DNA of 64,000 bases from a virus. The stretch covers positions 24,500 through 88,499 of IMG/VR virus record IMGVR_UViG_3300020469_002640. One strand, 5' to 3'. Below are positions 1 through 64,000 of this stretch, one piece after another (the stretch's first letter is position 1; each line of letters opens with the position of its first letter). The notes below the pieces were generated by a model. It made no database searches. It was not told where the DNA came from and was given only the letters and a program-made list of their open reading frames with translations. A program made the translations under genes and the position numbers.

Positions 1-2043
1 TTCTAACTCTGTGCTGTTACGTCTTTTAGCTTCATCTAAACCTATACGTCCTTTTGTAACATCTAACCGTGCTTGAAAATAATCTCTAGTAGTTAGTTGT
101 TTTCCACCGTTCTTTTTGTTTTGCAACATAAATGCAATTCTTTCGTTGTCTACAAAAATATGTTCTTGCATACTATTTGCAACATCATTTGCCCAAGGAG
201 ATGTGCCATCAAGACCAGGCTTTGCTACTAATTGAGCATATTCTGTAGTAGTTTTAGCTACGCCTTGTTTTTGATAAGATACATTATAAGTGTTAGGTCT
301 ATTTCTTAAAGGATTTCCTATGTTTGCACTTGTAAGTTGCACACTGCTCCAACTATCTCTGATACCTTCTCTATCTTCTTGTTGTGTTAAAACAAAGTCT
401 GCTTCAGGATTAGATGCTTTTAAAGATTTATTAAACGCTGTTCTATACTTAGCTCCTTCTGGGCCTGCTGCATATTTGTAAGGTTGAGAAGTTTCATAAC
501 CACCTTCTTTAAGCCACCCTTCATCTAACAAATCTCCTCCTAAATCAGTTTTATACGTATACATTGATTTTGCAAGCTTTTTCATCATAGGAATATCTTC
601 TTTAGTCCAATTAGCATTAGGCATAGCTTTATTAAGAGCGTCTAGTTTTTCCATTTCATCCATAAGTTGCTCAGATTCAGTATCTATAAACATGCTAATA
701 AACCCTTCCTCTTGCGGGCGCTCCCAGTCTCTTACATTGTTTAAACCTTCAAAGTTTTCTACAATTTCATCACCTACATTTTTAAGAAATTCGTATCCTC
801 CACCTACACCATATCCAATTGCAAACATAGCTGGAACTGTAAGCTCAGCAAAAGGCCCTCCCAAGAATCCTGCAGGAGCAAACGCAGTTCCTACAATTGT
901 TCCTGTTGACATCATATTTTCAGTAAGTTCATCTACAGAAGTTTTTTGGAATGTAGAATTAGAATTAGTAGTTAACATATTTACAGTTTCAAATAAATCT
1001 AAATATCTATTTGAACCATCTATTTCTGCTTGCTCTTCAAATGCTCCATAAACTTTTTGATACTCTGTATAAGCAGAAGTGTTTCCAGTATTTTTAGCTA
1101 CATTAGCATATGTAGTTTCTCTTGTTTCTACAACATCATTTCTTTTCTTTTCTATTTGCTCTTCTGTTAAATCAGCATTACCTGTTATAACGCTTGCAGA
1201 AGATGTAAATGCTGATTTATTTTCATCTTTTTCTTGATATACTTTTGTAGTTGTTGGAGTACCTAACGTTGTTCTTCTGTCTGCAAACTCATTGTTTGAG
1301 CTACCAACTGCGCTTTGATACTCAGCCCGTCTAGTAAACGATCTTAACCGATCTTTAATATTAGCTTCTGCCATTGCCATAAGCTCTTCTGGAGTAGCAT
1401 TAGGGTTAGCCTGCTTTAATTGTATAAGTGCAAGCCTTCTAAAGTCTTGATCTCCTACTTGACTTTGCACATATGTATTATATACATCGTTTATATATGC
1501 TTCTGTAGAATTTATATCTTTACCAAAGTTTTGCACTAACCCTGACATTTCTCCGTTATAGTCAAGCTCTAATTCGTTTTGCACTTGATATGGATTTTCT
1601 TTCCACACACCATTTTCATCTTGAATGTAAGATTGATGCTGATCAAAAGAATTAGTACCAAAATCCCAAACATTGTTACCTTTAGCTCTTTGCTCATTTA
1701 TAAATGCAAGCTCATCTTGTCTAGTTTTATAAGATTGCTGGCCAAGCTGTACACCCCTATTTGACAACAAAGAGTTAGTAGCATCATCTATTGCTAGTGA
1801 TGCTGCTCCTGACTCCCAATTACCATTTGCTGAATAATCTTGTAATATATTTTGTCCTTCTGCTTTTGCATTGTTTACAAGCCACTCGTCGCCTTTACCT
1901 ACCTGCACTTGTGCGTATGCTCTGTCTAGTAAAGATTTCTTTTCTAGAGTTTGATCATACCTATTTCGTAAAACTTCTGCAACTTTAGCGTATCCCGGAT
2001 CGACATACTGACTCTGCATAGGAGTTAAATTGAATTTTGCCAT
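1..2043 (-). CDS. Large virion or cargo-type protein, 3' truncated by window edge
   Basis: The frame is open for 681 codons from the ATG at 2043 to the window edge, so the C-terminus is missing. The N-terminus begins MAKFNLTPMQSQYVDPGYAK. Most of the protein is polar, with many Q, N, D and E residues and long helical stretches. A glycine- and alanine-rich hydrophobic segment at about residues 375-420 (GTIVGTAFAPAGFLGG onwards) could cross or disturb a membrane. I do not recognise a catalytic domain. It is the last gene seen in the leftward late operon, 25 nt after the lysin-like protein. Large proteins in this position in crAss-like podoviruses are often tail-internal or ejected cargo proteins; that role is an inference from position and size. 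Confidence 0.8.
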   Translation of the reverse strand, partial: MAKFNLTPMQSQYVDPGYAKVAEVLRNRYDQTLEKKSLLDRAYAQVQVGKGDEWLVNNAKAEGQNILQDYSANGNWESGAASLAIDDATNSLLSNRGVQLGQQSYKTRQDELAFINEQRAKGNNVWDFGTNSFDQHQSYIQDENGVWKENPYQVQNELELDYNGEMSGLVQNFGKDINSTEAYINDVYNTYVQSQVGDQDFRRLALIQLKQANPNATPEELMAMAEANIKDRLRSFTRRAEYQSAVGSSNNEFADRRTTLGTPTTTKVYQEKDENKSAFTSSASVITGNADLTEEQIEKKRNDVVETRETTYANVAKNTGNTSAYTEYQKVYGAFEEQAEIDGSNRYLDLFETVNMLTTNSNSTFQKTSVDELTENMMSTGTIVGTAFAPAGFLGGPFAELTVPAMFAIGYGVGGGYEFLKNVGDEIVENFEGLNNVRDWERPQEEGFISMFIDTESEQLMDEMEKLDALNKAMPNANWTKEDIPMMKKLAKSMYTYKTDLGGDLLDEGWLKEGGYETSQPYKYAAGPEGAKYRTAFNKSLKASNPEADFVLTQQEDREGIRDSWSSVQLTSANIGNPLRNRPNTYNVSYQKQGVAKTTTEYAQLVAKPGLDGTSPWANDVANSMQEHIFVDNERIAFMLQNKKNGGKQLTTRDYFQARLDVTKGRIGLDEAKRRNSTELE

Positions 2044-2068
2044 AATATATTTTATATTTTTATATTAA

Positions 2069-5000
2069 CTAAACTGATGCCGAATGACTGTATCGACGAA
2101 CAGCTAGTATTCTGTTAGGATCAAATGTAGCTTCAGTAACTCCTCCACCACCTTTGCTTCCTTGATTACCACCAAGCACTATAATATTTCCATTTTCATC
2201 TGTACCTGCATAGAATCCTACATGACCTGTGTTAGCCTTATCTGAACGCTCTCTAGCTGATGTCATGTCATCATATTTTCCTTTTGGATCTCTCCACATA
2301 ACAACAACATCCCCAATTTGATAATCATCTGCAGCAACTGGTACACTATTTTTATCATTTGCAAAACTTCTAGCAGATGCAGTGCCTGCATGCTCATATC
2401 CATTCATACCAAGAACAGATGCTGTAAAACCTGCACACCAAGCAGTTTTATAAGGATTATCTATTTTAGCTGTTCCTGCATAGTTATTAATAATTTCAGT
2501 AAGTAATCCTGTATGATCGGTTTCATTTTTACCTAAAAATGCTTTTGCTAATGTCATATTATCGTTACTAGCTAAAATTTCTTGAGCTGTATCAGAATTA
2601 GTGCCTGTGGCAGTTTGAATAACTTGTGCAGCATTATCAGCGTTTCCAGGATTATTATTTGACTGGGTATTAACTTGATTACTATTTAAAACTTTTCCGC
2701 TTTTCATATAATCTTCAATCGCCTGCTGCTGTTCTTCAGGGCTTAAAGCTCTTCCTAATACACCTGATCCTCCATCAATAGCATTTGCCATTAATATTGT
2801 TGCATCAAACGCTTTTTTATCTCTGTTAGCAGTTACAAGATTAGCAGCTGCAGTTTCTACTGCACCTATTTTATTAGCTTGTTGATCTGCTTGCATCTGT
2901 ACGTTAAACTTGTTAGCATCTTGCTTCAATTGTTTTACTGATAACTCATTACCTACATTTATAGTATCAGCTTTCATACCTAACTCAGCTTGCATATTAT
3001 CAATAGTAGTTCTAGATTTAACTTCTCTATCAGTTACACCAGCATTTGCATCCATCTTTCTTTCATATGCAGACATTAAGTTAATCATATCTGCAGGACC
3101 GCCTCCGCTAGTTTTAACAAATTGTACTACTTTTTGAAAATCGTTTTCATTTATAGCTCTCTCTCTGTCAAATTTTTGATATTTAAGTTTAGGAGTTTCT
3201 ACCGCAGTCACATCTCCTACTGCTTGCATTTGTGGAGTGTTAGCAGTATATGCAGCTATAGGCGCAATCATACTTGCAGCTAAAGCAAGTTTATCTGATT
3301 TTGCGTAAGGATTTATAATATCGCCGTAAGTAGTAGTATTTCCAGATGTATTAACGCCTTTACTTATTGTAGTATTATTCGAAGTATTAATGTTATTATT
3401 AACACCAAGTTCAGGATTATCAGAATCATATGACCCAATAACATCTACTGTATCACCTGTAAGAGGATTTATTACAGAGCCGTCTTCGTTAAAATCGCTC
3501 ATATTATACATATAAGGAGACTCTCCTGGCCCAAAGTAACTTGCACCAGTATCATAATATGTAAAATCTCCTGCTTGTCTAAAGTTTTTAGCAAAGTTTT
3601 CTTTTTCAGTTCCTGGACCTCTAACTGATTCAAGCATTGCTTCAGTAGTAGGTTTACTTCTATCTCTGTCTACAAATGCACTTAATCTATCTGAGTAAGA
3701 TTGGAGTAGTACAGGTGAATCCACAAGTGTATTGTCTTGTGGCATAGAAAGATTTTTAAAATTTCCCATCTGAGCATATCCTGCTACTTTAGAGTTTCGA
3801 CCTGCTGCCTTATCTTGTGCAGCTGCTAATGCGTCAATTTCACTTTGACTTCCACCTTCTTTTAACAACTTTTTATGAGCATCTGCAAACGAGTGTCCAC
3901 CATATCTTTTAGACCCATCTACATTTACATAATCAGAAAAGTAATAAGGCATTTCCATACCACCATGCTTTGCACTTGATACACCATCTTTAGTCTCTCC
4001 TCTTTCTACTTCTGAATCACCATCTATTATACCTCCTTGACTATGTCTATTGCCCATAAACTGAACAGCGTCTGATCCAGGTATAGGCATCATACTTCCA
4101 CCTTCAAGTTTCATACCTCCTTGTTTATAGCCTTTCTCATATTCAAATTTAGCATCTTCATTTGCATATTCAGTTCCCCACTTAGGAATAATAGGAGATA
4201 TAATTTTTCTCATTAAATTTCTAAAACCACTCTCAGTATTACCACGCTTTTCAAAACGTTTAGCATCTCTGTTATAGTTTTTTAAATATTTTTTTTCTTT
4301 ACCAGCTTCTGTTGCATCTACTAAACCTTGTTGAAAACGTCTTCTTTTGTCTTGCTCTCTCATCATTTGCTTATCATTTAAATAAGTAGCATGCGCTTCA
4401 GAACGGTATTTTATGCGATCTGGGATCTGGTCTGCAAACTGTGCCCCTCGTTGATCTAAAGGATTTATACCTAGCCTTTGCTCTCTAGGCAATACAGTTT
4501 CTTTAGTACCTCGCATGTAAGTTGTTTGATTTTCTACATCTGGGTTGTGCGGATTGTCTGCAAAAGTTCCTTTACTGTGAAGCTTAGTGCCTCCATATAG
4601 CCCTACGTTGTATCCAGGATTTTTTAAAGTATTATATTCATCTTCTGTTACATTAACATTTTCAAACGTAGATCCTAAATATCCAGAGCCGCCTCCAGAA
4701 TATGCATTACTTCTACCTACATTGCCTAATTTAAAATCTCCTTGCTTGTATTTCATACCGCCTTCTTTTACGCGAACACCATAACTACCTTCTCCAGTAC
4801 TCATTGTATTACCCATATCTGTAGTAGTACTTCCTATTCTTTCAAGCTCTTTTCTTGTTTCGTCTCTATTCATAGCAGTAAGCTCGTCGCCTATAAGAGT
4901 AGTTTGCAATCTATCTTCTTTTCTAGCTTTACCTCTTCCTAAAACACTTTTTACTATATCTACACCAGCAGATAAATCTCCAGATAATAGCCTACCTGCA

Positions 5001-5383
5001 TCTGCAGCTACTTCTGCTCCTGAATAGAACATATCAGAACCATCATCTACTAATGATGATGCTAAATTTCCTGCCATAGAAGCTCCTATTCCTCCGCCAC
5101 CTGCTTCGCCCCCGATACCATCAGCTGCCGCGTCACCTGCGCCTCCTTCTCCAGGAACTACATAATTTCGTGTTTGAGCATTATATCCTATTGATCCTTC
5201 AGGAGCTCCTTTTCCAATATTCATTTCATACCCAAATGGCATATCAATATTGTCCATTTCAGCATCAAAACCTTTGTCTCCTGTTAAAGTTCTTCCTACC
5301 CAATCTCTACTTAAAAAGCCTCCAGGCTGGTACTTACGTATTTTTGAATATAAACTAGGTGCTATTTTTTTATTTTTTTTCAT
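2069..5383 (-). CDS. Virion-associated peptidoglycan hydrolase with C-terminal cysteine peptidase/amidase domain
   Basis: This 1104-residue protein begins KKNKKIAPSLYSKIRKYQPG. Its long N-terminal part is glycine- and asparagine-rich. A middle block at about residues 425-465 reads MPIPGSDAVQFMGNRHSQGG and then an EVERGE motif, a module I associate with large virion proteins of Bacteroidota phages. The last 120 residues form a TIGR02594/CHAP/NlpC-P60-like domain: AWCAGF with the candidate catalytic Cys near residue 980, then SARSF, a GDVVVMWR strand, and NTGHVGFYAG with the candidate His near residue 1052. It would cleave peptidoglycan during DNA entry or at lysis. It lies between the giant tail protein (1 nt gap) and another large virion protein, which favours an entry role. 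Confidence 0.75.
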   Translation of the reverse strand: MKKNKKIAPSLYSKIRKYQPGGFLSRDWVGRTLTGDKGFDAEMDNIDMPFGYEMNIGKGAPEGSIGYNAQTRNYVVPGEGGAGDAAADGIGGEAGGGGIGASMAGNLASSLVDDGSDMFYSGAEVAADAGRLLSGDLSAGVDIVKSVLGRGKARKEDRLQTTLIGDELTAMNRDETRKELERIGSTTTDMGNTMSTGEGSYGVRVKEGGMKYKQGDFKLGNVGRSNAYSGGGSGYLGSTFENVNVTEDEYNTLKNPGYNVGLYGGTKLHSKGTFADNPHNPDVENQTTYMRGTKETVLPREQRLGINPLDQRGAQFADQIPDRIKYRSEAHATYLNDKQMMREQDKRRRFQQGLVDATEAGKEKKYLKNYNRDAKRFEKRGNTESGFRNLMRKIISPIIPKWGTEYANEDAKFEYEKGYKQGGMKLEGGSMMPIPGSDAVQFMGNRHSQGGIIDGDSEVERGETKDGVSSAKHGGMEMPYYFSDYVNVDGSKRYGGHSFADAHKKLLKEGGSQSEIDALAAAQDKAAGRNSKVAGYAQMGNFKNLSMPQDNTLVDSPVLLQSYSDRLSAFVDRDRSKPTTEAMLESVRGPGTEKENFAKNFRQAGDFTYYDTGASYFGPGESPYMYNMSDFNEDGSVINPLTGDTVDVIGSYDSDNPELGVNNNINTSNNTTISKGVNTSGNTTTYGDIINPYAKSDKLALAASMIAPIAAYTANTPQMQAVGDVTAVETPKLKYQKFDRERAINENDFQKVVQFVKTSGGGPADMINLMSAYERKMDANAGVTDREVKSRTTIDNMQAELGMKADTINVGNELSVKQLKQDANKFNVQMQADQQANKIGAVETAAANLVTANRDKKAFDATILMANAIDGGSGVLGRALSPEEQQQAIEDYMKSGKVLNSNQVNTQSNNNPGNADNAAQVIQTATGTNSDTAQEILASNDNMTLAKAFLGKNETDHTGLLTEIINNYAGTAKIDNPYKTAWCAGFTASVLGMNGYEHAGTASARSFANDKNSVPVAADDYQIGDVVVMWRDPKGKYDDMTSARERSDKANTGHVGFYAGTDENGNIIVLGGNQGSKGGGGVTEATFDPNRILAVRRYSHSASV

Positions 5384-5384
5384 A

Positions 5385-8300
5385 TTATCTTATGTATTTG
5401 CGCATTCCGGCATTGAAGGAATACAAATTTACAAAATTTTGATTTAAATTATTAAATGTTAGACGAATACCTAAATAGGTGTCAGCAAATTTTCTTTGCA
5501 AGTTCCACGGTTTAGCAGGATCAATATACATATTATGTGTATTTATTCCATACGCACCATTAACTTGCCAAGTAGCTTCAAACATATCATGCACATCCTG
5601 GTTACCTACCCAATCTACTGCCTGAGAAGTTGTAGTAAGAGAATCCCATTCTAATTGAGTATCAGCATTTGATTCTGGAAAACCAGAAGTTAATACTCCT
5701 GCAGGTGCATATGCTGTAGGAGTCATTGCAAAAGTTTCATTAGTTGGATTGCTATAAGAAGCACTTTGAAAATGTGTGGTATATAAAGCAGCTTTATCTC
5801 TAAATTTATTTATTTGCCATTTGTGTGCTATTTTTCTAACATTTTCTAAATAAGCAATTTCAGTTTTTCCTGAATGCTGAGTACTATTATATACAAAGAA
5901 AGATGTAAACCCGTCTTTATCTAATCTTTTGTACCTAACATCTCTTAAATTTCCAACTCCATACTCATCTGAAGCTCTATCAAACACTTCTGTTTCATAT
6001 GATATATTTGAAAATATTTTTGATACATCTCTTTGTTTTGGACTATTAATAACAGCCTCTACTTCAAAAGGATATGTAAATGCTTCTACATTTAATATTT
6101 TATTTATAGGATACATCAATGAATTTTCTGTTCTTGGAGCGCAAAGATAAAAAGCTCCAGGTGTGTATACAGAATTGTGAGACCACAATCTCCAAGAATG
6201 CATATTATGAACACCATTCCAACCTGTAGCTCCGTTTCCTGTCCAACCATCAGTTAAAAACACAAGCTCTCCGCTTTCTCCAGCTAGCATACTAGCACCT
6301 TCAACTAAAGAATAGTTATGAGTAGTACGCTCCCAAAAAGGATTAGGAAGCTCTTCCCAATTAAAGAAACTACAAAGTCCTGAAAATTCTCCTGAACCAC
6401 TTTTATACGTGTATAAATGAGGTAAGTAATCATGAAAAGATCCCCACACATTTTGCTCTGGATAAAAAGAAATTGTCCATCCTACTCTAGCCCATAATTG
6501 TCTAGGCCGATCATCTTCGTCTGTTCTTGCTAACGGAGGTATTGATCTATCTGGCCTACCCTGTATAACATTGCTATCTTTAAAAGATTGTAACTTTACA
6601 CTTATGTCTATAGGAACTTCAATGTTTATAAAATCTTCTTCGTTTTTTACTGTAAAATCTAAAGTGTCAATTATCCTATCTGAAGTATACAATTTGTAAG
6701 AGTATTCAGGCTTATTACTAGAAGATATATCATTTAAACTTCCGTCAAAATTTTCTTCTGCTGTAAATGTTAACGTTTGGCTTTCAGTTCTCCACATTTT
6801 TTCTATCTTATATGTACCATTAGATACAACTCTTTCTACATACTCGCCTCCATAATGGACTTTAAGACTACCTGTAGTCATTCCAGATACTGTAAACTGT
6901 GTGATAATTTTTCTATTAGAAACAGTATTTAACTCCTGTCGTAAAGCATTTGACCCTGCGCCACTGTGTGTTATTTTATTATCTTTTATTTGCCATTTTG
7001 TATTGTCATACGCCCACGCATCAAATGCAACGTCTTTTATAGAAACAGACTGAACATATAAAGTATCTCCTCTATCAGCCTTTCCTCCAAAAATACTAAG
7101 TTTATATGACTCTCTATTTCCTGTTTTAAAGTTTACACCAGTTGTAGTATATACACTTTGATTAGTCACTACATGAAATATGTCATCTTCTCCTAAAGCT
7201 CCAGGTAAATTTATTCTAATACCTTTAGCACCTTTCCAAGTTATAATTAATATATAGTCTGTATAAGGTTCAAGAGAAACTTTATCTAAATAGAAAAAAG
7301 GATCATCTGGACCGTAATCCATTTGGAATGTACCAGATGATAATGCTCTAGAAGATGCGTCTTGTGCTATTTCATAGTAAAAATCTGCAGATGTATTTTG
7401 ACTACTAGAAAAATCTGTAGCATCAGAAAAGTCAGTTATAGGTAATAGTTCATTTCCATAACCAAAATCTCCATTTTCAACTTTTTCTACTCCAGGAAAA
7501 ACTTGTAACTCAAATATTTTTTCAGATGGATTATATACAATTTTACCTTCTCTATTACTTCTGCTTCTTGTTCTTCCATATGGTTCAAAAAAGTCTTTAC
7601 CTTCTAGTGTAGGCAACAAAGCTCTTTTTGTTAAAAGTATTCTTTGATTTCTTTCATCCCATCCACTTACAAAACCTACACCTAGTATAGGACTATCTGG
7701 CAGCCTATAGTTCCATTTATCAGAACTAAGATTTTCTTGGAACCAAGATTCCATTCCAAGCTTACTTATTTCAACAAGTTTTTGTCCTGCCATAAATATT
7801 TTATTATTTCTTTGATCAATAAAGAAATATCCATATTTAGTAATTAACGTTGAATACTGAGATTGTGTACCTCCATATCCTTCTTCTGTTTGTAAAAACT
7901 CATCAGGGTCTTGTGAAAATATATCTCCTGAACCTATAAATGCTTCTGACCCATCTTTCATAGTCATAGTTTGTTTACCTTTTGTAAGCAGCAAACTATC
8001 TTCCATGTGTATATATAAAAGATTATTAAACGCAGCTAGGTTCCATAACTCTCCTCTATTTTTAGGCATATCTTTGTAGTCGTTTGCTAAAAAATGTCTA
8101 AAGTTATCAGTAAGACTTCCAGGATCTGATTTTGTAGATCTTTGAACTCTAGTAGTAAAAACTGTAGGAGCAGCTATTAAATTTGGTAATGCAAACGCAG
8201 GTCGCGTATCATTTACTTTTGAATAATCTATGTTATACTTTATACTAGGCTGCGATGTTAAATCATAATATGTAGAAGGGTCGTAATGTTTTCCATCTCT

Positions 8301-11300
8301 ATCTTGTATTGCTACTTCTTTAAAAGAAGACCCAGGAACATATACGGATTCTTTACCTTCATCGTGTCTAAAGTTTACGTTGTCAGTAGTTTCAATAATA
8401 GACATAATTGCAGAAATTCTACATCTAGGATCCATTGTACTTATACGTGGAGATAAGGTTTGTCTAAATCCATATCTACATAAAAATATATCTCCTCCAA
8501 ATATTCCATGCTCAAAATGCACAGGATTAGCCCACCCATGTATTTCTGGGTTGTATTGGCCATTTGGAGCTGACGAATATTCTGTAAAGTATGTACTAGC
8601 TGTACTTTGTTGGACAGCAGCTGTACTGTATCCTCCAACTAGCCCGTTAATATTATCTAATTGTACTGCTAACTCTTGCTCTATAGCCTCAGCTGGATCT
8701 ACAAAATTATATAAGTCTCTTCCTACTATTTGAAAACCTGTCCAAACTAAGTTTTGACTATCTATAGTATTATATACATCTGTTTTAAAAGCTTCTAAGT
8801 TTACAGTACGAACTTGAGTTGCAGCATTGCTTAAATATACAGATTTATAATCTGACTTATTTGTTCTAATACCATTGTAATCATCTATATTAAGGCTCCC
8901 TACTTCATTTGTTACGCCTATTGCCATATGTGTTTCGCCGCCTCTATTATATAGTCTATACCCAAACCCTGCAGCAGTTGCAGTTAGTACTGTATTTCCT
9001 TCTACATATGTTTTACATCTTTCTTTTATTACATAATTTACAAGGCTTGGAAGTACTGAAGTACTTTTAGAAATATAAAAATTAGACTTTATTAATTCAA
9101 AATTACAAGCACTATCTACATCTAACTCGTGCAAAACTCCAGGTCCTAAAAATACATTGTGCGTTGTTATTGTTTGCACTGAAATGTGTGTAGCAGGCGA
9201 TATAGAATCTTGAGTTCGTAAAAGTTCAAAATTATAAAAAGAAAGTACATTAGTTTTTCTTTCATCATTTTTATGGTCACCAATTTCTAAAGGCAACTTT
9301 ACCCAAAAAGGTTGGCTACTACTAACTCCTTCAGCTGGATCGTTAGGACATCCTCCAAGTCTTCCTGTTTTTTTAAAATAAGGAACAACAGGGCCTTGTC
9401 CTAAAATTCTTTTATTTTTATGATCTCGTTTTGCGTGATAAATTCTAAATCCTTGAACTTTTCTTGCTATTTCTATAGGTATTTTAATATCAGTAAGATC
9501 AAATCCTAACACACGAACAGTATCGCTAACTACTCCTCCATCTGTAATTGTATGACAATAACCAGGCAAGTCAGGATTTTTAACTTTCATCCATCCTTCA
9601 TCAAAACTACCGCCTAAAGCATTAGAGACATTTGAATCATTTGGATAGTCAGCAGAGCTAAACTGCTCAGCAAACCAGCTTCCAATTGCATCAGCTAGTC
9701 CGCCTCCCGCCCAGTTAGGAATTCCTGAATCTATATAATACGACTCATGTGACACAAGTATCCAATCATTATCTTCTTGTATAGAAACTACAAGGCCATT
9801 ATAAGTTCCACTTCCTGTAGCCCAATCAGCCATGTCCCAATATATTTCATATGTAGTACCTACTTCAATAGTAGTAGGCATATGATCAACATGAAATGCT
9901 GTCATGGCAGCCATCATGTATGTAGGTATTGCATCGCCATTTTCATCTATCCATGTTAGTCCTAGTGAATTTATATCACTGTCTGTAATTGCTATATCAT
10001 CAAATGTCCATTTAATATCAGGAGCGTCTGGATCTGCTAGTGACGGTGAGCTAGTACTAGTATGTTTAATAGCTGCAAACTCATTATGTGAATTTTTAGG
10101 AAAATGATGATGTCTAACTCTTGCAGGTTTTCCATTTTCATCTTTATATGCAGGATGTGCAAATGCAGGAGTAGAAGGATAAAACTCAGTTTCGTTTTCC
10201 CAATAATTCATATTGTTTGAATTTGGTTCCTGACTATAAGATTTAACATGGAAATTTTTTACATTTCCTAGTTTCATTATTTCTGCTGCATCAGCCCCCT
10301 GAAGATCAGTAGCACTAGTATCTAAATCATATTTTTCATCTAGTATAGCTTCTCGCCCAGGAATGTGATATGCATATGACATGCTACCATCATTAAGTAT
10401 AAAAGCAATATAAAAAGCATATACTTCACCGCGCATATACCCTCTACGCTTATAACAATTCCAAGGATCTCTATATCCGTTTGATTTGTCTGCTTCTAAA
10501 GGCTCAACTTCTATAAAGCCATTTTCAATGTTATCTGTAATTAATGAGTATGGATCAAAATTGGAAATCTCTTTAACTGTAGCAGTTAATTTAATATCTG
10601 CTGCATAAGGTTGAAAACCTATATCTTTTGTTCCTGTTAAATTTCCTAAATATAAAACATCATCTAACTGCGTCATAGTTTTTACAGTGTCATAAGATAC
10701 TTCATCAATTATTACATCTTCTACAGACGTAGAAATATATCCTTCTGTTCCTGAAAAACTTATGTCTATATGTTTATCCCACTGCTCCATACCATCCTGG
10801 CCTATTATTGCAGGATTTAAATTATTAAATGATACTTCTATATCATGCAATTGAAATGCAAATCTTTGATCTTCAATACTTTGTATAACAACTGGACGTA
10901 TAAATTTATAACAGTCGTTTATATTATTTACTCTCCATTTTATAGACTTTCCTGATTGACTTCCTGCTGCAGCACCATCATATCTTTCAATAGGCGTAAC
11001 ACTTTCTACATCTTCTACAATTGGTACAGGATTATCTACTACTACAAAATTAGTTACAGTTAAATCTACATCTACATATGCTAAAGCTAATTGATACGTA
11101 CCTGTTACTAATGCCCCTCCAGAAGTTACACTGTGTAAGTTTATATTAGGAACAGGACCGCTGTGTGTAAATAAATTTAATTGATCTACATAGTTTTTAT
11201 TAGTAGTATCAATCCATTTATTTGCATATATTAAACCAGGATTACCTAAACGATCTTGTCTGCTTACATTTAAAGTTCTAGGAGGATTTAAATTATCTGT

Positions 11301-11798
11301 CCAATAAACTATAAGATCTTCGTTTGCATTAATTTTATACGTTCCTGTTATAGGATATGACGCATCAAATTTTAAATTAATATCTACAGGAACTCCTGCT
11401 GCGTTTATAAACCCATTTTCCATTACTGCTCCCCATTCCGCATCACTTTCGTCACCATAAGGAAGATTTAAAAGCGTTGTATATTGATTATTACTACGAA
11501 TAATTCCTATTTCAGATCTAGCATAATGAGCGCTTTGAGTAATCTCTTCAGTTTCAGGATTTATAAAAGTATATCTATTTACAGAAAATACAATAATTTC
11601 ATCATTAGTAGTTTCTATAGTTCCAATAACTTTGTATCCAGGCAGCTTTCCTATATTAGGTCCTTCTTGAGTACCTTTTTCATTACTAACAGCACCATCA
11701 ACGTTATTAATAATTGCATTTCTTGCATACCGCCACGTTCCTTCAGGTTGATCTGAAGGATGCGTATCTCTATGCATTCCTTTTGTAAGTCTACCCAT
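5385..11798 (-). CDS. Giant tail/muzzle-type structural protein (2137 aa)
   Basis: The longest gene in the window. The N-terminus (MGRLTKGMHRDTHPSDQPEG, then YARNAI and a VSNEKGT motif) follows a pattern I recall from the largest tail or muzzle proteins of crAss-like and Cellulophaga podoviruses: G-M-x-x-D-x-x-P, then P-x-G, then R-A-x-N. The rest is beta-rich, with many Y, W, T and N residues and no signal peptide or clear enzyme motif. The ATG at 11798 shares one base with the stop of the upstream ring-like gene, so the pair is translationally coupled. A role as a tail-tip or muzzle component is inferred from size, position and the N-terminal motif. An assignment as tail fibre is not excluded. 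Confidence 0.75.
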   Translation of the reverse strand: MGRLTKGMHRDTHPSDQPEGTWRYARNAIINNVDGAVSNEKGTQEGPNIGKLPGYKVIGTIETTNDEIIVFSVNRYTFINPETEEITQSAHYARSEIGIIRSNNQYTTLLNLPYGDESDAEWGAVMENGFINAAGVPVDINLKFDASYPITGTYKINANEDLIVYWTDNLNPPRTLNVSRQDRLGNPGLIYANKWIDTTNKNYVDQLNLFTHSGPVPNINLHSVTSGGALVTGTYQLALAYVDVDLTVTNFVVVDNPVPIVEDVESVTPIERYDGAAAGSQSGKSIKWRVNNINDCYKFIRPVVIQSIEDQRFAFQLHDIEVSFNNLNPAIIGQDGMEQWDKHIDISFSGTEGYISTSVEDVIIDEVSYDTVKTMTQLDDVLYLGNLTGTKDIGFQPYAADIKLTATVKEISNFDPYSLITDNIENGFIEVEPLEADKSNGYRDPWNCYKRRGYMRGEVYAFYIAFILNDGSMSYAYHIPGREAILDEKYDLDTSATDLQGADAAEIMKLGNVKNFHVKSYSQEPNSNNMNYWENETEFYPSTPAFAHPAYKDENGKPARVRHHHFPKNSHNEFAAIKHTSTSSPSLADPDAPDIKWTFDDIAITDSDINSLGLTWIDENGDAIPTYMMAAMTAFHVDHMPTTIEVGTTYEIYWDMADWATGSGTYNGLVVSIQEDNDWILVSHESYYIDSGIPNWAGGGLADAIGSWFAEQFSSADYPNDSNVSNALGGSFDEGWMKVKNPDLPGYCHTITDGGVVSDTVRVLGFDLTDIKIPIEIARKVQGFRIYHAKRDHKNKRILGQGPVVPYFKKTGRLGGCPNDPAEGVSSSQPFWVKLPLEIGDHKNDERKTNVLSFYNFELLRTQDSISPATHISVQTITTHNVFLGPGVLHELDVDSACNFELIKSNFYISKSTSVLPSLVNYVIKERCKTYVEGNTVLTATAAGFGYRLYNRGGETHMAIGVTNEVGSLNIDDYNGIRTNKSDYKSVYLSNAATQVRTVNLEAFKTDVYNTIDSQNLVWTGFQIVGRDLYNFVDPAEAIEQELAVQLDNINGLVGGYSTAAVQQSTASTYFTEYSSAPNGQYNPEIHGWANPVHFEHGIFGGDIFLCRYGFRQTLSPRISTMDPRCRISAIMSIIETTDNVNFRHDEGKESVYVPGSSFKEVAIQDRDGKHYDPSTYYDLTSQPSIKYNIDYSKVNDTRPAFALPNLIAAPTVFTTRVQRSTKSDPGSLTDNFRHFLANDYKDMPKNRGELWNLAAFNNLLYIHMEDSLLLTKGKQTMTMKDGSEAFIGSGDIFSQDPDEFLQTEEGYGGTQSQYSTLITKYGYFFIDQRNNKIFMAGQKLVEISKLGMESWFQENLSSDKWNYRLPDSPILGVGFVSGWDERNQRILLTKRALLPTLEGKDFFEPYGRTRSRSNREGKIVYNPSEKIFELQVFPGVEKVENGDFGYGNELLPITDFSDATDFSSSQNTSADFYYEIAQDASSRALSSGTFQMDYGPDDPFFYLDKVSLEPYTDYILIITWKGAKGIRINLPGALGEDDIFHVVTNQSVYTTTGVNFKTGNRESYKLSIFGGKADRGDTLYVQSVSIKDVAFDAWAYDNTKWQIKDNKITHSGAGSNALRQELNTVSNRKIITQFTVSGMTTGSLKVHYGGEYVERVVSNGTYKIEKMWRTESQTLTFTAEENFDGSLNDISSSNKPEYSYKLYTSDRIIDTLDFTVKNEEDFINIEVPIDISVKLQSFKDSNVIQGRPDRSIPPLARTDEDDRPRQLWARVGWTISFYPEQNVWGSFHDYLPHLYTYKSGSGEFSGLCSFFNWEELPNPFWERTTHNYSLVEGASMLAGESGELVFLTDGWTGNGATGWNGVHNMHSWRLWSHNSVYTPGAFYLCAPRTENSLMYPINKILNVEAFTYPFEVEAVINSPKQRDVSKIFSNISYETEVFDRASDEYGVGNLRDVRYKRLDKDGFTSFFVYNSTQHSGKTEIAYLENVRKIAHKWQINKFRDKAALYTTHFQSASYSNPTNETFAMTPTAYAPAGVLTSGFPESNADTQLEWDSLTTTSQAVDWVGNQDVHDMFEATWQVNGAYGINTHNMYIDPAKPWNLQRKFADTYLGIRLTFNNLNQNFVNLYSFNAGMRKYIR

Positions 11799-12733
11799 TA
11801 CCCTCTATATAATGTTTCTCGTTCATTCATATTTTCAAAAAATGCTGCATGTCTATTTAAATTAGGAACCAGTCTAACCCACTGATTCATAAACGACTCA
11901 TACCTATCTATGTCTGGATAGTTAGCAGCGTTTCTAGCTTGAGTACAATATTGTTTCCATTTTTGGTCTGCAAAATTATAATCTATTTTGTTGCTAGGCT
12001 TGTTAAATCCTCCTAATAACATTTGTTTATATACATACCAAAACATAGCTTCTTTATAACTAACATCGTCTGGAATCAAAGGATAACAATCTTCGTCAGT
12101 TGGAAGCGCCATATAACTTAAACATACTTTACCTTCCATAAAAGATGTTTTAATATAATCTGCATCTACTATGTAAGAGTCTTCGCTTTGTGCAAATTCA
12201 TTTACACACTCATCGCAATGCATACTTTTATGGAACGTACCTGCACCATATTTTAAAGGCTCTAACCTTGCACCATTTCCAAAATAAATATTTTCAAGCA
12301 CTAGCATTCTACTTTGCAGCTCTCTAAGTTCTAACACATTAGATTTATACTGAGTATCAAATTGATTTAAATCTGCAGTAACTAGCGTAGAAGATGTTAA
12401 AGTTTCTAAATCTGCATTATATTCTCTAATATCATCTCTAAGACTTTTTATTTGAGTTACTAATGTGTCTAGCTCTGTGCTCTTTGCAGGGCTAACAGAT
12501 TCGTTAACTGCAACTTGATTTATATAATACAAATCTTCAGGCAGTAGGCATTTGTTATTTTTAATAGTTAACACAGTTTGTTTTTGAACAAGTTGTGTGG
12601 CTGCTCCAATATGTTCAAGAGCTTCTCCTATCCATTCTACAGCATCTGTTACCCAATCTGCATTATTAGGTTTAAGATCTCTCATAACCTTTCTAATTAC
12701 ACATTTGCATGATGTATTTTTATATACTGCCAT
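11798..12733 (-). CDS. Tail ring/hub-like structural protein
   Basis: A 311-residue protein with a distinctive N-terminus, CKCVIRKVMRDLKP followed by DWVTDAVEWIGEALEHIG, which I associate with a conserved structural protein of crAss-like and related marine Bacteroidota podoviruses. The centre contains a predicted coiled coil (about residues 80-145), and the C-terminal half is rich in Y and W. It is coupled to the giant tail protein downstream (shared base at 11798). By comparison with the gene order of such phages it is probably one of the ring or adaptor proteins between portal and muzzle. No enzymatic motif is visible. Confidence 0.7.
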   Translation of the reverse strand: MAVYKNTSCKCVIRKVMRDLKPNNADWVTDAVEWIGEALEHIGAATQLVQKQTVLTIKNNKCLLPEDLYYINQVAVNESVSPAKSTELDTLVTQIKSLRDDIREYNADLETLTSSTLVTADLNQFDTQYKSNVLELRELQSRMLVLENIYFGNGARLEPLKYGAGTFHKSMHCDECVNEFAQSEDSYIVDADYIKTSFMEGKVCLSYMALPTDEDCYPLIPDDVSYKEAMFWYVYKQMLLGGFNKPSNKIDYNFADQKWKQYCTQARNAANYPDIDRYESFMNQWVRLVPNLNRHAAFFENMNERETLYRG

Positions 12734-12744
12734 TGTATTGTATT

Positions 12745-12915
12745 TTATAAATTATCTAAGTTAGGAGTAGCAGGCTCTAAAAACCCACCATCCATTTTTT
12801 TCTTTTTAACAGGTTTACAAATATCTTTCTTATTTTTAGAATCGTATCCTGCATAGTAATACCCTTTCCAGCAAGCTTTGCCGTCAGAGCCTTTCTTTTT
12901 ACCTTTTCTAGCCAT
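12745..12915 (-). CDS. Small lysine-rich protein with GGFLEPA tail
   Basis: A 56-codon ORF starting MARKGKKKGSDGKACWKGYY and ending GGFLEPATPNLDNL. It is very basic in its first half, with two cysteines and an aromatic YYYAGYDSKNKK stretch that resembles small DNA- or protein-binding basic peptides of phage virions. Only one base separates it from the stop of the next gene upstream, and it fills the gap before the ring-like gene. Its C-terminal GGFLEPA motif is shared with the gene at 12917-13162, which suggests duplication or a common tag. The function is unknown. Confidence 0.65.
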   Translation of the reverse strand: MARKGKKKGSDGKACWKGYYYAGYDSKNKKDICKPVKKKKMDGGFLEPATPNLDNL

Positions 12916-12916
12916 G

Positions 12917-13162
12917 TTAATCTATTCTTTCAATTGCTGGTTCTAAAAACCCGCCTGTTTGGTATCTCATTGGAGAAGCCATTTTTTTCTTCTTTTTCTT
13001 TTTTGTAGCCATTCCGCCTTTCTTTTTATTATTCTTTTTAGCTCCTGCAATTCTATCAGCAGCTGTAGGATTAGGATTATTATCTATTCCTGCTTCTACA
13101 CTAAGCATTCCAAATTTAGAACCACCTTTTTTATAACTTTTCATTTTTTTCATGTAACCCAT
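12917..13162 (-). CDS. Small highly basic protein with YQTGGFLEPA tail
   Basis: An 81-residue protein with two lysine clusters (KKNNKKKGG and a run of seven K at about residues 54-62). The C-terminus is MRYQTGGFLEPAIERID. The basic body suggests nucleic-acid binding or packing within the capsid. The YQxGGF motif also occurs near the N-terminus of the hydrolase at 2069-5383 and in the peptidase-like protein at 39944-41935. It sits 2 nt after a conserved phage gene and 1 nt before its 56-residue relative. No known family is recognised with confidence; a virion cargo or minor structural protein is the best guess. Confidence 0.7.
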   Translation of the reverse strand: MGYMKKMKSYKKGGSKFGMLSVEAGIDNNPNPTAADRIAGAKKNNKKKGGMATKKKKKKKMASPMRYQTGGFLEPAIERID

Positions 13163-13164
13163 AA

Positions 13165-13638
13165 TTATTCTTTTTTAAATTTTAAATATGCTAAGTCGTC
13201 TGTTTTTAACAGATTAATTAGTTTTTCTTTATTACCTTTAATACCTCTTGTTGCATCAAACCTATATACAGATTTATTAGGAATTCTACATTTACCCTTA
13301 CGCCAATAAAATTTACAATAATAGCCGTCAGTATAGTATATATGCCACTTAATACCTTGTTCTGTTTCCGCATTGTATAATTCTTTACCTTCTTCTAGTA
13401 ATTCTTTTTTATATTTATTAGACTCTCCCCAATCTACTCTAGGATTGCGAGGGTCTCTTTCTTTTCTAACTATAGATAATGTAGATAAATTATTTCCCAT
13501 ATCAAAAGTATTTCCATTTAAAATATCTTTTATAATTTCTATGTTAAATTCTTCACACACATCTCTAAAAAGTTTTTTATCAACAAACTCAACAGCATGT
13601 ACATATTCTTTATATATATCTTGTAAAGTATACGACAT
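13165..13638 (-). CDS. Conserved Bacteroidota-phage protein of unknown function
   Basis: A 157-residue protein with the signatures LNGxTFDMGNNLSTLSI, RVDWGESNKYKKELLEEG, then WHIYYTDGYYCKFYW and ATRGIKGNKEKL. I recognise this pattern from late-gene blocks of crAss-like and Cellulophaga-type phages, where it has no firm function. The tryptophan- and tyrosine-rich core followed by a basic RGIKGNK segment would suit an RNA- or protein-binding fold, but that is a guess. Its ATG shares a base with the stop of the upstream ring-like gene (13638), and it ends 2 nt before the basic small protein. Confidence 0.7.
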   Translation of the reverse strand: MSYTLQDIYKEYVHAVEFVDKKLFRDVCEEFNIEIIKDILNGNTFDMGNNLSTLSIVRKERDPRNPRVDWGESNKYKKELLEEGKELYNAETEQGIKWHIYYTDGYYCKFYWRKGKCRIPNKSVYRFDATRGIKGNKEKLINLLKTDDLAYLKFKKE

Positions 13639-14345
13639 TAACTACGTTGTTTTTTTGACGATTTTTTAGCTGGCTTAACTGGAGGCGGATCTTGTGCATT
13701 ATCATTTGTAGTATCTGACATTGTTCCAGCTAACAACTGAAGTTCCGTACTAGCAATACCTTGTGTTATCATTTGTATCATATCCATAGGAATAGGAAAA
13801 TCTGAATGCACATCATAACACATTGTTCCATCACAGTCAAAACCTTCTAATGCTTCTGGATCTTCAAATATACCTCTAATGTTAGCATACTGCATTCCAT
13901 TTGCATTATATATATACATATAATCTTCAATCATATATGCTCTTTTAGCATTTTTTGCATACTTATCATAAGGCAGCCACTGTACTGTTATAGGATCTAC
14001 AATAGGAATAGTTTCTAAACCTGTTACATCAGATACATGCGTAATAGCGTCTCTAAAATTTAACCTAACTGTTTTAGGTATTTTAACTTGAGATTTGTAT
14101 ACATCACAATTTACAGGAAGTTTGCAACACTTTGAAGCATCTACCTTTTTAAATTCAATACACTTAAGATCTTGCTCAAGGTGTCTTGTAATGTTACCAT
14201 TTTTAGCAAAGTCTCTTCTAATAAACATTGCTCTGTAATACTTAATATTAAATTTTAGCTGAGCTATAGAAATATTTTCTCCAGTATTAGATCTACCTCC
14301 TCTAACTAAATTTAAAATGTTGTACGCTATTTCGTCTAGTGTCAT
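13638..14345 (-). CDS. Ring/adaptor-like structural protein
   Basis: A 235-residue protein starting MTLDEIAYNILNLVRGGRSN, then FNIKYYRAMFIRRDFAKNG, ITRHLEQDL and DASKCCKLP. This is a strongly conserved pattern in crAss-like and marine podoviruses of Bacteroidota, where it belongs to the set of neck and tail ring proteins. The C-terminus is a disordered Pro/Lys/Ser tail (about residues 215-235). It begins 5 nt after the phosphoesterase gene and is coupled to the next gene by a one-base overlap. The assignment to the ring or head-completion group rests on motif memory and neighbours, not on a structural comparison. Confidence 0.7.
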   Translation of the reverse strand: MTLDEIAYNILNLVRGGRSNTGENISIAQLKFNIKYYRAMFIRRDFAKNGNITRHLEQDLKCIEFKKVDASKCCKLPVNCDVYKSQVKIPKTVRLNFRDAITHVSDVTGLETIPIVDPITVQWLPYDKYAKNAKRAYMIEDYMYIYNANGMQYANIRGIFEDPEALEGFDCDGTMCYDVHSDFPIPMDMIQMITQGIASTELQLLAGTMSDTTNDNAQDPPPVKPAKKSSKKQRS

Positions 14346-14350
14346 GTTTC

Positions 14351-15523
14351 TTACACGTTAGTTTGTAAATATCCTTCGTATCCGCGTTGCTTGTTCCATA
14401 TATGTGCTTGTCCTGTTCTTTTAGCTTCGTACCCCATTGCTTTATGCCAATCGTCATTTTTGCATATTGAAGGTATAAATCTAACTTTGATTCCTCTATA
14501 TTCGTTTACCATTTCTTTGTGTAGATGCCCGCAATGAGCTTCTCTAGACGTAGTTCTAGCAAACATTTCTGGTTGTTCAGTTGCCATTATAAGCGGCATA
14601 TCTGCAGCTTTAACTTTATCTCCGTGAGTAAATAAAATCATATTAGTTCCATATTCATAATACTTACGATGATCGTGTGAGTTGTTTATATTAACTCTAT
14701 CATCATTTATAAAATATGCATCTAAATACTCTCCTGAATAAAACATTCTTTCATAGTCATGATTACCCTGTATTACAACTACATCTACATCTGCGTATTG
14801 TGCTAAATAATCAATTGCTTTTACCATTAATCCGCAATATCCTACAAATGTTTCTCTCCAATCTGCTGAGTCAAACTGCGGTGTACCTTTAGTTGTAGCT
14901 CTAGTTAGCCCTTCAGAATTCATACCATCGTTACCAATAGGTAATATTATTTTTTCTATATCTAAACCTATAGCCTTTTTCATAAGGTCTTCTATAACAT
15001 CCATGTACTCATCTTCAGCTTCTTCTAAACTTTGTCCTGTATATTTACCATAATGAATGTCAGGTAAAGATACTTCGTAAGCAACAGCATCTGGTTTTTC
15101 AGGTGTGCACTTTTTACATTTTTTAGATCTGCCTTCTTTTACTGGGCTGTTTTCTTCTAGCATTTGTATAATAGAATCTTTAAGTCCAGTTAATAAATTA
15201 TCTTCACTTTTAACTACTACTGAAAACCTAGACTCTCCTCCCATATTTTGCCAGTACTTTACTGACTTAATATCTTTTTTGCTAATACTGTTATCTTTAA
15301 GAAACGCATCAAACTCAGTTACTTCATGCGCATCAATATTGTTAACATTTATATTAGCTAGTTGTGAAGTTTCAAAACCCTCCATAAGCTCTATACGAGC
15401 TTCTCTAAGAGCTTCTTTACAAACTTCCGGACTAGCTTCTAGTTTATCAGCTAAACGCTTAGATCCCTCTTTTAAATAGCCTGGTCTTTTAATTAAAAAT
15501 TCTTTAATTTCGTTTTTGGTCAT
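14351..15523 (-). CDS. Calcineurin-like metallophosphoesterase
   Basis: A 390-residue protein with the full metallophosphoesterase signature in order: LPDIHYGK (about residue 158), IGNDG (196), GNHDYER (254), THGDK (300) and CGHLH (331). These supply the D, H, N and H ligands of a two-metal centre. An N-terminal segment, about residues 1-60, looks helical and may bind DNA or protein (KRPGYLKEGSKRLADKLEAS). Substrates in this superfamily range from DNA ends (SbcD/Mre11) to nucleotides and phosphoproteins, so the substrate is open. It lies among late genes, between holin and ring-like protein, rather than with the replication genes. The start at 15523 overlaps the holin stop by 4 nt. Confidence 0.85.
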   Translation of the reverse strand: MTKNEIKEFLIKRPGYLKEGSKRLADKLEASPEVCKEALREARIELMEGFETSQLANINVNNIDAHEVTEFDAFLKDNSISKKDIKSVKYWQNMGGESRFSVVVKSEDNLLTGLKDSIIQMLEENSPVKEGRSKKCKKCTPEKPDAVAYEVSLPDIHYGKYTGQSLEEAEDEYMDVIEDLMKKAIGLDIEKIILPIGNDGMNSEGLTRATTKGTPQFDSADWRETFVGYCGLMVKAIDYLAQYADVDVVVIQGNHDYERMFYSGEYLDAYFINDDRVNINNSHDHRKYYEYGTNMILFTHGDKVKAADMPLIMATEQPEMFARTTSREAHCGHLHKEMVNEYRGIKVRFIPSICKNDDWHKAMGYEAKRTGQAHIWNKQRGYEGYLQTNV

Positions 15524-15906
15524 TTCTTTCTAATTTTTTCTATAGATCTTCCAGCAAAGTAAGCTCCATAGACAGTTATTAATAAAGTTTGGTATATTGG
15601 TATATATGCAGGAGCAATACTGAATCCTCCTGCGTTTCCGTCAAATATAGATATAACTACAAACATAGCTGTAAGAAATATACATATTAATGGTCTAATG
15701 TTTTTTGACAACCAGTTATCGGACTTCATGTCTGCTTCCCAACGTCGTGTCACTTGTTCCTGCGCTTGCGACTCAGCTTGCATAAGAACTTCTTCCATCT
15801 TACGCTTTGCTTCTAGTCTTTCTTCTTCAGTAGTTGTTAGGCTATCTATTACCCCTCCTACTTTTTCTATGACGTTTCCGCCTAATATTTTTAATAACTT
15901 ACTCAT
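15520..15906 (-). CDS. Holin-like membrane protein (3TM holin type)
   Basis: A 128-residue protein with an amphipathic, charged first half (EEERLEAKRKMEEVLMQAES, coiled coil about residues 27-60), then SKNIRPLICIFLTAMFVVIS and a second hydrophobic stretch IYQTLLITVYGAYFAGRSIE, ending in basic residues. This is the layout of the gene-transfer-release holin family (3TM holin). It would collect in the inner membrane and open it late in infection so that the M15 endolysin at 20486-20953 reaches the wall. It overlaps both neighbours by a few bases, so it is part of a coupled late operon. Timing control is not visible in the sequence. Confidence 0.75.
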   Translation of the reverse strand: MSKLLKILGGNVIEKVGGVIDSLTTTEEERLEAKRKMEEVLMQAESQAQEQVTRRWEADMKSDNWLSKNIRPLICIFLTAMFVVISIFDGNAGGFSIAPAYIPIYQTLLITVYGAYFAGRSIEKIRKK

Positions 15907-16288
15907 AATTTAAAATTAAGTCTAATGTTTTAGTTTCATCTCCTGTAACTTTAATATAAACATCAAATGTAGATTTATATTCAAAATTTTCTAAACCTTC
16001 TAACACATTATAAGATGTCCCTGAAGGAATAGTAATTCCTTTTAAAACATAATAAATTTCACTGTGATCTACATTTTCTATAGGCTTATCATCTACGTCT
16101 CTTTTTGTAACTACGCGAAGTTCTTTTTTTAAATAAATATCTACATCTACAGAATTAGAACAAGTATTAGACAGTAAAAATAAGTTTATAGTACGATTAG
16201 GTACTTTTATACTTGCACGTTTAGATAATAGTTTATAATCAACAGCCCCTGTTGCATCTCCTGCTATATGTCTATAAATACTTCCCAT
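15899..16288 (-). CDS. Small beta-rich protein between fibre and holin genes
   Basis: A 129-residue protein starting MGSIYRHIAGDATGAVDYKL. It shows alternating hydrophobic strands (INLFLLSNTCSNSVDVDIYL, FDVYIKVTGDETKTLDLIL) typical of small beta-sandwich virion proteins. There is no signal peptide or membrane segment. It shares a base with the stop of the LamG/MAM protein and overlaps the holin start by 8 nt. I do not recognise a family. Position suggests a fibre accessory or tail-associated protein. Confidence 0.65.
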   Translation of the reverse strand: MGSIYRHIAGDATGAVDYKLLSKRASIKVPNRTINLFLLSNTCSNSVDVDIYLKKELRVVTKRDVDDKPIENVDHSEIYYVLKGITIPSGTSYNVLEGLENFEYKSTFDVYIKVTGDETKTLDLILNYE

Positions 16289-17964
16289 TATTCAGTTTCT
16301 ATTATTTGTACTGCATCTACTGCTAAGTCTGCTCTATAACTTGTACCATTTTGACTTACAAAATATATATAATAATCTGCACCATTTCTATAGCTATTTA
16401 AGCTAATTGTTTTTTCTTGCCATACGCTACTATTACTTGTAAATCCAGACCAGTGTCTATTAGTGCTCGCATCTCCTGTATGTAAGTATTGTGCTAATTC
16501 TGTAGCATTACTATGATTTGCTGTAGCAGCTGTATGTATGTATACAAATAAATCTCCCATATTTGTACCATATCCATGTGCCCAAAATTTTAAATTTAAA
16601 TCATTAGTAGCGTCAATCATATTATTACTATTAAATGCAGGCATTCTTGCTACAAAACAATATGCATGTCTACCACCTGTAACTTCAGTATACATGTATT
16701 TGTCTAGGTTAGTAGTTGTATAGTGGCCCCCATTTGAAATATTTACTCCTCCAGTAGGCCCTGTTCCACTTGATCCTGTACCATCTTGTCCTAAATTCCA
16801 ACCTTTAACAGTTTTGTTAGATGTTCTAGCCCAATATGTACCGTCTGTGGCACTTGTTCCATTTACCCATCCATTGCTAGGAGACCAACTTGAAGTATAA
16901 CCTTCTTGCGTACTCTCCCCTTCAAACTGATATGTTGCTGTATGTAAAGGGTATATTACTGCTCCAAACAATGCGCCACTCGTTAGTACTCCATTATTTG
17001 AATTACTCGATGAATCAAATACAGTAGTACCAGAGTTTTCTTCAAACTTCCAATAGCCAACTAAATTAGAACTGTTGTCATAATTACCACTGTCAGCTAA
17101 TAAGTTCATTGGTTGCCCACTATTATATACAGCAGCTATAGCATCCGCATCTAAATCAGTATCCCATATTGCACAATCATTCATAACACCATCTAAAAAT
17201 TGACTGTATGTATGACTTGTAGCGTGAGATCTAATACCAAAATATATATGCGTCATTGTAGCAGTCATAGTTGAAAAACTTTGAGCTACTCCTCTTGCAT
17301 TATGTGCAGGACTACTGCTCTGACCTTCTTGTCTTAGAACTCCGTCTAAATACAATTTCATTTTACCATTGTAGTCTGTACTTTGATAAGTAAATGTTTC
17401 ACTTGTATCCCAAGTAGCTGCTATGTGATGCCATTGTCCATCTGTAAACCATCCCGCCTGCGCACCACTAAATTCTGTGTCAGAAGCAGCAGTTCCGTAA
17501 TCTGTATATATTCTACTATAAGGTATGCCATGATCTGTTGGAGAATCATTTTTAGCATTGCAAATAGAAGTAATTTTAGACCCGCTAGCATCAGTAGTGT
17601 AATCTATTCTTACAGGCCAAGCTCGTCCTACTGCATGCACTACAGGCATTAAAATTGTAATAACATTATCAGTAGTGCCTGTGTCTGCATAATTATTTAT
17701 TGAAAGAAAGTAGATAGCTTTAGCATTAGATTCTGAATCATCTAGCTTAACCCAAAAAGAAATAGTACCTCTTGTTTTATTTATTGGGTCTGAAGATAAT
17801 GTAACATCTACGTAATCATTTGTACCATCAAGTGTTACACCGTAAGCATCTGTATAGCTTTCAATAGTTTGACCAGACATATTAGCAATAGTAGATTTAG
17901 CCTGGCTATCTACCTTGGCTATATCAGCTATTGCTTTATCGTCTATTTTACTTATTGTCCCCAT
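16288..17964 (-). CDS. Fibre/adhesin with LamG and MAM-like lectin-fold domains
   Basis: This 558-residue protein has a short N-terminal attachment region, then a laminin-G/concanavalin-like domain at about residues 45-290: VTLDGTNDYVDV, GTISFWVKLDDS, DGQWHHIAATWD, MKLYLDGVL and DCAIWDTDLDADAIAAVYN. A second jelly-roll resembling a MAM domain follows at about residues 345-555 (TYQFEGES, GWVNGTSATDGTYWAR, GPTGGVNISNGGHY, RHAYCFVARMP). Both folds bind glycans or proteins. It follows directly after the large fibre gene (shared base at 17964), so it probably decorates or tips that fibre and contacts the host surface. No enzymatic residues are evident. Confidence 0.75.
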   Translation of the reverse strand: MGTISKIDDKAIADIAKVDSQAKSTIANMSGQTIESYTDAYGVTLDGTNDYVDVTLSSDPINKTRGTISFWVKLDDSESNAKAIYFLSINNYADTGTTDNVITILMPVVHAVGRAWPVRIDYTTDASGSKITSICNAKNDSPTDHGIPYSRIYTDYGTAASDTEFSGAQAGWFTDGQWHHIAATWDTSETFTYQSTDYNGKMKLYLDGVLRQEGQSSSPAHNARGVAQSFSTMTATMTHIYFGIRSHATSHTYSQFLDGVMNDCAIWDTDLDADAIAAVYNSGQPMNLLADSGNYDNSSNLVGYWKFEENSGTTVFDSSSNSNNGVLTSGALFGAVIYPLHTATYQFEGESTQEGYTSSWSPSNGWVNGTSATDGTYWARTSNKTVKGWNLGQDGTGSSGTGPTGGVNISNGGHYTTTNLDKYMYTEVTGGRHAYCFVARMPAFNSNNMIDATNDLNLKFWAHGYGTNMGDLFVYIHTAATANHSNATELAQYLHTGDASTNRHWSGFTSNSSVWQEKTISLNSYRNGADYYIYFVSQNGTSYRADLAVDAVQIIETE

Positions 17965-20486
17965 TATGCTATTTCTATCCAGTCCATTGACGGGTTAAAA
18001 TATAATTGATCGTTATCTGTATCTAATGCATATCCTAATACTCTTATTATATCTCCAGAACCTGTTGGAGGATCAACTGTTGCTACACCACCATCTGTTG
18101 CTGATAAATATACTATACTACCTTTAGCTTCTGTACCTTCTATTTCTACGTGGTGTGTAACCATGCCTCGTATAAGCATACCATCTGTGCTAGGATCTGC
18201 ATCTATTGCAACTGCTAAAAGCCCAGATGCATAATCAGCACTATCCGCGTCTGATAGTTCCCAATAGCCTGTAGATTTATAACAATATATTAAACCTGCC
18301 ACTGTATCACCACCACTTGGGCCTTGACCAAAAAATACTACATCTCCATTTGCATCACCACTAGTGCTTGTACTAGTAGGTGCAAGTTCACGAATTGGAG
18401 CTCTCAACCTAGGTATTGTAGTACTACTATCACTATTAAATGTTATACACGTTGTACCATCGTCATCTTTTATATCGTTACCTTTAACTTGAAGATCACC
18501 TTCTATAAGTAAATCTTTATTTTGATCTATGGTAGCAGCTATAGCTACAGTACTAGTAGTATTTGGTGTAACATAAAATTCTAACTTACTACCACCTGCA
18601 CTATTTGTTGCGTGAGTTTCTGTTGCTATACCTTTTATTTGCAAGGTTACGTTACTGTCATCCGCACTTTTCCAATTAAGATCACCTAGACTATTAGTAG
18701 CTACAATTGAAGTGTCTGTAGATTGAAATTGAAGTCCAGGTGTTGCCCCTTCTATATATACTTGGTCAGCAAGATAAACATAATCAAGACCACGTTTCAT
18801 ATAAATTTGACGATTAAAAGTATTATCATTTATAGTACCTATAGCAAACTCGTCAGCATCTTCATTGTAAACTATTTTAGCTCCATACCGAGGAGCATTT
18901 ATACTATAAGTACCTGTTTCGTAAAATGTTATACCACCACTACTATCATCATCATCTGTACCTCCAGTATCGTTACAATATATAGAAATCCAACTATTTG
19001 ATGCATTACTTGGTCCGCCCACTACTATGTTACCTGCAAAAGTACTTTGTGACGCAAAATAGCTACCTCCCTCAAAATAACTATCTCCTCCACCTACATA
19101 AAATGCATAAGCATTAGTAATAGTTTGATTTGTACCTGCTGCTGGTGCTCCTTTTATATAAACTGTAGAAGCTGTAGTAGTTGTTACAGATGCGTTTGAA
19201 GCTAATAAAATAGGCTGCTCAAACATAACGTGATGGTAGTTAGCATGTGTTCCAGAAGCAGAAGTAGTAGCATCTGTCATCGCCATAGAGTCTATATGTA
19301 ATGCCTGCCCATCAGCGCTTACTACAAGATTTCTATCATCATCTATTACAATTCCTTTTAAAGTAAAAATACTAGACAAACTTTTATCCCCTGCTGTTAA
19401 AGTTGTAGCTGTTGCAGCATTACCTGTAGTATCTTGATTTAATGTAGGAACATTATTTGCATGGATAGTCCCAGCACCGTCTGATGTTAAGTCTACAGGT
19501 ATAGTTAGATTGTTTGTAATAGAAGAAGCTCCTAAGTCTAAAGCTATTTTACCGCTCTCTATAACAAGACCGCCATTTGCTTTAAGGTCTACAGAAATTA
19601 AATTAAGAGACATAGATATACCATCCATGCCTAAGTATACATATGGCACTGCAAATGTTCCGTCTTTTCTTAAAAATTTAGTTTCATGTATACTAGAGCC
19701 AGCAGGAACTAATCCAGCTGCATAACTGTTACCACTGCCCATTGCATCAGAAGTTAAAGTACCAGTAACAGTAAGGTTACCAGCGATAGTTGTTAGTGAT
19801 GTTGCAGTATTGCCTATAGTTACATCTACTTTATCTTCAGCATCGCCACTTTGTATTATTAAGCCAGGTTGTAATTCAGCATCATGACTAGCCACAAAAA
19901 GTGATAATTTACCTTCTTCAGCACCATCGCTAGCGTCAACTACTTCACCTAGTATTTGAGCAAAATCATGCTCATCATTAGCTGCATCATCAAACCCAGA
20001 GAAACGTATTTTACCAAGATCATCACCGTCTGCTGAAGCAGAATTTTTATAAAGATGTAATTCAGGTGCTTCCGCATCTGTATTATCACTGTTAAGTGAT
20101 AACATAGGTCTTGCTGAAGTACTAGACGACACTAATAAAATATTACCATCCCATTTTAAACCAGCTTCAGAAGTTACAGTACCATCGCCATTATCGGTTA
20201 ACACTTGATTAACCGCTCCATCAACACCTGCGCCATGTAAATCTGTAATGTTATTTGTATGGATAGTATTAGCAGCACTTTGATCAGCTGTCCAATCTAA
20301 TATTTCATCAGAAGCTATACCTAAATCAGATAATACATTATTTCCACTTCTATAACCAACTTTACCGTCACTATCTGCAACTAAAAATTTATCTGTATCC
20401 GAACCAGGATCAGTTAAATTTTCTAGATACACAGAAGATCTAAACCTTGCTTTTAAGGATTGTATGTATTGGCCTATAAATTTCAC
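17964..20486 (-). CDS. Tail fibre protein (840 aa, GTG start)
   Basis: The conserved-looking N-terminus MKFIGQYIQSLKARFRSSVY begins with GTG at 20486, whose first base overlaps the TAG stop of the endolysin gene (TAGTG junction); no ATG lies near. The protein is low in cysteine and rich in S, T, D, A and G with repeated short beta motifs (GNLTVTGTLTS, LNSDNTDAEAPELHLYKNS, VYIEGATPGLQFQST), typical of trimeric fibre shafts. The C-terminal 100 residues (GDVVFFGQGP to YFNPSMDWIEIA) look globular. It probably carries host-recognition function together with the LamG/MAM protein next to it. No chaperone or autoproteolysis motif was recognised. Confidence 0.75.
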   Translation of the reverse strand: MKFIGQYIQSLKARFRSSVYLENLTDPGSDTDKFLVADSDGKVGYRSGNNVLSDLGIASDEILDWTADQSAANTIHTNNITDLHGAGVDGAVNQVLTDNGDGTVTSEAGLKWDGNILLVSSSTSARPMLSLNSDNTDAEAPELHLYKNSASADGDDLGKIRFSGFDDAANDEHDFAQILGEVVDASDGAEEGKLSLFVASHDAELQPGLIIQSGDAEDKVDVTIGNTATSLTTIAGNLTVTGTLTSDAMGSGNSYAAGLVPAGSSIHETKFLRKDGTFAVPYVYLGMDGISMSLNLISVDLKANGGLVIESGKIALDLGASSITNNLTIPVDLTSDGAGTIHANNVPTLNQDTTGNAATATTLTAGDKSLSSIFTLKGIVIDDDRNLVVSADGQALHIDSMAMTDATTSASGTHANYHHVMFEQPILLASNASVTTTTASTVYIKGAPAAGTNQTITNAYAFYVGGGDSYFEGGSYFASQSTFAGNIVVGGPSNASNSWISIYCNDTGGTDDDDSSGGITFYETGTYSINAPRYGAKIVYNEDADEFAIGTINDNTFNRQIYMKRGLDYVYLADQVYIEGATPGLQFQSTDTSIVATNSLGDLNWKSADDSNVTLQIKGIATETHATNSAGGSKLEFYVTPNTTSTVAIAATIDQNKDLLIEGDLQVKGNDIKDDDGTTCITFNSDSSTTIPRLRAPIRELAPTSTSTSGDANGDVVFFGQGPSGGDTVAGLIYCYKSTGYWELSDADSADYASGLLAVAIDADPSTDGMLIRGMVTHHVEIEGTEAKGSIVYLSATDGGVATVDPPTGSGDIIRVLGYALDTDNDQLYFNPSMDWIEIA

Positions 20487-20953
20487 TATAAACTAGTAAT
20501 TATATCTGCAACTTTATAAGCTGTATCTCCGTCTTTATCTTTATAAGCTTCTAAAACTTGCTTTCTATTGTTATTATCTTTTAATGAAATATGTATCCAA
20601 GCAAAATCAAATTCATTGATCATTTGATCAAATTTTATTCCTGATTTTAATACCCATTCATATATTTCTTGATTACACATCTTACCTTCTTTCCAAAATT
20701 GCAAATCACAAGCCTCGCCTTTGCAATGCTGCGACTTAGAACTACCACCAATTGCACGATTGAGTTCCGGGTTGCGATAACCACTACTAATCCTGATAGG
20801 ACCAAGAGCGTCGCGCATAGGCTGTATAAGATTTGTAATAATCCTTTGGATGCCTTCCATATGTTTTTTTGTTGGCTCATTTTTTATGCCTAACCGTCTA
20901 GCTGTATTGCTCCGAGTAATTTCAGACAATACAAAATTTTTACTAAGTCTCAT
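20486..20953 (-). CDS. M15-family peptidase endolysin
   Basis: A 155-residue protein matching the compact Peptidase_M15 fold: LSKNFVLSEITRSNTARRLG, IRISSGYRNPELNRAIGG, SQHCKGEACDLQFW and FAWIHISL. The zinc ligands would be the His in SQHxxGxAxD, the Asp of that motif and the His of WIHIS. Such enzymes cut D-Ala or other peptide bonds in peptidoglycan cross-links. There is no signal peptide, so release would depend on a holin; candidates are at 15520-15906 and 25483-25695. It follows an unknown small protein by 3 nt and is coupled to the fibre gene. Confidence 0.85.
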   Translation of the reverse strand: MRLSKNFVLSEITRSNTARRLGIKNEPTKKHMEGIQRIITNLIQPMRDALGPIRISSGYRNPELNRAIGGSSKSQHCKGEACDLQFWKEGKMCNQEIYEWVLKSGIKFDQMINEFDFAWIHISLKDNNNRKQVLEAYKDKDGDTAYKVADIITSL

Positions 20954-20956
20954 TTA

Positions 20957-21325
20957 CTACTCTTTAGTGAATGTTGCATATTCTACTATACATGCACCTG
21001 TATCAGCTCTAAGATGTAAACCTGTACTTGGAGCTACACAAAAAAGTATAGCTTCTTGTGCGTGTAGTCTAGCAAAAGGAGTTTCTCCTTGCGCATCAGT
21101 TTTTAAGTATACTAAATTTCCAGTGTCTATATTTTTAAGATATACGTAAACACTAGAGCTTACACTGTTTGCTACAATTACTGTATCAGCATTTATTGCT
21201 ACACTTTCTCTAGAAAGCCCTGTAACCGGATTTGTTACTGCAAGTACGTCAGAAACGTTTAAACTTAAAGCGTTTGTAGAAACTGTTGTAGAATTTATTG
21301 ATAATGTTGTGTTTAATTTTGCCAT
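20957..21325 (-). CDS. Small beta-rich protein sharing an N-terminal motif with the fibre at 26117-27643
   Basis: A 122-residue protein rich in S, T, V and A. It contains SDVLAVTNPVTG at about residues 25-36, close to NDVLLVTNTVTG in the fibre protein at 26117-27643. The rest (VYVYLKNIDTGNLVYLKT, AILFCVAPSTGLHLRADTG) looks like a small beta-sandwich. It may be a fibre attachment or decoration unit. No signal peptide or catalytic residues were seen. It lies 3 nt upstream of the endolysin gene and 21 nt after the exported thioredoxin-like gene. Confidence 0.65.
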   Translation of the reverse strand: MAKLNTTLSINSTTVSTNALSLNVSDVLAVTNPVTGLSRESVAINADTVIVANSVSSSVYVYLKNIDTGNLVYLKTDAQGETPFARLHAQEAILFCVAPSTGLHLRADTGACIVEYATFTKE

Positions 21326-21346
21326 TTTTTAATTTATTATTAATTG

Positions 21347-21682
21347 CTAAAATGCTTCCATTACAATTTCATCTATAGAATCTTGTACTTCTTTTTTAGT
21401 AGCTTCCATAGTCATCATAATATTAGCTTGAAATCTTTTTACTTCTTCATTGTTGTTAAATATAACGATAGTAGGAACAACTACTATTTTATATTCTTTA
21501 GACCATCTTGAGTCTGCAGCTATATCAACTCTTTGAGTTTCACAGTCTGACAGTTTTGGTAGCCAAGCTACTTCATTAGTTTTGTTAAAACTAGCATTAA
21601 ACTCAACAGCAACCATTCCATCAGGAAAATCTTGAGCTAAAACGCTAGTACAAATACAAAATAAAAAAAATAGTTTTTTCAT
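21347..21682 (-). CDS. Exported thioredoxin-fold protein lacking the CxxC motif
   Basis: A 111-residue protein with a signal peptide (MKKLFFLFCICTSVLAQ; predicted cleavage after residue 16 or 17). The mature part follows the thioredoxin plan: strand VAVEFNASF, a helix where the active site should be, then KIVVVPTIVIFNNNEEVKRF with the cis-Pro VPT. The position of the WCGPC site reads FNKTNEVAW, so both cysteines are absent; a single Cys (LSDCETQ) lies further on. It therefore cannot act as a classical oxidoreductase and is more likely a binding or chaperone-like protein in the periplasm. It stands in the run of exported proteins at 21347-25486. Confidence 0.7.
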   Translation of the reverse strand: MKKLFFLFCICTSVLAQDFPDGMVAVEFNASFNKTNEVAWLPKLSDCETQRVDIAADSRWSKEYKIVVVPTIVIFNNNEEVKRFQANIMMTMEATKKEVQDSIDEIVMEAF

Positions 21683-21687
21683 AATAC

Positions 21688-21972
21688 TTATTTTAGTTGA
21701 TCAATCTTATCTTCCATCCTCAGCATTTGTGTTTTAATTTCTTTAACATCATCTTGTGTTGTCATAATAGTTTGACGTATAAGTTGATCTTTCATATCAT
21801 ACTCCATGCGAGTAATTTCTGGGTCTGGAGGTAATGGTAATTTTTTAGCTTCTGCTATATCACTTTGTAATACAAACCATCCACTAATTATTGCCGCCAT
21901 AAGGACAGCAATGCCTGCTAAAGTTTTTATACTTATTTGTACTGCTGTATCCTCATTTAATTCTTTTGCCAT
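21688..21972 (-). CDS. Small membrane-anchored coiled-coil protein
   Basis: A 94-residue protein with one transmembrane helix near the N-terminus (TLAGIAVLMAAIISGWFVLQ, about residues 17-36), then a proline-rich hinge (KKLPLPPDPE) and a coiled coil to the end (IKTQMLRMEDKIDQLK). The layout fits an inner-membrane protein with a periplasmic coiled coil, as in i-spanins, but no partner lipoprotein is obvious. It sits between the exported thioredoxin-like gene (5 nt) and the beta-barrel gene (2 nt), in the lysis and envelope cassette. The spanin reading is an inference. Confidence 0.65.
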   Translation of the reverse strand: MAKELNEDTAVQISIKTLAGIAVLMAAIISGWFVLQSDIAEAKKLPLPPDPEITRMEYDMKDQLIRQTIMTTQDDVKEIKTQMLRMEDKIDQLK

Positions 21973-21974
21973 TT

Positions 21975-23009
21975 TTAAAATATTATATAATTAATTCCTA
22001 CACTAAAGTTGTGCCACTGTCTATTCCAATATTTATTGTATCTACCTTCTATAAACACACCTAAACTTTTATTAAATCTATATCCATATATAAGTCCTGC
22101 TGAATAGTCTAACCACTGTCCGTTATTAAACTTGTGATAAGAGTATGTATTGTCTGTATCTATATGATAAGGCATAATATTACCCCAGCTATGAAACCAA
22201 AAATCTTTTGTAAAATGATAATAATCAAATCCTAATACTGCAGAATACTCTACTGTGTTAGATAAAGCATTTCTTTGCTTTTCTACATAATCATCTATTA
22301 CTTGTGGTATTACAACTTCTTCCCATACTTCTTGGCTATTTGCTACTATTTCTCCACTGGGTGCTGAATATTGTCCATCTAATGTTATATTGTATCCCTC
22401 TTGCAGTGCCAAATATGTATAGTGTAATGTCCCATTGTCCAGCACCCAATCTGCCAGGGGGTCAAAACCATATGGCTCTGCAAGCCTTTGAACAGCTCCA
22501 ATATTAAACGATAGTTTACCTTCTTTTATTTTTAACCTAAATCTTTCTGACGCTTCAAAATATTTTATATCTGCAAACCCATCTTCTAAATACTCTACTT
22601 TGCTAACCCACTTATCTGCAACATAACGTACAAAGTGGTGTTGATTAGTATAATTAATTCCTAATCGTCTTACAAAATCAGCTTCGAACAAATACTCAAA
22701 ACCATCAACTCTACCAATGGTTGCGGCATCAGAATAAGAATTCTCTGTACCATTATAAAAAGTGTTGGCTCTGTTCTCATATCCAAATCGTTTTATCTTT
22801 CTAATACCTATAGATATATTGTAGTCAAACGGCGTTTTAACAACTTGCTCTTGCAGTGTGCCAGATGTTACAGACCATATTTGATCATCTCCCATAGATG
22901 TGCCTCCATTAATAGCTGCATAAAATGTAGAGTACTTAAATATTTTATTAAGTCCTTGAGCATTTCCTAAAAAGGGAATAAACAATAATATGACTAACAG
23001 TCTTTTCAT
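21975..23009 (-). CDS. Predicted outer-membrane beta-barrel with signal peptide
   Basis: A 344-residue protein with a clear signal peptide (MKRLLVILLFIPFLGNAQ). The mature part is full of alternating aromatic and polar strands (TFYAAINGGTSMGD, LSFNIGAVQRLAEPYG, VEYSAVLGFDYYHFT, LGVFIEGRYNKYW). It ends in NFSVGINYIIF, a terminal aromatic strand of the kind recognised by the BAM machinery. It is therefore expected in the host outer membrane of infected cells rather than in the virion. The start codon overlaps the stop of the T9SS cargo gene by 4 nt (23006-23009), so the two proteins are made together. Possible roles are surface remodelling, receptor masking or anchoring; none is shown by sequence. 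Confidence 0.7.
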   Translation of the reverse strand: MKRLLVILLFIPFLGNAQGLNKIFKYSTFYAAINGGTSMGDDQIWSVTSGTLQEQVVKTPFDYNISIGIRKIKRFGYENRANTFYNGTENSYSDAATIGRVDGFEYLFEADFVRRLGINYTNQHHFVRYVADKWVSKVEYLEDGFADIKYFEASERFRLKIKEGKLSFNIGAVQRLAEPYGFDPLADWVLDNGTLHYTYLALQEGYNITLDGQYSAPSGEIVANSQEVWEEVVIPQVIDDYVEKQRNALSNTVEYSAVLGFDYYHFTKDFWFHSWGNIMPYHIDTDNTYSYHKFNNGQWLDYSAGLIYGYRFNKSLGVFIEGRYNKYWNRQWHNFSVGINYIIF

Positions 23010-25486
23010 TTTTTAACTACTTTTTTAGTTGATGTTCTGCCTTCATAATTTATAGTAAAATTGTATACTCCTGCTTTTAGTAAACTCATATCTAATCTAT
23101 TTACACCTTTATGTGTTTGATTTGATCTAATTCTAATAACTAATCTACCAGTCATATCATGTACTTTTATACCAACTGGACCTTTAGTTAAGATGTTTAA
23201 ATATGAATCTACAGGTACAGGATATAAAGCTACATTATGACTTCTCATCAAATCTCTTACATCTAACTCACTATCACCATAACAGTGCCAATACAATTGC
23301 TGACATTTATCATCCCACTCATCATTACAACAAAAAGGGTCTACCATAATAACCCAAGCATAACACGTATCGTTTAGCCAATAAGGATCTCCTGGATCGC
23401 CTATACAACCTGCGTCATACAAACAACTTCCGTCATCTGTATTATACACAGAATTATAGTTGTGTGCAAGTGGGTCCATACACCCTTCTAGTACATCTAT
23501 ACATCCTCCATTATCTGTATTAGCAAACGGATCGTAGTTAAATGCTGTGTCATCAGTGCATCCATATATTACATCTACGCAAGAAAAATCTTCTGTGTTT
23601 GCGTTAGCATTGTAATTAAATGCGTTTGGATCTGTGCACCCTGGTGTTATTGGAATACAAGACCCGTTATCGGTATTAGCAATAGGGTCATAGTTAAATG
23701 CAGTAGTATCAGTACACCCAAATATAAAAGGGATACAATTATCGCTTGCAGTATTCGCTTGTTCATTATAATTATACATTGTAGGGTCCATGCATCCTAT
23801 TAGAACGGGAATGCAACTACCGTCATCAACATTAGCATCTATTTCAAAATTAAATGCATTAGGATCTATACAACCTAATATAGGATATATACAATTATCA
23901 TTATTTACATTTGCTGTGCTGTCGTAATTAAGAGCTAAATTATCAGTACAACCAAAATATAAACAAGACTCATCTGCTGTGTTTGCTTCAGGATTATAAT
24001 TCCATGCTTGATTGTTCATGCACCCTACAACTACAGGTACACAGCTATCATTATCTATATTTGCTAATGAGTCATAATTAAATGCAAAAGGTGAGGTACA
24101 GCCTTCGACTACTTCAATACAACTACTATCACTAGTATTTGCGGTAGAATCGTAGTTTAAGGACTGTTCATCCATACACCCATATATTGTTGGTATACAG
24201 TAGTCACCACAATATGGCATAGCATCATATATATGCCAAAATGGTGGCTCAAAAGGCTGCAGTGCACCTGCACCGTTAAATGCAAATGGGTTAGCTCCTC
24301 CTGATATTAATAAATCTAAAGCGTCGTTAAATAAAAAAAAAGAGTTGTGCATAGTTTGAAACTCTAACTCTTCTTGAGGTACTTGTGGTGGTCCTAATTC
24401 AAAATATCTTATATGTACAGGTATATCTGTTCGTAGATATAGCCATTTAACTTCTTCATATATACCAGGGCCTAATGTATATATACCATGAATAGAATCG
24501 CCTTGTGTAACAGCTAAATGTGAGTCTCCCCAACCGTCACCTCCACTATCATTAATTACAAGTCTATATTCACACACAGACACTATATCGTTTAATGTAG
24601 CATCAGAATCATAATTATATGCATTCCAATTTAAACAACCTACAATGTGTTCTGTTTCACAGCTCCCATCATCTACTTGTGCAAAAGGATTAAACTCCAT
24701 ATACCCAGGGTCCATACATCCATATACAGTAGGTATTTCACACTCTTCTACGTATATAACACCTGAATATGCTACAGCTCCAAAGTTAGAATCTGGCAAC
24801 TCCCATAATACATCAGGGCTACCACAAGGTTCTAAATCACCCATAATAGTAAAACTACCATCTGAGCCACCCCATTGGCTGCCTCCTAATCCATCTCCAT
24901 ATGTATCACTAAGTATTAACTCTACACCTGTTTCAGGTACACACACTTGATAAGGTATTGTTGCGTTAGCTTGATCAAAAGAATACTCACCTGCTGTTAC
25001 ACTTTCTACTGGTTGCCCTGTAGATATGTCTGTAAGTATCCATCCTGTTTCTCCAGGATATTGATCTAATGTAATTTCAAGAAGCATTTTAGCTTCTCCT
25101 TCATCACAATTAACATTTGCGCAACCTCCGTTATCTACTTGTGCTAACGGGTTGTAATTTATTGCTTCTGAATCTGTACACCCTATAATAGGCATCTCAC
25201 AAGATCCGTCATCAAGTGTAGCTTCAGGTACAAAGTTTAATGCCATAAAATTCATACACCCATAGATAGTATCTAATATAGGTATAGGACAATCAGCGCC
25301 ATCATAATTAAACTCAGCACAGTTAAAGTCTATAAGATAACCATTCCAAGAATACATATTGTCATCACAAAACCCATCACCTAACCAACTTTCAGGTGCT
25401 ATGCTACCTGCACAATCTGTAAATGTGCTGTCTTGTCCGTTAGCAATTAAACTAAGAAGTAAAAGTATGTATAGTATTCGTTTCAT
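23006..25486 (-). CDS. Secreted multi-repeat surface protein with LNR, GCTD repeats and T9SS sorting domain
   Basis: This 826-residue protein carries a signal peptide (MKRILYILLLLSLIANGQ) and then a Lin-12/Notch-type repeat at about residues 25-66 (CAGSIAPESWLGDGFCDD to DGADC). There are 14 cysteine repeats of the form GC-(T/M)-D-x-x-A-x-N-Y-x-x-x-A-N-x-D-x-x-S-C, beginning near residue 76 and ending near 695. Two CUB-like modules lie between early repeats (ILSDTYGDGLGGSQW, LVINDSGGDGWGDSH). A CC-x-WD-x-C cysteine module follows (DPFCCNDEWDDKCQQLYWHC). The last 75 residues (VALYPVPVDSYLNIL, VHDMTGRLVIR, LLKAGVYNFTI, KKVVKK) match the type A T9SS sorting domain. The product should be exported and displayed on, or released from, the host. 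It is coupled by 4-nt overlaps to the holin-like gene before and the beta-barrel gene after. Confidence 0.85.
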   Translation of the reverse strand: MKRILYILLLLSLIANGQDSTFTDCAGSIAPESWLGDGFCDDNMYSWNGYLIDFNCAEFNYDGADCPIPILDTIYGCMNFMALNFVPEATLDDGSCEMPIIGCTDSEAINYNPLAQVDNGGCANVNCDEGEAKMLLEITLDQYPGETGWILTDISTGQPVESVTAGEYSFDQANATIPYQVCVPETGVELILSDTYGDGLGGSQWGGSDGSFTIMGDLEPCGSPDVLWELPDSNFGAVAYSGVIYVEECEIPTVYGCMDPGYMEFNPFAQVDDGSCETEHIVGCLNWNAYNYDSDATLNDIVSVCEYRLVINDSGGDGWGDSHLAVTQGDSIHGIYTLGPGIYEEVKWLYLRTDIPVHIRYFELGPPQVPQEELEFQTMHNSFFLFNDALDLLISGGANPFAFNGAGALQPFEPPFWHIYDAMPYCGDYCIPTIYGCMDEQSLNYDSTANTSDSSCIEVVEGCTSPFAFNYDSLANIDNDSCVPVVVGCMNNQAWNYNPEANTADESCLYFGCTDNLALNYDSTANVNNDNCIYPILGCIDPNAFNFEIDANVDDGSCIPVLIGCMDPTMYNYNEQANTASDNCIPFIFGCTDTTAFNYDPIANTDNGSCIPITPGCTDPNAFNYNANANTEDFSCVDVIYGCTDDTAFNYDPFANTDNGGCIDVLEGCMDPLAHNYNSVYNTDDGSCLYDAGCIGDPGDPYWLNDTCYAWVIMVDPFCCNDEWDDKCQQLYWHCYGDSELDVRDLMRSHNVALYPVPVDSYLNILTKGPVGIKVHDMTGRLVIRIRSNQTHKGVNRLDMSLLKAGVYNFTINYEGRTSTKKVVKK

Positions 25487-25695
25487 TTTTTAGCAAATTT
25501 TTCTGCTCCACTTATACCAAATGAACCGAGTACAACCCAAACAAATGAGTTGTACACGTATTCATTAATTACTAAGTCTTGACCTACCCAACCTGTTACA
25601 AGGTCAGCTACCATTATCATACACATTATAGCAAACGCTATAAAACCAACAATGGCTTTTTCATTCCAAGCATTATCGTTTTTAAATATTTCCAT
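25483..25695 (-). CDS. Small two-helix membrane protein, holin-like
   Basis: The ATG at 25695 overlaps the upstream TGA (TGATG junction), giving 70 residues; a GTG one codon earlier is less likely. The sequence has two hydrophobic helices (AIVGFIAFAIMCMIMVADLV, and YVYNSFVWVVLGSFGISG) with a short polar turn and a basic C-terminus. That is the layout of a class II holin. It may be the partner of the M15 endolysin or act with the coiled-coil membrane protein at 21688-21972. The window then has two holin-like genes; which one sets lysis time is unknown. Confidence 0.65.
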   Translation of the reverse strand: MEIFKNDNAWNEKAIVGFIAFAIMCMIMVADLVTGWVGQDLVINEYVYNSFVWVVLGSFGISGAEKFAKK

Positions 25696-26087
25696 CACTC
25701 TATTAATTTATCTATACCTGCGATTTGTGCAGCTGTTATATTTTCAGGAAGCGCGTCTTCTTGCACATTATGCAATTGCAATTCTGCCTCCTCTTCTAAC
25801 AATTTATCAACTTCTGCTAATTGCGTTTTTCTATCTTCAATAAGTTTTGGGTTATCTGCTTCTAGCTTTTCTAGATCTTCTTTTTCCAATCCATTTGCTT
25901 TTGCAGATAGCTCTATAAACTCTTCTGTAGGTTTTGAAGCTTCTTCTAAATCGTTTAATTCTTGTTGTAGTATTCTAATATTTTTAGATACTGCTAATCC
26001 AAACTTAACTCCTGGTAAGTCTTTTACTGATTGTAGACCGTTATATAAATCTACTAATTCTCTGTTTTTGGTTTTTAAAGTTAACAT
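25695..26087 (-). CDS. Coiled-coil protein of unknown function
   Basis: A 130-residue protein dominated by charged helices (LQQELNDLEEASK, LEKEDLEKLEADNPKLIEDR, DKLLEEEAELQLHN), so probably an elongated coiled coil. The N-terminus LTLKTKNRELVDLYNGLQSV resembles a small conserved phage protein family seen near tail and lysis genes. It has no membrane segment. It starts a chain of four genes coupled by overlapping stop and start codons (26087 down to 21975), which places it in the envelope and lysis cassette. Confidence 0.65.
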   Translation of the reverse strand: MLTLKTKNRELVDLYNGLQSVKDLPGVKFGLAVSKNIRILQQELNDLEEASKPTEEFIELSAKANGLEKEDLEKLEADNPKLIEDRKTQLAEVDKLLEEEAELQLHNVQEDALPENITAAQIAGIDKLIE

Positions 26088-26116
26088 ATGTATAAAAATT
26101 AATTGGTTACTAATTA

Positions 26117-27643
26117 TTAAGCTATACGGTACATAGTTATTGCAGTACCGGATGTTCTTCGTATTCTAAATCTAGCTACTCCTGATGTAAATGCGTCTTC
26201 TGCTAAATCTTGTGCAGATATTACCATACATCCTACAAGTGTTACATTGCCATCTGGAGCAGTTAAAGTTATATGTGATGTTCCATCTGCAGCTAAACTA
26301 ATTAAGCTAAAATCAAAAGAATCACCATCAGCTGCTAAAGATAATCCGTTTATAATATTTGATGCAGAATCAGTAGCTTTACTTCTATCAGTAGTTGGAG
26401 TACATTTAATAATACCTGCTAACATATTTGCTGCTGATATTGCAGTAGTACCGTCATCTGTTGTAGCTTCAGCTCCTTGGTATCTAATCATTGTAGGAAC
26501 AGAACTTGCTGTTAATCGCAATGTTTTAGCTACAGTTGTATTTTCATAAAGGAAAAACTGCCCGTCATTTAAAATTCTTGCAGATTCTGTACTTCCTGAG
26601 CCATTAGCAGTTGTAGCATAAAATTTAATCGCACCACCTACTCCTGATGTTCCTGATGCTACCGCACCTGCATAGAGTAAAAGATCTCCACCTGTGCCTG
26701 TACCAGAAGCATCTCCTGGTTGTATTGTCATACCTCCACCATTAGCATTTCCTGCTGTAGCGCTTCCAGATTTTAATACTAAAGCTGCTCCAGCTGCTCC
26801 TGAAGAAGCATTGTCATCACATTTTACTGTATAACTTGATTGATAGCTGTTAGCTCCATTTCCAATACTAATTGCATTAGAATCAGACCCCATTAAATGT
26901 AATTGAGAATCTCCAGTTCCTAATGTAGTTCCTGATGGATTAATAAAAACTTTACCAGAAGAGTGTACATAAATACCTTTATTATCTGTGCCGTTAGGGC
27001 TAATATAATTTGTGTTAAGATCTATGTTGTAACTTCCTGTATCTAGATGTGCAGATAGAGCTCCTAAAGAAGCAGCAATATTAATTGCACCTGCAGAGTT
27101 TGTAATAGTAATATTAGATCCTGCTGTGAGAGTTGCAACTGAAGGATACCCTGTAGTAGCATTACCTATAAGTAATTGTCCATTTGCAGACATTACACTA
27201 GTTCCTATTACATTTGTAGAAGTGCCTATTAAAATTGATCCAGTAGCAATTGCTCCTAATCCTGTACCACCATTTATTACAGGTGCTATACCTGTAATTA
27301 CTCCGCTAAAGTTTACTCCTGTACTAAATTGAGCTACAGAGTTATCACAAAGGCTTAAATCAATTCCTGCAGGAAGAACTGCTACTTCTACATTATTAGA
27401 AACAGTACTAACAGTTAACATAGAGGAAGTACTAGATTTTATTCCTTTAAAGTTTAATTGATTTTTATTAGTTACTCCTACAAATAAAGGTTGAGAGCTG
27501 CTTCCTGAAGTATTTAAAGTTGGAAATAAGTTAGTTAAAAGATATTTTTTAGCCGCTCCTGTAACAGTGTTAGTTACTAATAAGACATCATTTGCATTTG
27601 CGCCTGTCTTAGCTAATGAGACTAATGATTTTATTTCTGCCAT
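26117..27643 (-). CDS. Tail fibre/spike protein (508 aa)
   Basis: A G-, S-, T-, A- and N-rich protein with repeated short beta motifs (GVITGIAPVINGGTGLG, GNATTGYPSVATLTAG, SNITITNSAGAINIAAS) and a shaft-like centre. The N-terminal NDVLLVTNTVTG is also present in the small protein at 20957-21325, which suggests a shared attachment element. A C-terminal segment (HITLTAPDGNVTLVGC to FRIRRTSGTAITMYRIA) looks like a compact tip. It follows the 1566-residue virion protein by 10 nt. The function is probably host contact. Compared with the fibre at 17964-20486 it shares style but no obvious long identity. Confidence 0.7.
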   Translation of the reverse strand: MAEIKSLVSLAKTGANANDVLLVTNTVTGAAKKYLLTNLFPTLNTSGSSSQPLFVGVTNKNQLNFKGIKSSTSSMLTVSTVSNNVEVAVLPAGIDLSLCDNSVAQFSTGVNFSGVITGIAPVINGGTGLGAIATGSILIGTSTNVIGTSVMSANGQLLIGNATTGYPSVATLTAGSNITITNSAGAINIAASLGALSAHLDTGSYNIDLNTNYISPNGTDNKGIYVHSSGKVFINPSGTTLGTGDSQLHLMGSDSNAISIGNGANSYQSSYTVKCDDNASSGAAGAALVLKSGSATAGNANGGGMTIQPGDASGTGTGGDLLLYAGAVASGTSGVGGAIKFYATTANGSGSTESARILNDGQFFLYENTTVAKTLRLTASSVPTMIRYQGAEATTDDGTTAISAANMLAGIIKCTPTTDRSKATDSASNIINGLSLAADGDSFDFSLISLAADGTSHITLTAPDGNVTLVGCMVISAQDLAEDAFTSGVARFRIRRTSGTAITMYRIA

Positions 27644-27653
27644 TTTATTTTAT

Positions 27654-30600
27654 TTATCTAATGTTAGAATTATTAACTGTGATAATTATACCATTTACAG
27701 TTATTACCGATTCTGTTTCTGAAGTTGCTTCTGCATCTCTTGGACCTACAGGTAATTGACATTGTCTACAATAATTTTGCACAAAGTTAATAAATTTTCC
27801 TATATAATTTTTATTAGTTGATTTTTTAGGAGGTTCTTCACATAATTTCCATCCTGAATAATTATTTGGAGCATATGTGAAATACGGTAGTTCATCATTT
27901 GGCACCCCTACATAACTACCATTTGAAGGTGCATATATTTTTATATATGAAGAAGTTATATAAGACAAGCTTAGAGTAGTTGGTAAATACGTTAAAGTAT
28001 AATACGCTCCAATTGTATCATCTTCACTATACCTAAATTTATATGTATCTCCTATATAATATTTTCTAGACACACCACCTATAGCAGGAATACCATATGA
28101 TAAATCTCCTATAATTTCTTTTTCATCAGCTTTTTGTGAGCAAGATTTTAAAGCATCAAGAGCTGGAGTAGATTCGTCTGCACAATTATATACACAATCT
28201 AATCCTTTTTTACTCATAAGATATTCTATCAATATAAGTTTCCAAGCATCTTTTGTAGTACAATCGCTTTTTCCAGTTAAAACATTTACATATGCAGTAG
28301 TACCTGCAGTCCCAATACATCTTCTAATAATATCAAGTTGCTGCTCAGTCCTAGAAGGCATACAAAATGCAGGAGTATACAAACTTTCTATGTATCCATA
28401 CTTACATGGACTACACGGAATGCCGCCTGCTCCGTTTTGTTCGTTTGGATCAGTACAAGGTAATCCTGCATTAGGATCATAATTATTTGCTTCAGGATCC
28501 ATACATCCATAATCTACGCAAAGAGCTTGATTACAAAAACTAGTTCCACTAGAAGGATTAATGCTAGAATCATATGTTGCTGAAGCAGGATCACAACACC
28601 CACATGAACCACTTCGTCCTGCTGGATCTCGTCTTCCATTTGCCATTCTTTCTCCTCCTCCAAACTGAGCAGTTAAAGAAAGAGTAGTAGGAGACGTTGG
28701 AGAATCTGAAGCAGAAACAGTTATATATGATATTTCACTTGCAGTCAGTTGTGATTTACCTATATTTCCTGCATTACAAAAACACAAATTCTGAGTATAT
28801 TCATTATCTAGTGAATTAACTATTCCTGGAAATATATGGAAAGAAAAAGTTCCTGCATTTATATTATCTAAAGTAAAAGTTGTTCCTGATTGAGTTTGAA
28901 CAGCTAAAACAGTTACTCCATTAGCAACTCCTAAATCTGTAATAAAGCTTCCAGGATTAATTAAAGTACTTACTAAAGTATTAGGATTAACTCCAGAAAG
29001 TTGTAAAAAATCATTGCCTTCTGTGCCTGGACTAGCTGCAAAAGTATTTCCAGTTCCTGTTATAGCAAAAGATACAGGTCCAGAATAAGTACTATTTGAA
29101 ATTACTATTGTTCCAGAAAATGTATCAGTCCCTACACATGTTACTGGAGGCACAATTTGTGTAAATTGCCAATTTTCAAAATCGTCACACTCACCATCAG
29201 CAACTTCGTATACACAAGTTTCATTATCAGTATTAGCATCTGAGTTATAATTACACGCTTGATTATCAGTACAACCTAATATTACAAGAGTTTGACAAGA
29301 ACCATCATCCGTAGTTGCTAAAGGATTATATTCTGTATAGTCTGGATCAGTACAACCTGAAGTATGAGGAGTAACACATGCAGATGCAATAGATCCCCAT
29401 GGAAGTGCTTCAATGTTGTTATTCCAATCAGCTGCAAACTCAGCAGCTACTACACTGTATTCTTGATAATTAGAGTTAATACATCCACAAGGGCTTCCCC
29501 ATTCTCCTGCTTCAGGAGCATACCATTGACCGTTTGAATCAATTTGAGGACTGCCATTTACGTATCCATGACAAGATCCATCATCAGTTTGTGCTGAAGG
29601 ATTATAATTACATGCAGCTGGGTCAGTACATCCAGGAACTAACAAATCTTCTAAACCTTCACACTCTTGACATAGCGTCTCACCTGTAAGAATATCCTGA
29701 AGACTTCCAGCTTCAAGAACTTCATTTACACTAAAGACTTCAGGCCCGTTTGGTAAAAAGTCAATAGTTGCTTGACCGATAACGTCACCATTGTATTCAA
29801 AAATAAATTTTATACGAGCTGATTGAAATCCAACTTGTATATATATTGATTCTGGAGTAGTTCCAAAACTTACTAATTCTTCAAAATTATAAGTTTGAGT
29901 TCCATCAATAGTAAAATTATCTACTGTACCATTAGTACCTTGAGTTGTAGCATTAGCAGTTATTTCAGTAATTTGTTGTTGATTATTTTGATCAATTGTA
30001 ACTACTTCAGCCTGGTAATCCGCAGATGATACTACTAAACCAGCAGGCACTCCTTCAAGACCATAATATTGATATGCAATTTCATTTAATAAATGTATTT
30101 GCATTATATTGTTATTAATACCTGCATATGCCGTCCCAATAAAACCACCAACAGCTAAAGGGTTGTTAGGAGATAGCCCTGCATTTAATGTAAAATGAGG
30201 ATAGCCTTCAAATACACATGGATCCATACCATCTAAATTTTGGTATGCTATCATTGTAGTAAATAAGTTATCTGCAATTTCTTGTATATCGGCATCTTGA
30301 ATATCTGGATAAGTACAACTTTGATAGGATTCAGGATCAAATATTAACCCAGAATTAACATATTGTGCTCCAATATAATTAGTAGCATTAGGATCAGTAC
30401 ATCCTACTCCACGTACTTCTGCTGTTAAAAATATATGACAGTCTTCAAGATTATGTACTGTATTGCTATCAGAATAACTAATTTTATACAAATATTTTCC
30501 TATACCTAAATTAGAAAGAAGACCTCCACTTAACTCCGATGCTGTATTGTCTAGAAATGTATGAGTTGAAGGAGTTGCTTCATTATATCCTATTGCCCAT

Positions 30601-32354
30601 ACATTTGTACCAGATGCAAAACTTACTCCTTGATTTGAAAAAGTTTGCCAAGTTGCACCATCAGTATAAAGAGTTTTTCTTTCAACTTTATATTCTCCAC
30701 CTGAGCCATCTATATCTGGAGATACTGAAGAGTTTCCTAAATCAAATGTATATTGATGCTCTGGAATTTCTATGTCGTTTATAAAAATCTTTAAACTTAA
30801 CGCTCCATTAGTTCCTGTTATTCCTCCAGCAAAATTTGAAGGAGCTAAAAAGTTACTTTGAGAATTTACTTGTAATCCAAATATACCAGACGGCTGATTA
30901 TATGTAGCTCCTTCAAAACTAACTCCATTAAGAGTCACTGCAAACACTTTATTAGGAATTGTACCTGCATGCGTTAGACTATCAATCATGTTACCACTTT
31001 TATTATCACACCATCTACACACTTTTAGAAAACCAGTTCCTCCAGATTGATAGTTTATCGCAGTACTAACATCACACCTTAAATCTGCTTGAGTTGCTAC
31101 ACTAGGTAAATTAGTTTGATTTATAAGAATAGTAGCACCTACTGCATCTGTTACAGCTAAACCATAAGCACTAGCAACATTATCACTACCACTAAGACCT
31201 GTTACTTTTCTTTGTAAATCTGTTGTGTTATTTACAGTAAAACCTGCACATGTTGCATCATTATGACCACAAGTAAATACTAAATCATAAGGAGATGTTC
31301 CCCCTTCCCATGTATATAAAATTTCTCCTCCATCTGGGTCGTCACGACTTGGCAAGTTTGTAATCCTAGAACCTCCGCTAAAAGAACTTGCAGTTGAATC
31401 AGCATATGTACAACATTTACCTGCTATTAAATTATGAGTTGTAAATCCAGCCTCAGCAGCTGCTGCATCTGCAAAAGTAAACTCTTCATCACAACTTTGA
31501 AATGGGCTAACTTTATAATAATTTGAAGCTGCAGGATCTAAACAAACTTTTAAATCCGGTTTAAGATCGTCTGCTACAAGAGGATCAAATAAATAAATAT
31601 GAGCACTAACAGTTCCAAAACCTATTTTACTACCTATTAAATTTTCTTGTGGTTTTATTGGATCATGTGCTACACTAAGATCGTCAAGACCTATAGATCC
31701 ACGAAGTGTTATAACTTGATCACCTCTTTCAGCCTCAAAATATGCTATATTTGCAGGAACTTCAGTTCCTAGCAAAGCATCACTAGCTGCATATAAAAGT
31801 GTTCGTGATTGATTATAAATAAGATACCTTTCTCTTCCACCTTTACCTTCATAATACAAAACATTTTGATCTTGTAAAGGTTTAGACTGATTATCACTAC
31901 TTACTTCAACTCCATATTTAAAAATTCTAGGGTTTTTAGGATCTTGATAATATTGACTATCAAACCTTAAAGCACTTAAAAATACATTTGGATCTGTAAT
32001 AGGTCGAATTCTTTTTAAAGCTTGTCTAAACGTATAAACATTTAAATCAGAAAAATGAAGTTCTACATTAATAATTTGTTGATAAAGAAGAAATAAATTT
32101 TCTTCATCTTCGTTTTTAAAATATTGAAGCCAATTTCTTAAGTCATATATATGAGTAATAAATGTATCAATACCTGTTACTTTTGACTCTGTAAAATCAG
32201 GATCAACAACTTGATTTAAAAATTCTACTCTAATTCCTGCTAAATAATTATTAGCTTCTATAGGAACAGCTGATTCTGCACGTACTAATAATTGATTGTT
32301 TTGTATTGCAAAATAAAGTCCTCCAAACTTTTGACTATTTTTAATATCAGACAT
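27654..32354 (-). CDS. Large virion protein with GCTD cysteine repeats (1566 aa)
   Basis: This protein has no signal peptide (MSDIKNSQKFGGLYFAIQNN). Its first 250 residues look like a structural attachment domain. From about residue 270 it carries dispersed cysteine repeats of the type in the T9SS protein at 23006-25486: CLDPAASNY (271), GCTDPNATNY (649), GCTDPAACNYNP (908), GCTDPDYTEYNP (998), GCTDNQACNYNS (1027) and YGCMDPEANNYDP (1281). Long beta-rich segments lie between them. The C-terminal 150 residues hold further cysteines (CVYNCADES, CRQCQLPVG). It lies between fibre and decoration genes, so a large fibre or whisker on the virion is likely. The shared repeat may mediate repeat-to-repeat contact or ligand binding, possibly calcium-dependent given the many Asp residues. 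Confidence 0.75.
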   Translation of the reverse strand: MSDIKNSQKFGGLYFAIQNNQLLVRAESAVPIEANNYLAGIRVEFLNQVVDPDFTESKVTGIDTFITHIYDLRNWLQYFKNEDEENLFLLYQQIINVELHFSDLNVYTFRQALKRIRPITDPNVFLSALRFDSQYYQDPKNPRIFKYGVEVSSDNQSKPLQDQNVLYYEGKGGRERYLIYNQSRTLLYAASDALLGTEVPANIAYFEAERGDQVITLRGSIGLDDLSVAHDPIKPQENLIGSKIGFGTVSAHIYLFDPLVADDLKPDLKVCLDPAASNYYKVSPFQSCDEEFTFADAAAAEAGFTTHNLIAGKCCTYADSTASSFSGGSRITNLPSRDDPDGGEILYTWEGGTSPYDLVFTCGHNDATCAGFTVNNTTDLQRKVTGLSGSDNVASAYGLAVTDAVGATILINQTNLPSVATQADLRCDVSTAINYQSGGTGFLKVCRWCDNKSGNMIDSLTHAGTIPNKVFAVTLNGVSFEGATYNQPSGIFGLQVNSQSNFLAPSNFAGGITGTNGALSLKIFINDIEIPEHQYTFDLGNSSVSPDIDGSGGEYKVERKTLYTDGATWQTFSNQGVSFASGTNVWAIGYNEATPSTHTFLDNTASELSGGLLSNLGIGKYLYKISYSDSNTVHNLEDCHIFLTAEVRGVGCTDPNATNYIGAQYVNSGLIFDPESYQSCTYPDIQDADIQEIADNLFTTMIAYQNLDGMDPCVFEGYPHFTLNAGLSPNNPLAVGGFIGTAYAGINNNIMQIHLLNEIAYQYYGLEGVPAGLVVSSADYQAEVVTIDQNNQQQITEITANATTQGTNGTVDNFTIDGTQTYNFEELVSFGTTPESIYIQVGFQSARIKFIFEYNGDVIGQATIDFLPNGPEVFSVNEVLEAGSLQDILTGETLCQECEGLEDLLVPGCTDPAACNYNPSAQTDDGSCHGYVNGSPQIDSNGQWYAPEAGEWGSPCGCINSNYQEYSVVAAEFAADWNNNIEALPWGSIASACVTPHTSGCTDPDYTEYNPLATTDDGSCQTLVILGCTDNQACNYNSDANTDNETCVYEVADGECDDFENWQFTQIVPPVTCVGTDTFSGTIVISNSTYSGPVSFAITGTGNTFAASPGTEGNDFLQLSGVNPNTLVSTLINPGSFITDLGVANGVTVLAVQTQSGTTFTLDNINAGTFSFHIFPGIVNSLDNEYTQNLCFCNAGNIGKSQLTASEISYITVSASDSPTSPTTLSLTAQFGGGERMANGRRDPAGRSGSCGCCDPASATYDSSINPSSGTSFCNQALCVDYGCMDPEANNYDPNAGLPCTDPNEQNGAGGIPCSPCKYGYIESLYTPAFCMPSRTEQQLDIIRRCIGTAGTTAYVNVLTGKSDCTTKDAWKLILIEYLMSKKGLDCVYNCADESTPALDALKSCSQKADEKEIIGDLSYGIPAIGGVSRKYYIGDTYKFRYSEDDTIGAYYTLTYLPTTLSLSYITSSYIKIYAPSNGSYVGVPNDELPYFTYAPNNYSGWKLCEEPPKKSTNKNYIGKFINFVQNYCRQCQLPVGPRDAEATSETESVITVNGIIITVNNSNIR

Positions 32355-32374
32355 TCTAATTTTAAAATTTTATA

Positions 32375-32977
32375 TTAATAACCTCCAGTTCCTGAAGATA
32401 TAGAATTTGAGCTATTACACCCACATCCTGAAGAACATAATTCTACAGCTTTATCATATTTATTTTGAGCATCTTGAATAGCTGCTTGCGCAGTTACAGC
32501 ATTTGGCCCTTCTTGATTACTTAAACTTTTTAATACAAACTCTGCAGATCTTTTAAAAAGAAACATTTTTTGAGCATCTATCAAGCTTTCATTACATTTG
32601 TCATCAGTACAATCACAATCTACAACTGAATACATTTTATCAGCAATGCAACAATCTATCGTTTTTCCTAACAAAATAGATCCGTATGATTTTACAGGAG
32701 CATTATTTATTGTAGTATTCATTTCAAGCATATATACTCCTTCCCAAGCTAAATTAAAAGATGTAAATTGTGAAAGTGGTATTGAAAGAGTAAATGTTCC
32801 ATTTATGTTAGATGCTCCACTATGATTTGTATTTGTATTATCTATCATTTGAACACCACTAGAAGTGCTTACAGGATTTGGATATACTGTAATATTGTTA
32901 AAAGTCTCACCAATAAGACTGTATTTTACTAATATAACATCAGAATCTGTAGACTCTATAACGCTTAATATAGCCAT
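32375..32977 (-). CDS. Cysteine-rich structural accessory protein
   Basis: A 200-residue protein with a beta-rich first half (LVKYSLIGETFNNITVYPNP, FNLAWEGVYMLEMN) and a helical, cysteine-rich second half. The cysteines cluster as TIDCCIADK, VDCDCTDDKC and CSSGCGCNSS, which could bind metal or form disulphides. The C-terminus is Ser/Gly-rich. It is the first gene after the terminator at 33003-33034 and stands 20 nt before the GCTD-repeat virion protein, so the two are probably co-transcribed and may assemble together. No family was recognised. Confidence 0.65.
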   Translation of the reverse strand: MAILSVIESTDSDVILVKYSLIGETFNNITVYPNPVSTSSGVQMIDNTNTNHSGASNINGTFTLSIPLSQFTSFNLAWEGVYMLEMNTTINNAPVKSYGSILLGKTIDCCIADKMYSVVDCDCTDDKCNESLIDAQKMFLFKRSAEFVLKSLSNQEGPNAVTAQAAIQDAQNKYDKAVELCSSGCGCNSSNSISSGTGGY

Positions 32978-33002
32978 TTGAAAAAAGTTTTTTAAAAATT
33001 AT

Positions 33003-33034
33003 AAAAAAGCTACTAAGGGGACCAGCCCCTTAGT
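33003..33034 (-). terminator. Rho-independent terminator after the decoration-protein gene
   Basis: On the minus strand a 9-bp stem (ACTAAGGGG with its complement CCCCTTAGT, loop of 4-5 nt) is followed by GCTTTTTTAT. The stem occupies 33012-33034 and the T-run 33003-33008. It lies between the gene at 33059-33418 and the cysteine-rich gene, so it would end or reduce transcription from the capsid gene group. Confidence 0.75.
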
Positions 33035-33058
33035 TGCTTAGTATGATAAATAATACTA

Positions 33059-33418
33059 TTATAGATCTTCCATAATGTATTCTACGTGTACTACACCAGC
33101 GCTATCGCCATCGTAAACACCTGTAGATAATAGAGAAATCTCTGTGGCAGCAGTGCGTTTTGCTTGTCCTGCAACAGGCTCTATAATATTAAACTCTACA
33201 CTAGATCCTACTGCAAGAGTAGCACTTAAAGCAGTAGATCCTGCAGCAAGTGCTACGTTAGTTCCACTAGCAAATGCAGTAGTTTCTGTTAAATATACTC
33301 TCGTAATTAATGCACCTGCTGGTAGTGTAATTCTATCAGCTGCTGCAGGATAGTTTCCTGCTGAAGTAACTATGCCAGTTGCAAACGATGCAACATGGAC
33401 TCTTCCTAATAATCCCAT
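33059..33418 (-). CDS. Small capsid decoration/head-fibre-like protein
   Basis: A 119-residue, almost cysteine-free and alanine-, glycine-, valine-rich protein (MGLLGRVHVASFATGIVTSA to VVHVEYIMEDL). The pattern of short beta strands (LPAGALITRVYLTETTAFAS, SVEFNIIEPVAG) suits a small trimeric capsid-surface protein. It comes soon after the capsid operon and is followed by a strong terminator, which fits a product needed in many copies. Decoration or head-fibre function is inferred from size, composition and place; no motif proves it. Confidence 0.6.
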   Translation of the reverse strand: MGLLGRVHVASFATGIVTSAGNYPAAADRITLPAGALITRVYLTETTAFASGTNVALAAGSTALSATLAVGSSVEFNIIEPVAGQAKRTAATEISLLSTGVYDGDSAGVVHVEYIMEDL

Positions 33419-33443
33419 TTTATTTTATTTTAAAAAATTAATA

Positions 33444-34385
33444 TTATAAGTTAATTGGTGCAAATCCTGCAGAACCAATGTAACCATTTAACTGTGATTC
33501 AAATTTAGGCTGACCAGTACCTGCATTAGATAGTGCAATGTTAATCTCAATAAGATTATCTACACCATTAATAGCAGAAGTAGTACTTCCGTCTTTGCTA
33601 GCTACAATTGAATATACATCATAAACAGTTGCTGCTACAGCATAAGAATCAGGATTTTTAGGTAAATTTCTTCGGTCATAAAAACCAAATCCTACACCTT
33701 GTAAATTCTTTTCAAGATCTGCAATTTCATTACCATCACCAGAGCCAAATACAACTGTTGCATCAGGAGTACCTCCAGTAAGTGAAATAGTAGGACCTGC
33801 AATAGTTCCTACACCTACAAGAATAAGTTTAAATGTTGTTGGGCCATATTCCCATACATTACCACTAGCACATACTCCGCCTTTAATTTGTCCGTGAAAT
33901 TGAACTTCACCAGCATCTCCATCAGGAGCAGTTGCTGCTAACCAATCAGGAGCTGCTAAAGCGTATGCTGCTTGAATTAAATCTACAGCTTCTGCGTAAG
34001 TTTTACCTGTAGGTATATTTACTGTAAAATTGAACATCTCAGGAGATGGCCCATCTAATCGTACAAATTTTAATTCTAAATCACCACCTGTAGTAGTATC
34101 ATTGTTAGTAATATCTAATTCTGTTATTTGACCCACTTGAGCTACCCCAGTTTTACCACCTGCTGATATAATGTTACGGCCTTTAATCCAAGGACTATAA
34201 ACATTAGGCTTACCAGAAGCTGTACCTTGTACAAATCGAATAGAATCTGAATCCGCAATACCATCACCAGCACCTAATTCAACTGGTCCGTCTGCGCTTA
34301 ATTTTTGGATATTAACTGCCTTATCTACTTCTTTATTAGCACCAGTAGCGGCTACGTTATTTCCAATTAACAAATGTCTTGCCAT
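33444..34385 (-). CDS. Structural protein, probably abundant virion component
   Basis: A 313-residue protein with an early MARHLLIGNNVAATGANKEV segment, a beta-rich body (ITELDITNNDTTTGGDLEL, FNFTVNIPTGKTYAEAVDLI) and a C-terminal SAGFAPINL. It has a single cysteine and no signal peptide or enzyme motif. It lies between the 632-residue neck-like protein and the small decoration-like protein. It could be a capsid auxiliary, tail-tube-like or head-fibre protein; sequence alone does not decide between these. Confidence 0.65.
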   Translation of the reverse strand: MARHLLIGNNVAATGANKEVDKAVNIQKLSADGPVELGAGDGIADSDSIRFVQGTASGKPNVYSPWIKGRNIISAGGKTGVAQVGQITELDITNNDTTTGGDLELKFVRLDGPSPEMFNFTVNIPTGKTYAEAVDLIQAAYALAAPDWLAATAPDGDAGEVQFHGQIKGGVCASGNVWEYGPTTFKLILVGVGTIAGPTISLTGGTPDATVVFGSGDGNEIADLEKNLQGVGFGFYDRRNLPKNPDSYAVAATVYDVYSIVASKDGSTTSAINGVDNLIEINIALSNAGTGQPKFESQLNGYIGSAGFAPINL

Positions 34386-34407
34386 TTTGTTTTAATTTTA
34401 ATTATTA

Positions 34408-36306
34408 TTATTCATTTTTCATAAGCTCACCCATGTAAGACTTATATCGAGGATCACTAATGCCCTCTAAGATGCTGCTAACTGTCATAGCAACGATCTC
34501 TTCATGAGTATGTTGCGGTAAGTCACAGCTTGTATTTGAAGAATAATTTACAAATACAGGTTTTCTTAAATACTTTAATTTTATACTATATGGAAGTATA
34601 GATACTAAATCCATACTTTCTTCTGTTACATTTTTTATTAAAGTGTATACTAATATAGAATTAGAATCAAATACACCTAATATTCTATTATCTGTAGGCT
34701 TATTAAAAGGATCATATAATAAACCTAAAATATCATCATGTTGAATATATTTTATAGGTTTAGATATTCCTGGAAAGTCTTCACCTATTCCTTGTAAAGA
34801 ACTGTACAAAGATTGGCTCATAGTCCAATTATTACTTGCTGCCCATCTTTTATTTCCAGACGGATTAAAAGTAAAATAATCTGCAGCTGTAGATCTACGT
34901 ACGTCTATTTCTCCAGAGTTAAAATTTTCTATATTTGCTAATTGCATAGCATCTTGTACAGACTGTTCTTGTTGATACAGTTCCCAATATTCTGATGCAG
35001 CTAATTCAGTAAGACCTGATGCAGGAAATTCTTCAAAACCATTAGGCCCTGCTACAATTTCTATTTCATTAGGAGCACCTATTAAACCACCATCAGAAGT
35101 ATTTGTAGTTGTAATATTAAATGTTGCATAATATTCTGTATCTAATGGAATACTAATATAACTTGTAAAATCATTTGGATTTTGACTTCCTGTAGTGTCG
35201 CTCAAAATTGCACCTGTAGCTAAATCAACAGATTTTCCTTCAGAAACTAAAGTCTCTGCTAGTTGAGATGCCTGTTCATGTGTTATTAAAAAATTCCAAG
35301 AATCTGGATCTAACTCTACAGTAAATGTACCTTCTTGATATTCTCCATTATAATTTTCATAAAATATATCTACACCAGGATTTACTTCTCCTACTTGTAA
35401 AATACTATCTATAACCTTTTGCTCTCTACTCCAAACTGATGCTTCCATGTCTGGAATTACACTAGTGTAATGTTTATTAATTCTTATATTTGAACTTACT
35501 TGCCAAGTATCTCCATAAGTAGTTGTAAAAGGCGGATTATAATTACTTATAACTCTAAAACCACTATTTATATTAGGATTTGTTTGAAAGTGCATAGAAT
35601 CAGTACCCATTGGTAAATGCGTCCAATAACCATCTACATATCCGTACTGATTAGGAGTTTGATTTGATAGATTAAGATTCCATAAGTTTCTATTAAATAT
35701 TGATTTTCCTCCTATTTCGTTAATAGTAGTAACATTTGCAAAATCAATTTGTCCATTTTCAGTATTTGAAGTTGCTCCTCCTATTATATTTATTGTAGGT
35801 ATCCATCCTCTGAAATAATTTATTTCAGGAGCACCTGGGCGATTTTCTGTAATTTTTAAATCTTGAAGTTGAAACGTAAAAACTACCCTTTGCTCTTTTC
35901 TAGTTTCTAAATTAAATCTAATATCACGTCTACATCCTGGATTTTGTAAAACATTACAATAACTGTTTATATGATATAAATAATTAGTAGGTAAAGTATA
36001 TTTATCTACAAATAAAACATCAAACTGCCCACTAACTGCTGAAGGGTTACTTAAAATTCTACGTTCTTTAAAATGCACATATTCTTCTGAACTAGATACT
36101 AAACTACGTAAATCATCAATACGTTTTTGTGATTGCTCAAATCCTTGTCGGTATAAATTGTTTTTACCGTATTTGAGATTTACAAAACGCATTATAGATT
36201 TGTTAAGTTCTAAATCTATTTCTTGAGATAATAAACTGTCAGCTTGGAGTGAATTAATTTTATCCACTCCTTGCTGTACAGCTATATGCATCTTTTGTAT
36301 ATTCAT
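34408..36306 (-). CDS. Neck/ring-type structural protein (632 aa)
   Basis: The N-terminus MNIQKMHIAVQQGVDKINSL, then LNKSIMRFVNLKYGK, a coiled-coil-like SQKRIDDLRSLV and LPTNYLYHINSY, is a pattern I recall from large structural proteins next to the capsid gene in marine Bacteroidota podoviruses. The remainder is beta-rich with many N, T and Y residues. A collar or adaptor role is inferred. The gene follows the 269-residue unknown by 15 nt and precedes the 313-residue structural gene by 22 nt, all in one unit after the capsid gene. Confidence 0.65.
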   Translation of the reverse strand: MNIQKMHIAVQQGVDKINSLQADSLLSQEIDLELNKSIMRFVNLKYGKNNLYRQGFEQSQKRIDDLRSLVSSSEEYVHFKERRILSNPSAVSGQFDVLFVDKYTLPTNYLYHINSYCNVLQNPGCRRDIRFNLETRKEQRVVFTFQLQDLKITENRPGAPEINYFRGWIPTINIIGGATSNTENGQIDFANVTTINEIGGKSIFNRNLWNLNLSNQTPNQYGYVDGYWTHLPMGTDSMHFQTNPNINSGFRVISNYNPPFTTTYGDTWQVSSNIRINKHYTSVIPDMEASVWSREQKVIDSILQVGEVNPGVDIFYENYNGEYQEGTFTVELDPDSWNFLITHEQASQLAETLVSEGKSVDLATGAILSDTTGSQNPNDFTSYISIPLDTEYYATFNITTTNTSDGGLIGAPNEIEIVAGPNGFEEFPASGLTELAASEYWELYQQEQSVQDAMQLANIENFNSGEIDVRRSTAADYFTFNPSGNKRWAASNNWTMSQSLYSSLQGIGEDFPGISKPIKYIQHDDILGLLYDPFNKPTDNRILGVFDSNSILVYTLIKNVTEESMDLVSILPYSIKLKYLRKPVFVNYSSNTSCDLPQHTHEEIVAMTVSSILEGISDPRYKSYMGELMKNE

Positions 36307-36321
36307 TAATCTATTATTCCA

Positions 36322-37131
36322 TTATACTGCCAACTCTTTAAGTTTTGCTCTAAGAATTGTCAACGTTCCTGAATTCTTTTTATCTTTTAAGAACACCACA
36401 GCGTCATCTAATGTGTCACCAAGTACCTCATCAATAAAGATAATTTGGTTTCCAATTTTACGAAGAACGCTAGCTGTTACCATTTCTTCAATTTCAGCTT
36501 TTACTTCTAAGTTCTTATCTTTTGCAACTTTTAAGAACTTTTTAGTTTTAGAATTTTTGATTTCATATAGAGCATTTTCTACTTGATCATCAGTCATTCT
36601 ATCTGGATTAGTATTAGATAAAAGTCTTAATACTCGTTTCATATTTTTAATATTAGCTGAAAGTTTAATAAACTCTTTGTCAGCATCTTTCTTAAATTGA
36701 ATTTCAGTATTTTTAACTTTATCTTCTCTAGTTAAATCTTGGATATAAAATCTTTTATTAAAATCTTTATCCATTTCATCTTTTGTCAAAGCTACGTGAG
36801 GATGTTTAAGTGCAAATTTGTATTTAAGATAATCTATAATACTAATTGGCGACCCATCTTCATTTACTCCAACTTCTAATTCAACTCCTGTAAATCCTAC
36901 AGCTATTGTCATTTCTGCCCAGAATGTTTTAGAATGTTTTGGCCAATCAACGTGTTCTGGGCTAACATCTAATAATTCTGTCATTAATTCTTTTTCTTCT
37001 TTAGGAGTTACTCCTTTTAAAGGTTGTCTATTTACATAAACACTACTGAGTTTCATTACAGCCTCAGCTCGCACTGCTTTTGGTAAATGATTATTAATTT
37101 CTTTACGTCTTAAGAATATTTTCTTACTCAT
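36322..37131 (-). CDS. Conserved helical protein downstream of the capsid gene
   Basis: A 269-residue, lysine- and glutamate-rich, mostly helical protein (MSKKIFLRRKEINNHLPKAV to LRAKLKELAV). It contains the notable segments DWPKHSKTFWAEMTIAVGFT and NMKRVLRLLSNTNPDRMTDD. It has no cysteine cluster, membrane segment or catalytic motif that I recognise. It lies after the capsid terminator and before the neck-like protein. It might be a head-completion or assembly factor; this is only a positional guess. Confidence 0.6.
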   Translation of the reverse strand: MSKKIFLRRKEINNHLPKAVRAEAVMKLSSVYVNRQPLKGVTPKEEKELMTELLDVSPEHVDWPKHSKTFWAEMTIAVGFTGVELEVGVNEDGSPISIIDYLKYKFALKHPHVALTKDEMDKDFNKRFYIQDLTREDKVKNTEIQFKKDADKEFIKLSANIKNMKRVLRLLSNTNPDRMTDDQVENALYEIKNSKTKKFLKVAKDKNLEVKAEIEEMVTASVLRKIGNQIIFIDEVLGDTLDDAVVFLKDKKNSGTLTILRAKLKELAV

Positions 37132-37197
37132 AATTTAGTACTTTTAAAGTTTTAATTAAGTGGATGTAAAGTATAACTCTCCTATAATTAATTTAGT

Positions 37198-37225
37198 TAA
37201 AGAAGTGGGGGATTGCTCCCCCACA
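37198..37225 (-). terminator. Terminator after the major capsid gene
   Basis: A perfect 8-bp GC-rich stem (GTGGGGGA at 37206-37213 with TCCCCCAC at 37218-37225, TTGC loop on the plus strand) lies 45 nt after the capsid stop. On the minus strand the stem is followed by TTCTTTAAC, a moderate T-tract. It should stop most capsid transcripts and let part of the polymerase read into the neck genes. Confidence 0.65.
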
Positions 37226-37269
37226 ACCTAACCAAAAACCAATATATGTGAACCGCAACGCATTGCCTG

Positions 37270-38730
37270 TTACGAAGCTGTACAAGTGATGTCAAGCGAA
37301 GTATCAAATCGCTTAAGCGCGATACCTGCTGTTTTCAACATATGTACAGATGCACCATCCACGTCAGATGCTCTAGCCGAAGTAGAGTCAAACCCACGAG
37401 GAACTACAGAACCTGCTACGCACCATCTCATCATCTCACGACCTTTCTTAGAGATCATTTGTAGGTTTGATTGACCATCGTAATTAGATTGATCAACAAA
37501 TACCATACGGTAAGACTCAAGTGAGTAACCTGTTACTGGGTGTTTTGCACGAGCTTGTGCAACAGCACCGTGATCAAATAATGGTAATTTTACCACATTG
37601 ATTACGTGACCATCTACATGCTCATACGAGTTAAAGTATCCAGTTAAACCTAAGTTACGACCAGATCCTGTGATGAAACGATTCTCTCCACCAACTTTCC
37701 AAGCGCCTGCAGCACCTGATACAAAGTGATTTTTAAGAGCTTCATCGAATTCACGAGCACCACCGGTACCAGTGTATAATGTAACTTGTTTAGCAGAAGC
37801 ATCAGTCATTCCGTAGAACAAGTCACCAATAATATTTTTTAATTTAGTCTCAGTCATTGTAGAGTAAGTATCTTTATTGATAACTTGCTGTAATAGACCA
37901 GGACCGATAATTACGGGCTGTCCGTTTTCATCTTTCATGTAAGTGTGTCCACTAGCATCATAAGATTTGTTACCATACCAGTAATACATTTCACACTCTT
38001 CTTTAAAGTCAAGCATGTGTAAATACTCTTCATAATCCATCCATAATTTAGTAGTAGATCCACCTTTAGTTGGTAACGAAAACTCTGCTACAAAATCTTT
38101 AGCATTACCAGACATGTGGTAAGACTTACGAACTGTAGTTAATTTGTTACGAACCATTCCTGGAGTTTCCCAGTTAGATGCATTTCCACGAGAGAAATCA
38201 ACTCCTACTGGCGCATACATAGATGCCCAAAGTGCACCTGCAGCAGCGTCTGCTGTTGGAAGAGTTGCTGATGCTGATGGGTTAACTAGTTGTACTGTGT
38301 ACACCCAGTTGCTTCCACCAGATGCCTGGTAAGGCTCTTGCATAATACGTGCTTGCACCCCAGATTGAGATACTAATACGTATGGAAATACGAAATGTTT
38401 GTCAGGGAAAGTCAACTCAAAAGTTGCTCCACCAATTCCTAAAGATGCTCCTGCATTTGCTATTGCTACTGGACGTGTTCTCAATCGTTGTGTCGCTACG
38501 CGATACTCATACTCCAAACGGTCAATAGACTTAACATTGCCAACACCTTCAGTTAAGAAGGATAGTGGAAATCTCTTGTCATCTTTACCTGATAAGTGAG
38601 TAATGATTGGAGATAGTTCAGCAGGCTTAGATAGCAAAGCATTCGCTAGACTGTTCATGTCAGTCATTTGCGAGTCATTATAAAACGTTTTTTGAACGCT
38701 TACATTTGCTCCTTGATTTAAATTAGCCAT
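37270..38730 (-). CDS. Major capsid protein, HK97-like fold
   Basis: A 486-residue protein placed directly after an acidic scaffold-like gene and followed by a strong terminator. Its sequence agrees with capsid proteins of crAss-like and related phages: an N-arm (LNQGANVSVQKTFYNDSQMT), then DKRFPLSFLTEGVGNVKSID, EYRVATQRLRTRPVA, FVFPYVLVSQSGVQARIMQE and a long P-domain-like tail. It has moderate G, A and Y content and few Cys, as is usual for capsid subunits. Base composition is slightly richer in GC than its neighbours, as expected of a highly expressed gene. A cleaved scaffold domain is not visible, so scaffolding is probably supplied by the gene upstream. Confidence 0.85.
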   Translation of the reverse strand: MANLNQGANVSVQKTFYNDSQMTDMNSLANALLSKPAELSPIITHLSGKDDKRFPLSFLTEGVGNVKSIDRLEYEYRVATQRLRTRPVAIANAGASLGIGGATFELTFPDKHFVFPYVLVSQSGVQARIMQEPYQASGGSNWVYTVQLVNPSASATLPTADAAAGALWASMYAPVGVDFSRGNASNWETPGMVRNKLTTVRKSYHMSGNAKDFVAEFSLPTKGGSTTKLWMDYEEYLHMLDFKEECEMYYWYGNKSYDASGHTYMKDENGQPVIIGPGLLQQVINKDTYSTMTETKLKNIIGDLFYGMTDASAKQVTLYTGTGGAREFDEALKNHFVSGAAGAWKVGGENRFITGSGRNLGLTGYFNSYEHVDGHVINVVKLPLFDHGAVAQARAKHPVTGYSLESYRMVFVDQSNYDGQSNLQMISKKGREMMRWCVAGSVVPRGFDSTSARASDVDGASVHMLKTAGIALKRFDTSLDITCTAS

Positions 38731-38783
38731 TTTTCTATCTTATTTTTAAAAGTTATATATGCAGTCGTGTTTCCACTAATTGC

Positions 38784-39857
38784 CTAAGTTAATAAATCGA
38801 GACTTAAATCGTCAAAATCAACATTTGTCTTTCTTCTTGATGCTTTGTTAGCACTCTTAAGAGGCTTACCTGATCTAGATATTTTATCTTTAAGTGTTTT
38901 AGCACTTTTAGTTTTAGCTTTTGAATCTATGATTTTATCTAAATCAAATCCTCGATACATGAGGTAATCCATTGCTAATTTAACATCTAGTTTTGCATCT
39001 TTGTGATCCAAATCTCGCTGTGTGTAACCTTCTTTGGTTACGGGTTTAGAGATATAATCAAAAAATTTCTTTTTATCTCTAGCTGGTAAAGTTACTCCTG
39101 CAAGTTCTGTAGAATCATCTATAGTCTTGCTTAAACCGTCCCAAAATTTTTGTTGCTCTGCTTCAGATTGTTGTCTTTGCTCTTGCTGCTTTGCAATCAA
39201 TTGTTCTCTTTGTTGAGCTTGTGCTTTTACTAAAGCATCTTTTGCTCTTCCAGATCTTTCAAACAACTTGCCACTATCTTCATAATCTTCAAGAGTTTCT
39301 TCTATAAAATCCTTATCATGACCTTTAGCATGAAAATATTCAGCTAAAATAGCTTTTTGTGTTCTAACATCTTCTTTAGAAATATTCAAAGTTGAATAAT
39401 CGTTTTTAGCTCCGTAAGTATCCATAAACTGTTTAGAATCTCCTCCCGCAAGAGTATATTCTAAATGCTTCTTAATTATAGGAAACTTATCAAATAACTC
39501 TTCAAGATTATCTTCAGCCATTTTAGTTGCTGCATCTTTAGTAAGAGCTACTAAACCGTCGCTAGTATCTTCATAGTCACCTTCAAGCTCGTATCCAAGT
39601 TTTGATAACACTTCAGAAATTACAGTATCATCTTCTGTTTCTTCTGGCTCTTGTTCTTGAACTTTTTCTTCCTGCTCTTCAACTTCCTCTTCTTGCTCTT
39701 CGACTACTTTTTGTTCAGGTTCTTCCTGAACTTCCTCTTCTACTTTGTTTTCTACTTCTTCGATCTCCTCTATTGGAGCATCAATTGTGACACCTTCTCC
39801 TGAAATCATATCATCAAAAGAAATGTCGTCTAATTGTATTTTATCTGGTTCTTCCAT
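38784..39857 (-). CDS. Probable scaffolding protein
   Basis: A 357-residue protein with an extremely acidic N-terminal third (residues 25-75, runs of E with Q and V), a helical middle (LFDKFPIIKKHLEYTLAGGD, KAQAQQREQLIAKQQEQRQQ) and a basic C-terminus (RSGKPLKSANKASRRKTN). Acidic helical proteins that end in a basic tail and lie immediately upstream of the capsid gene are typical capsid scaffolds; the basic end would bind capsid subunits. A Bacteroidota-type promoter candidate lies 17 nt upstream. No protease domain is seen in it. Confidence 0.75.
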   Translation of the reverse strand: MEEPDKIQLDDISFDDMISGEGVTIDAPIEEIEEVENKVEEEVQEEPEQKVVEEQEEEVEEQEEKVQEQEPEETEDDTVISEVLSKLGYELEGDYEDTSDGLVALTKDAATKMAEDNLEELFDKFPIIKKHLEYTLAGGDSKQFMDTYGAKNDYSTLNISKEDVRTQKAILAEYFHAKGHDKDFIEETLEDYEDSGKLFERSGRAKDALVKAQAQQREQLIAKQQEQRQQSEAEQQKFWDGLSKTIDDSTELAGVTLPARDKKKFFDYISKPVTKEGYTQRDLDHKDAKLDVKLAMDYLMYRGFDLDKIIDSKAKTKSAKTLKDKISRSGKPLKSANKASRRKTNVDFDDLSLDLLT

Positions 39858-39873
39858 TTTATTTTGGTTTTTA

Positions 39874-39909
39874 CAAATTTACTAATATAGTAGTTAGTTT
39901 TACACTCAA
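39874..39909 (-). promoter_or_regulatory. Candidate late promoter before the scaffold and capsid genes
   Basis: On the minus strand TAAATTTG (39881-39874) matches the Bacteroidota -7 box TAnnTTTG. A TTG lies 25 bp further upstream (39909-39907), longer than the usual 19-23 bp, so the -33 element is weak. Transcription would start about 10 nt before the scaffold ATG. The 86-nt gap around it is the largest between structural genes here except at the capsid terminator. Confidence 0.4.
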
Positions 39910-39943
39910 CTTATATTTTAGTAACGTCTTTATTATATAACAC

Positions 39944-41935
39944 TTATTTGTCTACATACCTATAATATTGTTTACCTATTGCTTTTGTATTTAAAGGATT
40001 TAAAGAATTTTCAAAAAGTTCTCTACCCGTAGGTTCATTTTTTTCATGAAAAGGTTTATCAACATAACCATCATTAAAATATCTATTATCACCTTTAGTT
40101 ATACCCATGTGAGTCCAATCTGGGTTATCATAAGTTCCTTTGTGAAATTGAACTATATCTCCAGGTTTTTGCTGCCCTAATTCTACTATTTTGTATCCGT
40201 GCGATGCATAATTTTGAGCAAAAGAATCATTATCTTGTTCTATATCTCCTTTCCACTTACCTGATTCTTTTAATATTTTTGCAGTAGATTGTACACAAGT
40301 ATTTCCATAACATATAGGTGTACCTTTTGGTATTTTTATACCTGTAGCATCTTGTAAAAACATTTGAGCTTTCATTGCTTTTACTTTAAAAGAAGCTGGA
40401 AGCATATCTATAATTCGGCCTGCAAAATTACTTGGCTCTTTGTCTCCAGGAAACCAAGTTTTACTTAGTCTTCCAAAATCTCTTTTTTCATCTGCAGCTT
40501 TTTGAGCATTTTGAATTACAATATTATCTTCTTTAAAATCGCCTTCTTGAAAATAAACTCTTCCTCGCATTTTAGGAGGAGTAAATCCTAAAACTTTTTT
40601 ACCTAAAGTAGTCATTACTTTATCTACAGCTGGTTCGCCAAATTTTTTATTTATAGCTTTAATATCTCTTAAAGGATTTAAATCCCAAGTATCACTATAA
40701 TCTATATACATACCTTTATCATCTTCCCCTAAAAAGGTATTATATCTCCCTAAAACTCGACTATAATCAAGGTAAGGGTGTTTTATCCACGTTGGTTTAC
40801 CCCCACTTTCATCATAATGCTTTTTCCATTCTTCTTTTGTTCCAAAACTAGGATCTTGAATAGCTTCTTTAAGCTGTTTTTCTGTTACAGGAGAAGTATA
40901 ATAAGTTGTAGGATCTCCTTTTATTTTATAATTTGATACAGGTATAGACCCATGTTTTTGAGATTCTCCCATTAACATATTTAAAAGATCTTGCCTTTCT
41001 ATTGCCCATTCCTCACCAGCCTCTGCTTTTTCTTGAATATCTGGATATTCGGGCCAACTCTCTCTCACTGAAGCTACTCTTGGGTCTTGATTTCCTAGCC
41101 CTGTTTGCAATATAGTATTAAAAGTTTCTTTTAAGTTACCATACCCTAAAGGATCTAAATTTTTTGACCAGTTTTCACGTACCTTAGTCAAAAGTGAGTT
41201 ACGATTATACTTATTACGATGAGGATCTCTATCTGTAACAGTTACTTCTGGCAGCATACCATAGTCTACAACCTCTTCTTCTTTAAAGTTACCTTCTTGT
41301 TTTTTAACATATTTTAGCGACCTTTCTCCAAAATATCCAGAAGAATCTTTTACTATCTTGTGAGTACTTGGGTGTGGCGTCCCCATAAGAGGTTTTGTAT
41401 TCTTTTGATTTTCAAACCAAGCTATTTCTTCTTTTGTACTTTTATGGTCAGAAGCTTTTAAAAATTCTAACGTCTTAGGATTTACAGATTGTAAATGATA
41501 TTTACCATCAGGCGCTATTGTAGGAGTTAATCCCGCTTCATACGCACCTCTTAAATTATAAGTTGTAGTATCTGTATCTCGCAGATTAGAAGGCAATGCT
41601 TCTCTCCATGCGTCAAATCCACCATCTTGATAATTTGCAGGAGTTTCAATTACAGTACCTACATCATCACCCATAGGAAGATTTTCTACACCAGGAGGTA
41701 CATTTTCATAACTCCTAACTAAATCACCTTGCGGACTTACTTTTTGTATATTAATAGGGTAGTCCATACCTACTGTATTGAAATTACCAGTAGATTCAGG
41801 AAACGCCATTGTTGTTCCTTCAGGCTGATTACGTAAACCTTCTTGTTGTTGTTCGGGAGTTTCTGCAACTTGAGTTTGTTGCATCAATTCAGTCATAGGC
41901 ACACCAGTTGCCACAGACTGCTTTAGTATGTCCAT
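39944..41935 (-). CDS. Virion protein with C-terminal cysteine-peptidase-like domain
   Basis: From the ATG at 41935 the protein has 663 residues; a TTG at 41950 would add five, but ATG leaves an 11-nt gap after the portal stop and is preferred. An early ANYQDGGFDAWREALPSN segment is followed by YNLRGAYEAGLTPT, a motif I associate with a peptidase-linked module of phage virion proteins. The C-terminal domain has PICYGNTCVQSTAKILKE (candidate catalytic Cys, about residue 540), then KPGDIVQFHKG and DWTHMGIT (candidate His, about 610). This agrees with an NlpC/P60- or CHAP-like hydrolase, but the pair of cysteines close together leaves the nucleophile unsure. It lies between portal and scaffold. 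Confidence 0.65.
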   Translation of the reverse strand: MDILKQSVATGVPMTELMQQTQVAETPEQQQEGLRNQPEGTTMAFPESTGNFNTVGMDYPINIQKVSPQGDLVRSYENVPPGVENLPMGDDVGTVIETPANYQDGGFDAWREALPSNLRDTDTTTYNLRGAYEAGLTPTIAPDGKYHLQSVNPKTLEFLKASDHKSTKEEIAWFENQKNTKPLMGTPHPSTHKIVKDSSGYFGERSLKYVKKQEGNFKEEEVVDYGMLPEVTVTDRDPHRNKYNRNSLLTKVRENWSKNLDPLGYGNLKETFNTILQTGLGNQDPRVASVRESWPEYPDIQEKAEAGEEWAIERQDLLNMLMGESQKHGSIPVSNYKIKGDPTTYYTSPVTEKQLKEAIQDPSFGTKEEWKKHYDESGGKPTWIKHPYLDYSRVLGRYNTFLGEDDKGMYIDYSDTWDLNPLRDIKAINKKFGEPAVDKVMTTLGKKVLGFTPPKMRGRVYFQEGDFKEDNIVIQNAQKAADEKRDFGRLSKTWFPGDKEPSNFAGRIIDMLPASFKVKAMKAQMFLQDATGIKIPKGTPICYGNTCVQSTAKILKESGKWKGDIEQDNDSFAQNYASHGYKIVELGQQKPGDIVQFHKGTYDNPDWTHMGITKGDNRYFNDGYVDKPFHEKNEPTGRELFENSLNPLNTKAIGKQYYRYVDK

Positions 41936-41946
41936 TGGATTTGAAC

Positions 41947-44295
41947 TCAATTTTCGCTAGATGATTTATTTTCTTTAGCTTGCTTTTCTTGCGAAGCTAA
42001 TGATTCTCTATTTTGTTTTTCTTTTGATTGTCTATCTGCAGCAGACTGTCTTTCTTTAGATCTCAAGTCTTCTCTCTTTGCACCTTCTTCATTTCGTTTT
42101 GCTCTAGAAGACTCACTAAGCTGCGACGCTTGTATATCTGTTTGCCGCTCTTTTACCTGCTGATCACCTTGTTGCTTATCAATTTGAGCATCTACTTTCA
42201 TCATATCAACTCTAGCTCGTATCATTGCAACTTCAATATCAGTTTCACGATCTTTTTCTTTATTCATATTCTCATTCTCCATCGCAGCCTGTTGCTGTTG
42301 AAGTTGAGCTTGTTGTATTTGTTGCTCAGCTTGTTGTTGCTGCTGCTCTAAAGCTTGCATTTGTTTTTCAGCTGATGATATTTTAGTTTTAATTTCTGTA
42401 AAACTTTCTGCATCAAACATTTCTGCTATAGTAGATGCTGGTACTCCGTTTTGCACCATAGATTGTGATAGCTGCTTAATAGCATCTAATTTATCTTGAT
42501 CTTTACCAGAATCAGAAACAAATATACCATATTCAGACTCCATATGCTCCATAGAGTCTAGACTTAAAAATTCTTGTACACCATCAGCCATAACATACAT
42601 AGATTTTTTACCATTAATCCATGCTTCTTTAGAATAATCTATCAATGCTTGTAAATCTCTTTGTTCTAACCTCCCAAACTTACGAAACAGATCTTCTGTA
42701 ATATGAGATGATTGTACAATAGCTTGTTGCGATGTAGCTTTACCTTCATAGCTTCCTACTTGACCTTGTCGTTGTCTATTTACACCTGAGAGTTTTTCCC
42801 ACTCTTCCATAATAGAATTAAGTAAGACAATATACTGCTCAATAGTTTTTATAGACATATCTAGCACAGACTGGTGTTGCGGAGATAGTGTTACGCCTTC
42901 TTTGTTGTAATCTACCCAGGCAATTCCAGTTCCTTCTACATAGTACATAAATTTATCCATGTCCCACTTCTTAGGAATCATGTTTATGTCAAATTGTGCT
43001 ATTATGTCTTTACTTCTAGCAATTGCTAGTTCTAATCTATATTTATAAATATTATAATTCAGTTGGTAAGGAATGCCAAGTGATACTAACGAAACATTTC
43101 TTGCATTTCTGTCAGAATATTTTCTACCATTTATAGGAAGCTTACATAAAGAAGGATTATCTAAAGATACACGTTGATTAGAAATAGCTTGCATTTTTAC
43201 ATAAATATCACCATCAATTCTTGTACCTTGCCAAACTTCATTTACCCACATCCAGTTCATAGAAGCTCCTTGCTCTTTAAGTTCTTTTGGCATTCTAAAT
43301 GATTCGTCTACTTCTATTTCTTCCATAGATCCTGTAGTAGGATCCATAAATTCTAAAAAGCCTATACGTTTTCTAGATTTCCAATAAACTGTAACAACTT
43401 CTATAAGTCTGCTTCTATGTACATTCTGATCTGCATTTGTACTTTCAGGTCTAAATGCTAAAAAAGAATGCATATCATGATTTTCAGGATTTTCTAATTT
43501 TAAAACCTGCTCATCATTAAGCTCCTCATAATAATGATCTATTATCGTAGATGCATGCACAAACTTACGTACAAGAGCCCAATCACCGTCTTCAACAAAT
43601 TCTATATCAGGATCTTTGTCATAATCTACATCAATAGGATTTAAAATATCATAAAAAGGCTCGTTACCTCTTACACCTCTTTGTGTATATACTTCTCCAG
43701 TTACTAAAAAGTCAAACCAAGCTTTATTTAGTTTTTCATAAATCTCTTCACTATACATAATATAGTTTAAAGCTTTTTGACCGTGAATAGCTCTAGAATC
43801 TACATAAGATCTTTCAAATTGCTCTAATATATGTTGAGGCAGCTCTACTTCTTCGCTTGGAACTCCCGTTTCCATACCTTGTTCGTTTAATCTGTTAATA
43901 AACATTTGTTCCATTAACTGATATAACGTTTGTTGTTTTGCTAACTCTTTGTTAGTAACAGTATCTGCATTTTTAACAGTAACAGTGTAATTAAGAGGGC
44001 GTTTAGATTTTTCACCTAAAAGAAGATCAATAATAGGTTTAATAATAGGATAATTACGCATTTTAGAAGGAAAGTTCTTACGCGCTTTGCCATAAGGTTT
44101 TAATACATACCGGTAATCTGACTCTTCAATTACACCATTATAATAATCATAAAGAGATCGTAAATAATCTTTACGTTCGCTTGTACCATGAGAAGAAATA
44201 TTTATAAACGCTTCTACACATTCTTCTTTCCATGTTTTAGTTTTTTTACTTAGCGGTAATCGCTGTTGTGGTATGTTATCCTCTCCTTTATACAT
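41947..44295 (-). CDS. Portal protein
   Basis: This 782-residue protein starts at the ATG at 44295 (MYKGEDNIPQQRLPLSKKTK); a TTG three codons earlier is the alternative. The segment FPSKMRNYPIIKPIIDLLLGEKSKRP and the later helical wing and stem (ALNYIMYSEEIYEKLNKAWFD) agree with portals of crAss-like phages. The C-terminal 130 residues are a glutamine-rich coiled coil (QALEQQQQQAEQQIQQAQLQ) followed by a charged RSKERQSAADRQSKEKQ tail, which would form the barrel inside the capsid. It follows the large terminase gene by about 76 nt. Twelve copies would form the DNA channel. Confidence 0.85.
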   Translation of the reverse strand: MYKGEDNIPQQRLPLSKKTKTWKEECVEAFINISSHGTSERKDYLRSLYDYYNGVIEESDYRYVLKPYGKARKNFPSKMRNYPIIKPIIDLLLGEKSKRPLNYTVTVKNADTVTNKELAKQQTLYQLMEQMFINRLNEQGMETGVPSEEVELPQHILEQFERSYVDSRAIHGQKALNYIMYSEEIYEKLNKAWFDFLVTGEVYTQRGVRGNEPFYDILNPIDVDYDKDPDIEFVEDGDWALVRKFVHASTIIDHYYEELNDEQVLKLENPENHDMHSFLAFRPESTNADQNVHRSRLIEVVTVYWKSRKRIGFLEFMDPTTGSMEEIEVDESFRMPKELKEQGASMNWMWVNEVWQGTRIDGDIYVKMQAISNQRVSLDNPSLCKLPINGRKYSDRNARNVSLVSLGIPYQLNYNIYKYRLELAIARSKDIIAQFDINMIPKKWDMDKFMYYVEGTGIAWVDYNKEGVTLSPQHQSVLDMSIKTIEQYIVLLNSIMEEWEKLSGVNRQRQGQVGSYEGKATSQQAIVQSSHITEDLFRKFGRLEQRDLQALIDYSKEAWINGKKSMYVMADGVQEFLSLDSMEHMESEYGIFVSDSGKDQDKLDAIKQLSQSMVQNGVPASTIAEMFDAESFTEIKTKISSAEKQMQALEQQQQQAEQQIQQAQLQQQQAAMENENMNKEKDRETDIEVAMIRARVDMMKVDAQIDKQQGDQQVKERQTDIQASQLSESSRAKRNEEGAKREDLRSKERQSAADRQSKEKQNRESLASQEKQAKENKSSSEN

Positions 44296-44371
44296 AATTT
44301 TCAAAAATACGAATTAATAATTTATAGTACACTACTTCTATAAATTTTTAAGCGTCCCTTATAATATAACA

Positions 44372-46336
44372 CTAATAATAATTTTGATCAAACCATTTAG
44401 ATGATGCTGCGTCTTCTAAAGTTTCTTTAACTTCAGCGTTATACAACTCTCTAGTATGGTACATACCTACCATTAATGACATTACGCGGTCAAAGTTGCC
44501 CATATGATTAAACTTTATAAGCTCTTGCAATAAAGCTAAGTCATATATTTTGTGCATGTTTAAAATCTGTGATCCATCTTCATTTGTACTCCTTACAGTG
44601 TTAAGCCAATCACGTATATATAACTCACCTTGACGTTTTCTAGCTTCTGTAGTGTGCATACCATATTGACGCTTTACAGTCTTACTTCTTAGATCTTTTT
44701 TATCAAGCATTTCAAATTCTTCTTGCAGCTTATGAAGTTTTCTATGTCTTCTAGCATATGCAATAACTTCTCCTCGATCATTTTCAAAACCTATCTTTGC
44801 ATTATAATAATCTGCAAGCATAAACATGTTTCTATTGTATTCATCTTGACTATGTGGCCTTCCTACATAAGATGCTACAATCATGTCGTCTGGTCTTGAT
44901 ATATTATTAACTCTTTTAAGAACATAGCAAGATCCTAAAGACGAAGAGTCTGCAGATTGATTTTGCCCATACGGGTCATGACATATAATGTACAAATTAA
45001 CAGGTACTTGTTGTTTTTCGTTTTTATATGGAGATTCATATATTACAATTGCTCCATCTAAGTCATCTTCTTTTCTATGCGGGTATCTCATTATAGGTTT
45101 TGCATCTCCATCAAGTCTAAACTCAATTTTGTTATCTTTTCCAAAATACAACTTACCTGAAGTTCCTACTCTATCAAGTTTATTAACTTTTACATTATTA
45201 TAATGTTCTTGAAGCGAAGCTATGTCAAATAAGTTAGCAGAAATTTGCAATGTAGCTTCTCTTGGGTTCATAGGATGCTCTGCAATATACTGATCAAGTG
45301 CTTTAGGGTCATTTGTCCCTTTTTTCTTTATTCTGTTTTCTTCTTCAAAAGCTACAGCTTTGTCCATGTTAGAATTACCATCTTTATCTATAAATCCTTC
45401 TAGATTTTCATAAATAGGTACAAAATGCCCACAATATGTTCCTCGTGCTCCTGCATCCCAAACATTTTCAAATGCTAAACAATCATACGAGTCAGGATTA
45501 TAAAATAACTCTTCCATTCCTTCAAAATCAGCACCTTCTGTACCGCCTGTACCAAATGCTATCATTGTTCCTAAAGTATTTGCACCTTGACGCATTGTAG
45601 GCATAGCAACTTCCCATGCTTTTAGTAATCCTGGAAATGCACCTGCTTCCTCAAAGAAAATTAGCTCACCTGCTTTACCACGCACTTTATCTGGGTTATC
45701 TTTTAGAGACACACCCATAATCATAGACTTCATACCTAATTCAACATCAGCACCATTTACATTTTTCTTATATCCTGACATTTTATTCATTTCTCTGTCT
45801 TTTAGACGAGGCTGAGTCCATGCAGTATTATTATCTACAAATGATAGTATTTCCCAAGCCTTAGATAAAAGCCCATCACCAATTAAATATTCTTTTTGTC
45901 CTGCAAATACATAATTTTTACTATTACGAATTAAAAAGTAATTACGCGCTAACATTGCAGCAGCTTTATAAGAATATCCTTTACGACGAGCTTTTAAAAC
46001 TGTCATATGTCTATTAGACTTTCTACATGTATCTACTGCTGTAAAATATTTAAAGTCTCCGTCGTAAAATGCAGGAAAAGTACGCTCACGCTTAGCTAAG
46101 ACAGTGCCATCTGGTAAAATCTCTTCAACAGACCTGTCAATAGGGCAAAAGTTTAAATAAAAATAATGATTTCCTGTAATTGTAACATCATCTACAGTAT
46201 ATCCATACACACACTTGTGTCTTTGCTCATCCCAGTATTCATAATAATCTTTAGTTCCTGGCAAAGCTCTTGTGTACACGCCAGAGTCCATATACTCTAA
46301 AGCGGCTTTTCTAAACTCGTCAGTTTTTGTAAACAT
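44372..46336 (-). CDS. terL: Terminase large subunit
   Basis: A 654-residue packaging motor. The ATPase part has a variant Walker A (KARRKGYSYKA, about residue 117), then Walker B ELIFFEEAG (about residue 227) with the catalytic Glu, and a coupling motif (MIAFGTGGTEG). The RNase H-like nuclease part shows CHDPYGQ (455), FENDRGE (517) and a C-terminal acidic YDLALLQE. The length and these motifs agree with terminases of crAss-like phages, including the Walker A lacking a GK(S/T) at the classic position. It overlaps the small gene upstream by 17 nt and is followed by the portal gene, the normal packaging order. Confidence 0.9.
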   Translation of the reverse strand: MFTKTDEFRKAALEYMDSGVYTRALPGTKDYYEYWDEQRHKCVYGYTVDDVTITGNHYFYLNFCPIDRSVEEILPDGTVLAKRERTFPAFYDGDFKYFTAVDTCRKSNRHMTVLKARRKGYSYKAAAMLARNYFLIRNSKNYVFAGQKEYLIGDGLLSKAWEILSFVDNNTAWTQPRLKDREMNKMSGYKKNVNGADVELGMKSMIMGVSLKDNPDKVRGKAGELIFFEEAGAFPGLLKAWEVAMPTMRQGANTLGTMIAFGTGGTEGADFEGMEELFYNPDSYDCLAFENVWDAGARGTYCGHFVPIYENLEGFIDKDGNSNMDKAVAFEEENRIKKKGTNDPKALDQYIAEHPMNPREATLQISANLFDIASLQEHYNNVKVNKLDRVGTSGKLYFGKDNKIEFRLDGDAKPIMRYPHRKEDDLDGAIVIYESPYKNEKQQVPVNLYIICHDPYGQNQSADSSSLGSCYVLKRVNNISRPDDMIVASYVGRPHSQDEYNRNMFMLADYYNAKIGFENDRGEVIAYARRHRKLHKLQEEFEMLDKKDLRSKTVKRQYGMHTTEARKRQGELYIRDWLNTVRSTNEDGSQILNMHKIYDLALLQELIKFNHMGNFDRVMSLMVGMYHTRELYNAEVKETLEDAASSKWFDQNYY

Positions 46337-46571
46337 GTAAGATTTTTTTTAATTTAACGCATTTATCGTCATCTTCTAAAGATTCGTAATGCTCTATAAG
46401 CATATCTATTACAGAAGGTACGTTAGAAAAATTAAAAGGAAGAGAAAAGTAATCTTTATCGCTTTCGTTAAGCTCTTTGTATAATATATCTAAATCTTTT
46501 TGTTTTGTGACAACTTGATATGCATTGTCCATTGCATTATTGTATTCTTCTAAACCTTCTAAAAAATCCAT
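46320..46571 (-). CDS. Small acidic protein before the large terminase
   Basis: An 83-residue helical protein (MDFLEGLEEYNNAMDNAYQV to CVKLKKILHVYKN). It is acidic in the first half and slightly basic at the end. It shares a base with the stop of the candidate small terminase gene upstream (46571) and overlaps the large terminase start by 17 nt, so the three are translated as a coupled set. It may be a packaging cofactor. No family was recognised. Confidence 0.65.
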   Translation of the reverse strand: MDFLEGLEEYNNAMDNAYQVVTKQKDLDILYKELNESDKDYFSLPFNFSNVPSVIDMLIEHYESLEDDDKCVKLKKILHVYKN

Positions 46572-47095
46572 TACTGACTATATTTATTTACTACAACTCC
46601 CCCTCTATTTGCAGATAAAGTTTGTTGTTCTTTTTTAACAAGCTCTTCTAGCTTACTTAATCCATTAACAACGTCTGCCATTTTAGATAAATTAGCAACT
46701 AAATCTTTTGCTTGATAGATAGGACGGCCATTATCGTCAATATCAGTCAAATCTACAATTTCAAAATAATTTTTTAGCTTATTTACTGCAGATCTTGCAG
46801 CTTTTAGAAGTTTTATTGCATGTGTTTCTTTTAATTCTACATATTTAGCACATGCTGCTTTTACTTTTATATCAGGAGACCATTTTGTTTTAAATATACT
46901 CTTTATAACATGTTCTTCTTTTTCTTTTGCATCATATACTGCAAATGGAGAGTTATGATCACACATATGATATACATATGACAACTCTTTTACAGCTATT
47001 TCTTGTTTTTTTTTAGAAATATCTGCAAATTCTTTAATTGTCAACACATACGGAGATGCTATTACTGCATCATTGCTTACTACTAATAATTCCAT
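46571..47095 (-). CDS. Candidate terminase small subunit/packaging protein
   Basis: A 174-residue protein starting MELLVVSNDAVIASPYVLTI, with ELSYVYHMCDHNSPFAVYDA, WSPDIKVKAACAKYVEL and IYQAKDLVANLSKMADVV. I recall this pattern as a conserved gene directly upstream of the large terminase in crAss-like and Cellulophaga phages. Helical content and position suit a small terminase that recognises DNA for packaging. There is no recognisable helix-turn-helix, so the assignment is provisional. It overlaps the HU-like gene by 26 nt. Confidence 0.65.
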   Translation of the reverse strand: MELLVVSNDAVIASPYVLTIKEFADISKKKQEIAVKELSYVYHMCDHNSPFAVYDAKEKEEHVIKSIFKTKWSPDIKVKAACAKYVELKETHAIKLLKAARSAVNKLKNYFEIVDLTDIDDNGRPIYQAKDLVANLSKMADVVNGLSKLEELVKKEQQTLSANRGGVVVNKYSQ

Positions 47096-47300
47096 CTTTT
47101 TTATCTTGTATATGCTGCAATCTTCCTTTATTTACAGAAAATTTACCAAAATACGGCAATCTTACTGCTTTAAACTTTCCTTTTTTAATAATTTCACCTA
47201 CAAACTTAAATTGATAGTTTATTATACTTTCAATTTTGCTTAAAGGTAAATTATGCTTTGTCGCTAGACGTTGTATTATTTCTTTTTGTTTCGTGCTCAC
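47070..47300 (-). CDS. HU/IHF-like DNA-bending protein
   Basis: A 76-residue protein beginning with GTG at 47300 (no ATG is available near the conserved start). IIQRLATKHNLPLSKIESII forms the dimer helices and AVRLPYFGKFSVNKGRLQHI is the beta-arm base of the HU/IHF family, here in the short IHF-like form seen in crAss-like phages. It probably bends phage DNA during packaging or transcription. It overlaps the zinc-ribbon gene by 50 nt, which places it in the same transcript. The C-terminus is shorter than in bacterial HU. Confidence 0.75.
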   Translation of the reverse strand: MSTKQKEIIQRLATKHNLPLSKIESIINYQFKFVGEIIKKGKFKAVRLPYFGKFSVNKGRLQHIQDKKDGIISSKQ

Positions 47301-47583
47301 TTTGGGTTACTACTATTTCTGGTTTCCATCTACTAGGTTTATCAGGGCAATCAGTTGTTTTCCATCTTGCTTTATGCTCAATTAAACATCCACATTTGCC
47401 ACATCTCATATTACTTTCTATTAAAAAAGGACATGCTTTACAAGCTTCTAATCTTTCTATATAACTTTCAGCAGAAACATTTGGAGCTCCTTCTTTTATA
47501 TATTTAGCTAAATCTGTAGTAAAATTCTTAGCCATTGTAAGAAAACTAGGAATTTGTGGTTTTTCTTTTTCTTCTTCAGCCAT
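47251..47583 (-). CDS. Zinc-ribbon protein of phage type
   Basis: A 110-residue protein. An N-terminal helical part (FLTMAKNFTTDLAKYIKEGA) is followed by a four- to six-cysteine zinc-binding segment: LEACKACPFL, then MRCGKCGCLIEHKARW and TDCPDKPSRW. This agrees with a small family often found in marine phages with no assigned role. The remaining C-terminal tail is polar and lies in the overlap with the HU-like gene. It probably binds nucleic acid or a host protein through the ribbon. The start at 47583 is ATG. Confidence 0.7.
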   Translation of the reverse strand: MAEEEKEKPQIPSFLTMAKNFTTDLAKYIKEGAPNVSAESYIERLEACKACPFLIESNMRCGKCGCLIEHKARWKTTDCPDKPSRWKPEIVVTQSEHETKRNNTTSSDKA

Positions 47584-47599
47584 TTTTTATTTTTCTATA

Positions 47600-47764
47600 C
47601 TATTCATACTCTTTAAAATTTGTATGTGCAATTTCTAAAACTTCTCCTTGACTATCTTGTACAATCATAACATATTGATCAGCTAATAAAAATTCTGTAA
47701 TAACATGTCCTGAAGTAAGTAAATCAATGTTATCTCCATGATAAAGATATTTGAATGTTGCCAT
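47600..47764 (-). CDS. Small unknown protein (54 aa)
   Basis: A 54-codon ORF with ATG at 47764 (MATFKYLYHGDNIDLLTSGH to AHTNFKEYE). It has a beta-strand pattern (HVITEFLLADQYVMIVQDSQ) and an acidic end. It overlaps the end of the winged-helix gene by 35 nt and fills what would be the only gap in this leader region, with 16 nt before the zinc-ribbon gene. Codon use looks like that of the neighbours. The function is unknown; the call rests on reading frame, spacing and composition. Confidence 0.5.
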   Translation of the reverse strand: MATFKYLYHGDNIDLLTSGHVITEFLLADQYVMIVQDSQGEVLEIAHTNFKEYE

Positions 47765-48053
47765 TTTTTGGATTTAAAAATTTGTTTAATGTGTAAGATC
47801 CATTTTTAAATATAAGAACATTTTTATCTTTTAACTTTTTAATATAGTTATTAAGAGTGTTTTTATCTTTAAAACCTAAACCTGTAGCTACACATTTTTT
47901 ATTATCTAAAGTACACAAATCTTTATAATCATCTGCACATTCTAAAAATAAATTTAAAATATCTAACTCTTTAGGAGTCATATTAAAAATACCATTCCAA
48001 AACTGAAGGTACTTATAGTTCGAGTTTATCGGTATGGTTATCTGTTTCATCAC
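47730..48053 (-). CDS. Winged-helix regulator-like protein
   Basis: A 107-residue protein with a MarR-type or initiator-type winged-helix layout: MTPKELDILNLFLECADDY, then GLGFKDKNTLNNYIKKLKDK as the recognition region, and NVLIFKNGSYTLNKFLNP as the wing. It may regulate phage transcription or bind an origin. The N-terminus overlaps the 68-residue gene by 41 nt. It could start at the internal ATG of MTPKEL, but the upstream ITIPINSNYKYLQFWNG looks like part of the protein. Confidence 0.65.
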   Translation of the reverse strand: MMKQITIPINSNYKYLQFWNGIFNMTPKELDILNLFLECADDYKDLCTLDNKKCVATGLGFKDKNTLNNYIKKLKDKNVLIFKNGSYTLNKFLNPKNGNIQISLSWR

Positions 48054-48219
48054 TATCTACAGTTATTATTAAATAATATTCTCCTTCACCTACAAACACT
48101 TCCATATCATATGTTGCATTTGTATTTTCACTACACCACAATGTTAATTTATCTTCAAATTCTAGCATCATTGTTATCCAATCAAATATATCACTTGTTG
48201 CAAACTTAGTTCTTATCAT
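48013..48219 (-). CDS. Small acidic protein (68 aa)
   Basis: MIRTKFATSDIFDWITMMLE, then NATYDMEVFVGEGEYYLIIT and an acidic end (DSDETDNHTDKLEL). The net charge is strongly negative. The sequence alternates strands and one helix. It overlaps both neighbours (14 nt and 41 nt), typical of this compact leader set. Small acidic phage proteins sometimes mimic DNA or inhibit host factors, but nothing in the sequence shows that here. Unrecognised. Confidence 0.55.
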   Translation of the reverse strand: MIRTKFATSDIFDWITMMLEFEDKLTLWCSENTNATYDMEVFVGEGEYYLIITVDSDETDNHTDKLEL

Positions 48220-48451
48220 CTTTAAATTTTATACGAGCTATACCATCTATTACAGCAATTTCAGACAGTTTAGATTGTCTATTAAACTCGTTCACATACT
48301 CTTCTATAGAACTACGAGTACACAAGAAACTTAAAAATACTTGCAACTCTTTAGCAGCTTTACGAGTAGAATCATCTAACTCTTTAGCATCTTTAGAAGC
48401 GTTTTTAAGTTTTTCGTAATCAGTTAAACTTATGGTAACAGTACCTTTCAT
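48206..48451 (-). CDS. Small helical protein (81 aa)
   Basis: MKGTVTISLTDYEKLKNASK, then a helical stretch ELDDSTRKAAKELQVFLSFL and a final VIDGIARIKFKDDKN. The first 15 residues resemble the strand-helix start of ribbon-helix-helix or small phage inhibitor proteins, but the fit is weak. Its start shares a base with the GroES-like stop (48451). It is translated in a coupled series. Unrecognised. Confidence 0.55.
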   Translation of the reverse strand: MKGTVTISLTDYEKLKNASKDAKELDDSTRKAAKELQVFLSFLCTRSSIEEYVNEFNRQSKLSEIAVIDGIARIKFKDDKN

Positions 48452-48714
48452 TACAAGATCCCTAAGATCTGCTGTTCCATTACCATTACATGTTCTGTTT
48501 CATCTATTTCTACCATAACGCCTTCTCCTCTAGGATCAATCATTACAGTGTCTCCTTTTTTAGCGAACATACAATTAGGACCTACGGCTAACACTTCTAA
48601 AATATTAGTCTTTAGTTTGTTTACTGTAGCGTCATCTAAAATAATTCCTGATTCTGTTTTTCTTTTAGCTGGATTAGGTAACAACACCCAATTTCCATTT
48701 GGTTTAAAGCTCAT
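48451..48714 (-). CDS. GroES-like co-chaperonin
   Basis: An 87-residue product from ATG 48714; an upstream extension in the same frame to 48858 would cross the promoter and is rejected. The sequence has the Cpn10 pattern: FKPNGNWVLLPNPAKRKTES, GIILDD, ILEVLAVGPNC, KKGDTVMIDPRG and EHVMVMEQQILGIL. Like T4 gp31 it would pair with host GroEL to fold a large virion protein, most likely the capsid protein. The mobile-loop region (PAKRKTESGIILDD) is present but shorter than in bacterial GroES. It is the first gene of the leftward block, 14 nt after the predicted start of transcription. Confidence 0.8.
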   Translation of the reverse strand: MSFKPNGNWVLLPNPAKRKTESGIILDDATVNKLKTNILEVLAVGPNCMFAKKGDTVMIDPRGEGVMVEIDETEHVMVMEQQILGIL

Positions 48715-48734
48715 CTTTTTAGTTTTTGTTTTCA

Positions 48735-48766
48735 CAAAGATATAAAAGATTTTATTACAAATCCAA
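48735..48766 (-). promoter_or_regulatory. Bacteroidota-type promoter for the leftward block
   Basis: On the minus strand TTTGG at 48767-48763 (TTG -33 element) is followed after 21 bp by TATCTTTG (48742-48735), an exact match to the -7 consensus TAnnTTTG. The expected start site near 48728 gives a leader of about 14 nt before the GroES-like ATG, and an A/T-rich stretch lies between. Confidence 0.65.
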
Positions 48767-49203
48767 ACTGTTAGAAAAAAATTTTTGAATTGGGTATAGG
48801 TTCCCCCTTGAGGTTTGATCTTTTCGATTGGAACTTTACGTTTAGCAGTGCTTCTCATATGAGACCCAAGGATAATAAAACTGGTGTTAATTCACCGCAC
48901 TTACCTGTGTGCATTTTATCCTAACTAACGCTATATCCTTTCTTTTAGAAGCTATTGGAGAAAACTCTATTCCTTATTTAGGAACTACAATCCAACGTCT
49001 GACCCTATACTGCCCTCTCGGTCCTCTAGGGTGATACACTTTTGTGTGCTTCTGTGGCAAAGTTAAAAATAAAATTTTAGGAAAAAAATTTTTTTGAGGA
49101 AATCTTTGAGCGCGTAGGGGTCTTCAGAAAAACACCCCGCCTTGTTTTGGGGTTTCGAGTCTCCCCCCAAAAGTGAGACACAGTCTAATTTAATTTCAAT
49201 CCT
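48767..49203. promoter_or_regulatory. Divergent intergenic control region
   Basis: A 437-nt gap between the two opposing gene blocks. It holds a second minus-strand -7 box TAACTTTG (49065-49058, no clear -33), a very AT-rich tract (49059-49108), an ACAC-TTTT-GTGT hairpin (49036-49047) and four competing G/C segments: GGGGT 49117-49121, ACCCC 49134-49138, GGGGT 49149-49153 and CCCCC 49163-49168. A TTTTGGGG/CCCCAAAA stem (49145-49172) lies just before the first rightward gene. The region could contain a promoter, an attenuator or an origin; no DnaA-box cluster was seen. Confidence 0.4.
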
Positions 49204-49413
49204 ATGGATATTAATGAATTTACCAAGAAAAAGCTTGATGTTACCAACACAACTGTCTTTGACAGCGGTTGGGTAAAAACTGAGAGAACTCAGAAAGCTT
49301 CTGGCTCTACCGAGCTAAAGAAGCAAGTACAATTGTTCGACGCTAATCAGGAAGGTATGCCTGATGAGCTTGCAACATGGTTGAAAGATGGTAAGGTTAC
49401 CATCAAACAGTAG
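49204..49413 (+). CDS. Small charged protein, first rightward gene (69 aa)
   Basis: MDINEFTKKKLDVTNTTVFD, then GWVKTERTQKASGSTELKKQ and a C-terminal MPDELATWLKDGKVTIKQ. It is mixed in charge, probably partly disordered in the middle. It has no recognised domain. It is isolated between the control region and its own terminator, so it is a single-gene unit, which often marks an early phage protein acting on the host. Homologues and role are unknown to me. Confidence 0.65.
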   Translation: MDINEFTKKKLDVTNTTVFDSGWVKTERTQKASGSTELKKQVQLFDANQEGMPDELATWLKDGKVTIKQ

Positions 49414-49434
49414 TCCCTTTGGGACTATTGTTTT
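49411..49434 (+). terminator. Rho-independent terminator
   Basis: A 7-bp stem (TAGTCCC at 49411-49417 with GGGACTA at 49421-49427, loop TTT) is followed by TTGTTTT. It overlaps the stop codon of the gene at 49204-49413. Confidence 0.75.
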
Positions 49435-49586
49435 AACATTGTACCTTATATATAGGGTGAGCGGTATGGGTGGGCAATCTCTAACACAAAGTGTGTTTGT
49501 TTGCACGCTTACCACTATCTATTCACCCTTTTATCGCACAATTTGACATTCAATAGATTAGATTCTATTGTATTATATAACACTAA
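49435..49586 (+). ncRNA. Structured non-coding stretch before the tRNA
   Basis: 152 nt with no ORF. It shows GGGTGA (49455-49460) paired with TCACCC (49523-49528), an inner hairpin AACACA-AAG-TGTGTT (49483-49497), and a CAATAGA/TCTATTG hairpin (49551-49570) that ends 17 nt before the tRNA. It may be a small RNA or a processed 5' leader of the tRNA transcript. This is a structural inference only. Confidence 0.4.
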
Positions 49587-49661
49587 TGCGCAATAGAGCA
49601 GTCAGGTCAGCTTGCTAAGATCATTTCTTGGAGGTCGTAGGTTCGAATCCTGCTTGCGCAA
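49587..49661 (+). tRNA. tRNA-Met (anticodon CAT)
   Basis: A full cloverleaf can be drawn. The acceptor TGCGCAA/TTGCGCA has 7 perfect pairs. The D-stem is GAGC/GCTT with GG in its loop, and the anticodon stem is CTAAG/CTTGG with loop ATCATTT. The variable loop is 5 nt, and the T-arm is GTAGG-TTCGAAT-CCTGC. The discriminator is A and CCA is not encoded. Position 37 is T, where a purine is usual. A CAT anticodon could also be tRNA-Ile modified by lysidine; the first pair is T-A, so initiator fMet type is not supported. It lies between structured RNA stretches. Confidence 0.85.
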
Positions 49662-49680
49662 CACAAACATAAGATGCACC

Positions 49681-49730
49681 GTAAATAGCTCACAAGGCTT
49701 AGGTGCTAATCTTGTGTTATTATTATTTAC
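49681..49730 (+). other. Nested stem element 5' of a small ORF
   Basis: GTAAAT (49681-49686) pairs with ATTTAC (49725-49730) and encloses CACAAG (49691-49696) paired with CTTGTG (49711-49716). It lies between the tRNA and the gene at 49748, and its 3' strand is part of the 18-nt leader repeat. Confidence 0.45.
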
Positions 49731-49737
49731 ATTAAAA
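49720..49737 (+). repeat. Leader repeat, copy 1
   Basis: The 18-nt sequence TTATTATTTACATTAAAA occurs here and again at 50586-50603. Each copy precedes a small gene that starts ATGGAAA, 11 and 14 nt later respectively. It could be a promoter element or a translation enhancer. Confidence 0.6.
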
Positions 49738-49747
49738 GACAAAACAA

Positions 49748-49996
49748 ATGGAAATGAAAAGACGTTTATTTGAAATACATCATAGAATTAAATTAAAGCT
49801 TGATGCAATCTGCCAAGACGCAGGTGATATGAATACAGAAGAGTTTATGAAAGTTTATGAAGCTCTTAAATATGACTCGTCTGATTCTACGGAATCTGAG
49901 TTAGACATTATAGAATTAAGAAATGCTAATAAGTTAGCACATGAACGTATTAAACAGCTTGAACAACAAGTTGCTAAATATGATTTCTTAGATTAA
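49748..49996 (+). CDS. Small helical protein (82 aa)
   Basis: MEMKRRLFEIHHRIKLKLDA, then ALKYDSSDSTESELDIIELR and a C-terminal coiled coil ERIKQLEQQVAKYDF. It is probably dimeric. It has no cysteine and no known domain. It is placed between two structured RNA regions, with the 18-nt leader repeat just upstream. It may be an RNA- or host-binding early protein; the context only suggests it. Confidence 0.65.
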   Translation: MEMKRRLFEIHHRIKLKLDAICQDAGDMNTEEFMKVYEALKYDSSDSTESELDIIELRNANKLAHERIKQLEQQVAKYDFLD

Positions 49997-50580
49997 TATA
50001 ATAGTAGTGAGTTAGGACTATGGCGTTGCCTTGAGCATTTGAGTCACATAGTTGGGTTCTCTGCAATAAATTATCAGCAATGATAGTTGCTACTATATTA
50101 TAATACCTATGTTGGGCTATCTCATGGCTATGAAGAGATGCGGAGACCAATGTAACATCAACCTGTTAGGTGATAGGTATTTTATAATCTAGTTCAAAAG
50201 GTCGGGAGTAATTTACCCTTAAATTAACCTAAAAAGTGGGAGGCTGTTAAACAGTACGCTCGTAGTCACTATAATTGTGGAACCACAACTAGATTTTATT
50301 ATAAAACAGAGAGGTTGTCATAGGGAAGGCTGCAGATACTTCGCCTCTAAAAAAGAGAGACTGTAAAGGTGACATTCAACTAAAAAGACAATAATAGTTG
50401 TTAGAATCCTTAACACCTGTGCATAGGTGTGTCCAGCTAAAAGGGCATAAGGGCCTTGGGGCTAGTGCACTATTCCCCTAAACCTATTTAAATGCTGAGT
50501 AGCATCTCTAAAGGTTAGCACAATTCTGTGTTACAGAACAATTGATGCCAGGCAACACCTAAGCATGTGTGATAAACTGC
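49994..50580 (+). ncRNA. Large structured non-coding RNA candidate (about 590 nt)
   Basis: There is no ORF of length. Stems are packed end to end. ATAGTAG/CTACTAT (50001-50096) encloses ACTATG/CATAGT and a TATCA-GCAA-TGATA tetraloop hairpin (50072-50085). AATACCTAT/ATAGGTATT (50102-50181) and AATCTAGTT/AACTAGATT (50186-50295) each close a domain; the second encloses a GGG..CCC hairpin and TTGTGG/CCACAA. Further stems are TGTCA/TGACA (50316-50374), CAACTA/TAGTTG (50377-50400), ACACCT/AGGTGT (50413-50430), GGGG/CCCC (50458-50478), AACCT/AGGTT around ATGCT-GAGT-AGCAT (50481-50516) and TTCTGT/ACAGAA (50524-50538). This density of long perfect stems with multi-branch closing helices resembles ornate phage RNAs such as the GOLLD or ROOL type, but no match to a named family is claimed. 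Confidence 0.6.
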
Positions 50581-50585
50581 TTTAT

Positions 50586-50603
50586 TTATTATTTACATTA
50601 AAA
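50586..50603 (+). repeat. Leader repeat, copy 2
   Basis: Identical over 18 nt to 49720-49737, 14 nt before the ATG of the gene at 50617. Confidence 0.6.
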
Positions 50604-50616
50604 AACAGAAAAAGAC

Positions 50617-50943
50617 ATGGAAAAAAGATCAGCATTAGACACATTAACTATCGTAGGCTTAGGTCGTAAGATGGATAAGATTAAGAAACTTGCTAACGGA
50701 ATAATTGATAACTCAATTCCAATTCAAGAGGAAGATGCAGAATTAGCATATTCAGGCATTCTTGATGATATGAATAATGAACAAGTAGATTACAATAATG
50801 GTTATGATGAAGGATATAAAGCAGCAATGCAAGATATACTTAACATTGTTGATCCACATAGACATAAACTGAAAGATAAAAAGAAAGTTTTAGACTTAGT
50901 AGATTTTAAAGAACATTTAAATAAACTTAAACAAAATAAATAG
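50617..50943 (+). CDS. Small unknown early protein (108 aa)
   Basis: MEKRSALDTLTIVGLGRKMD, a central acidic segment (EEDAELAYSGILDDMNNEQ), then NNGYDEGYKAAMQDILNIVD and a basic, lysine-rich end (FKEHLNKLKQNK). It is mostly helical. The internal YNNGYDEGYKAAMQ is a common phage linker motif without assigned function. It is followed after 2 nt (TAGTTATGG junction) by a small membrane protein. The leader repeat precedes it. Confidence 0.65.
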   Translation: MEKRSALDTLTIVGLGRKMDKIKKLANGIIDNSIPIQEEDAELAYSGILDDMNNEQVDYNNGYDEGYKAAMQDILNIVDPHRHKLKDKKKVLDLVDFKEHLNKLKQNK

Positions 50944-50945
50944 TT

Positions 50946-51131
50946 ATGGAACAGAGTGAACACGCAATAGAAATTGGTATTAAACACGTACTAGAATTTA
51001 TAGTCAATCTTAAACACATTGGTGATGGGGCAATTGGAATTGAGTTTTGGTTTGACTGGACAGCGTTACTATTCTTTATAGTGATTTACTTCTTTTGTAA
51101 ATCAGTTTATAAAATGTATAAAAGAATATAG
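50946..51131 (+). CDS. Small single-pass membrane protein (61 aa)
   Basis: A polar, helical N-terminus (MEQSEHAIEIGIKHVLEFIV) is followed by one strong transmembrane segment (WTALLFFIVIYFFCKSVY) and a short basic tail (KMYKRI). The positive-inside rule would put the C-terminus in the cytoplasm. Small early membrane proteins of phages often serve in superinfection immunity or host takeover; no evidence decides that here. Confidence 0.6.
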   Translation: MEQSEHAIEIGIKHVLEFIVNLKHIGDGAIGIEFWFDWTALLFFIVIYFFCKSVYKMYKRI

Positions 51132-51139
51132 CTGATAGT

Positions 51140-51262
51140 TATTAACAAGTTGACGGGCATGATTTGAGCTCTGTCTGTCAACTTGCATATGGTTGCAAAC
51201 AATTTAATAGCTATTGGCTATTCACATTTAAAAGGTTGCTAGTATACCTTCGAAACTAGCAT
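51140..51262 (+). ncRNA. Structured leader RNA
   Basis: Three stems lie in the 157-nt gap before the gene at 51289. CAAGTTGAC/GTCAACTTG has 9 bp (51146-51185). AATAGC-TATTG-GCTATT lies at 51206-51222. TGCTAGT/ACTAGCA (51238-51261) ends 27 nt before the ATG. It may control translation of the downstream gene, be a separate small RNA, or be part of the larger RNA set. Confidence 0.5.
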
Positions 51263-51288
51263 TAAATATTTAAAATCATGTAAAAGAC

Positions 51289-51918
51289 ATGGCACAACAA
51301 TTAAATTCAGGGAGCATAGAAGCTCTAAAACAAGGTGAAACTCTGCTTGTAGAAGCAAGAAAAGTAGCAAATGGCAAAATTCAAGTGGAATTTGCAGAAA
51401 TGTTAAACACTGGTGCAAGAGCAAAGAATGCCTTAACAGTGTTAAACAAATCAGATGATAGATTCTCTGGCGGCAAGCCTCGAAGAGCGTGGGTAACTGC
51501 AGAAGCAGCAGACGTTGGAGAGCTATTAGGCGTAGACTTAGGAGATACAGGTGAATGGTACGAAGCTCAACGTCGAGGTAAAACTTATGAGATTTTAGAT
51601 CTTAACATTCTAAATCCAGTGGATTTTGATGGTGAAAGATTTAGAGTTATTTGTGAGGAAACTTTGACTCCAAGTGAATATCATGCACAAGATCCTGAGC
51701 GTTATGCTAAGAAGAAAGGGAAAGATGGAGATCTTATCCTTCACAATGGATGCTATGTATTTAGTTACACAAATGTTGCTGTAACTAATGAGCCAACAGA
51801 TGATATGCACACGTGGCTAAAATCTGATGTAGCATCACCAACGTCTATAGGCGGAATTAAAGCTAATGTTACTGCTTCGAAAGTAGCAGCAGCAGAGCTT
51901 GATGAAGCTTTTATGTAG
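51289..51918 (+). CDS. Conserved phage protein, possible ssDNA-binding protein (209 aa)
   Basis: The sequence MAQQLNSGSIEALKQGETLL, KIQVEFAEMLNTGARAKNAL, RRAWVTAEAADVGELLGVDL and HNGCYVFSYTNVAVTNE is a conserved pattern in phages of marine Bacteroidota. A beta-rich core with many charged loops and an acidic, hydrophobic C-terminal tip (AAELDEAFM) resembles the tail of SSB proteins, which docks partners. The evidence is weak, and a second SSB candidate exists at 60297. It has its own structured leader and a 12-bp terminator, which suggests strong separate expression. Confidence 0.6.
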   Translation: MAQQLNSGSIEALKQGETLLVEARKVANGKIQVEFAEMLNTGARAKNALTVLNKSDDRFSGGKPRRAWVTAEAADVGELLGVDLGDTGEWYEAQRRGKTYEILDLNILNPVDFDGERFRVICEETLTPSEYHAQDPERYAKKKGKDGDLILHNGCYVFSYTNVAVTNEPTDDMHTWLKSDVASPTSIGGIKANVTASKVAAAELDEAFM

Positions 51919-51928
51919 ACATGTAAAT

Positions 51929-51965
51929 AAAATATGTACATTGCCTTTGGTAGTGTACATATTTT
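51929..51965 (+). terminator. Terminator after the 209-residue gene
   Basis: A perfect 12-bp stem (AAAATATGTACA at 51929-51940 with TGTACATATTTT at 51954-51965) with a 13-nt loop. The T-rich 3' strand continues into TATTATATTT. It begins 11 nt after the stop codon. Confidence 0.7.
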
Positions 51966-51976
51966 TATTATATTTG
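51946..51976 (+). promoter_or_regulatory. Bacteroidota-type promoter for the next unit
   Basis: TTTG (51946-51949), 19 bp, then TATATTTG (51969-51976) matches the -33 and -7 elements closely. The -33 element lies in the loop of the terminator hairpin. The start site near 51982 is about 27 nt before the AT-hook protein gene. Confidence 0.65.
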
Positions 51977-52008
51977 TAAACAAGTTATAAACTATTTTTA
52001 AACAAGTT

Positions 52009-52215
52009 ATGAAAAACATTATTATCAACAACGGTAGAGGCACTGTAACCGTAAGTGCAGTACACAATGTAACTGTAACAGAAACAGCTATTACAATTGA
52101 TTTAGTTACTGGTTTTAATTTAACTAAAACACGTAAAACCACAACCAAAGCAAAAACCAATAAGGCTAATAAAACTGCAAAACGTAGAGGAAGGCCTGCA
52201 AAAGCTACTTCATAG
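52009..52215 (+). CDS. Small AT-hook protein (68 aa)
   Basis: An N-terminal beta-like part (MKNIIINNGRGTVTVSAVHN, AITIDLVTGFNL) is followed by a basic tail with repeated TKAKTNKANK and a consensus AT-hook RRGRPAK at the end. It would bind the minor groove of AT-rich DNA, perhaps phage or host nucleoid. It forms a single-gene unit between its own promoter (51946-51976) and terminator (52244-52275). It could act as a phage histone-like or transcription factor. Confidence 0.7.
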   Translation: MKNIIINNGRGTVTVSAVHNVTVTETAITIDLVTGFNLTKTRKTTTKAKTNKANKTAKRRGRPAKATS

Positions 52216-52243
52216 GTAGATTTAGATTAGACAACTAAATGAG

Positions 52244-52275
52244 ATAGGGAGTAGAGAGATTTACTCCCTATTTTT
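52244..52275 (+). terminator. Rho-independent terminator after the AT-hook gene
   Basis: A perfect 10-bp stem (ATAGGGAGTA at 52244-52253 with TACTCCCTAT at 52262-52271), loop of 8 nt, ending in TTTTT. Confidence 0.8.
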
Positions 52276-52294
52276 AAACTTAAAATTATTTATT

Positions 52295-52483
52295 ATGGAT
52301 CATCCTGAAACGATTTTATGGGGTCATAATGCTCCAGAGCCTAAATACGCAAGAAGCAAAGAACATAGAAAGATGTTAATAGCTACTTATAATAAGAATA
52401 GGCCAAAAGATAAACAAGTAACAACAATGGCTGAGCTAAACAGAGCATTGTTGACTGAAGAAATCAAAGCATTAAAGAAATAG
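52295..52483 (+). CDS. Small helical protein before DNA polymerase (62 aa)
   Basis: MDHPETILWGHNAPEPKYAR, then KEHRKMLIATYNKNRPKDKQ and a helical end (ALLTEEIKALKK). It is basic in the centre. It is the first gene of the polymerase unit, just after the terminator at 52275. No cysteines or motifs were recognised. It may be a replication accessory protein given the operon. The next gene begins 2 nt later (TAGTTATGG junction). Confidence 0.6.
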   Translation: MDHPETILWGHNAPEPKYARSKEHRKMLIATYNKNRPKDKQVTTMAELNRALLTEEIKALKK

Positions 52484-52485
52484 TT

Positions 52486-52683
52486 ATGGGATTAATGAAA
52501 AATATTTATGTAATGTGTCAAGATAACACATTAGATGAAGAGTTTACAAAACCATATCACCAAGCATTAGTTGATGAAAAAGACACAATGTATTTTCAAG
52601 GAAGACTAATAACTATGGATCAGGCAGCAGCTATTCAAATGTTTGTTGACGATGCTCTTAAAATGTTTAACTCAAGAGAATGA
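52486..52683 (+). CDS. Small protein coupled to DNA polymerase (65 aa)
   Basis: MGLMKNIYVMCQDNTLDEEF, then KDTMYFQGRLITMDQAAAIQ and MFVDDALKMFNSRE. A mixed alpha/beta small protein without a known domain. Its stop overlaps the polymerase start (ATGA, 52680-52683), so the two are translationally coupled. A polymerase accessory role is possible but only by position. Confidence 0.6.
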   Translation: MGLMKNIYVMCQDNTLDEEFTKPYHQALVDEKDTMYFQGRLITMDQAAAIQMFVDDALKMFNSRE

Positions 52684-54569
52684 TTTATTTTATATCTGAT
52701 ACGTTAAGTCATACTAAGCAATTTGAGAATGGTACAATTGAGCAAGCAGTTGAGTATTGTAAAAGTAAGAAAGTATTAGGTGTAGACACTGAGACTGAAG
52801 GCTTTGACTTTACTTGCAAAAAAATGATAATGTTTCAGATAGGCGATGAAGATCATCAGTTTATCATTGACACTAGATTTGTAAGCATTGAACCATTACG
52901 CGAAGTATTAGAGAGTAAAGAGATAATCAAACTATTTCATAATGTAAAATTTGACTACAAGTTTATTAAACGTTGGGCTAACATAGAGTGTGAAAATGTA
53001 TATGACACATTCTTAGCAGAACAGGTTATAAATTGTGGTAAAGACGTTAGATATGGTCTAGCACATGTGTGTGAGAGATATTTAGGCGTTACTCTTAATA
53101 AAGAAATTAGAAATAGATTTATAGGGCTAACTGGTCAGCCTTACACTGATGACCAGATTGTATACGGTGCGAAGGATGTAGAGTATTTATGTCAAATTAG
53201 AAAGAAACAATTACCTATTATTGAAGAGTATAGTTTAGAAAATGTAGTACAGCTTGAAAACAATGCTGTGCTAGGATTTGCAGACATAGAATACAATGGA
53301 TTAGATATTGACAAAAAATCATGGACAGGATTAGCTAAGATATGTGAAGAGCAAGCTATAGAATTAAAAGAAGAACTAGACACATTAGTATTAAATGATG
53401 TAAGACTAGAGAAATTTGTTCCTAAGTATGTACAAGGGGACTTATTTATGAATCAAGAAGAAATTAGAAAACTAGATATAAAATGGACATCGCCTACACA
53501 AGTGCTTAAAATATTTAAAACGCTTGTACCTGAGTTAGACAATGTCAATGGAAAAGAAATGTATAAGTATAGACGTAAGTTTAATCTTATAAATAAATAT
53601 GTAAAATATAAAGAAAAGATGAAGATTGCTACAAGCTATGGAACTGCGTTCTTTAAGTTTGTATCATCAGATAACAGAATACACACAAGCTTTCATCAAA
53701 TACTAGACACAGGTCGTGTAAGCAGCTCTAAACCAAATATGCAGCAAATACCTGCATCAAATGATTTTAGAAACTGTTTTACAGCACCTAAAGATTGGTG
53801 TTTTGTCTCCTCAGATTATAGTAGTCAGGAGTTGAACGTCATCGCTTTTGGTTCTAAGGATCCAGTGTGGATTGAGTCTTTAGAAAAGGGACAAGATTTA
53901 CATTCTGTATGTGCAGACCTTGTCTATGGTACTGAATGGTTAGAGAGTGCTGAAGATGATTGTGCTTATGTTTTGAGCAAATCTAAGTGCAATTGTCCGA
54001 AGCACAAATCTCTTCGTACTAATGTAAAGACTATTAACTTTGGTCTTGCATATGGTATGGGACCTAACAAGTTAGCAGACACATTAGATATAAGTATACC
54101 GGAAGCAAAAGAATTAATAGAAAAATACTTTACTGCATTTCCTTCAATTGGTGGGTTTTTAAATAAACTTGCATCATTTGGTAAAAAATATGGATATATC
54201 AAAACATTTCCACCGTACAATAGACGACGATGGTTTACAAATTGGTATCCTAACATTTGGAACAGTCAAGCAGACAAGCGAGAGCTTGGTAGTATTGAAC
54301 GAGCAAGTAAAAATACACCTATTCAAGGAGCGTCAGCTGACATGACTAAGCTTGCGCTACATTATATTAGAGAGTTTATAAAAGAAACTAACGCGCCTGT
54401 AAAAATGGTAATGACTGTACACGATCAGATAGATACTATATGTGAGATAGATTATGCTGATAAGTGGGTAGTTAAAATGACTGAACTTATGGAAAAGGCT
54501 GCGCTAGTTGTAGTTACTAACGGTTTGCTAAAAGCAGACACAAACATTAGTAAATCATGGGAAAAATAA
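52680..54569 (+). CDS. Family A DNA polymerase with 3'-5' exonuclease
   Basis: A 629-residue replicative polymerase. The DEDDy exonuclease comes first (GVDTETEGFDF about residue 34, LFHNVKFDYKFIKRW about 84, and YGAKDVEYLCQIR about 160). The polymerase motifs follow: A SSDYSSQELNVIAFG (377), B VKTINFGLAYGMGPNKLA (about 450) and C MTVHDQIDTICE (580). There is no 5'-3' exonuclease domain, as in T7 polymerase. The position-752-like residue in motif B is Leu (INFGLAYG), the same state reported for many phages with slow or temperate replication, but I would not read lifestyle from it alone. It overlaps the DnaA-like gene by 13 nt. Confidence 0.92.
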   Translation: MIYFISDTLSHTKQFENGTIEQAVEYCKSKKVLGVDTETEGFDFTCKKMIMFQIGDEDHQFIIDTRFVSIEPLREVLESKEIIKLFHNVKFDYKFIKRWANIECENVYDTFLAEQVINCGKDVRYGLAHVCERYLGVTLNKEIRNRFIGLTGQPYTDDQIVYGAKDVEYLCQIRKKQLPIIEEYSLENVVQLENNAVLGFADIEYNGLDIDKKSWTGLAKICEEQAIELKEELDTLVLNDVRLEKFVPKYVQGDLFMNQEEIRKLDIKWTSPTQVLKIFKTLVPELDNVNGKEMYKYRRKFNLINKYVKYKEKMKIATSYGTAFFKFVSSDNRIHTSFHQILDTGRVSSSKPNMQQIPASNDFRNCFTAPKDWCFVSSDYSSQELNVIAFGSKDPVWIESLEKGQDLHSVCADLVYGTEWLESAEDDCAYVLSKSKCNCPKHKSLRTNVKTINFGLAYGMGPNKLADTLDISIPEAKELIEKYFTAFPSIGGFLNKLASFGKKYGYIKTFPPYNRRRWFTNWYPNIWNSQADKRELGSIERASKNTPIQGASADMTKLALHYIREFIKETNAPVKMVMTVHDQIDTICEIDYADKWVVKMTELMEKAALVVVTNGLLKADTNISKSWEK

Positions 54570-54961
54570 CAGTACAATCAACAACAATTAAAGGTAGAGC
54601 AAGAGAAAGAGTAGAAGTAACAGAATACGATATTATATTTGGAGCTATTAGAAGAGAATTAAAAGTTACTAAAGAGCAAATACTTAGTAGAACTAGGCTT
54701 AGACATATAGTAGAAGCAAGACAAATGTTCTGTATGTTTGCAAGAGACATTGTTAAAGAAGGCTCAGTAAACATAGGAAAAGAAATAAATAGAGATCATG
54801 CTACTGTTCTATATTCTGCTGCATCAATGCGTAATTTATGCGCAACAGATAAAAGACTAGCTATTGCTAAAGATTATATTGAAAAAGACATAGCTGTTAA
54901 ATTAGACAAAGAGAAGCCTGTACATGTGTGCAGTCATTGTAATCAAATAATATTAAATTAA
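54557..54961 (+). CDS. Stand-alone DnaA domain IV-like DNA-binding protein
   Basis: A 134-residue protein whose core (residues about 35-110) follows the C-terminal domain of DnaA: ILSRTRLRHIVEARQMFCMF, ARDIVKEGSVNIGKEI, then NRDHATVLYSAA, matching the DnaA signature R-D-H-(T/A)-T-V. The ATPase domain is absent. It ends with CSHCNQIILN, a CxxC that might bind zinc with other residues or partners. It probably recognises a phage origin and recruits the helicase or primase encoded further on. The start overlaps the polymerase by 13 nt. No cluster of DnaA boxes was found in the window. Confidence 0.75.
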   Translation: MGKITVQSTTIKGRARERVEVTEYDIIFGAIRRELKVTKEQILSRTRLRHIVEARQMFCMFARDIVKEGSVNIGKEINRDHATVLYSAASMRNLCATDKRLAIAKDYIEKDIAVKLDKEKPVHVCSHCNQIILN

Positions 54962-54966
54962 AGCGT

Positions 54967-55236
54967 ATGAAGAAAGGGTATCACGACTACATACCAATAA
55001 TTAAGGATGTAGAGGAAGAACAGGAAATTAAGAAAGAAAAAACGCATGAGCCAAAATATGTAACATCTCATGGTGGGTTAAGATACAAAATATCGGATGA
55101 AAGAGGAATGGTAGTAGCAGCGACTGACATACTTATGTTTGGATCAAAGCTGCCTTCACATTCATATAATAAAGTACACGATGTCAATCTTAAAATGGAT
55201 ACAAAAAGTTATATTAAATACAACGGACATTTATAA
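54967..55236 (+). CDS. Small unknown replication-unit protein (89 aa)
   Basis: MKKGYHDYIPIIKDVEEEQE, then a charged linker (IKKEKTHEPK) and YVTSHGGLRYKISDERGMVV, followed by a basic, Asn-rich end (YNKVHDVNLKMDTKSYIKYN). It is mixed alpha/beta. It has no recognised domain. It closes the polymerase unit and is followed by 271 nt of structured non-coding sequence. Confidence 0.6.
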   Translation: MKKGYHDYIPIIKDVEEEQEIKKEKTHEPKYVTSHGGLRYKISDERGMVVAATDILMFGSKLPSHSYNKVHDVNLKMDTKSYIKYNGHL

Positions 55237-55240
55237 AGAT

Positions 55241-55485
55241 GCGAATTCCTTGACGGTTCGTCTTGGAATTACTAGAAAGAGCCTGTAGAAAGCTCTTTCA
55301 TTAAGAGGGTGCACTTATGAAAGTGCTACAAATTATAGCGAACACAAAGAACCTCTATAATGAGTAGTATAAGTAGATAAGTGTCCTCTCTTATTTTATA
55401 CGTGAGTAAGCTACGTGAACGCTGCAATCTTTTACTGTAGTTGAAGGGAGAGGAGGTTATATTCGTCTATGCGCCTCTCCCTCAC
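55241..55485 (+). ncRNA. Structured RNA with alternative hairpins
   Basis: Stems seen: AATTCC/GGAATT with inner GACG-GTT-CGTC (55244-55270); GAAAGAGC/GCTCTTTC, 8 bp (55275-55299); GCACTT-ATGA-AAGTGC (55311-55326) inside AGAGG/CCTCT (55304-55356); and AGGGAGAGG/CCTCTCCCT, 9 bp (55445-55482). The segment CCTCTC at 55385-55390 can instead pair with GAGAGG (55448-55453), which would break the last stem. That is an attenuator-like choice of structures. No T-run follows the last stem, so plain termination is not obvious. Confidence 0.5.
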
Positions 55486-55507
55486 TATTTTATTTAAATT
55501 ATATATT

Positions 55508-55765
55508 ATGTACATAGCATTAGGAGTTATATGCCTTATTGGATTACTTGTGGCATATGAAGTTTTAAAACACACAAAACAACAAAAAGAATTAGAAAAA
55601 GCCCATGAAAGATTTCATTCACAAAATAATGTGCGAAGCACAAAAAAGAAGAAAGCACCTAAACATAGTGCAAAGACTGTTAAAGATAAAGTATCAAATA
55701 ACGATAAGTCTAGAAAATCTTATAAAAAGAAAAAGAAACCTGTAAAAAAGAAAACAAATGACTGA
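55508..55765 (+). CDS. Small membrane protein with lysine-rich tail (85 aa)
   Basis: Starts at ATG 55508 (MYIALGVICLIGLLVAYEVL). A longer frame from 55469 would begin inside the preceding RNA stem and is less likely. One transmembrane helix at residues 2-17 is followed by a strongly basic, disordered cytoplasmic tail (KKKKAPKHSAKTVKDKVSNN, KKKKKPVKKKTND). The tail could bind DNA or RNA at the membrane. Its stop overlaps the next start (ATGACTGA). Confidence 0.6.
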   Translation: MYIALGVICLIGLLVAYEVLKHTKQQKELEKAHERFHSQNNVRSTKKKKAPKHSAKTVKDKVSNNDKSRKSYKKKKKPVKKKTND

Positions 55766-55922
55766 TGAATTACTAAACGGCATTGTAGGTGCCATAGAAA
55801 AACTTGTACATGCTCAAAAAGAGCAACAAGAAGTTCTTGATTTATTAACTAAAAAAGTATTAAACCATGAGCAAAGATTGGTGGGACAACCTACCGCACC
55901 ATCCAGCGAATCAAAAGGATGA
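55758..55922 (+). CDS. Small coiled-coil protein (54 aa)
   Basis: MTDELLNGIVGAIEKLVHAQ, KEQQEVLDLLTKKVLNHEQR, then a polar end with PTAPSSESKG. It is almost wholly helical and likely a dimeric coiled coil. It overlaps both neighbours, the basic membrane protein (8 nt) and the acidic gene (56 nt). Composition and spacing support expression. Unrecognised. Confidence 0.5.
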   Translation: MTDELLNGIVGAIEKLVHAQKEQQEVLDLLTKKVLNHEQRLVGQPTAPSSESKG

Positions 55923-56142
55923 TGTGGATCCAGAGTTTACCTCTGAGGATTTAAAAGACTTATCAAGCGTTGAAATAGAAGGAATAGATCCTAGTGATCA
56001 TCCTGAATATGGAGACGCTTTTGTAGCTAAAGCTGTCTGGTTTGACCGGGAGCTTACTGACGATGAGTTAGAGACTGTTAACAACGACTCTGACTTTGTG
56101 TATAAACATACTATGAACCATTTAGAAAATTTAGGAGATTAA
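55867..56142 (+). CDS. Small acidic protein (91 aa)
   Basis: MSKDWWDNLPHHPANQKDDV, SEDLKDLSSVEIEGIDPSDH, then VWFDRELTDDELETVNNDSD. It is strongly negative (many D and E) with two tryptophans near the start and no Cys. It resembles small acidic phage proteins that may mimic DNA, but this is only compositional. It precedes the winged-helix and helicase genes by 3 nt. Confidence 0.6.
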   Translation: MSKDWWDNLPHHPANQKDDVDPEFTSEDLKDLSSVEIEGIDPSDHPEYGDAFVAKAVWFDRELTDDELETVNNDSDFVYKHTMNHLENLGD

Positions 56143-56145
56143 ATT

Positions 56146-56409
56146 ATGAACCAGAAATCAACAGAGTCTTATAAAAAGTTATTTATAGACAATGAAATAA
56201 CATTAAGACAATTACAAGTATTGCAAATACTTAAAGATGAAATAGGTATGGGCACTAACCGCATGATTGCTAAGAAATTAGGTTGGGATATTAATCGAGT
56301 AACTGGCCGTGTTAAAGAGCTTAGATCAAAAGGATTAGTAAAATATGCGGGTGACTTTGAAGATAAAGAAACTAACAGAACAGTGAACCTATGGAAAGTG
56401 TCATTGTAA
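56146..56409 (+). CDS. Winged-helix DNA-binding protein (87 aa)
   Basis: EITLRQLQVLQILKDEIGMG, then TNRMIAKKLGWDINRVTGRV and KELRSKGLVKYAGDFEDKET form the three helices and wing of a MarR-type fold, with the recognition helix near residues 47-56. It lies directly upstream of the SF2 helicase and shares a base with its start (TAATG, 56407-56411). It may load or regulate replication, or be a transcription factor for this block. Confidence 0.7.
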   Translation: MNQKSTESYKKLFIDNEITLRQLQVLQILKDEIGMGTNRMIAKKLGWDINRVTGRVKELRSKGLVKYAGDFEDKETNRTVNLWKVSL

Positions 56410-57578
56410 TGCATGAAGTTAAAGATAAAGAGCAAAAAAAAGCACTAAATGCTTGGGCTAAAAACGGGTACTGTGGTAGTATTATTGCAGGCACCGGTTT
56501 TGGTAAGTCTAGGTGTGGCGTTCTTGCTATATGCCATATTTTAGATAAAAACTATGCTAACTGGGAAGTTACTGCTGACCCTGCTCTTATACTTGTGCCA
56601 ACTGTACAGCTGCAAAAGCAATTTAAAGAAGAATTTATAAAGTGGGACAAAGAGGAATATCTTAAAGATGTAGAAATACTTTGTTATCAAAGTGCTTACA
56701 AACTTAAAGGTATTGACTACTCGATTGTAGTCTGTGACGAGGTACACCTCGGCCTGTCCCCACAATATAGAAAATTCTTTGAAAACAATACATATCAGCA
56801 CTTATTGTGCATGACTGCTACACTACCAGAAGAGTATGAATATAATTTAAAATTACAGCAAATTGCACCTATAAATTATAGGATTACACTTGATAAATGT
56901 GTATCTTTAGGCCTTGTTTCTCCATACGAGATTCATTGTATTCCTGTTGAACTTACAGATAGTGAACAGGCTGATTATAAGAAGATTAACAACAAGTTTA
57001 TCTACTGGAAATATCAGCTAGGGAACTTTGACGCTTTTGATGAAGCTAAAAGAGTCCTTGCAGATAAGTCAGCAGCACCTGAAATGAAGCAGGCAGCTGC
57101 ACAATTTTATGCGTGTATTAGAAATCGCAAAAAGATTGTTGATTTTGCTAGTCAGAAAGTATATGCTTTGCAAAAACTTGTAGTTAAAAATGTAGGAGAA
57201 AAGATACTAGTATTTGGAGGCGCTAATGCTTTTACTAATGAATTAGCAGAAGCAAATGAGCCATTTTCTACAGTGTATCACAGCGGTAAAACAAAGAAGC
57301 AGAAAGAGCAAGCTATTAAAGATTTCAAAGATGGTACTAAAACTGTACTTTGTAGTACTAAAGCCCTAAACCAAGGATTTGATGTGCCTGACGCAAGTAT
57401 AGGTGTAATCTGTGGTTTGACTAGTAAGTCGTTGTCTATGATACAACGTGTAGGTAGACTTATTAGATTTCAAGAGGATAAAGTTGGTAAAATTTATATC
57501 CTATATGTAAAAGATAGCCAAGAAGAAAAATGGCTAACTAGTAGTGTTAAGAACCTTAAAAATGTGAATTGGAAATGA
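56409..57578 (+). CDS. Superfamily 2 DEAD/DEVH helicase
   Basis: From the ATG at 56409 (MHEVKDKEQKKALNAWAKNG) the product has 389 residues; the ATG at 56391 adds six but lies inside the previous gene. Motifs in order: I AGTGFGKS (about 28), II CDEVHLG (110), III MTATLP (136), V STKALNQGFDVPDASIGVIC and VI QRVGRLIRF (346). It is similar to UvsW- or RadD-like helicases of phages that remodel forks and recombination intermediates. It overlaps the next small ORF by 4 nt (ATGA). Confidence 0.9.
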   Translation: MHEVKDKEQKKALNAWAKNGYCGSIIAGTGFGKSRCGVLAICHILDKNYANWEVTADPALILVPTVQLQKQFKEEFIKWDKEEYLKDVEILCYQSAYKLKGIDYSIVVCDEVHLGLSPQYRKFFENNTYQHLLCMTATLPEEYEYNLKLQQIAPINYRITLDKCVSLGLVSPYEIHCIPVELTDSEQADYKKINNKFIYWKYQLGNFDAFDEAKRVLADKSAAPEMKQAAAQFYACIRNRKKIVDFASQKVYALQKLVVKNVGEKILVFGGANAFTNELAEANEPFSTVYHSGKTKKQKEQAIKDFKDGTKTVLCSTKALNQGFDVPDASIGVICGLTSKSLSMIQRVGRLIRFQEDKVGKIYILYVKDSQEEKWLTSSVKNLKNVNWK

Positions 57579-57745
57579 TATTTAAATTACTTGTAATCTA
57601 TTTGTTAATTACTAGATATGTAAACTTATGCGTATCTGATAAAAGTATTTTTATACAAATTAAACAATATGCTTATACAGACACTGACGATGAGTTAGCT
57701 GAGTATACTCGTATTAAACATATTATGTTATGGAGATACAAATAG
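57575..57745 (+). CDS. Small protein after the helicase (56 aa)
   Basis: An ORF from ATG 57575 overlapping the helicase stop. MIFKLLVIYLLITRYVNLCV is a hydrophobic start that could be a signal anchor or membrane helix, followed by a polar part (DTDDELAEYTRIKHIMLWRY). It overlaps the next start by 16 nt. Coupled start and neighbour-like composition support it. Unrecognised. Confidence 0.5.
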   Translation: MIFKLLVIYLLITRYVNLCVSDKSIFIQIKQYAYTDTDDELAEYTRIKHIMLWRYK

Positions 57746-58272
57746 ATGTAAACTTACTTATTGAAGAGGATATAAGCGCAGACGATTTTACTGCGCTTTA
57801 TATTCTCTACAGAAATGGACATGATTTAGTAGAAAAGATGAAACTGAAACCTAATTGGATTGACTTACAGCATAAAGGATTTGTAAAATTAGGAGCATCG
57901 TATAAAACTCATGTTGTAAGACAGAAGTTTATAGACCTATTTACAAGTAATTTTGATAAGATGTTCAACGAGCTTCTTATTAAATATCCTATGAAAGTTA
58001 ATACAAACAGATCAGTTAGAATTTTACATGCTAAAGATCCGTCCTGTAATGCTAACTTAAAAGCTAAGAAAAAGTATCAAAGAATTGTAGGCAATAAGTT
58101 GCACGTTCATAAAAGAATAATGGCATGTTTAGACACGCAATTAGAAATAGAACGTGATAACTTAGGCTATTTACAAAACTTAGAAACTTGGCTTAATAAT
58201 CATACTTGGGAAAAGTATGCAGACATAGATAAAACCAATGATACAGACACAAGAATCACAAGAAAGCTCTAA
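57730..58272 (+). CDS. Conserved replication-block protein, possible helicase loader (180 aa)
   Basis: A helical protein with LIEEDISADDFTALYILYRN, WIDLQHKGFVKLGASYKTHV, MKVNTNRSVRILHAKDPSCN and ETWLNNHTWEKYADI. I recall the C-terminal LExWLNxxTWEKY pattern from similar phages. There is no nucleotide-binding motif. Between an SF2 helicase and a DnaB-type helicase, a helicase-loader or replisome-organiser role is plausible, as in phage T4 gp59 or lambda P by analogy of place. Evidence for this role is positional. It overlaps the DnaB gene by 35 nt. Confidence 0.6.
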   Translation: MEIQIDVNLLIEEDISADDFTALYILYRNGHDLVEKMKLKPNWIDLQHKGFVKLGASYKTHVVRQKFIDLFTSNFDKMFNELLIKYPMKVNTNRSVRILHAKDPSCNANLKAKKKYQRIVGNKLHVHKRIMACLDTQLEIERDNLGYLQNLETWLNNHTWEKYADIDKTNDTDTRITRKL

Positions 58273-59182
58273 AATCTTACAAGAAAGAGGATTTCAGAGT
58301 ATTGAAAAGGCTGTTAACCAGTCTATTGCTGTTGTAAAACAAGCAAAGAAAGGAGAAAGAGATGTACTTAAAACTATGTGGCCTAGACTTAACAAAAATT
58401 TGTTAGGCGGACTACAAAAAGGTAAAATGTATGTTGTGGCTGGTCGCCCCGGTGTGGGTAAATCAGCATTTAGTAATCAATTAGTATTTGACTTGTTAGA
58501 TGCAAATAAAAATGCAAAAATAATTATACTGTATTGGACATTCGAAATGCCCGGCTATCAGCAAATTATGCGTTCTGCGTCAAAAGATGTAAAGAAACAA
58601 ATAAGCGATTTATTATCAGTAGACTCACCTCTAACTGATATAGATTTTAGAAATTATATAAGTAAAGTTAAAAAGTACACAGGGTACAATATTCATTTTA
58701 ATAATTACCCTCGTAGTATGGAATATATTATAAACACTAACGAACAATTATATGAAACTGATCCTGACACTATTGTTGTTAATCTGTATGATCATAGCCG
58801 TCTCATTAGCGGTAAGGAAGATACAGAGCTTCGACGATTAAACACTGTGTCTAAAGGTTGTATGCACATGCAATCTAAATTTAATGTTGTTAACATACTA
58901 TTATCTCAGCTAAATAGGAATATTGAACAAGAGCATCGTGCTAAAAATCAATATCAACCTTTGCTAACTGATTTATTTGGAGGCGACAGCATTGGTCAAG
59001 ATGCACATGTAGTTATGATATTAAACAGACCTTTTGATTTGTATGGTATCACATCTAAATATTGTGACGAAGATCCTAAAGGCTTATTAGCCTGTCATGT
59101 AGAAAAAAATCGTGACGGTTTGCTTGGTATGATTAGCTACGAAGCAGACATGAGCACATTCACTATTAAAGAAAGAAGATAA
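58238..59182 (+). CDS. Replicative DNA helicase, DnaB C-terminal type
   Basis: A 314-residue RecA-fold ATPase lacking the DnaB N-terminal domain. Walker A AGRPGVGKSAFS (about residues 68-79), IILYWTFEMP (H1a-like), Walker B VVNLYDHSRL (about 185), NILLSQLNR (sensor, about 222) and SIGQDAHVVMILNRP (about 250). Such single-domain helicases unwind DNA at the phage fork. The primase at 61056 is the likely partner. It overlaps the previous gene and is followed after 1 nt by the Sak4-like gene. Confidence 0.85.
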   Translation: MIQTQESQESSKILQERGFQSIEKAVNQSIAVVKQAKKGERDVLKTMWPRLNKNLLGGLQKGKMYVVAGRPGVGKSAFSNQLVFDLLDANKNAKIIILYWTFEMPGYQQIMRSASKDVKKQISDLLSVDSPLTDIDFRNYISKVKKYTGYNIHFNNYPRSMEYIINTNEQLYETDPDTIVVNLYDHSRLISGKEDTELRRLNTVSKGCMHMQSKFNVVNILLSQLNRNIEQEHRAKNQYQPLLTDLFGGDSIGQDAHVVMILNRPFDLYGITSKYCDEDPKGLLACHVEKNRDGLLGMISYEADMSTFTIKERR

Positions 59183-59183
59183 A

Positions 59184-59882
59184 ATGGAATTACCAAAAAC
59201 TAAAGTAAAGGCGTCTAGAAAGTCGCCAAAAAATATGATAATATATGGTGCACCAAAGATTGGCAAAACTACTGTATTATCACAGCTTGATGATTGTTTA
59301 ATTATTGACTTGGAAGATGGCTCTGACATGGTTGACGCGCTTAAAGTAAAAGTGAACAGCCTAAAAGAGCTTGGAGAAGCCGGTAAAGCAATTCATGAAG
59401 CTAAAAAGCCATATAAATACGTAGCTATTGACACTATTTCTAAATTAGAAGAGTGGTGTGAAGCTGATGCTAAAGTATTATATATGCAAACTCCAATGGG
59501 TAAAAACTTTGAACAAAAGAATCCTGGAGCTTCAGTCTTATCATTGCCAAACGGCGCAGGCTACCTATACTTACGGATAGCATACAAAAAATGGATAGAC
59601 AGACTGAACACTCTAGCCGATCACATTATTCTGGTTGGACACCTAAAGGATAAAATGCTTGAGAAGAAAGGTAAGGAAGTGGCTGTGAAAGACCTCGACC
59701 TTACTGGTAAGATTAAGCAAATTACGTGCGCAAATGCTGACGCGGTAGGTTATTTATACAGAGAAGATGAGAAAACTATGGTCTCATTTGACTCTATGGA
59801 TGACATTACTGCAGGTAGCCGTTGTGATCACTTAAAAGGTAAGACCATGCCTTTAGAATGGTCAGAAATATTTATTGATTAA
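59184..59882 (+). CDS. Sak4-like single-strand annealing recombinase (RecA-like ATPase)
   Basis: A 232-residue protein with Walker A IYGAPKIGKTTVLS (about 20-32), LIIDLEDGSD, Walker B YKYVAIDTISKLE (about 75) and DHIILVGHLKD (about 150). It ends FDSMDDITAGSRCDHLKGKT and lacks the DNA-binding loops of full RecA, as is usual of Sak4. It would anneal strands with the SSB during replication and recombination. The gene order Sak4 to SSB candidate is usual. It follows the DnaB gene with a 1-nt gap. Confidence 0.85.
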   Translation: MELPKTKVKASRKSPKNMIIYGAPKIGKTTVLSQLDDCLIIDLEDGSDMVDALKVKVNSLKELGEAGKAIHEAKKPYKYVAIDTISKLEEWCEADAKVLYMQTPMGKNFEQKNPGASVLSLPNGAGYLYLRIAYKKWIDRLNTLADHIILVGHLKDKMLEKKGKEVAVKDLDLTGKIKQITCANADAVGYLYREDEKTMVSFDSMDDITAGSRCDHLKGKTMPLEWSEIFID

Positions 59883-59901
59883 CGCTTTAAACTAAAAACC
59901 A

Positions 59902-60294
59902 ATGATTGAAGCAAGAACACACCAAGAGAACGCTACTCCAAAAGCGGTTACACCAGAAACTATCACAACATCTATGATTATTGAAGATCTAGAAAATGGA
60001 ACTGATCGCAATGGTATTAAAGAAAAGTATGGATTAGAAAATTGGGAAGTAACACAAATGTTTAAACATCCTGCACTTAAAGGCAAAAAAGCACGTAAAG
60101 TGAGAAAGATGTCTTTTAACTTTGTAGATGACACTTCTACAGTAGATCCTAATCAAACTAGCATTCCTGTAATTGCAGAAGAAAATCCTCATTATGAGAA
60201 TCCTAAGTTTACAAAAGCTCAAGAAGATCAAATGTATGGTCAAGAATGGGAAGATCAAATTCAAGCAGAAACAAATAACCCTTTAAATTTATAA
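59902..60294 (+). CDS. Conserved protein between Sak4 and SSB (130 aa)
   Basis: SMIIEDLENGTDRNGIKEKY, GLENWEVTQMFKHPALKGKK, then AKKVRKMSFNFVDD-like text (here ARKVRKMSFNFVDD), and a disordered acidic tail (FTKAQEDQMYGQEWEDQIQA). The first half resembles a helix-turn-helix with a basic patch. It may be an accessory to the recombinase. It precedes the SSB candidate by 2 nt. No firm family. Confidence 0.6.
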   Translation: MIEARTHQENATPKAVTPETITTSMIIEDLENGTDRNGIKEKYGLENWEVTQMFKHPALKGKKARKVRKMSFNFVDDTSTVDPNQTSIPVIAEENPHYENPKFTKAQEDQMYGQEWEDQIQAETNNPLNL

Positions 60295-60296
60295 AA

Positions 60297-61043
60297 ATGG
60301 CAATTAAAAGTAATTCAAGCGAACAAGAAGTATCAGGCGGAGGTATTCAATTATACTCTGGTCTTGCTAACTTTAATGTAATAGCAATTAATCCTACTAT
60401 GTCAGAGCTACATGCTCTTGGAATTAATGTAAAGCAAGATCCTAACTATTATGTAGAATTTAATAGTGAAGAGTATTTTAAACTAACCTTTTGGGTTAAG
60501 AATGCAGACCTTACTACTCGTATGGAAGTTCTTATGCAATCAAAAGAGCAAGTTTCAAAAACAGGTAAATACCGATGGCTAAATAATATTGGCCAAGATA
60601 CATGGTCTTTAGACGTTCCTACGTATGACTGGTACAAAAACCCTGAAACAGCTCGTAAAGCATATACAGGCGAGTACACTTTGATTAATTTTGTTAAAGC
60701 ATGGGCTAACGTTGCTTACGGAGACGAAGTAATGTTTGATACTATGGATAAAATTGTTAAAGGTGACATTACAGAGCTTAAAGCTTTAGTGCCTATGCTA
60801 TCTAACAATCAAGTTAGATTACTTGTAGGTGTTAAAGACGGTAAGTATCAAAATGTTTATCTTCACAACTTTGGTAGAGTTAAACCTCAAAGAGATGACT
60901 TGTTTGTTAAAGCACTTAATGACGAGTACAAAACTTTCAATGCAGAGTTTAATACTGATTTGACGTGGGGCACATTTACTCCGCAACTAGCAGTTGTAAC
61001 TCCTGATGAGGAAACTGTTTCTGAGAACGATACCTGGGTATAG
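60297..61043 (+). CDS. Candidate single-stranded DNA-binding protein (248 aa)
   Basis: YSGLANFNVIAINPTMSELH, VEFNSEEYFKLTFWVKN, DTWSLDVPTYDWYKNPETA and GRVKPQRDDLFVKALNDEYK are the pattern of a conserved replication gene seen beside Sak4-like recombinases in phages of Bacteroidota. A beta-rich body and an acidic C-terminal tail (TPDEETVSENDTWV) are consistent with phage SSB proteins of the T7 gp2.5 style. This is stronger by context than the 51289 candidate. Direct motif proof is lacking. The primase follows after 12 nt. Confidence 0.65.
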   Translation: MAIKSNSSEQEVSGGGIQLYSGLANFNVIAINPTMSELHALGINVKQDPNYYVEFNSEEYFKLTFWVKNADLTTRMEVLMQSKEQVSKTGKYRWLNNIGQDTWSLDVPTYDWYKNPETARKAYTGEYTLINFVKAWANVAYGDEVMFDTMDKIVKGDITELKALVPMLSNNQVRLLVGVKDGKYQNVYLHNFGRVKPQRDDLFVKALNDEYKTFNAEFNTDLTWGTFTPQLAVVTPDEETVSENDTWV

Positions 61044-61055
61044 TAATTAGAAAAT

Positions 61056-62129
61056 ATGATAAAGAGCAGAGGAAGTGAAGAACATCTGCACACAGATGTA
61101 ATACTCTCTAAGATTAGTGAGTATGATATATTCAAATACTACTGCCCAAATTTCATAGAACTTAACAAAAAGTTTTGTAGTGATTTACGGAAGGACCAAA
61201 AGCCTGGTGTAAGTATTGTTTACTGGAAAGGTAAGCTCTTATACAAGGATTTTGGTCATCCTGATCACACATTTGACTGTTTTAACTATGTTAAGTTCAA
61301 GTATTCTTGCAATTTTATAGAAGCTTTAACTATAATTGACAATGATTTTGATCTTGGATTGACCTCTAAAAATTCTAACAGATTATTTACTATGGGCTAT
61401 ATGGCAGCTATTACAAAGAAGCGTCCTGTAGCGCAAAAAGTAACTATAATTAGAAAAAAATCAAGACCTTGGAATAAATCAGATAAGTTATTTTGGGAAA
61501 GATATTTGATTACTAAAAAGACTTTACTTAAATTTGACGTATCACCTATTTCACATTATTGGATTAATGAAAATAGGTTTAGCTGTAGCGAAACAACTTA
61601 TGCATACAAAATTGGTAGAAAATATAAGATCTATTCTCCTAACGAAGAATACAAATGGTCTAGTAATACTACTAATAAACATGTGCAAGGTTACAAGCAG
61701 CTTCCAGATACAGGAGATTTGCTTATTCTTACTTCTTCTCTCAAAGATGTGATGTGTTTATATGAAATGGGTGTACCCGCTATTGCTTTGCAAAGCGAAA
61801 TGATTATGCCTGACGAAAAACTTATTACACATCTTAAGGCTAGATTTAATAGAATAGCTATATTTTATGACAATGATTTTGATAATCCTAACAACCCTGG
61901 TCAAACCATGGCTGAAAAGATTAGAAATAAATATTATTTTACAAATGTAGTTATTCCAGATGTATATCACTGTAAAGATTTGTCTGACTATATTGCTCAT
62001 TTCAATTCTTATGGAGGCATAAAGGCTCTAATAGAAATGACTATATATGGGAAAATATACAGAAACAATATACAAACTGAAGAAACAAATCATGCCGATA
62101 CGACGAAAAAAAGGAAACAAGAAAGTTAG
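61056..62129 (+). CDS. DNA primase with Toprim domain
   Basis: A 357-residue protein. The N-terminal half (residues 20-100: YDIFKYYCPNFIELNKKFCS, VYWKGKLLYKDFGHPDHTFD) suits a primase catalytic front but has no CxxC zinc finger. The Toprim domain follows: LILTSSLKDVMCLYEMGVPA (about 225) and IAIFYDNDFDNPNNPGQTMA (about 270), giving the acidic metal site. Primers would be made for the polymerase. Lack of the zinc-binding domain suggests template recognition by another subunit. It overlaps the nuclease gene. Confidence 0.85.
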   Translation: MIKSRGSEEHLHTDVILSKISEYDIFKYYCPNFIELNKKFCSDLRKDQKPGVSIVYWKGKLLYKDFGHPDHTFDCFNYVKFKYSCNFIEALTIIDNDFDLGLTSKNSNRLFTMGYMAAITKKRPVAQKVTIIRKKSRPWNKSDKLFWERYLITKKTLLKFDVSPISHYWINENRFSCSETTYAYKIGRKYKIYSPNEEYKWSSNTTNKHVQGYKQLPDTGDLLILTSSLKDVMCLYEMGVPAIALQSEMIMPDEKLITHLKARFNRIAIFYDNDFDNPNNPGQTMAEKIRNKYYFTNVVIPDVYHCKDLSDYIAHFNSYGGIKALIEMTIYGKIYRNNIQTEETNHADTTKKRKQES

Positions 62130-62541
62130 AAATGCTACTGCAGCAGTTTACAAAGGATTAAAGTTTAGATCAAAATTAGAATTATTTACTTATAAAAAAC
62201 TTGAAGAAGCAGGTATATCTGCACTGTATGAGAAAAGAAAGTTTGAGCTTTTAGAGGGGTTCTACTTTCCTCATACATGTGTAGAGCCTAATACTCATAA
62301 AGAGTATGTAGACAACACTACTAAAGTTAGAAGTATAACATATACTCCTGATTTTGTAGATCCGCAAGGACAGTGGATTATAGAAGTAAAAGGATTTGCT
62401 AACGATGTCTTTCCTCTTAAATGGAAGATGTTTAAACAGCATATAATGCAAAATGGGTTGGAATATAAACTGTTTCTCCCCAAGAATCAGAAACAAGTTC
62501 TTGAAACAGTAGAACTAATTAAAGAAATGGCCGCTAAATAG
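62092..62541 (+). CDS. PD-(D/E)XK endonuclease, phage resolvase-like (149 aa)
   Basis: ATG 62092 (MPIRRKKGNKKVRNATAAVY) is chosen over 62047 because the homologous-looking part starts there and the overlap with the primase falls to 38 nt. The motif order is FRSKLELFTYKKLEEAG (with the conserved E), YTPDFVDPQGQWIIEVKGF (D and E-x-K) and KWKMFKQHIM. This fits the DUF1064-type or Holliday-junction-resolving nuclease group. It would process branched DNA before packaging. The stop codon lies within the loop of the terminator. Confidence 0.8.
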   Translation: MPIRRKKGNKKVRNATAAVYKGLKFRSKLELFTYKKLEEAGISALYEKRKFELLEGFYFPHTCVEPNTHKEYVDNTTKVRSITYTPDFVDPQGQWIIEVKGFANDVFPLKWKMFKQHIMQNGLEYKLFLPKNQKQVLETVELIKEMAAK

Positions 62542-62551
62542 CGGCTTTTTT
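62530..62551 (+). terminator. Rho-independent terminator after the replication unit
   Basis: A GC-rich 6-bp stem (GCCGCT at 62530-62535 with AGCGGC at 62540-62545), AAAT loop, then TTTTTT. The nuclease stop codon lies inside it. It separates the replication operon from the rIIA-like gene. Confidence 0.8.
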
Positions 62552-62578
62552 ATTGTGTAATATTTAAATAAAAGCTAA

Positions 62579-64000
62579 ATGGCTATTAAAACGATTGACA
62601 AAGAGATCGTAGGAGCAGAGGGTATTGCTAAAAAGATTAACAGAGGCGCTGAAAAGATGGTCTTTGATATTCTACAATCAACACAATACTCTACACCTAT
62701 TCCCTCAACAGTTCGTGAGCTCACAACTAATGCATGTGACGCGCAACGAGAGAAAGAAATTGCTGCAGAGATCCTTAGAGGAAACTCTACAGCAGAAGAT
62801 TACTACATTACCCGTAACGGTGAGCAGTATGAAGACAGTAACTTTGATGCTAGTTATTATGACATAAAGCATTTAAATACAGAAGAAACTCAAGTTTACA
62901 TCAGTTATGAAAAACATCCTGGCGTTGGATATTGCGACAAATTCATCGTTATGGACCATGGTGTAGGTATTGGCGGTCGTAGATTAGAAGGTGTTTTAGA
63001 ATTGGGTTACTCAACTAAGCGTAACACATCAGAGAATTTTGGTGCGTTTGGCTTAGGTGCTAAAGTACCTTTATCTACGGGCGTCGACTTCTACACTATT
63101 GAAACAGTGCATAATGGTAGAAAGATAACATGTAATTGTTACAACTACAAGACAGACTTTACAACTCCCAAGTTTAACAATAATGGAACTATTAACCCTA
63201 GTTTTACTTTGTCTGATGGGAGTGTAGTTTACTACGAGCCTACAGAATCACATAATTATACTCAGATTTCGTTTGGCGTTAAGCGTCATAACAGATCTAA
63301 GTTTCTAGATTCTGTAGAAGAGCAGCTGTTGTATCTTGATAACGTTAAGTTTAGTGTTATTGAGTACTTTGAAGATGGAGAAACTGATATTCAAGAGAAG
63401 AACTTTCAAGCTAAAGTCCTTTTTAACTCTGAGAACCTTATTGTAGCTGACACTTACGTATTTAATAAGCCGCATATTGTGGTTGTTAAGAATAGTGAAG
63501 CTACTACTGGTATTAACTACGGTTTTATTGATTTTCGTGAGTTGGAGATGGAGACACTGTGGGGCCCAATTGCTTTTAAATGTCCTGCTCGCCAAGTTAT
63601 GAGAGATCCTGAGACAGGTAAAGATGTAGTACTGCAAGAAGGTGTGGATGTTACGCCGTCTCGTGAGAAGGTAATATGGAACGACGCTACTAAAGCATAT
63701 GTTCAAGGTGTTATTAAGAAAGCAGCTGCAGAAGCTACTAAACTAATACAGGCAGAGCTTAAAGACACAGACATTGTTCAGTGGCTTGTATCTTGTAGAG
63801 ACATTCTTAGTAAAGCAAATGGATCTTCAACGCTAGGTAGGATTGCTAATATTATTGATCGGCAGTCTATTAACCCTCAGTTTGCACCTGACAAGAGTAT
63901 TAGGTATGCAATGCCTAAGACTTTCTTTAAGGGTATGAATGCCAAGAAGGTTACAAAGATGAGAGATTACAGAACTGGTAAAGACAGTCTTGAAAGAGAT
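62579..64000 (+). CDS. rIIA-like GHKL ATPase, 3' truncated by window edge
   Basis: The frame is open for 474 codons from the ATG at 62579 to the window edge. The N-terminal domain has all three GHKL boxes: N-box VRELTTNACDAQ (about residues 45-56), G1 VMDHGVGIGG (about 124) and G2 FGAFGLGAK (about 154). This pattern is that of the T4 rIIA group, including the downstream PSREKVIW segment near residue 360, which fits the ATP-lid to transducer junction. In T4, rIIA with rIIB relieves exclusion by host or prophage; whether an rIIB-like partner follows cannot be seen here. It starts a new unit after the terminator at 62530-62551. Confidence 0.85.
   Translation, partial: MAIKTIDKEIVGAEGIAKKINRGAEKMVFDILQSTQYSTPIPSTVRELTTNACDAQREKEIAAEILRGNSTAEDYYITRNGEQYEDSNFDASYYDIKHLNTEETQVYISYEKHPGVGYCDKFIVMDHGVGIGGRRLEGVLELGYSTKRNTSENFGAFGLGAKVPLSTGVDFYTIETVHNGRKITCNCYNYKTDFTTPKFNNNGTINPSFTLSDGSVVYYEPTESHNYTQISFGVKRHNRSKFLDSVEEQLLYLDNVKFSVIEYFEDGETDIQEKNFQAKVLFNSENLIVADTYVFNKPHIVVVKNSEATTGINYGFIDFRELEMETLWGPIAFKCPARQVMRDPETGKDVVLQEGVDVTPSREKVIWNDATKAYVQGVIKKAAAEATKLIQAELKDTDIVQWLVSCRDILSKANGSSTLGRIANIIDRQSINPQFAPDKSIRYAMPKTFFKGMNAKKVTKMRDYRTGKDSLERD

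What the first reader, a model, noticed from the sequence alone, without database searches (positions are those of the whole stretch)
49994..50580. About 590-nt ornate RNA between small early genes, next to a tRNA
At least ten independent perfect stems of 5-9 bp are packed into one ORF-free stretch, with long-range closing helices (50102-50181; 50186-50295) and a GCAA tetraloop hairpin. Chance stems would not be so dense or nested. Large phage RNAs beside tRNAs (GOLLD, ROOL) are known elsewhere, but I cannot match this to either, so it may be a new class.
Basis: partly seen in the sequence, partly recalled or inferred. Interest (0 to 1): 0.82.

Follow-up and report, generated by a model that had tools for sequence, protein, structure and literature searches.

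The report
Shuffled array of phage small RNAs
The stretch is not one giant RNA but a row of at least five separate small folded RNA units (a sixth lies just upstream, behind a tRNA gene), which distantly related crAss-like phages appear to swap like cassettes at one spot in the genome where other such phages carry the giant GOLLD RNA or tRNA-like RNAs.

Summary
The ORF-free, stem-rich stretch is real, but "one 590-nt RNA" is the wrong unit. Comparison with about 110 related environmental loci divides 49994-50582 into five tandem modules, A, B, C, D, F (80-190 nt), most closed by a terminal helix; a sixth, I, follows the tRNA-Met. None matches Rfam, even at E<=5. Modules recur singly or in other orders in other crAss-like phages, and homology stops within a few nt of the helix ends. 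Module B is 97.6% identical in a contig whose DNA polymerase is only 47% identical in protein: horizontal exchange. Covariation is strong for I, moderate for D (including a kissing-loop pseudoknot), thin for A, B, C and F. Long closing helices are enriched across the hotspot (>=10 bp: 37 observed, 8.9 in shuffles) but not in coding DNA. Wobble changes (GU 29, AC 7) indicate RNA of the + strand. The same position holds GOLLD in eight environmental contigs; cultured Cellulophaga phage phi14:2 has a tmRNA and a related module in its early region. Folding energy is no better than shuffled, but the window's own tRNA fails that test too (p=0.07). Most likely these are co-transcribed, tRNA-punctuated small RNAs acting in trans; function is inferred, not shown.

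The parts
49543..49583 (+). Putative early promoter (TTGACA ... ATTATATAACACTA), about 4 nt upstream of the tRNA
   Evidence: The same ATTATATAAC motif precedes the array in L006, L008, L029, L039, L047, L072; TTGACA hexamer at 49543. Consensus only, no RNA data.
49587..49662 (+). tRNA-Met (CAT), first element of the inferred transcript
   Evidence: ARAGORN; Rfam RF00005 48.6 bits.
49661..49720 (+). Module I: about 57 nt, 10-bp closing helix, inner 5-bp stem, small hairpin
   Evidence: Relatives in L096, L098/L109, L107, L016; 9 of 18 pairs with changes on both sides, 94.4% of cells paired against 81.8+-2.3 in shuffles.
49748..49996 (+). Small gene, 82 aa, between the RNA modules
   Evidence: ORF; a similar protein is encoded just before module G in L102 and L106.
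49998..50103 (+). Module A: terminal helix AAUAGUAG/CUACUAU, GCAA hairpin, replaceable inner part
   Evidence: L026/L003 and L092. No covariation verdict: three sequences, closing helix identical.
50102..50182 (+). Module B: 9-bp closing helix, core CGGAGACCAAUGUAACAUCAACCUGUUAGGUG
   Evidence: 97.6% in L092 and 98.8% in L108, both ending within 3 nt of the helix ends; L072 keeps the core inside a different perfect 14-bp helix.
50184..50299 (+). Module C: 9-bp closing helix AAUCUAGUU/AACUAGAUU
   Evidence: L026 (one full copy and a partial one at the contig end) and L110. Covariation thin.
50303..50487 (+). Module D: about 185 nt with paired hairpins; proposed kissing pair of loops 50419-50424 and 50465-50470
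   Evidence: Seven distinct sequences; 98.7% of cells paired, six pairs with changes on both sides; one copy per genome and only at the hotspot.
50494..50582 (+). Module F: about 88 nt, hairpin UAGCACA/UGUGUUA and flanking stem GCAUC/GAUGC
   Evidence: L026, L098/L109, L099; one double change and wobble changes.
51146..51185 (+). Possible further unit: 9-bp helix CAAGTTGAC/GTCAACTTG in the next gap
   Evidence: Repeat search only; no homologue looked for.

Best explanation
The finding is part of an array of separate small structured RNAs at an early-region hotspot of environmental crAss-like phages. Shown by comparison: at least five tandem units (A, B, C, D, F), with a sixth (I) beside the tRNA, each inherited and exchanged as a self-contained unit; I and D have covarying structure; wobble changes place the RNA on the + strand. 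Inferred: a promoter just upstream of tRNA-Met makes one early transcript (tRNA, I, small gene, A-F, then replication genes); tRNAs and, in relatives, tRNA-like minihelices act as processing punctuation (an acceptor/T-arm helix is a minimal RNase P substrate, established knowledge), freeing small stable RNAs that act in trans during infection. The patchy, cassette-like content and exchange between distant phages fit a role where phage and host interact, such as countering or decoying host defence, better than a housekeeping role. Likelihood: array of separate small RNAs about 0.75; release by tRNA-processing enzymes about 0.5; counter-defence role about 0.3.
For: Modules recur singly and in other orders, with homology ending at helix ends. 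Near-identical modules in phages with diverged proteins: B 97.6% in L092 (polymerase 47%, terminase 34% aa); D 88% over 188 nt in L097 (54%, 29%). Covariation in I and D. GU 29 against AC 7 among pair changes of the rightward families. Closing helices >=10 bp 37 against 8.9+-2.2 in shuffles across the hotspot, no excess in coding DNA. tRNA, minihelix H, GOLLD or pistol ribozyme at the same spot in relatives. An 11-nt length difference inside D argues against coding.
Against: No expression data. Folding energy is not better than shuffled. Covariation for A, B, C and F rests on 3-4 sequences. No mini-tRNA separates A to F in the window itself, so how those units would be released from one another is unexplained. 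No terminators or internal promoters above chance. The counter-defence role is inference from variability only.
Confidence: 0.62

Rival explanations
1. One giant ornate RNA of about 590 nt: a GOLLD/ROOL-like class whose domains are shuffled in evolution but work as one molecule, perhaps assembling through kissing loops.
For: GOLLD sits at the same position in eight related contigs; D has a loop-loop pairing with a palindromic UGCA core, and kissing loops build GOLLD and ROOL cages (PMC12286853); no terminator lies inside the stretch.
Against: Units occur alone (B before a tRNA in L108, D in L016 and L097, G alone) and in different orders; no Rfam GOLLD or ROOL match at E<=5; no pairing between units is supported by covariation.
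Confidence: 0.14
2. Cis-acting leaders: each module is an untranslated regulatory element (riboswitch, attenuator or thermosensor) for a neighbouring early gene.
For: They lie between small early genes and upstream of the replication genes; no terminator separates them from those genes.
Against: Several units stand in tandem, and the same unit precedes different genes in different phages: B precedes a tRNA in L108 but unit A in L092; D precedes unit F here but minihelix H in L016 and L098. No Rfam riboswitch match.
Confidence: 0.12
3. DNA-level elements: inverted repeats used as recombination sites, protein-binding sites or a replication origin, at the point where gene direction and GC skew switch.
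For: GC skew changes sign near 49-50 kb; the units recombine; a DnaA-C-like protein is encoded nearby.
Against: Wobble changes are strand-specific (GU 29 against AC 7), which DNA cruciforms would not produce; D has a kissing pseudoknot; helices are mostly long-range with conserved single-stranded cores.
Confidence: 0.07
4. No functional structure: AT-rich intergenic DNA with chance stems.
For: Energy z-scores near zero.
Against: Conservation up to 98.8% across distant phages, covariation, excess of closing helices over shuffles and over coding DNA.
Confidence: 0.04

Closest known systems
GOLLD RNA (Rfam RF02032)
   Same: Phage-encoded structured RNA near tRNAs, function unknown; occupies the same genomic position in L005, L006, L007, L008, L011, L073, L087, L103. 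Kissing loops are used in GOLLD (PMC12286853).
   Different: No sequence or model match in the window or its 88.5-kb record; here several short, separately exchanged units instead of one long RNA with a conserved 3' domain.
ROOL RNA
   Same: Large phage RNA near tRNA islands, no known function (PMC12286853).
   Different: No Rfam match at E<=5; not one RNA.
Phage tRNA arrays with extra stable RNAs (for example T4 species 1 and 2 RNAs; recalled from memory, a lead only)
   Same: Small stable RNAs inferred to be made together with tRNAs from one transcript.
   Different: Here many unrelated families, exchanged between distant phages, and only one tRNA in the window.
tmRNA
   Same: Cellulophaga phage phi14:2 has a tmRNA in its early region (4031-4500; 46 bits against cut-off 47); minihelix H of the relatives has an acceptor, a UGGU segment and a T-arm, as a tmRNA's tRNA part does.
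   Different: Window modules A-F and I have no T-arm and no tag reading frame was found; ARAGORN finds no tmRNA in the window.

Membership tests
GOLLD (RF02032) | Match to the covariance model of the conserved 3' domain (416 positions, cut-off 150 bits) | tested here: not met
   No match in the window at gathering score or E<=5 around the finding, nor in the whole record; positive controls ring at 212-219 bits.
GOLLD (RF02032) | Phage locus near tRNA genes | tested here: met
   tRNA-Met 49587-49662; GOLLD at the syntenic spot in relatives.
GOLLD or ROOL | One long RNA forming a multimeric cage | not testable with these tools
   Needs RNA and cryo-EM; modular inheritance argues against one molecule.
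ROOL, OLE, HEARO | Match to the Rfam model | tested here: not met
   cmscan of 48850-51300 at E<=5 returned only the tRNA and two chance hits.
tRNA / tmRNA | Acceptor stem with T-arm (and tag frame for tmRNA) in modules A-F, I | tested here: not met
   Only the tRNA-Met is found; T-arm present in relatives' module H only.
Exchangeable small-RNA unit (description used here) | Homology ends at the closing helix and the unit occurs with other neighbours | tested here: met
   B, C, D, F; A in three sequences only.
Exchangeable small-RNA unit (description used here) | Covarying secondary structure | tested here: inconclusive
   Met for I; moderate for D; too few sequences for A, B, C, F.
Processed small RNAs | Discrete transcripts or processing ends in vivo | not testable with these tools
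   No RNA data held.

The most novel reading that the evidence does not exclude
Crassvirales carry a hypervariable RNA cassette locus: a library of dozens of unrelated small structured RNAs, exchanged between distantly related phages as self-contained units and released by tRNA-processing enzymes, that act in trans as RNA-based counter-defence or host-takeover effectors; GOLLD is one occupant of this locus.
Probability: 0.28. Interest if true: 0.9.

Novelty: new variant of a known kind. Interest (0 to 1): 0.72.

Why it matters
It yields several RNA families without any Rfam match at once and a genomic setting for GOLLD, whose function is unknown. In the held literature I found no account of such arrays in crAss-like phages; a Crassvirales review has no occurrence of 'noncoding', 'tmRNA' or 'intergenic'. 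Because a cultured phage and host, Cellulophaga phage phi14:2 on C. baltica #14, carries a tmRNA, an excess of closing helices and a module 84-86% identical to one beside GOLLD, expression and knockout of such an array can be tested in the laboratory.

Tried and rejected
Folding energy of the whole stretch and of modules, both strands: not informative. Rfam at gathering score and at E<=5: nothing but the tRNA and chance hits. DNA search of named phages with the array: only tRNA or short chance matches. Bacterial genomes with D and G patterns: none. The idea that D plus the following minihelix H is one degenerate tmRNA: H has its own 5' acceptor strand and D occurs without H in the window and L026; not pursued. 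Resemblances recalled from memory (F to SAM riboswitch motifs, G to twister): no Rfam support. A protein-alignment search for more hotspots gave only five loci. MAFFT misplaced the window's 5' end in the A alignment and set L072 off by one column in the B alignment, so neither was scored for covariation. The D model found no remote homologues beyond the seven known.

Full report
What the sequence is. The window is part of an 88.5-kb virus record. Terminase, portal and major head protein match phage families, the head protein matches crAss-like phages at about 27-34% identity, and the early side carries a DNA polymerase related to crAss-like DNA polymerase I, a DnaA-C-like protein, helicases, a Sak4-like protein and a primase. 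Structural genes run leftwards and replication genes rightwards from about 49 kb, where the GC skew changes sign. The finding lies at the start of the rightward side.

Checking the observation. Stem density is modestly above shuffles (1 of 60 shuffles reaches the observed base pairs at >=5 bp), but folding energy is not (z -0.24). The tRNA-Met in the same window reaches only p=0.07 in the same test, so the energy test cannot decide. I therefore turned to homologues.

Finding the modules. Loci were fetched through neighbouring proteins and DNA patterns. BLASTN, nhmmer and reading of the sequences show that the stretch is a mosaic: A (49998-50103), B (50102-50182), C (50184-50299), D (50303-50487) and F (50494-50582). 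A sixth module, I (49661-49720), directly follows the tRNA and came out of the de novo survey. The same modules recur elsewhere in different orders: L026 C-F-A-C-D; L092 G-B-A, then a gene, then D-H; L109 G, F, D, H, I; L108 B followed directly by a tRNA close to the window's own; L016 D-H, with I further upstream. The partial second C in L026 sits at a contig end and could reflect assembly.

Units and exchange. Homology stops at the helix ends: B's helix is 50102-50181, and its matches in L092 and L108 span 50100-50182 and 50099-50184. In L092 the polymerase (over 277 residues) is 47% and the terminase 34% identical in protein to the window's, yet B is 97.6% identical in DNA; in L097 (polymerase 54%, terminase 29%) D is 88% identical over 188 nt. 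For L092, L097, L099 and L109 the best nucleotide match to the whole window is a module. Recent horizontal exchange of the units explains this best.

Structure. Module I: five sequences, 9 of 18 pairs changed on both sides, 94.4% of cells paired against 81.8+-2.3% in shuffles and at most 52% in slid controls. Module D: seven sequences, 98.7% paired, six double-change pairs, and a proposed loop-loop pairing (AUGCAC with GUGCAU; in the window GUGCAU with GUGCAC) that holds in all seven, with one double-change pair and wobble changes. Two of D's helices never vary and so give no evidence, and one shuffle control (further pair types) is not exceeded. In B, the single divergent relative L072 carries the conserved core inside a completely different but perfect 14-bp closing helix. 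A, C and F have too few sequences for a verdict. Another family at the hotspot, not in the window (m4), has four double-change pairs with none broken, and its model found four further hits, all in hotspot gaps.

Generality. In 54.8 kb of non-redundant hotspot gaps, closing helices of >=10 bp spanning 45-150 nt number 37 against 8.9+-2.2 in shuffles, and >=12 bp 20 against 1.1; polymerase coding DNA of the same loci gives 5 against 7.1 and 0 against 0.5. One widespread family (G) contributes several of the longest, so the >=12 bp figure is inflated by relatedness. Pooled pair changes in the rightward families favour + strand RNA (GU 29, AC 7, leaving out the leader element at 48863-49110, which shows the opposite, AC 19 and GU 0).

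Companions at the same spot. Rfam GOLLD scores 193-226 bits, over its cut-off of 150, in L005, L006, L007, L008, L011, L073, L087 and L103; L073 adds a pistol ribozyme. GOLLD is absent from the window's record (positive control). Relatives carry module H, a 43-nt tRNA-like minihelix: 7-bp acceptor, 5-bp T-arm with UUCGAUU loop, a UGGU linker, no D or anticodon arm; it scores as a sub-cutoff tRNA, and its T-arm varies compensatorily (GCAGG/CCUGC, GUGAG/CUCAC). Cultured Cellulophaga phage phi14:2 has in its early region a tmRNA, nine closing helices against 4.25+-1.4 in shuffles, and a ~50-nt module 84-86% identical to one beside GOLLD in L005, L008 and L011, 82% in L006 and L007.

How it most likely works. 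A promoter motif (ATTATATAAC) found upstream of the array in several relatives probably starts an early transcript whose first element is a structured RNA: the tRNA here, G in L104 and L105, m4 in L072. The tRNA, or H in relatives, is a ready substrate for RNase P and would separate units, giving small stable RNAs. How A to F, which have no tRNA between them, would be separated is open. Their patchy, exchangeable content suggests they act in trans where phage and host interact. Processing and function are inference; no RNA data were available.

Comparison with the known. It sits in the setting of GOLLD and ROOL, which are also phage RNAs near tRNAs and of unknown function (PMC12286853), but it fails the model tests for both. 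It resembles phage tRNA arrays with extra stable RNAs. I found no published description of these modules in the held library, which lacks most subscription journals and preprints. I file it as a new variant of a known kind: phage small RNAs associated with tRNAs, here as exchangeable arrays of new families.

Noticed in passing
window 48863-49110, minus strand: A conserved noncoding element at the head of the leftward structural operon, present in about 38 loci (30 distinct sequences, 71-94% identical), with many compensatory pairs and strand-specific wobble changes and no Rfam match. Perhaps a leader or antitermination RNA for the late operon.
   Followed up: partly
L005, L006, L007, L008, L011, L073, L087, L103: Environmental crAss-like phages carry GOLLD RNA (193-226 bits) at the same early hotspot; L073 also has a pistol ribozyme at 5514-5580.
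   Followed up: partly
L104:1817-1865, L102:2761-2808, L106:12238-12286, L092:2213-2260, L098, L107, L110: A tRNA-like minihelix of 43 nt with acceptor and T-arm but no D or anticodon arm, ending ACTA, sometimes with an inserted arm; scores 22 bits as tRNA.
   Followed up: partly
L114 (Cellulophaga phage phi14:2, NC_021806) 2905-4601: A cultured Crassvirales phage has a divergent tmRNA (tag GSSVQKLAMVA), several closed helices and a module shared with GOLLD-bearing contigs, in a region where many tiny ORFs were withdrawn in 2020.
   Followed up: partly
L085:186-262, L086:7843-7920, L061:3247-3325, L071:324-396, L072:1936-2008, L063, L070, L077: Family m4 (AAAAGACTGATGAATCC..., about 77 nt), well supported by covariation, no Rfam match.
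   Followed up: partly
window 48451-48720, minus strand: A GroES-like co-chaperonin gene heads the structural operon; the listed ORF start at 48858 probably overruns the leader element.
   Followed up: no
window 51230-51262: Hairpin GCUAGU..ACUAGC directly before the 209-aa gene; the same sequence (GGTTGCTAGTATACCTTCGAAACTAGCA) lies at the same place in L108.
   Followed up: no
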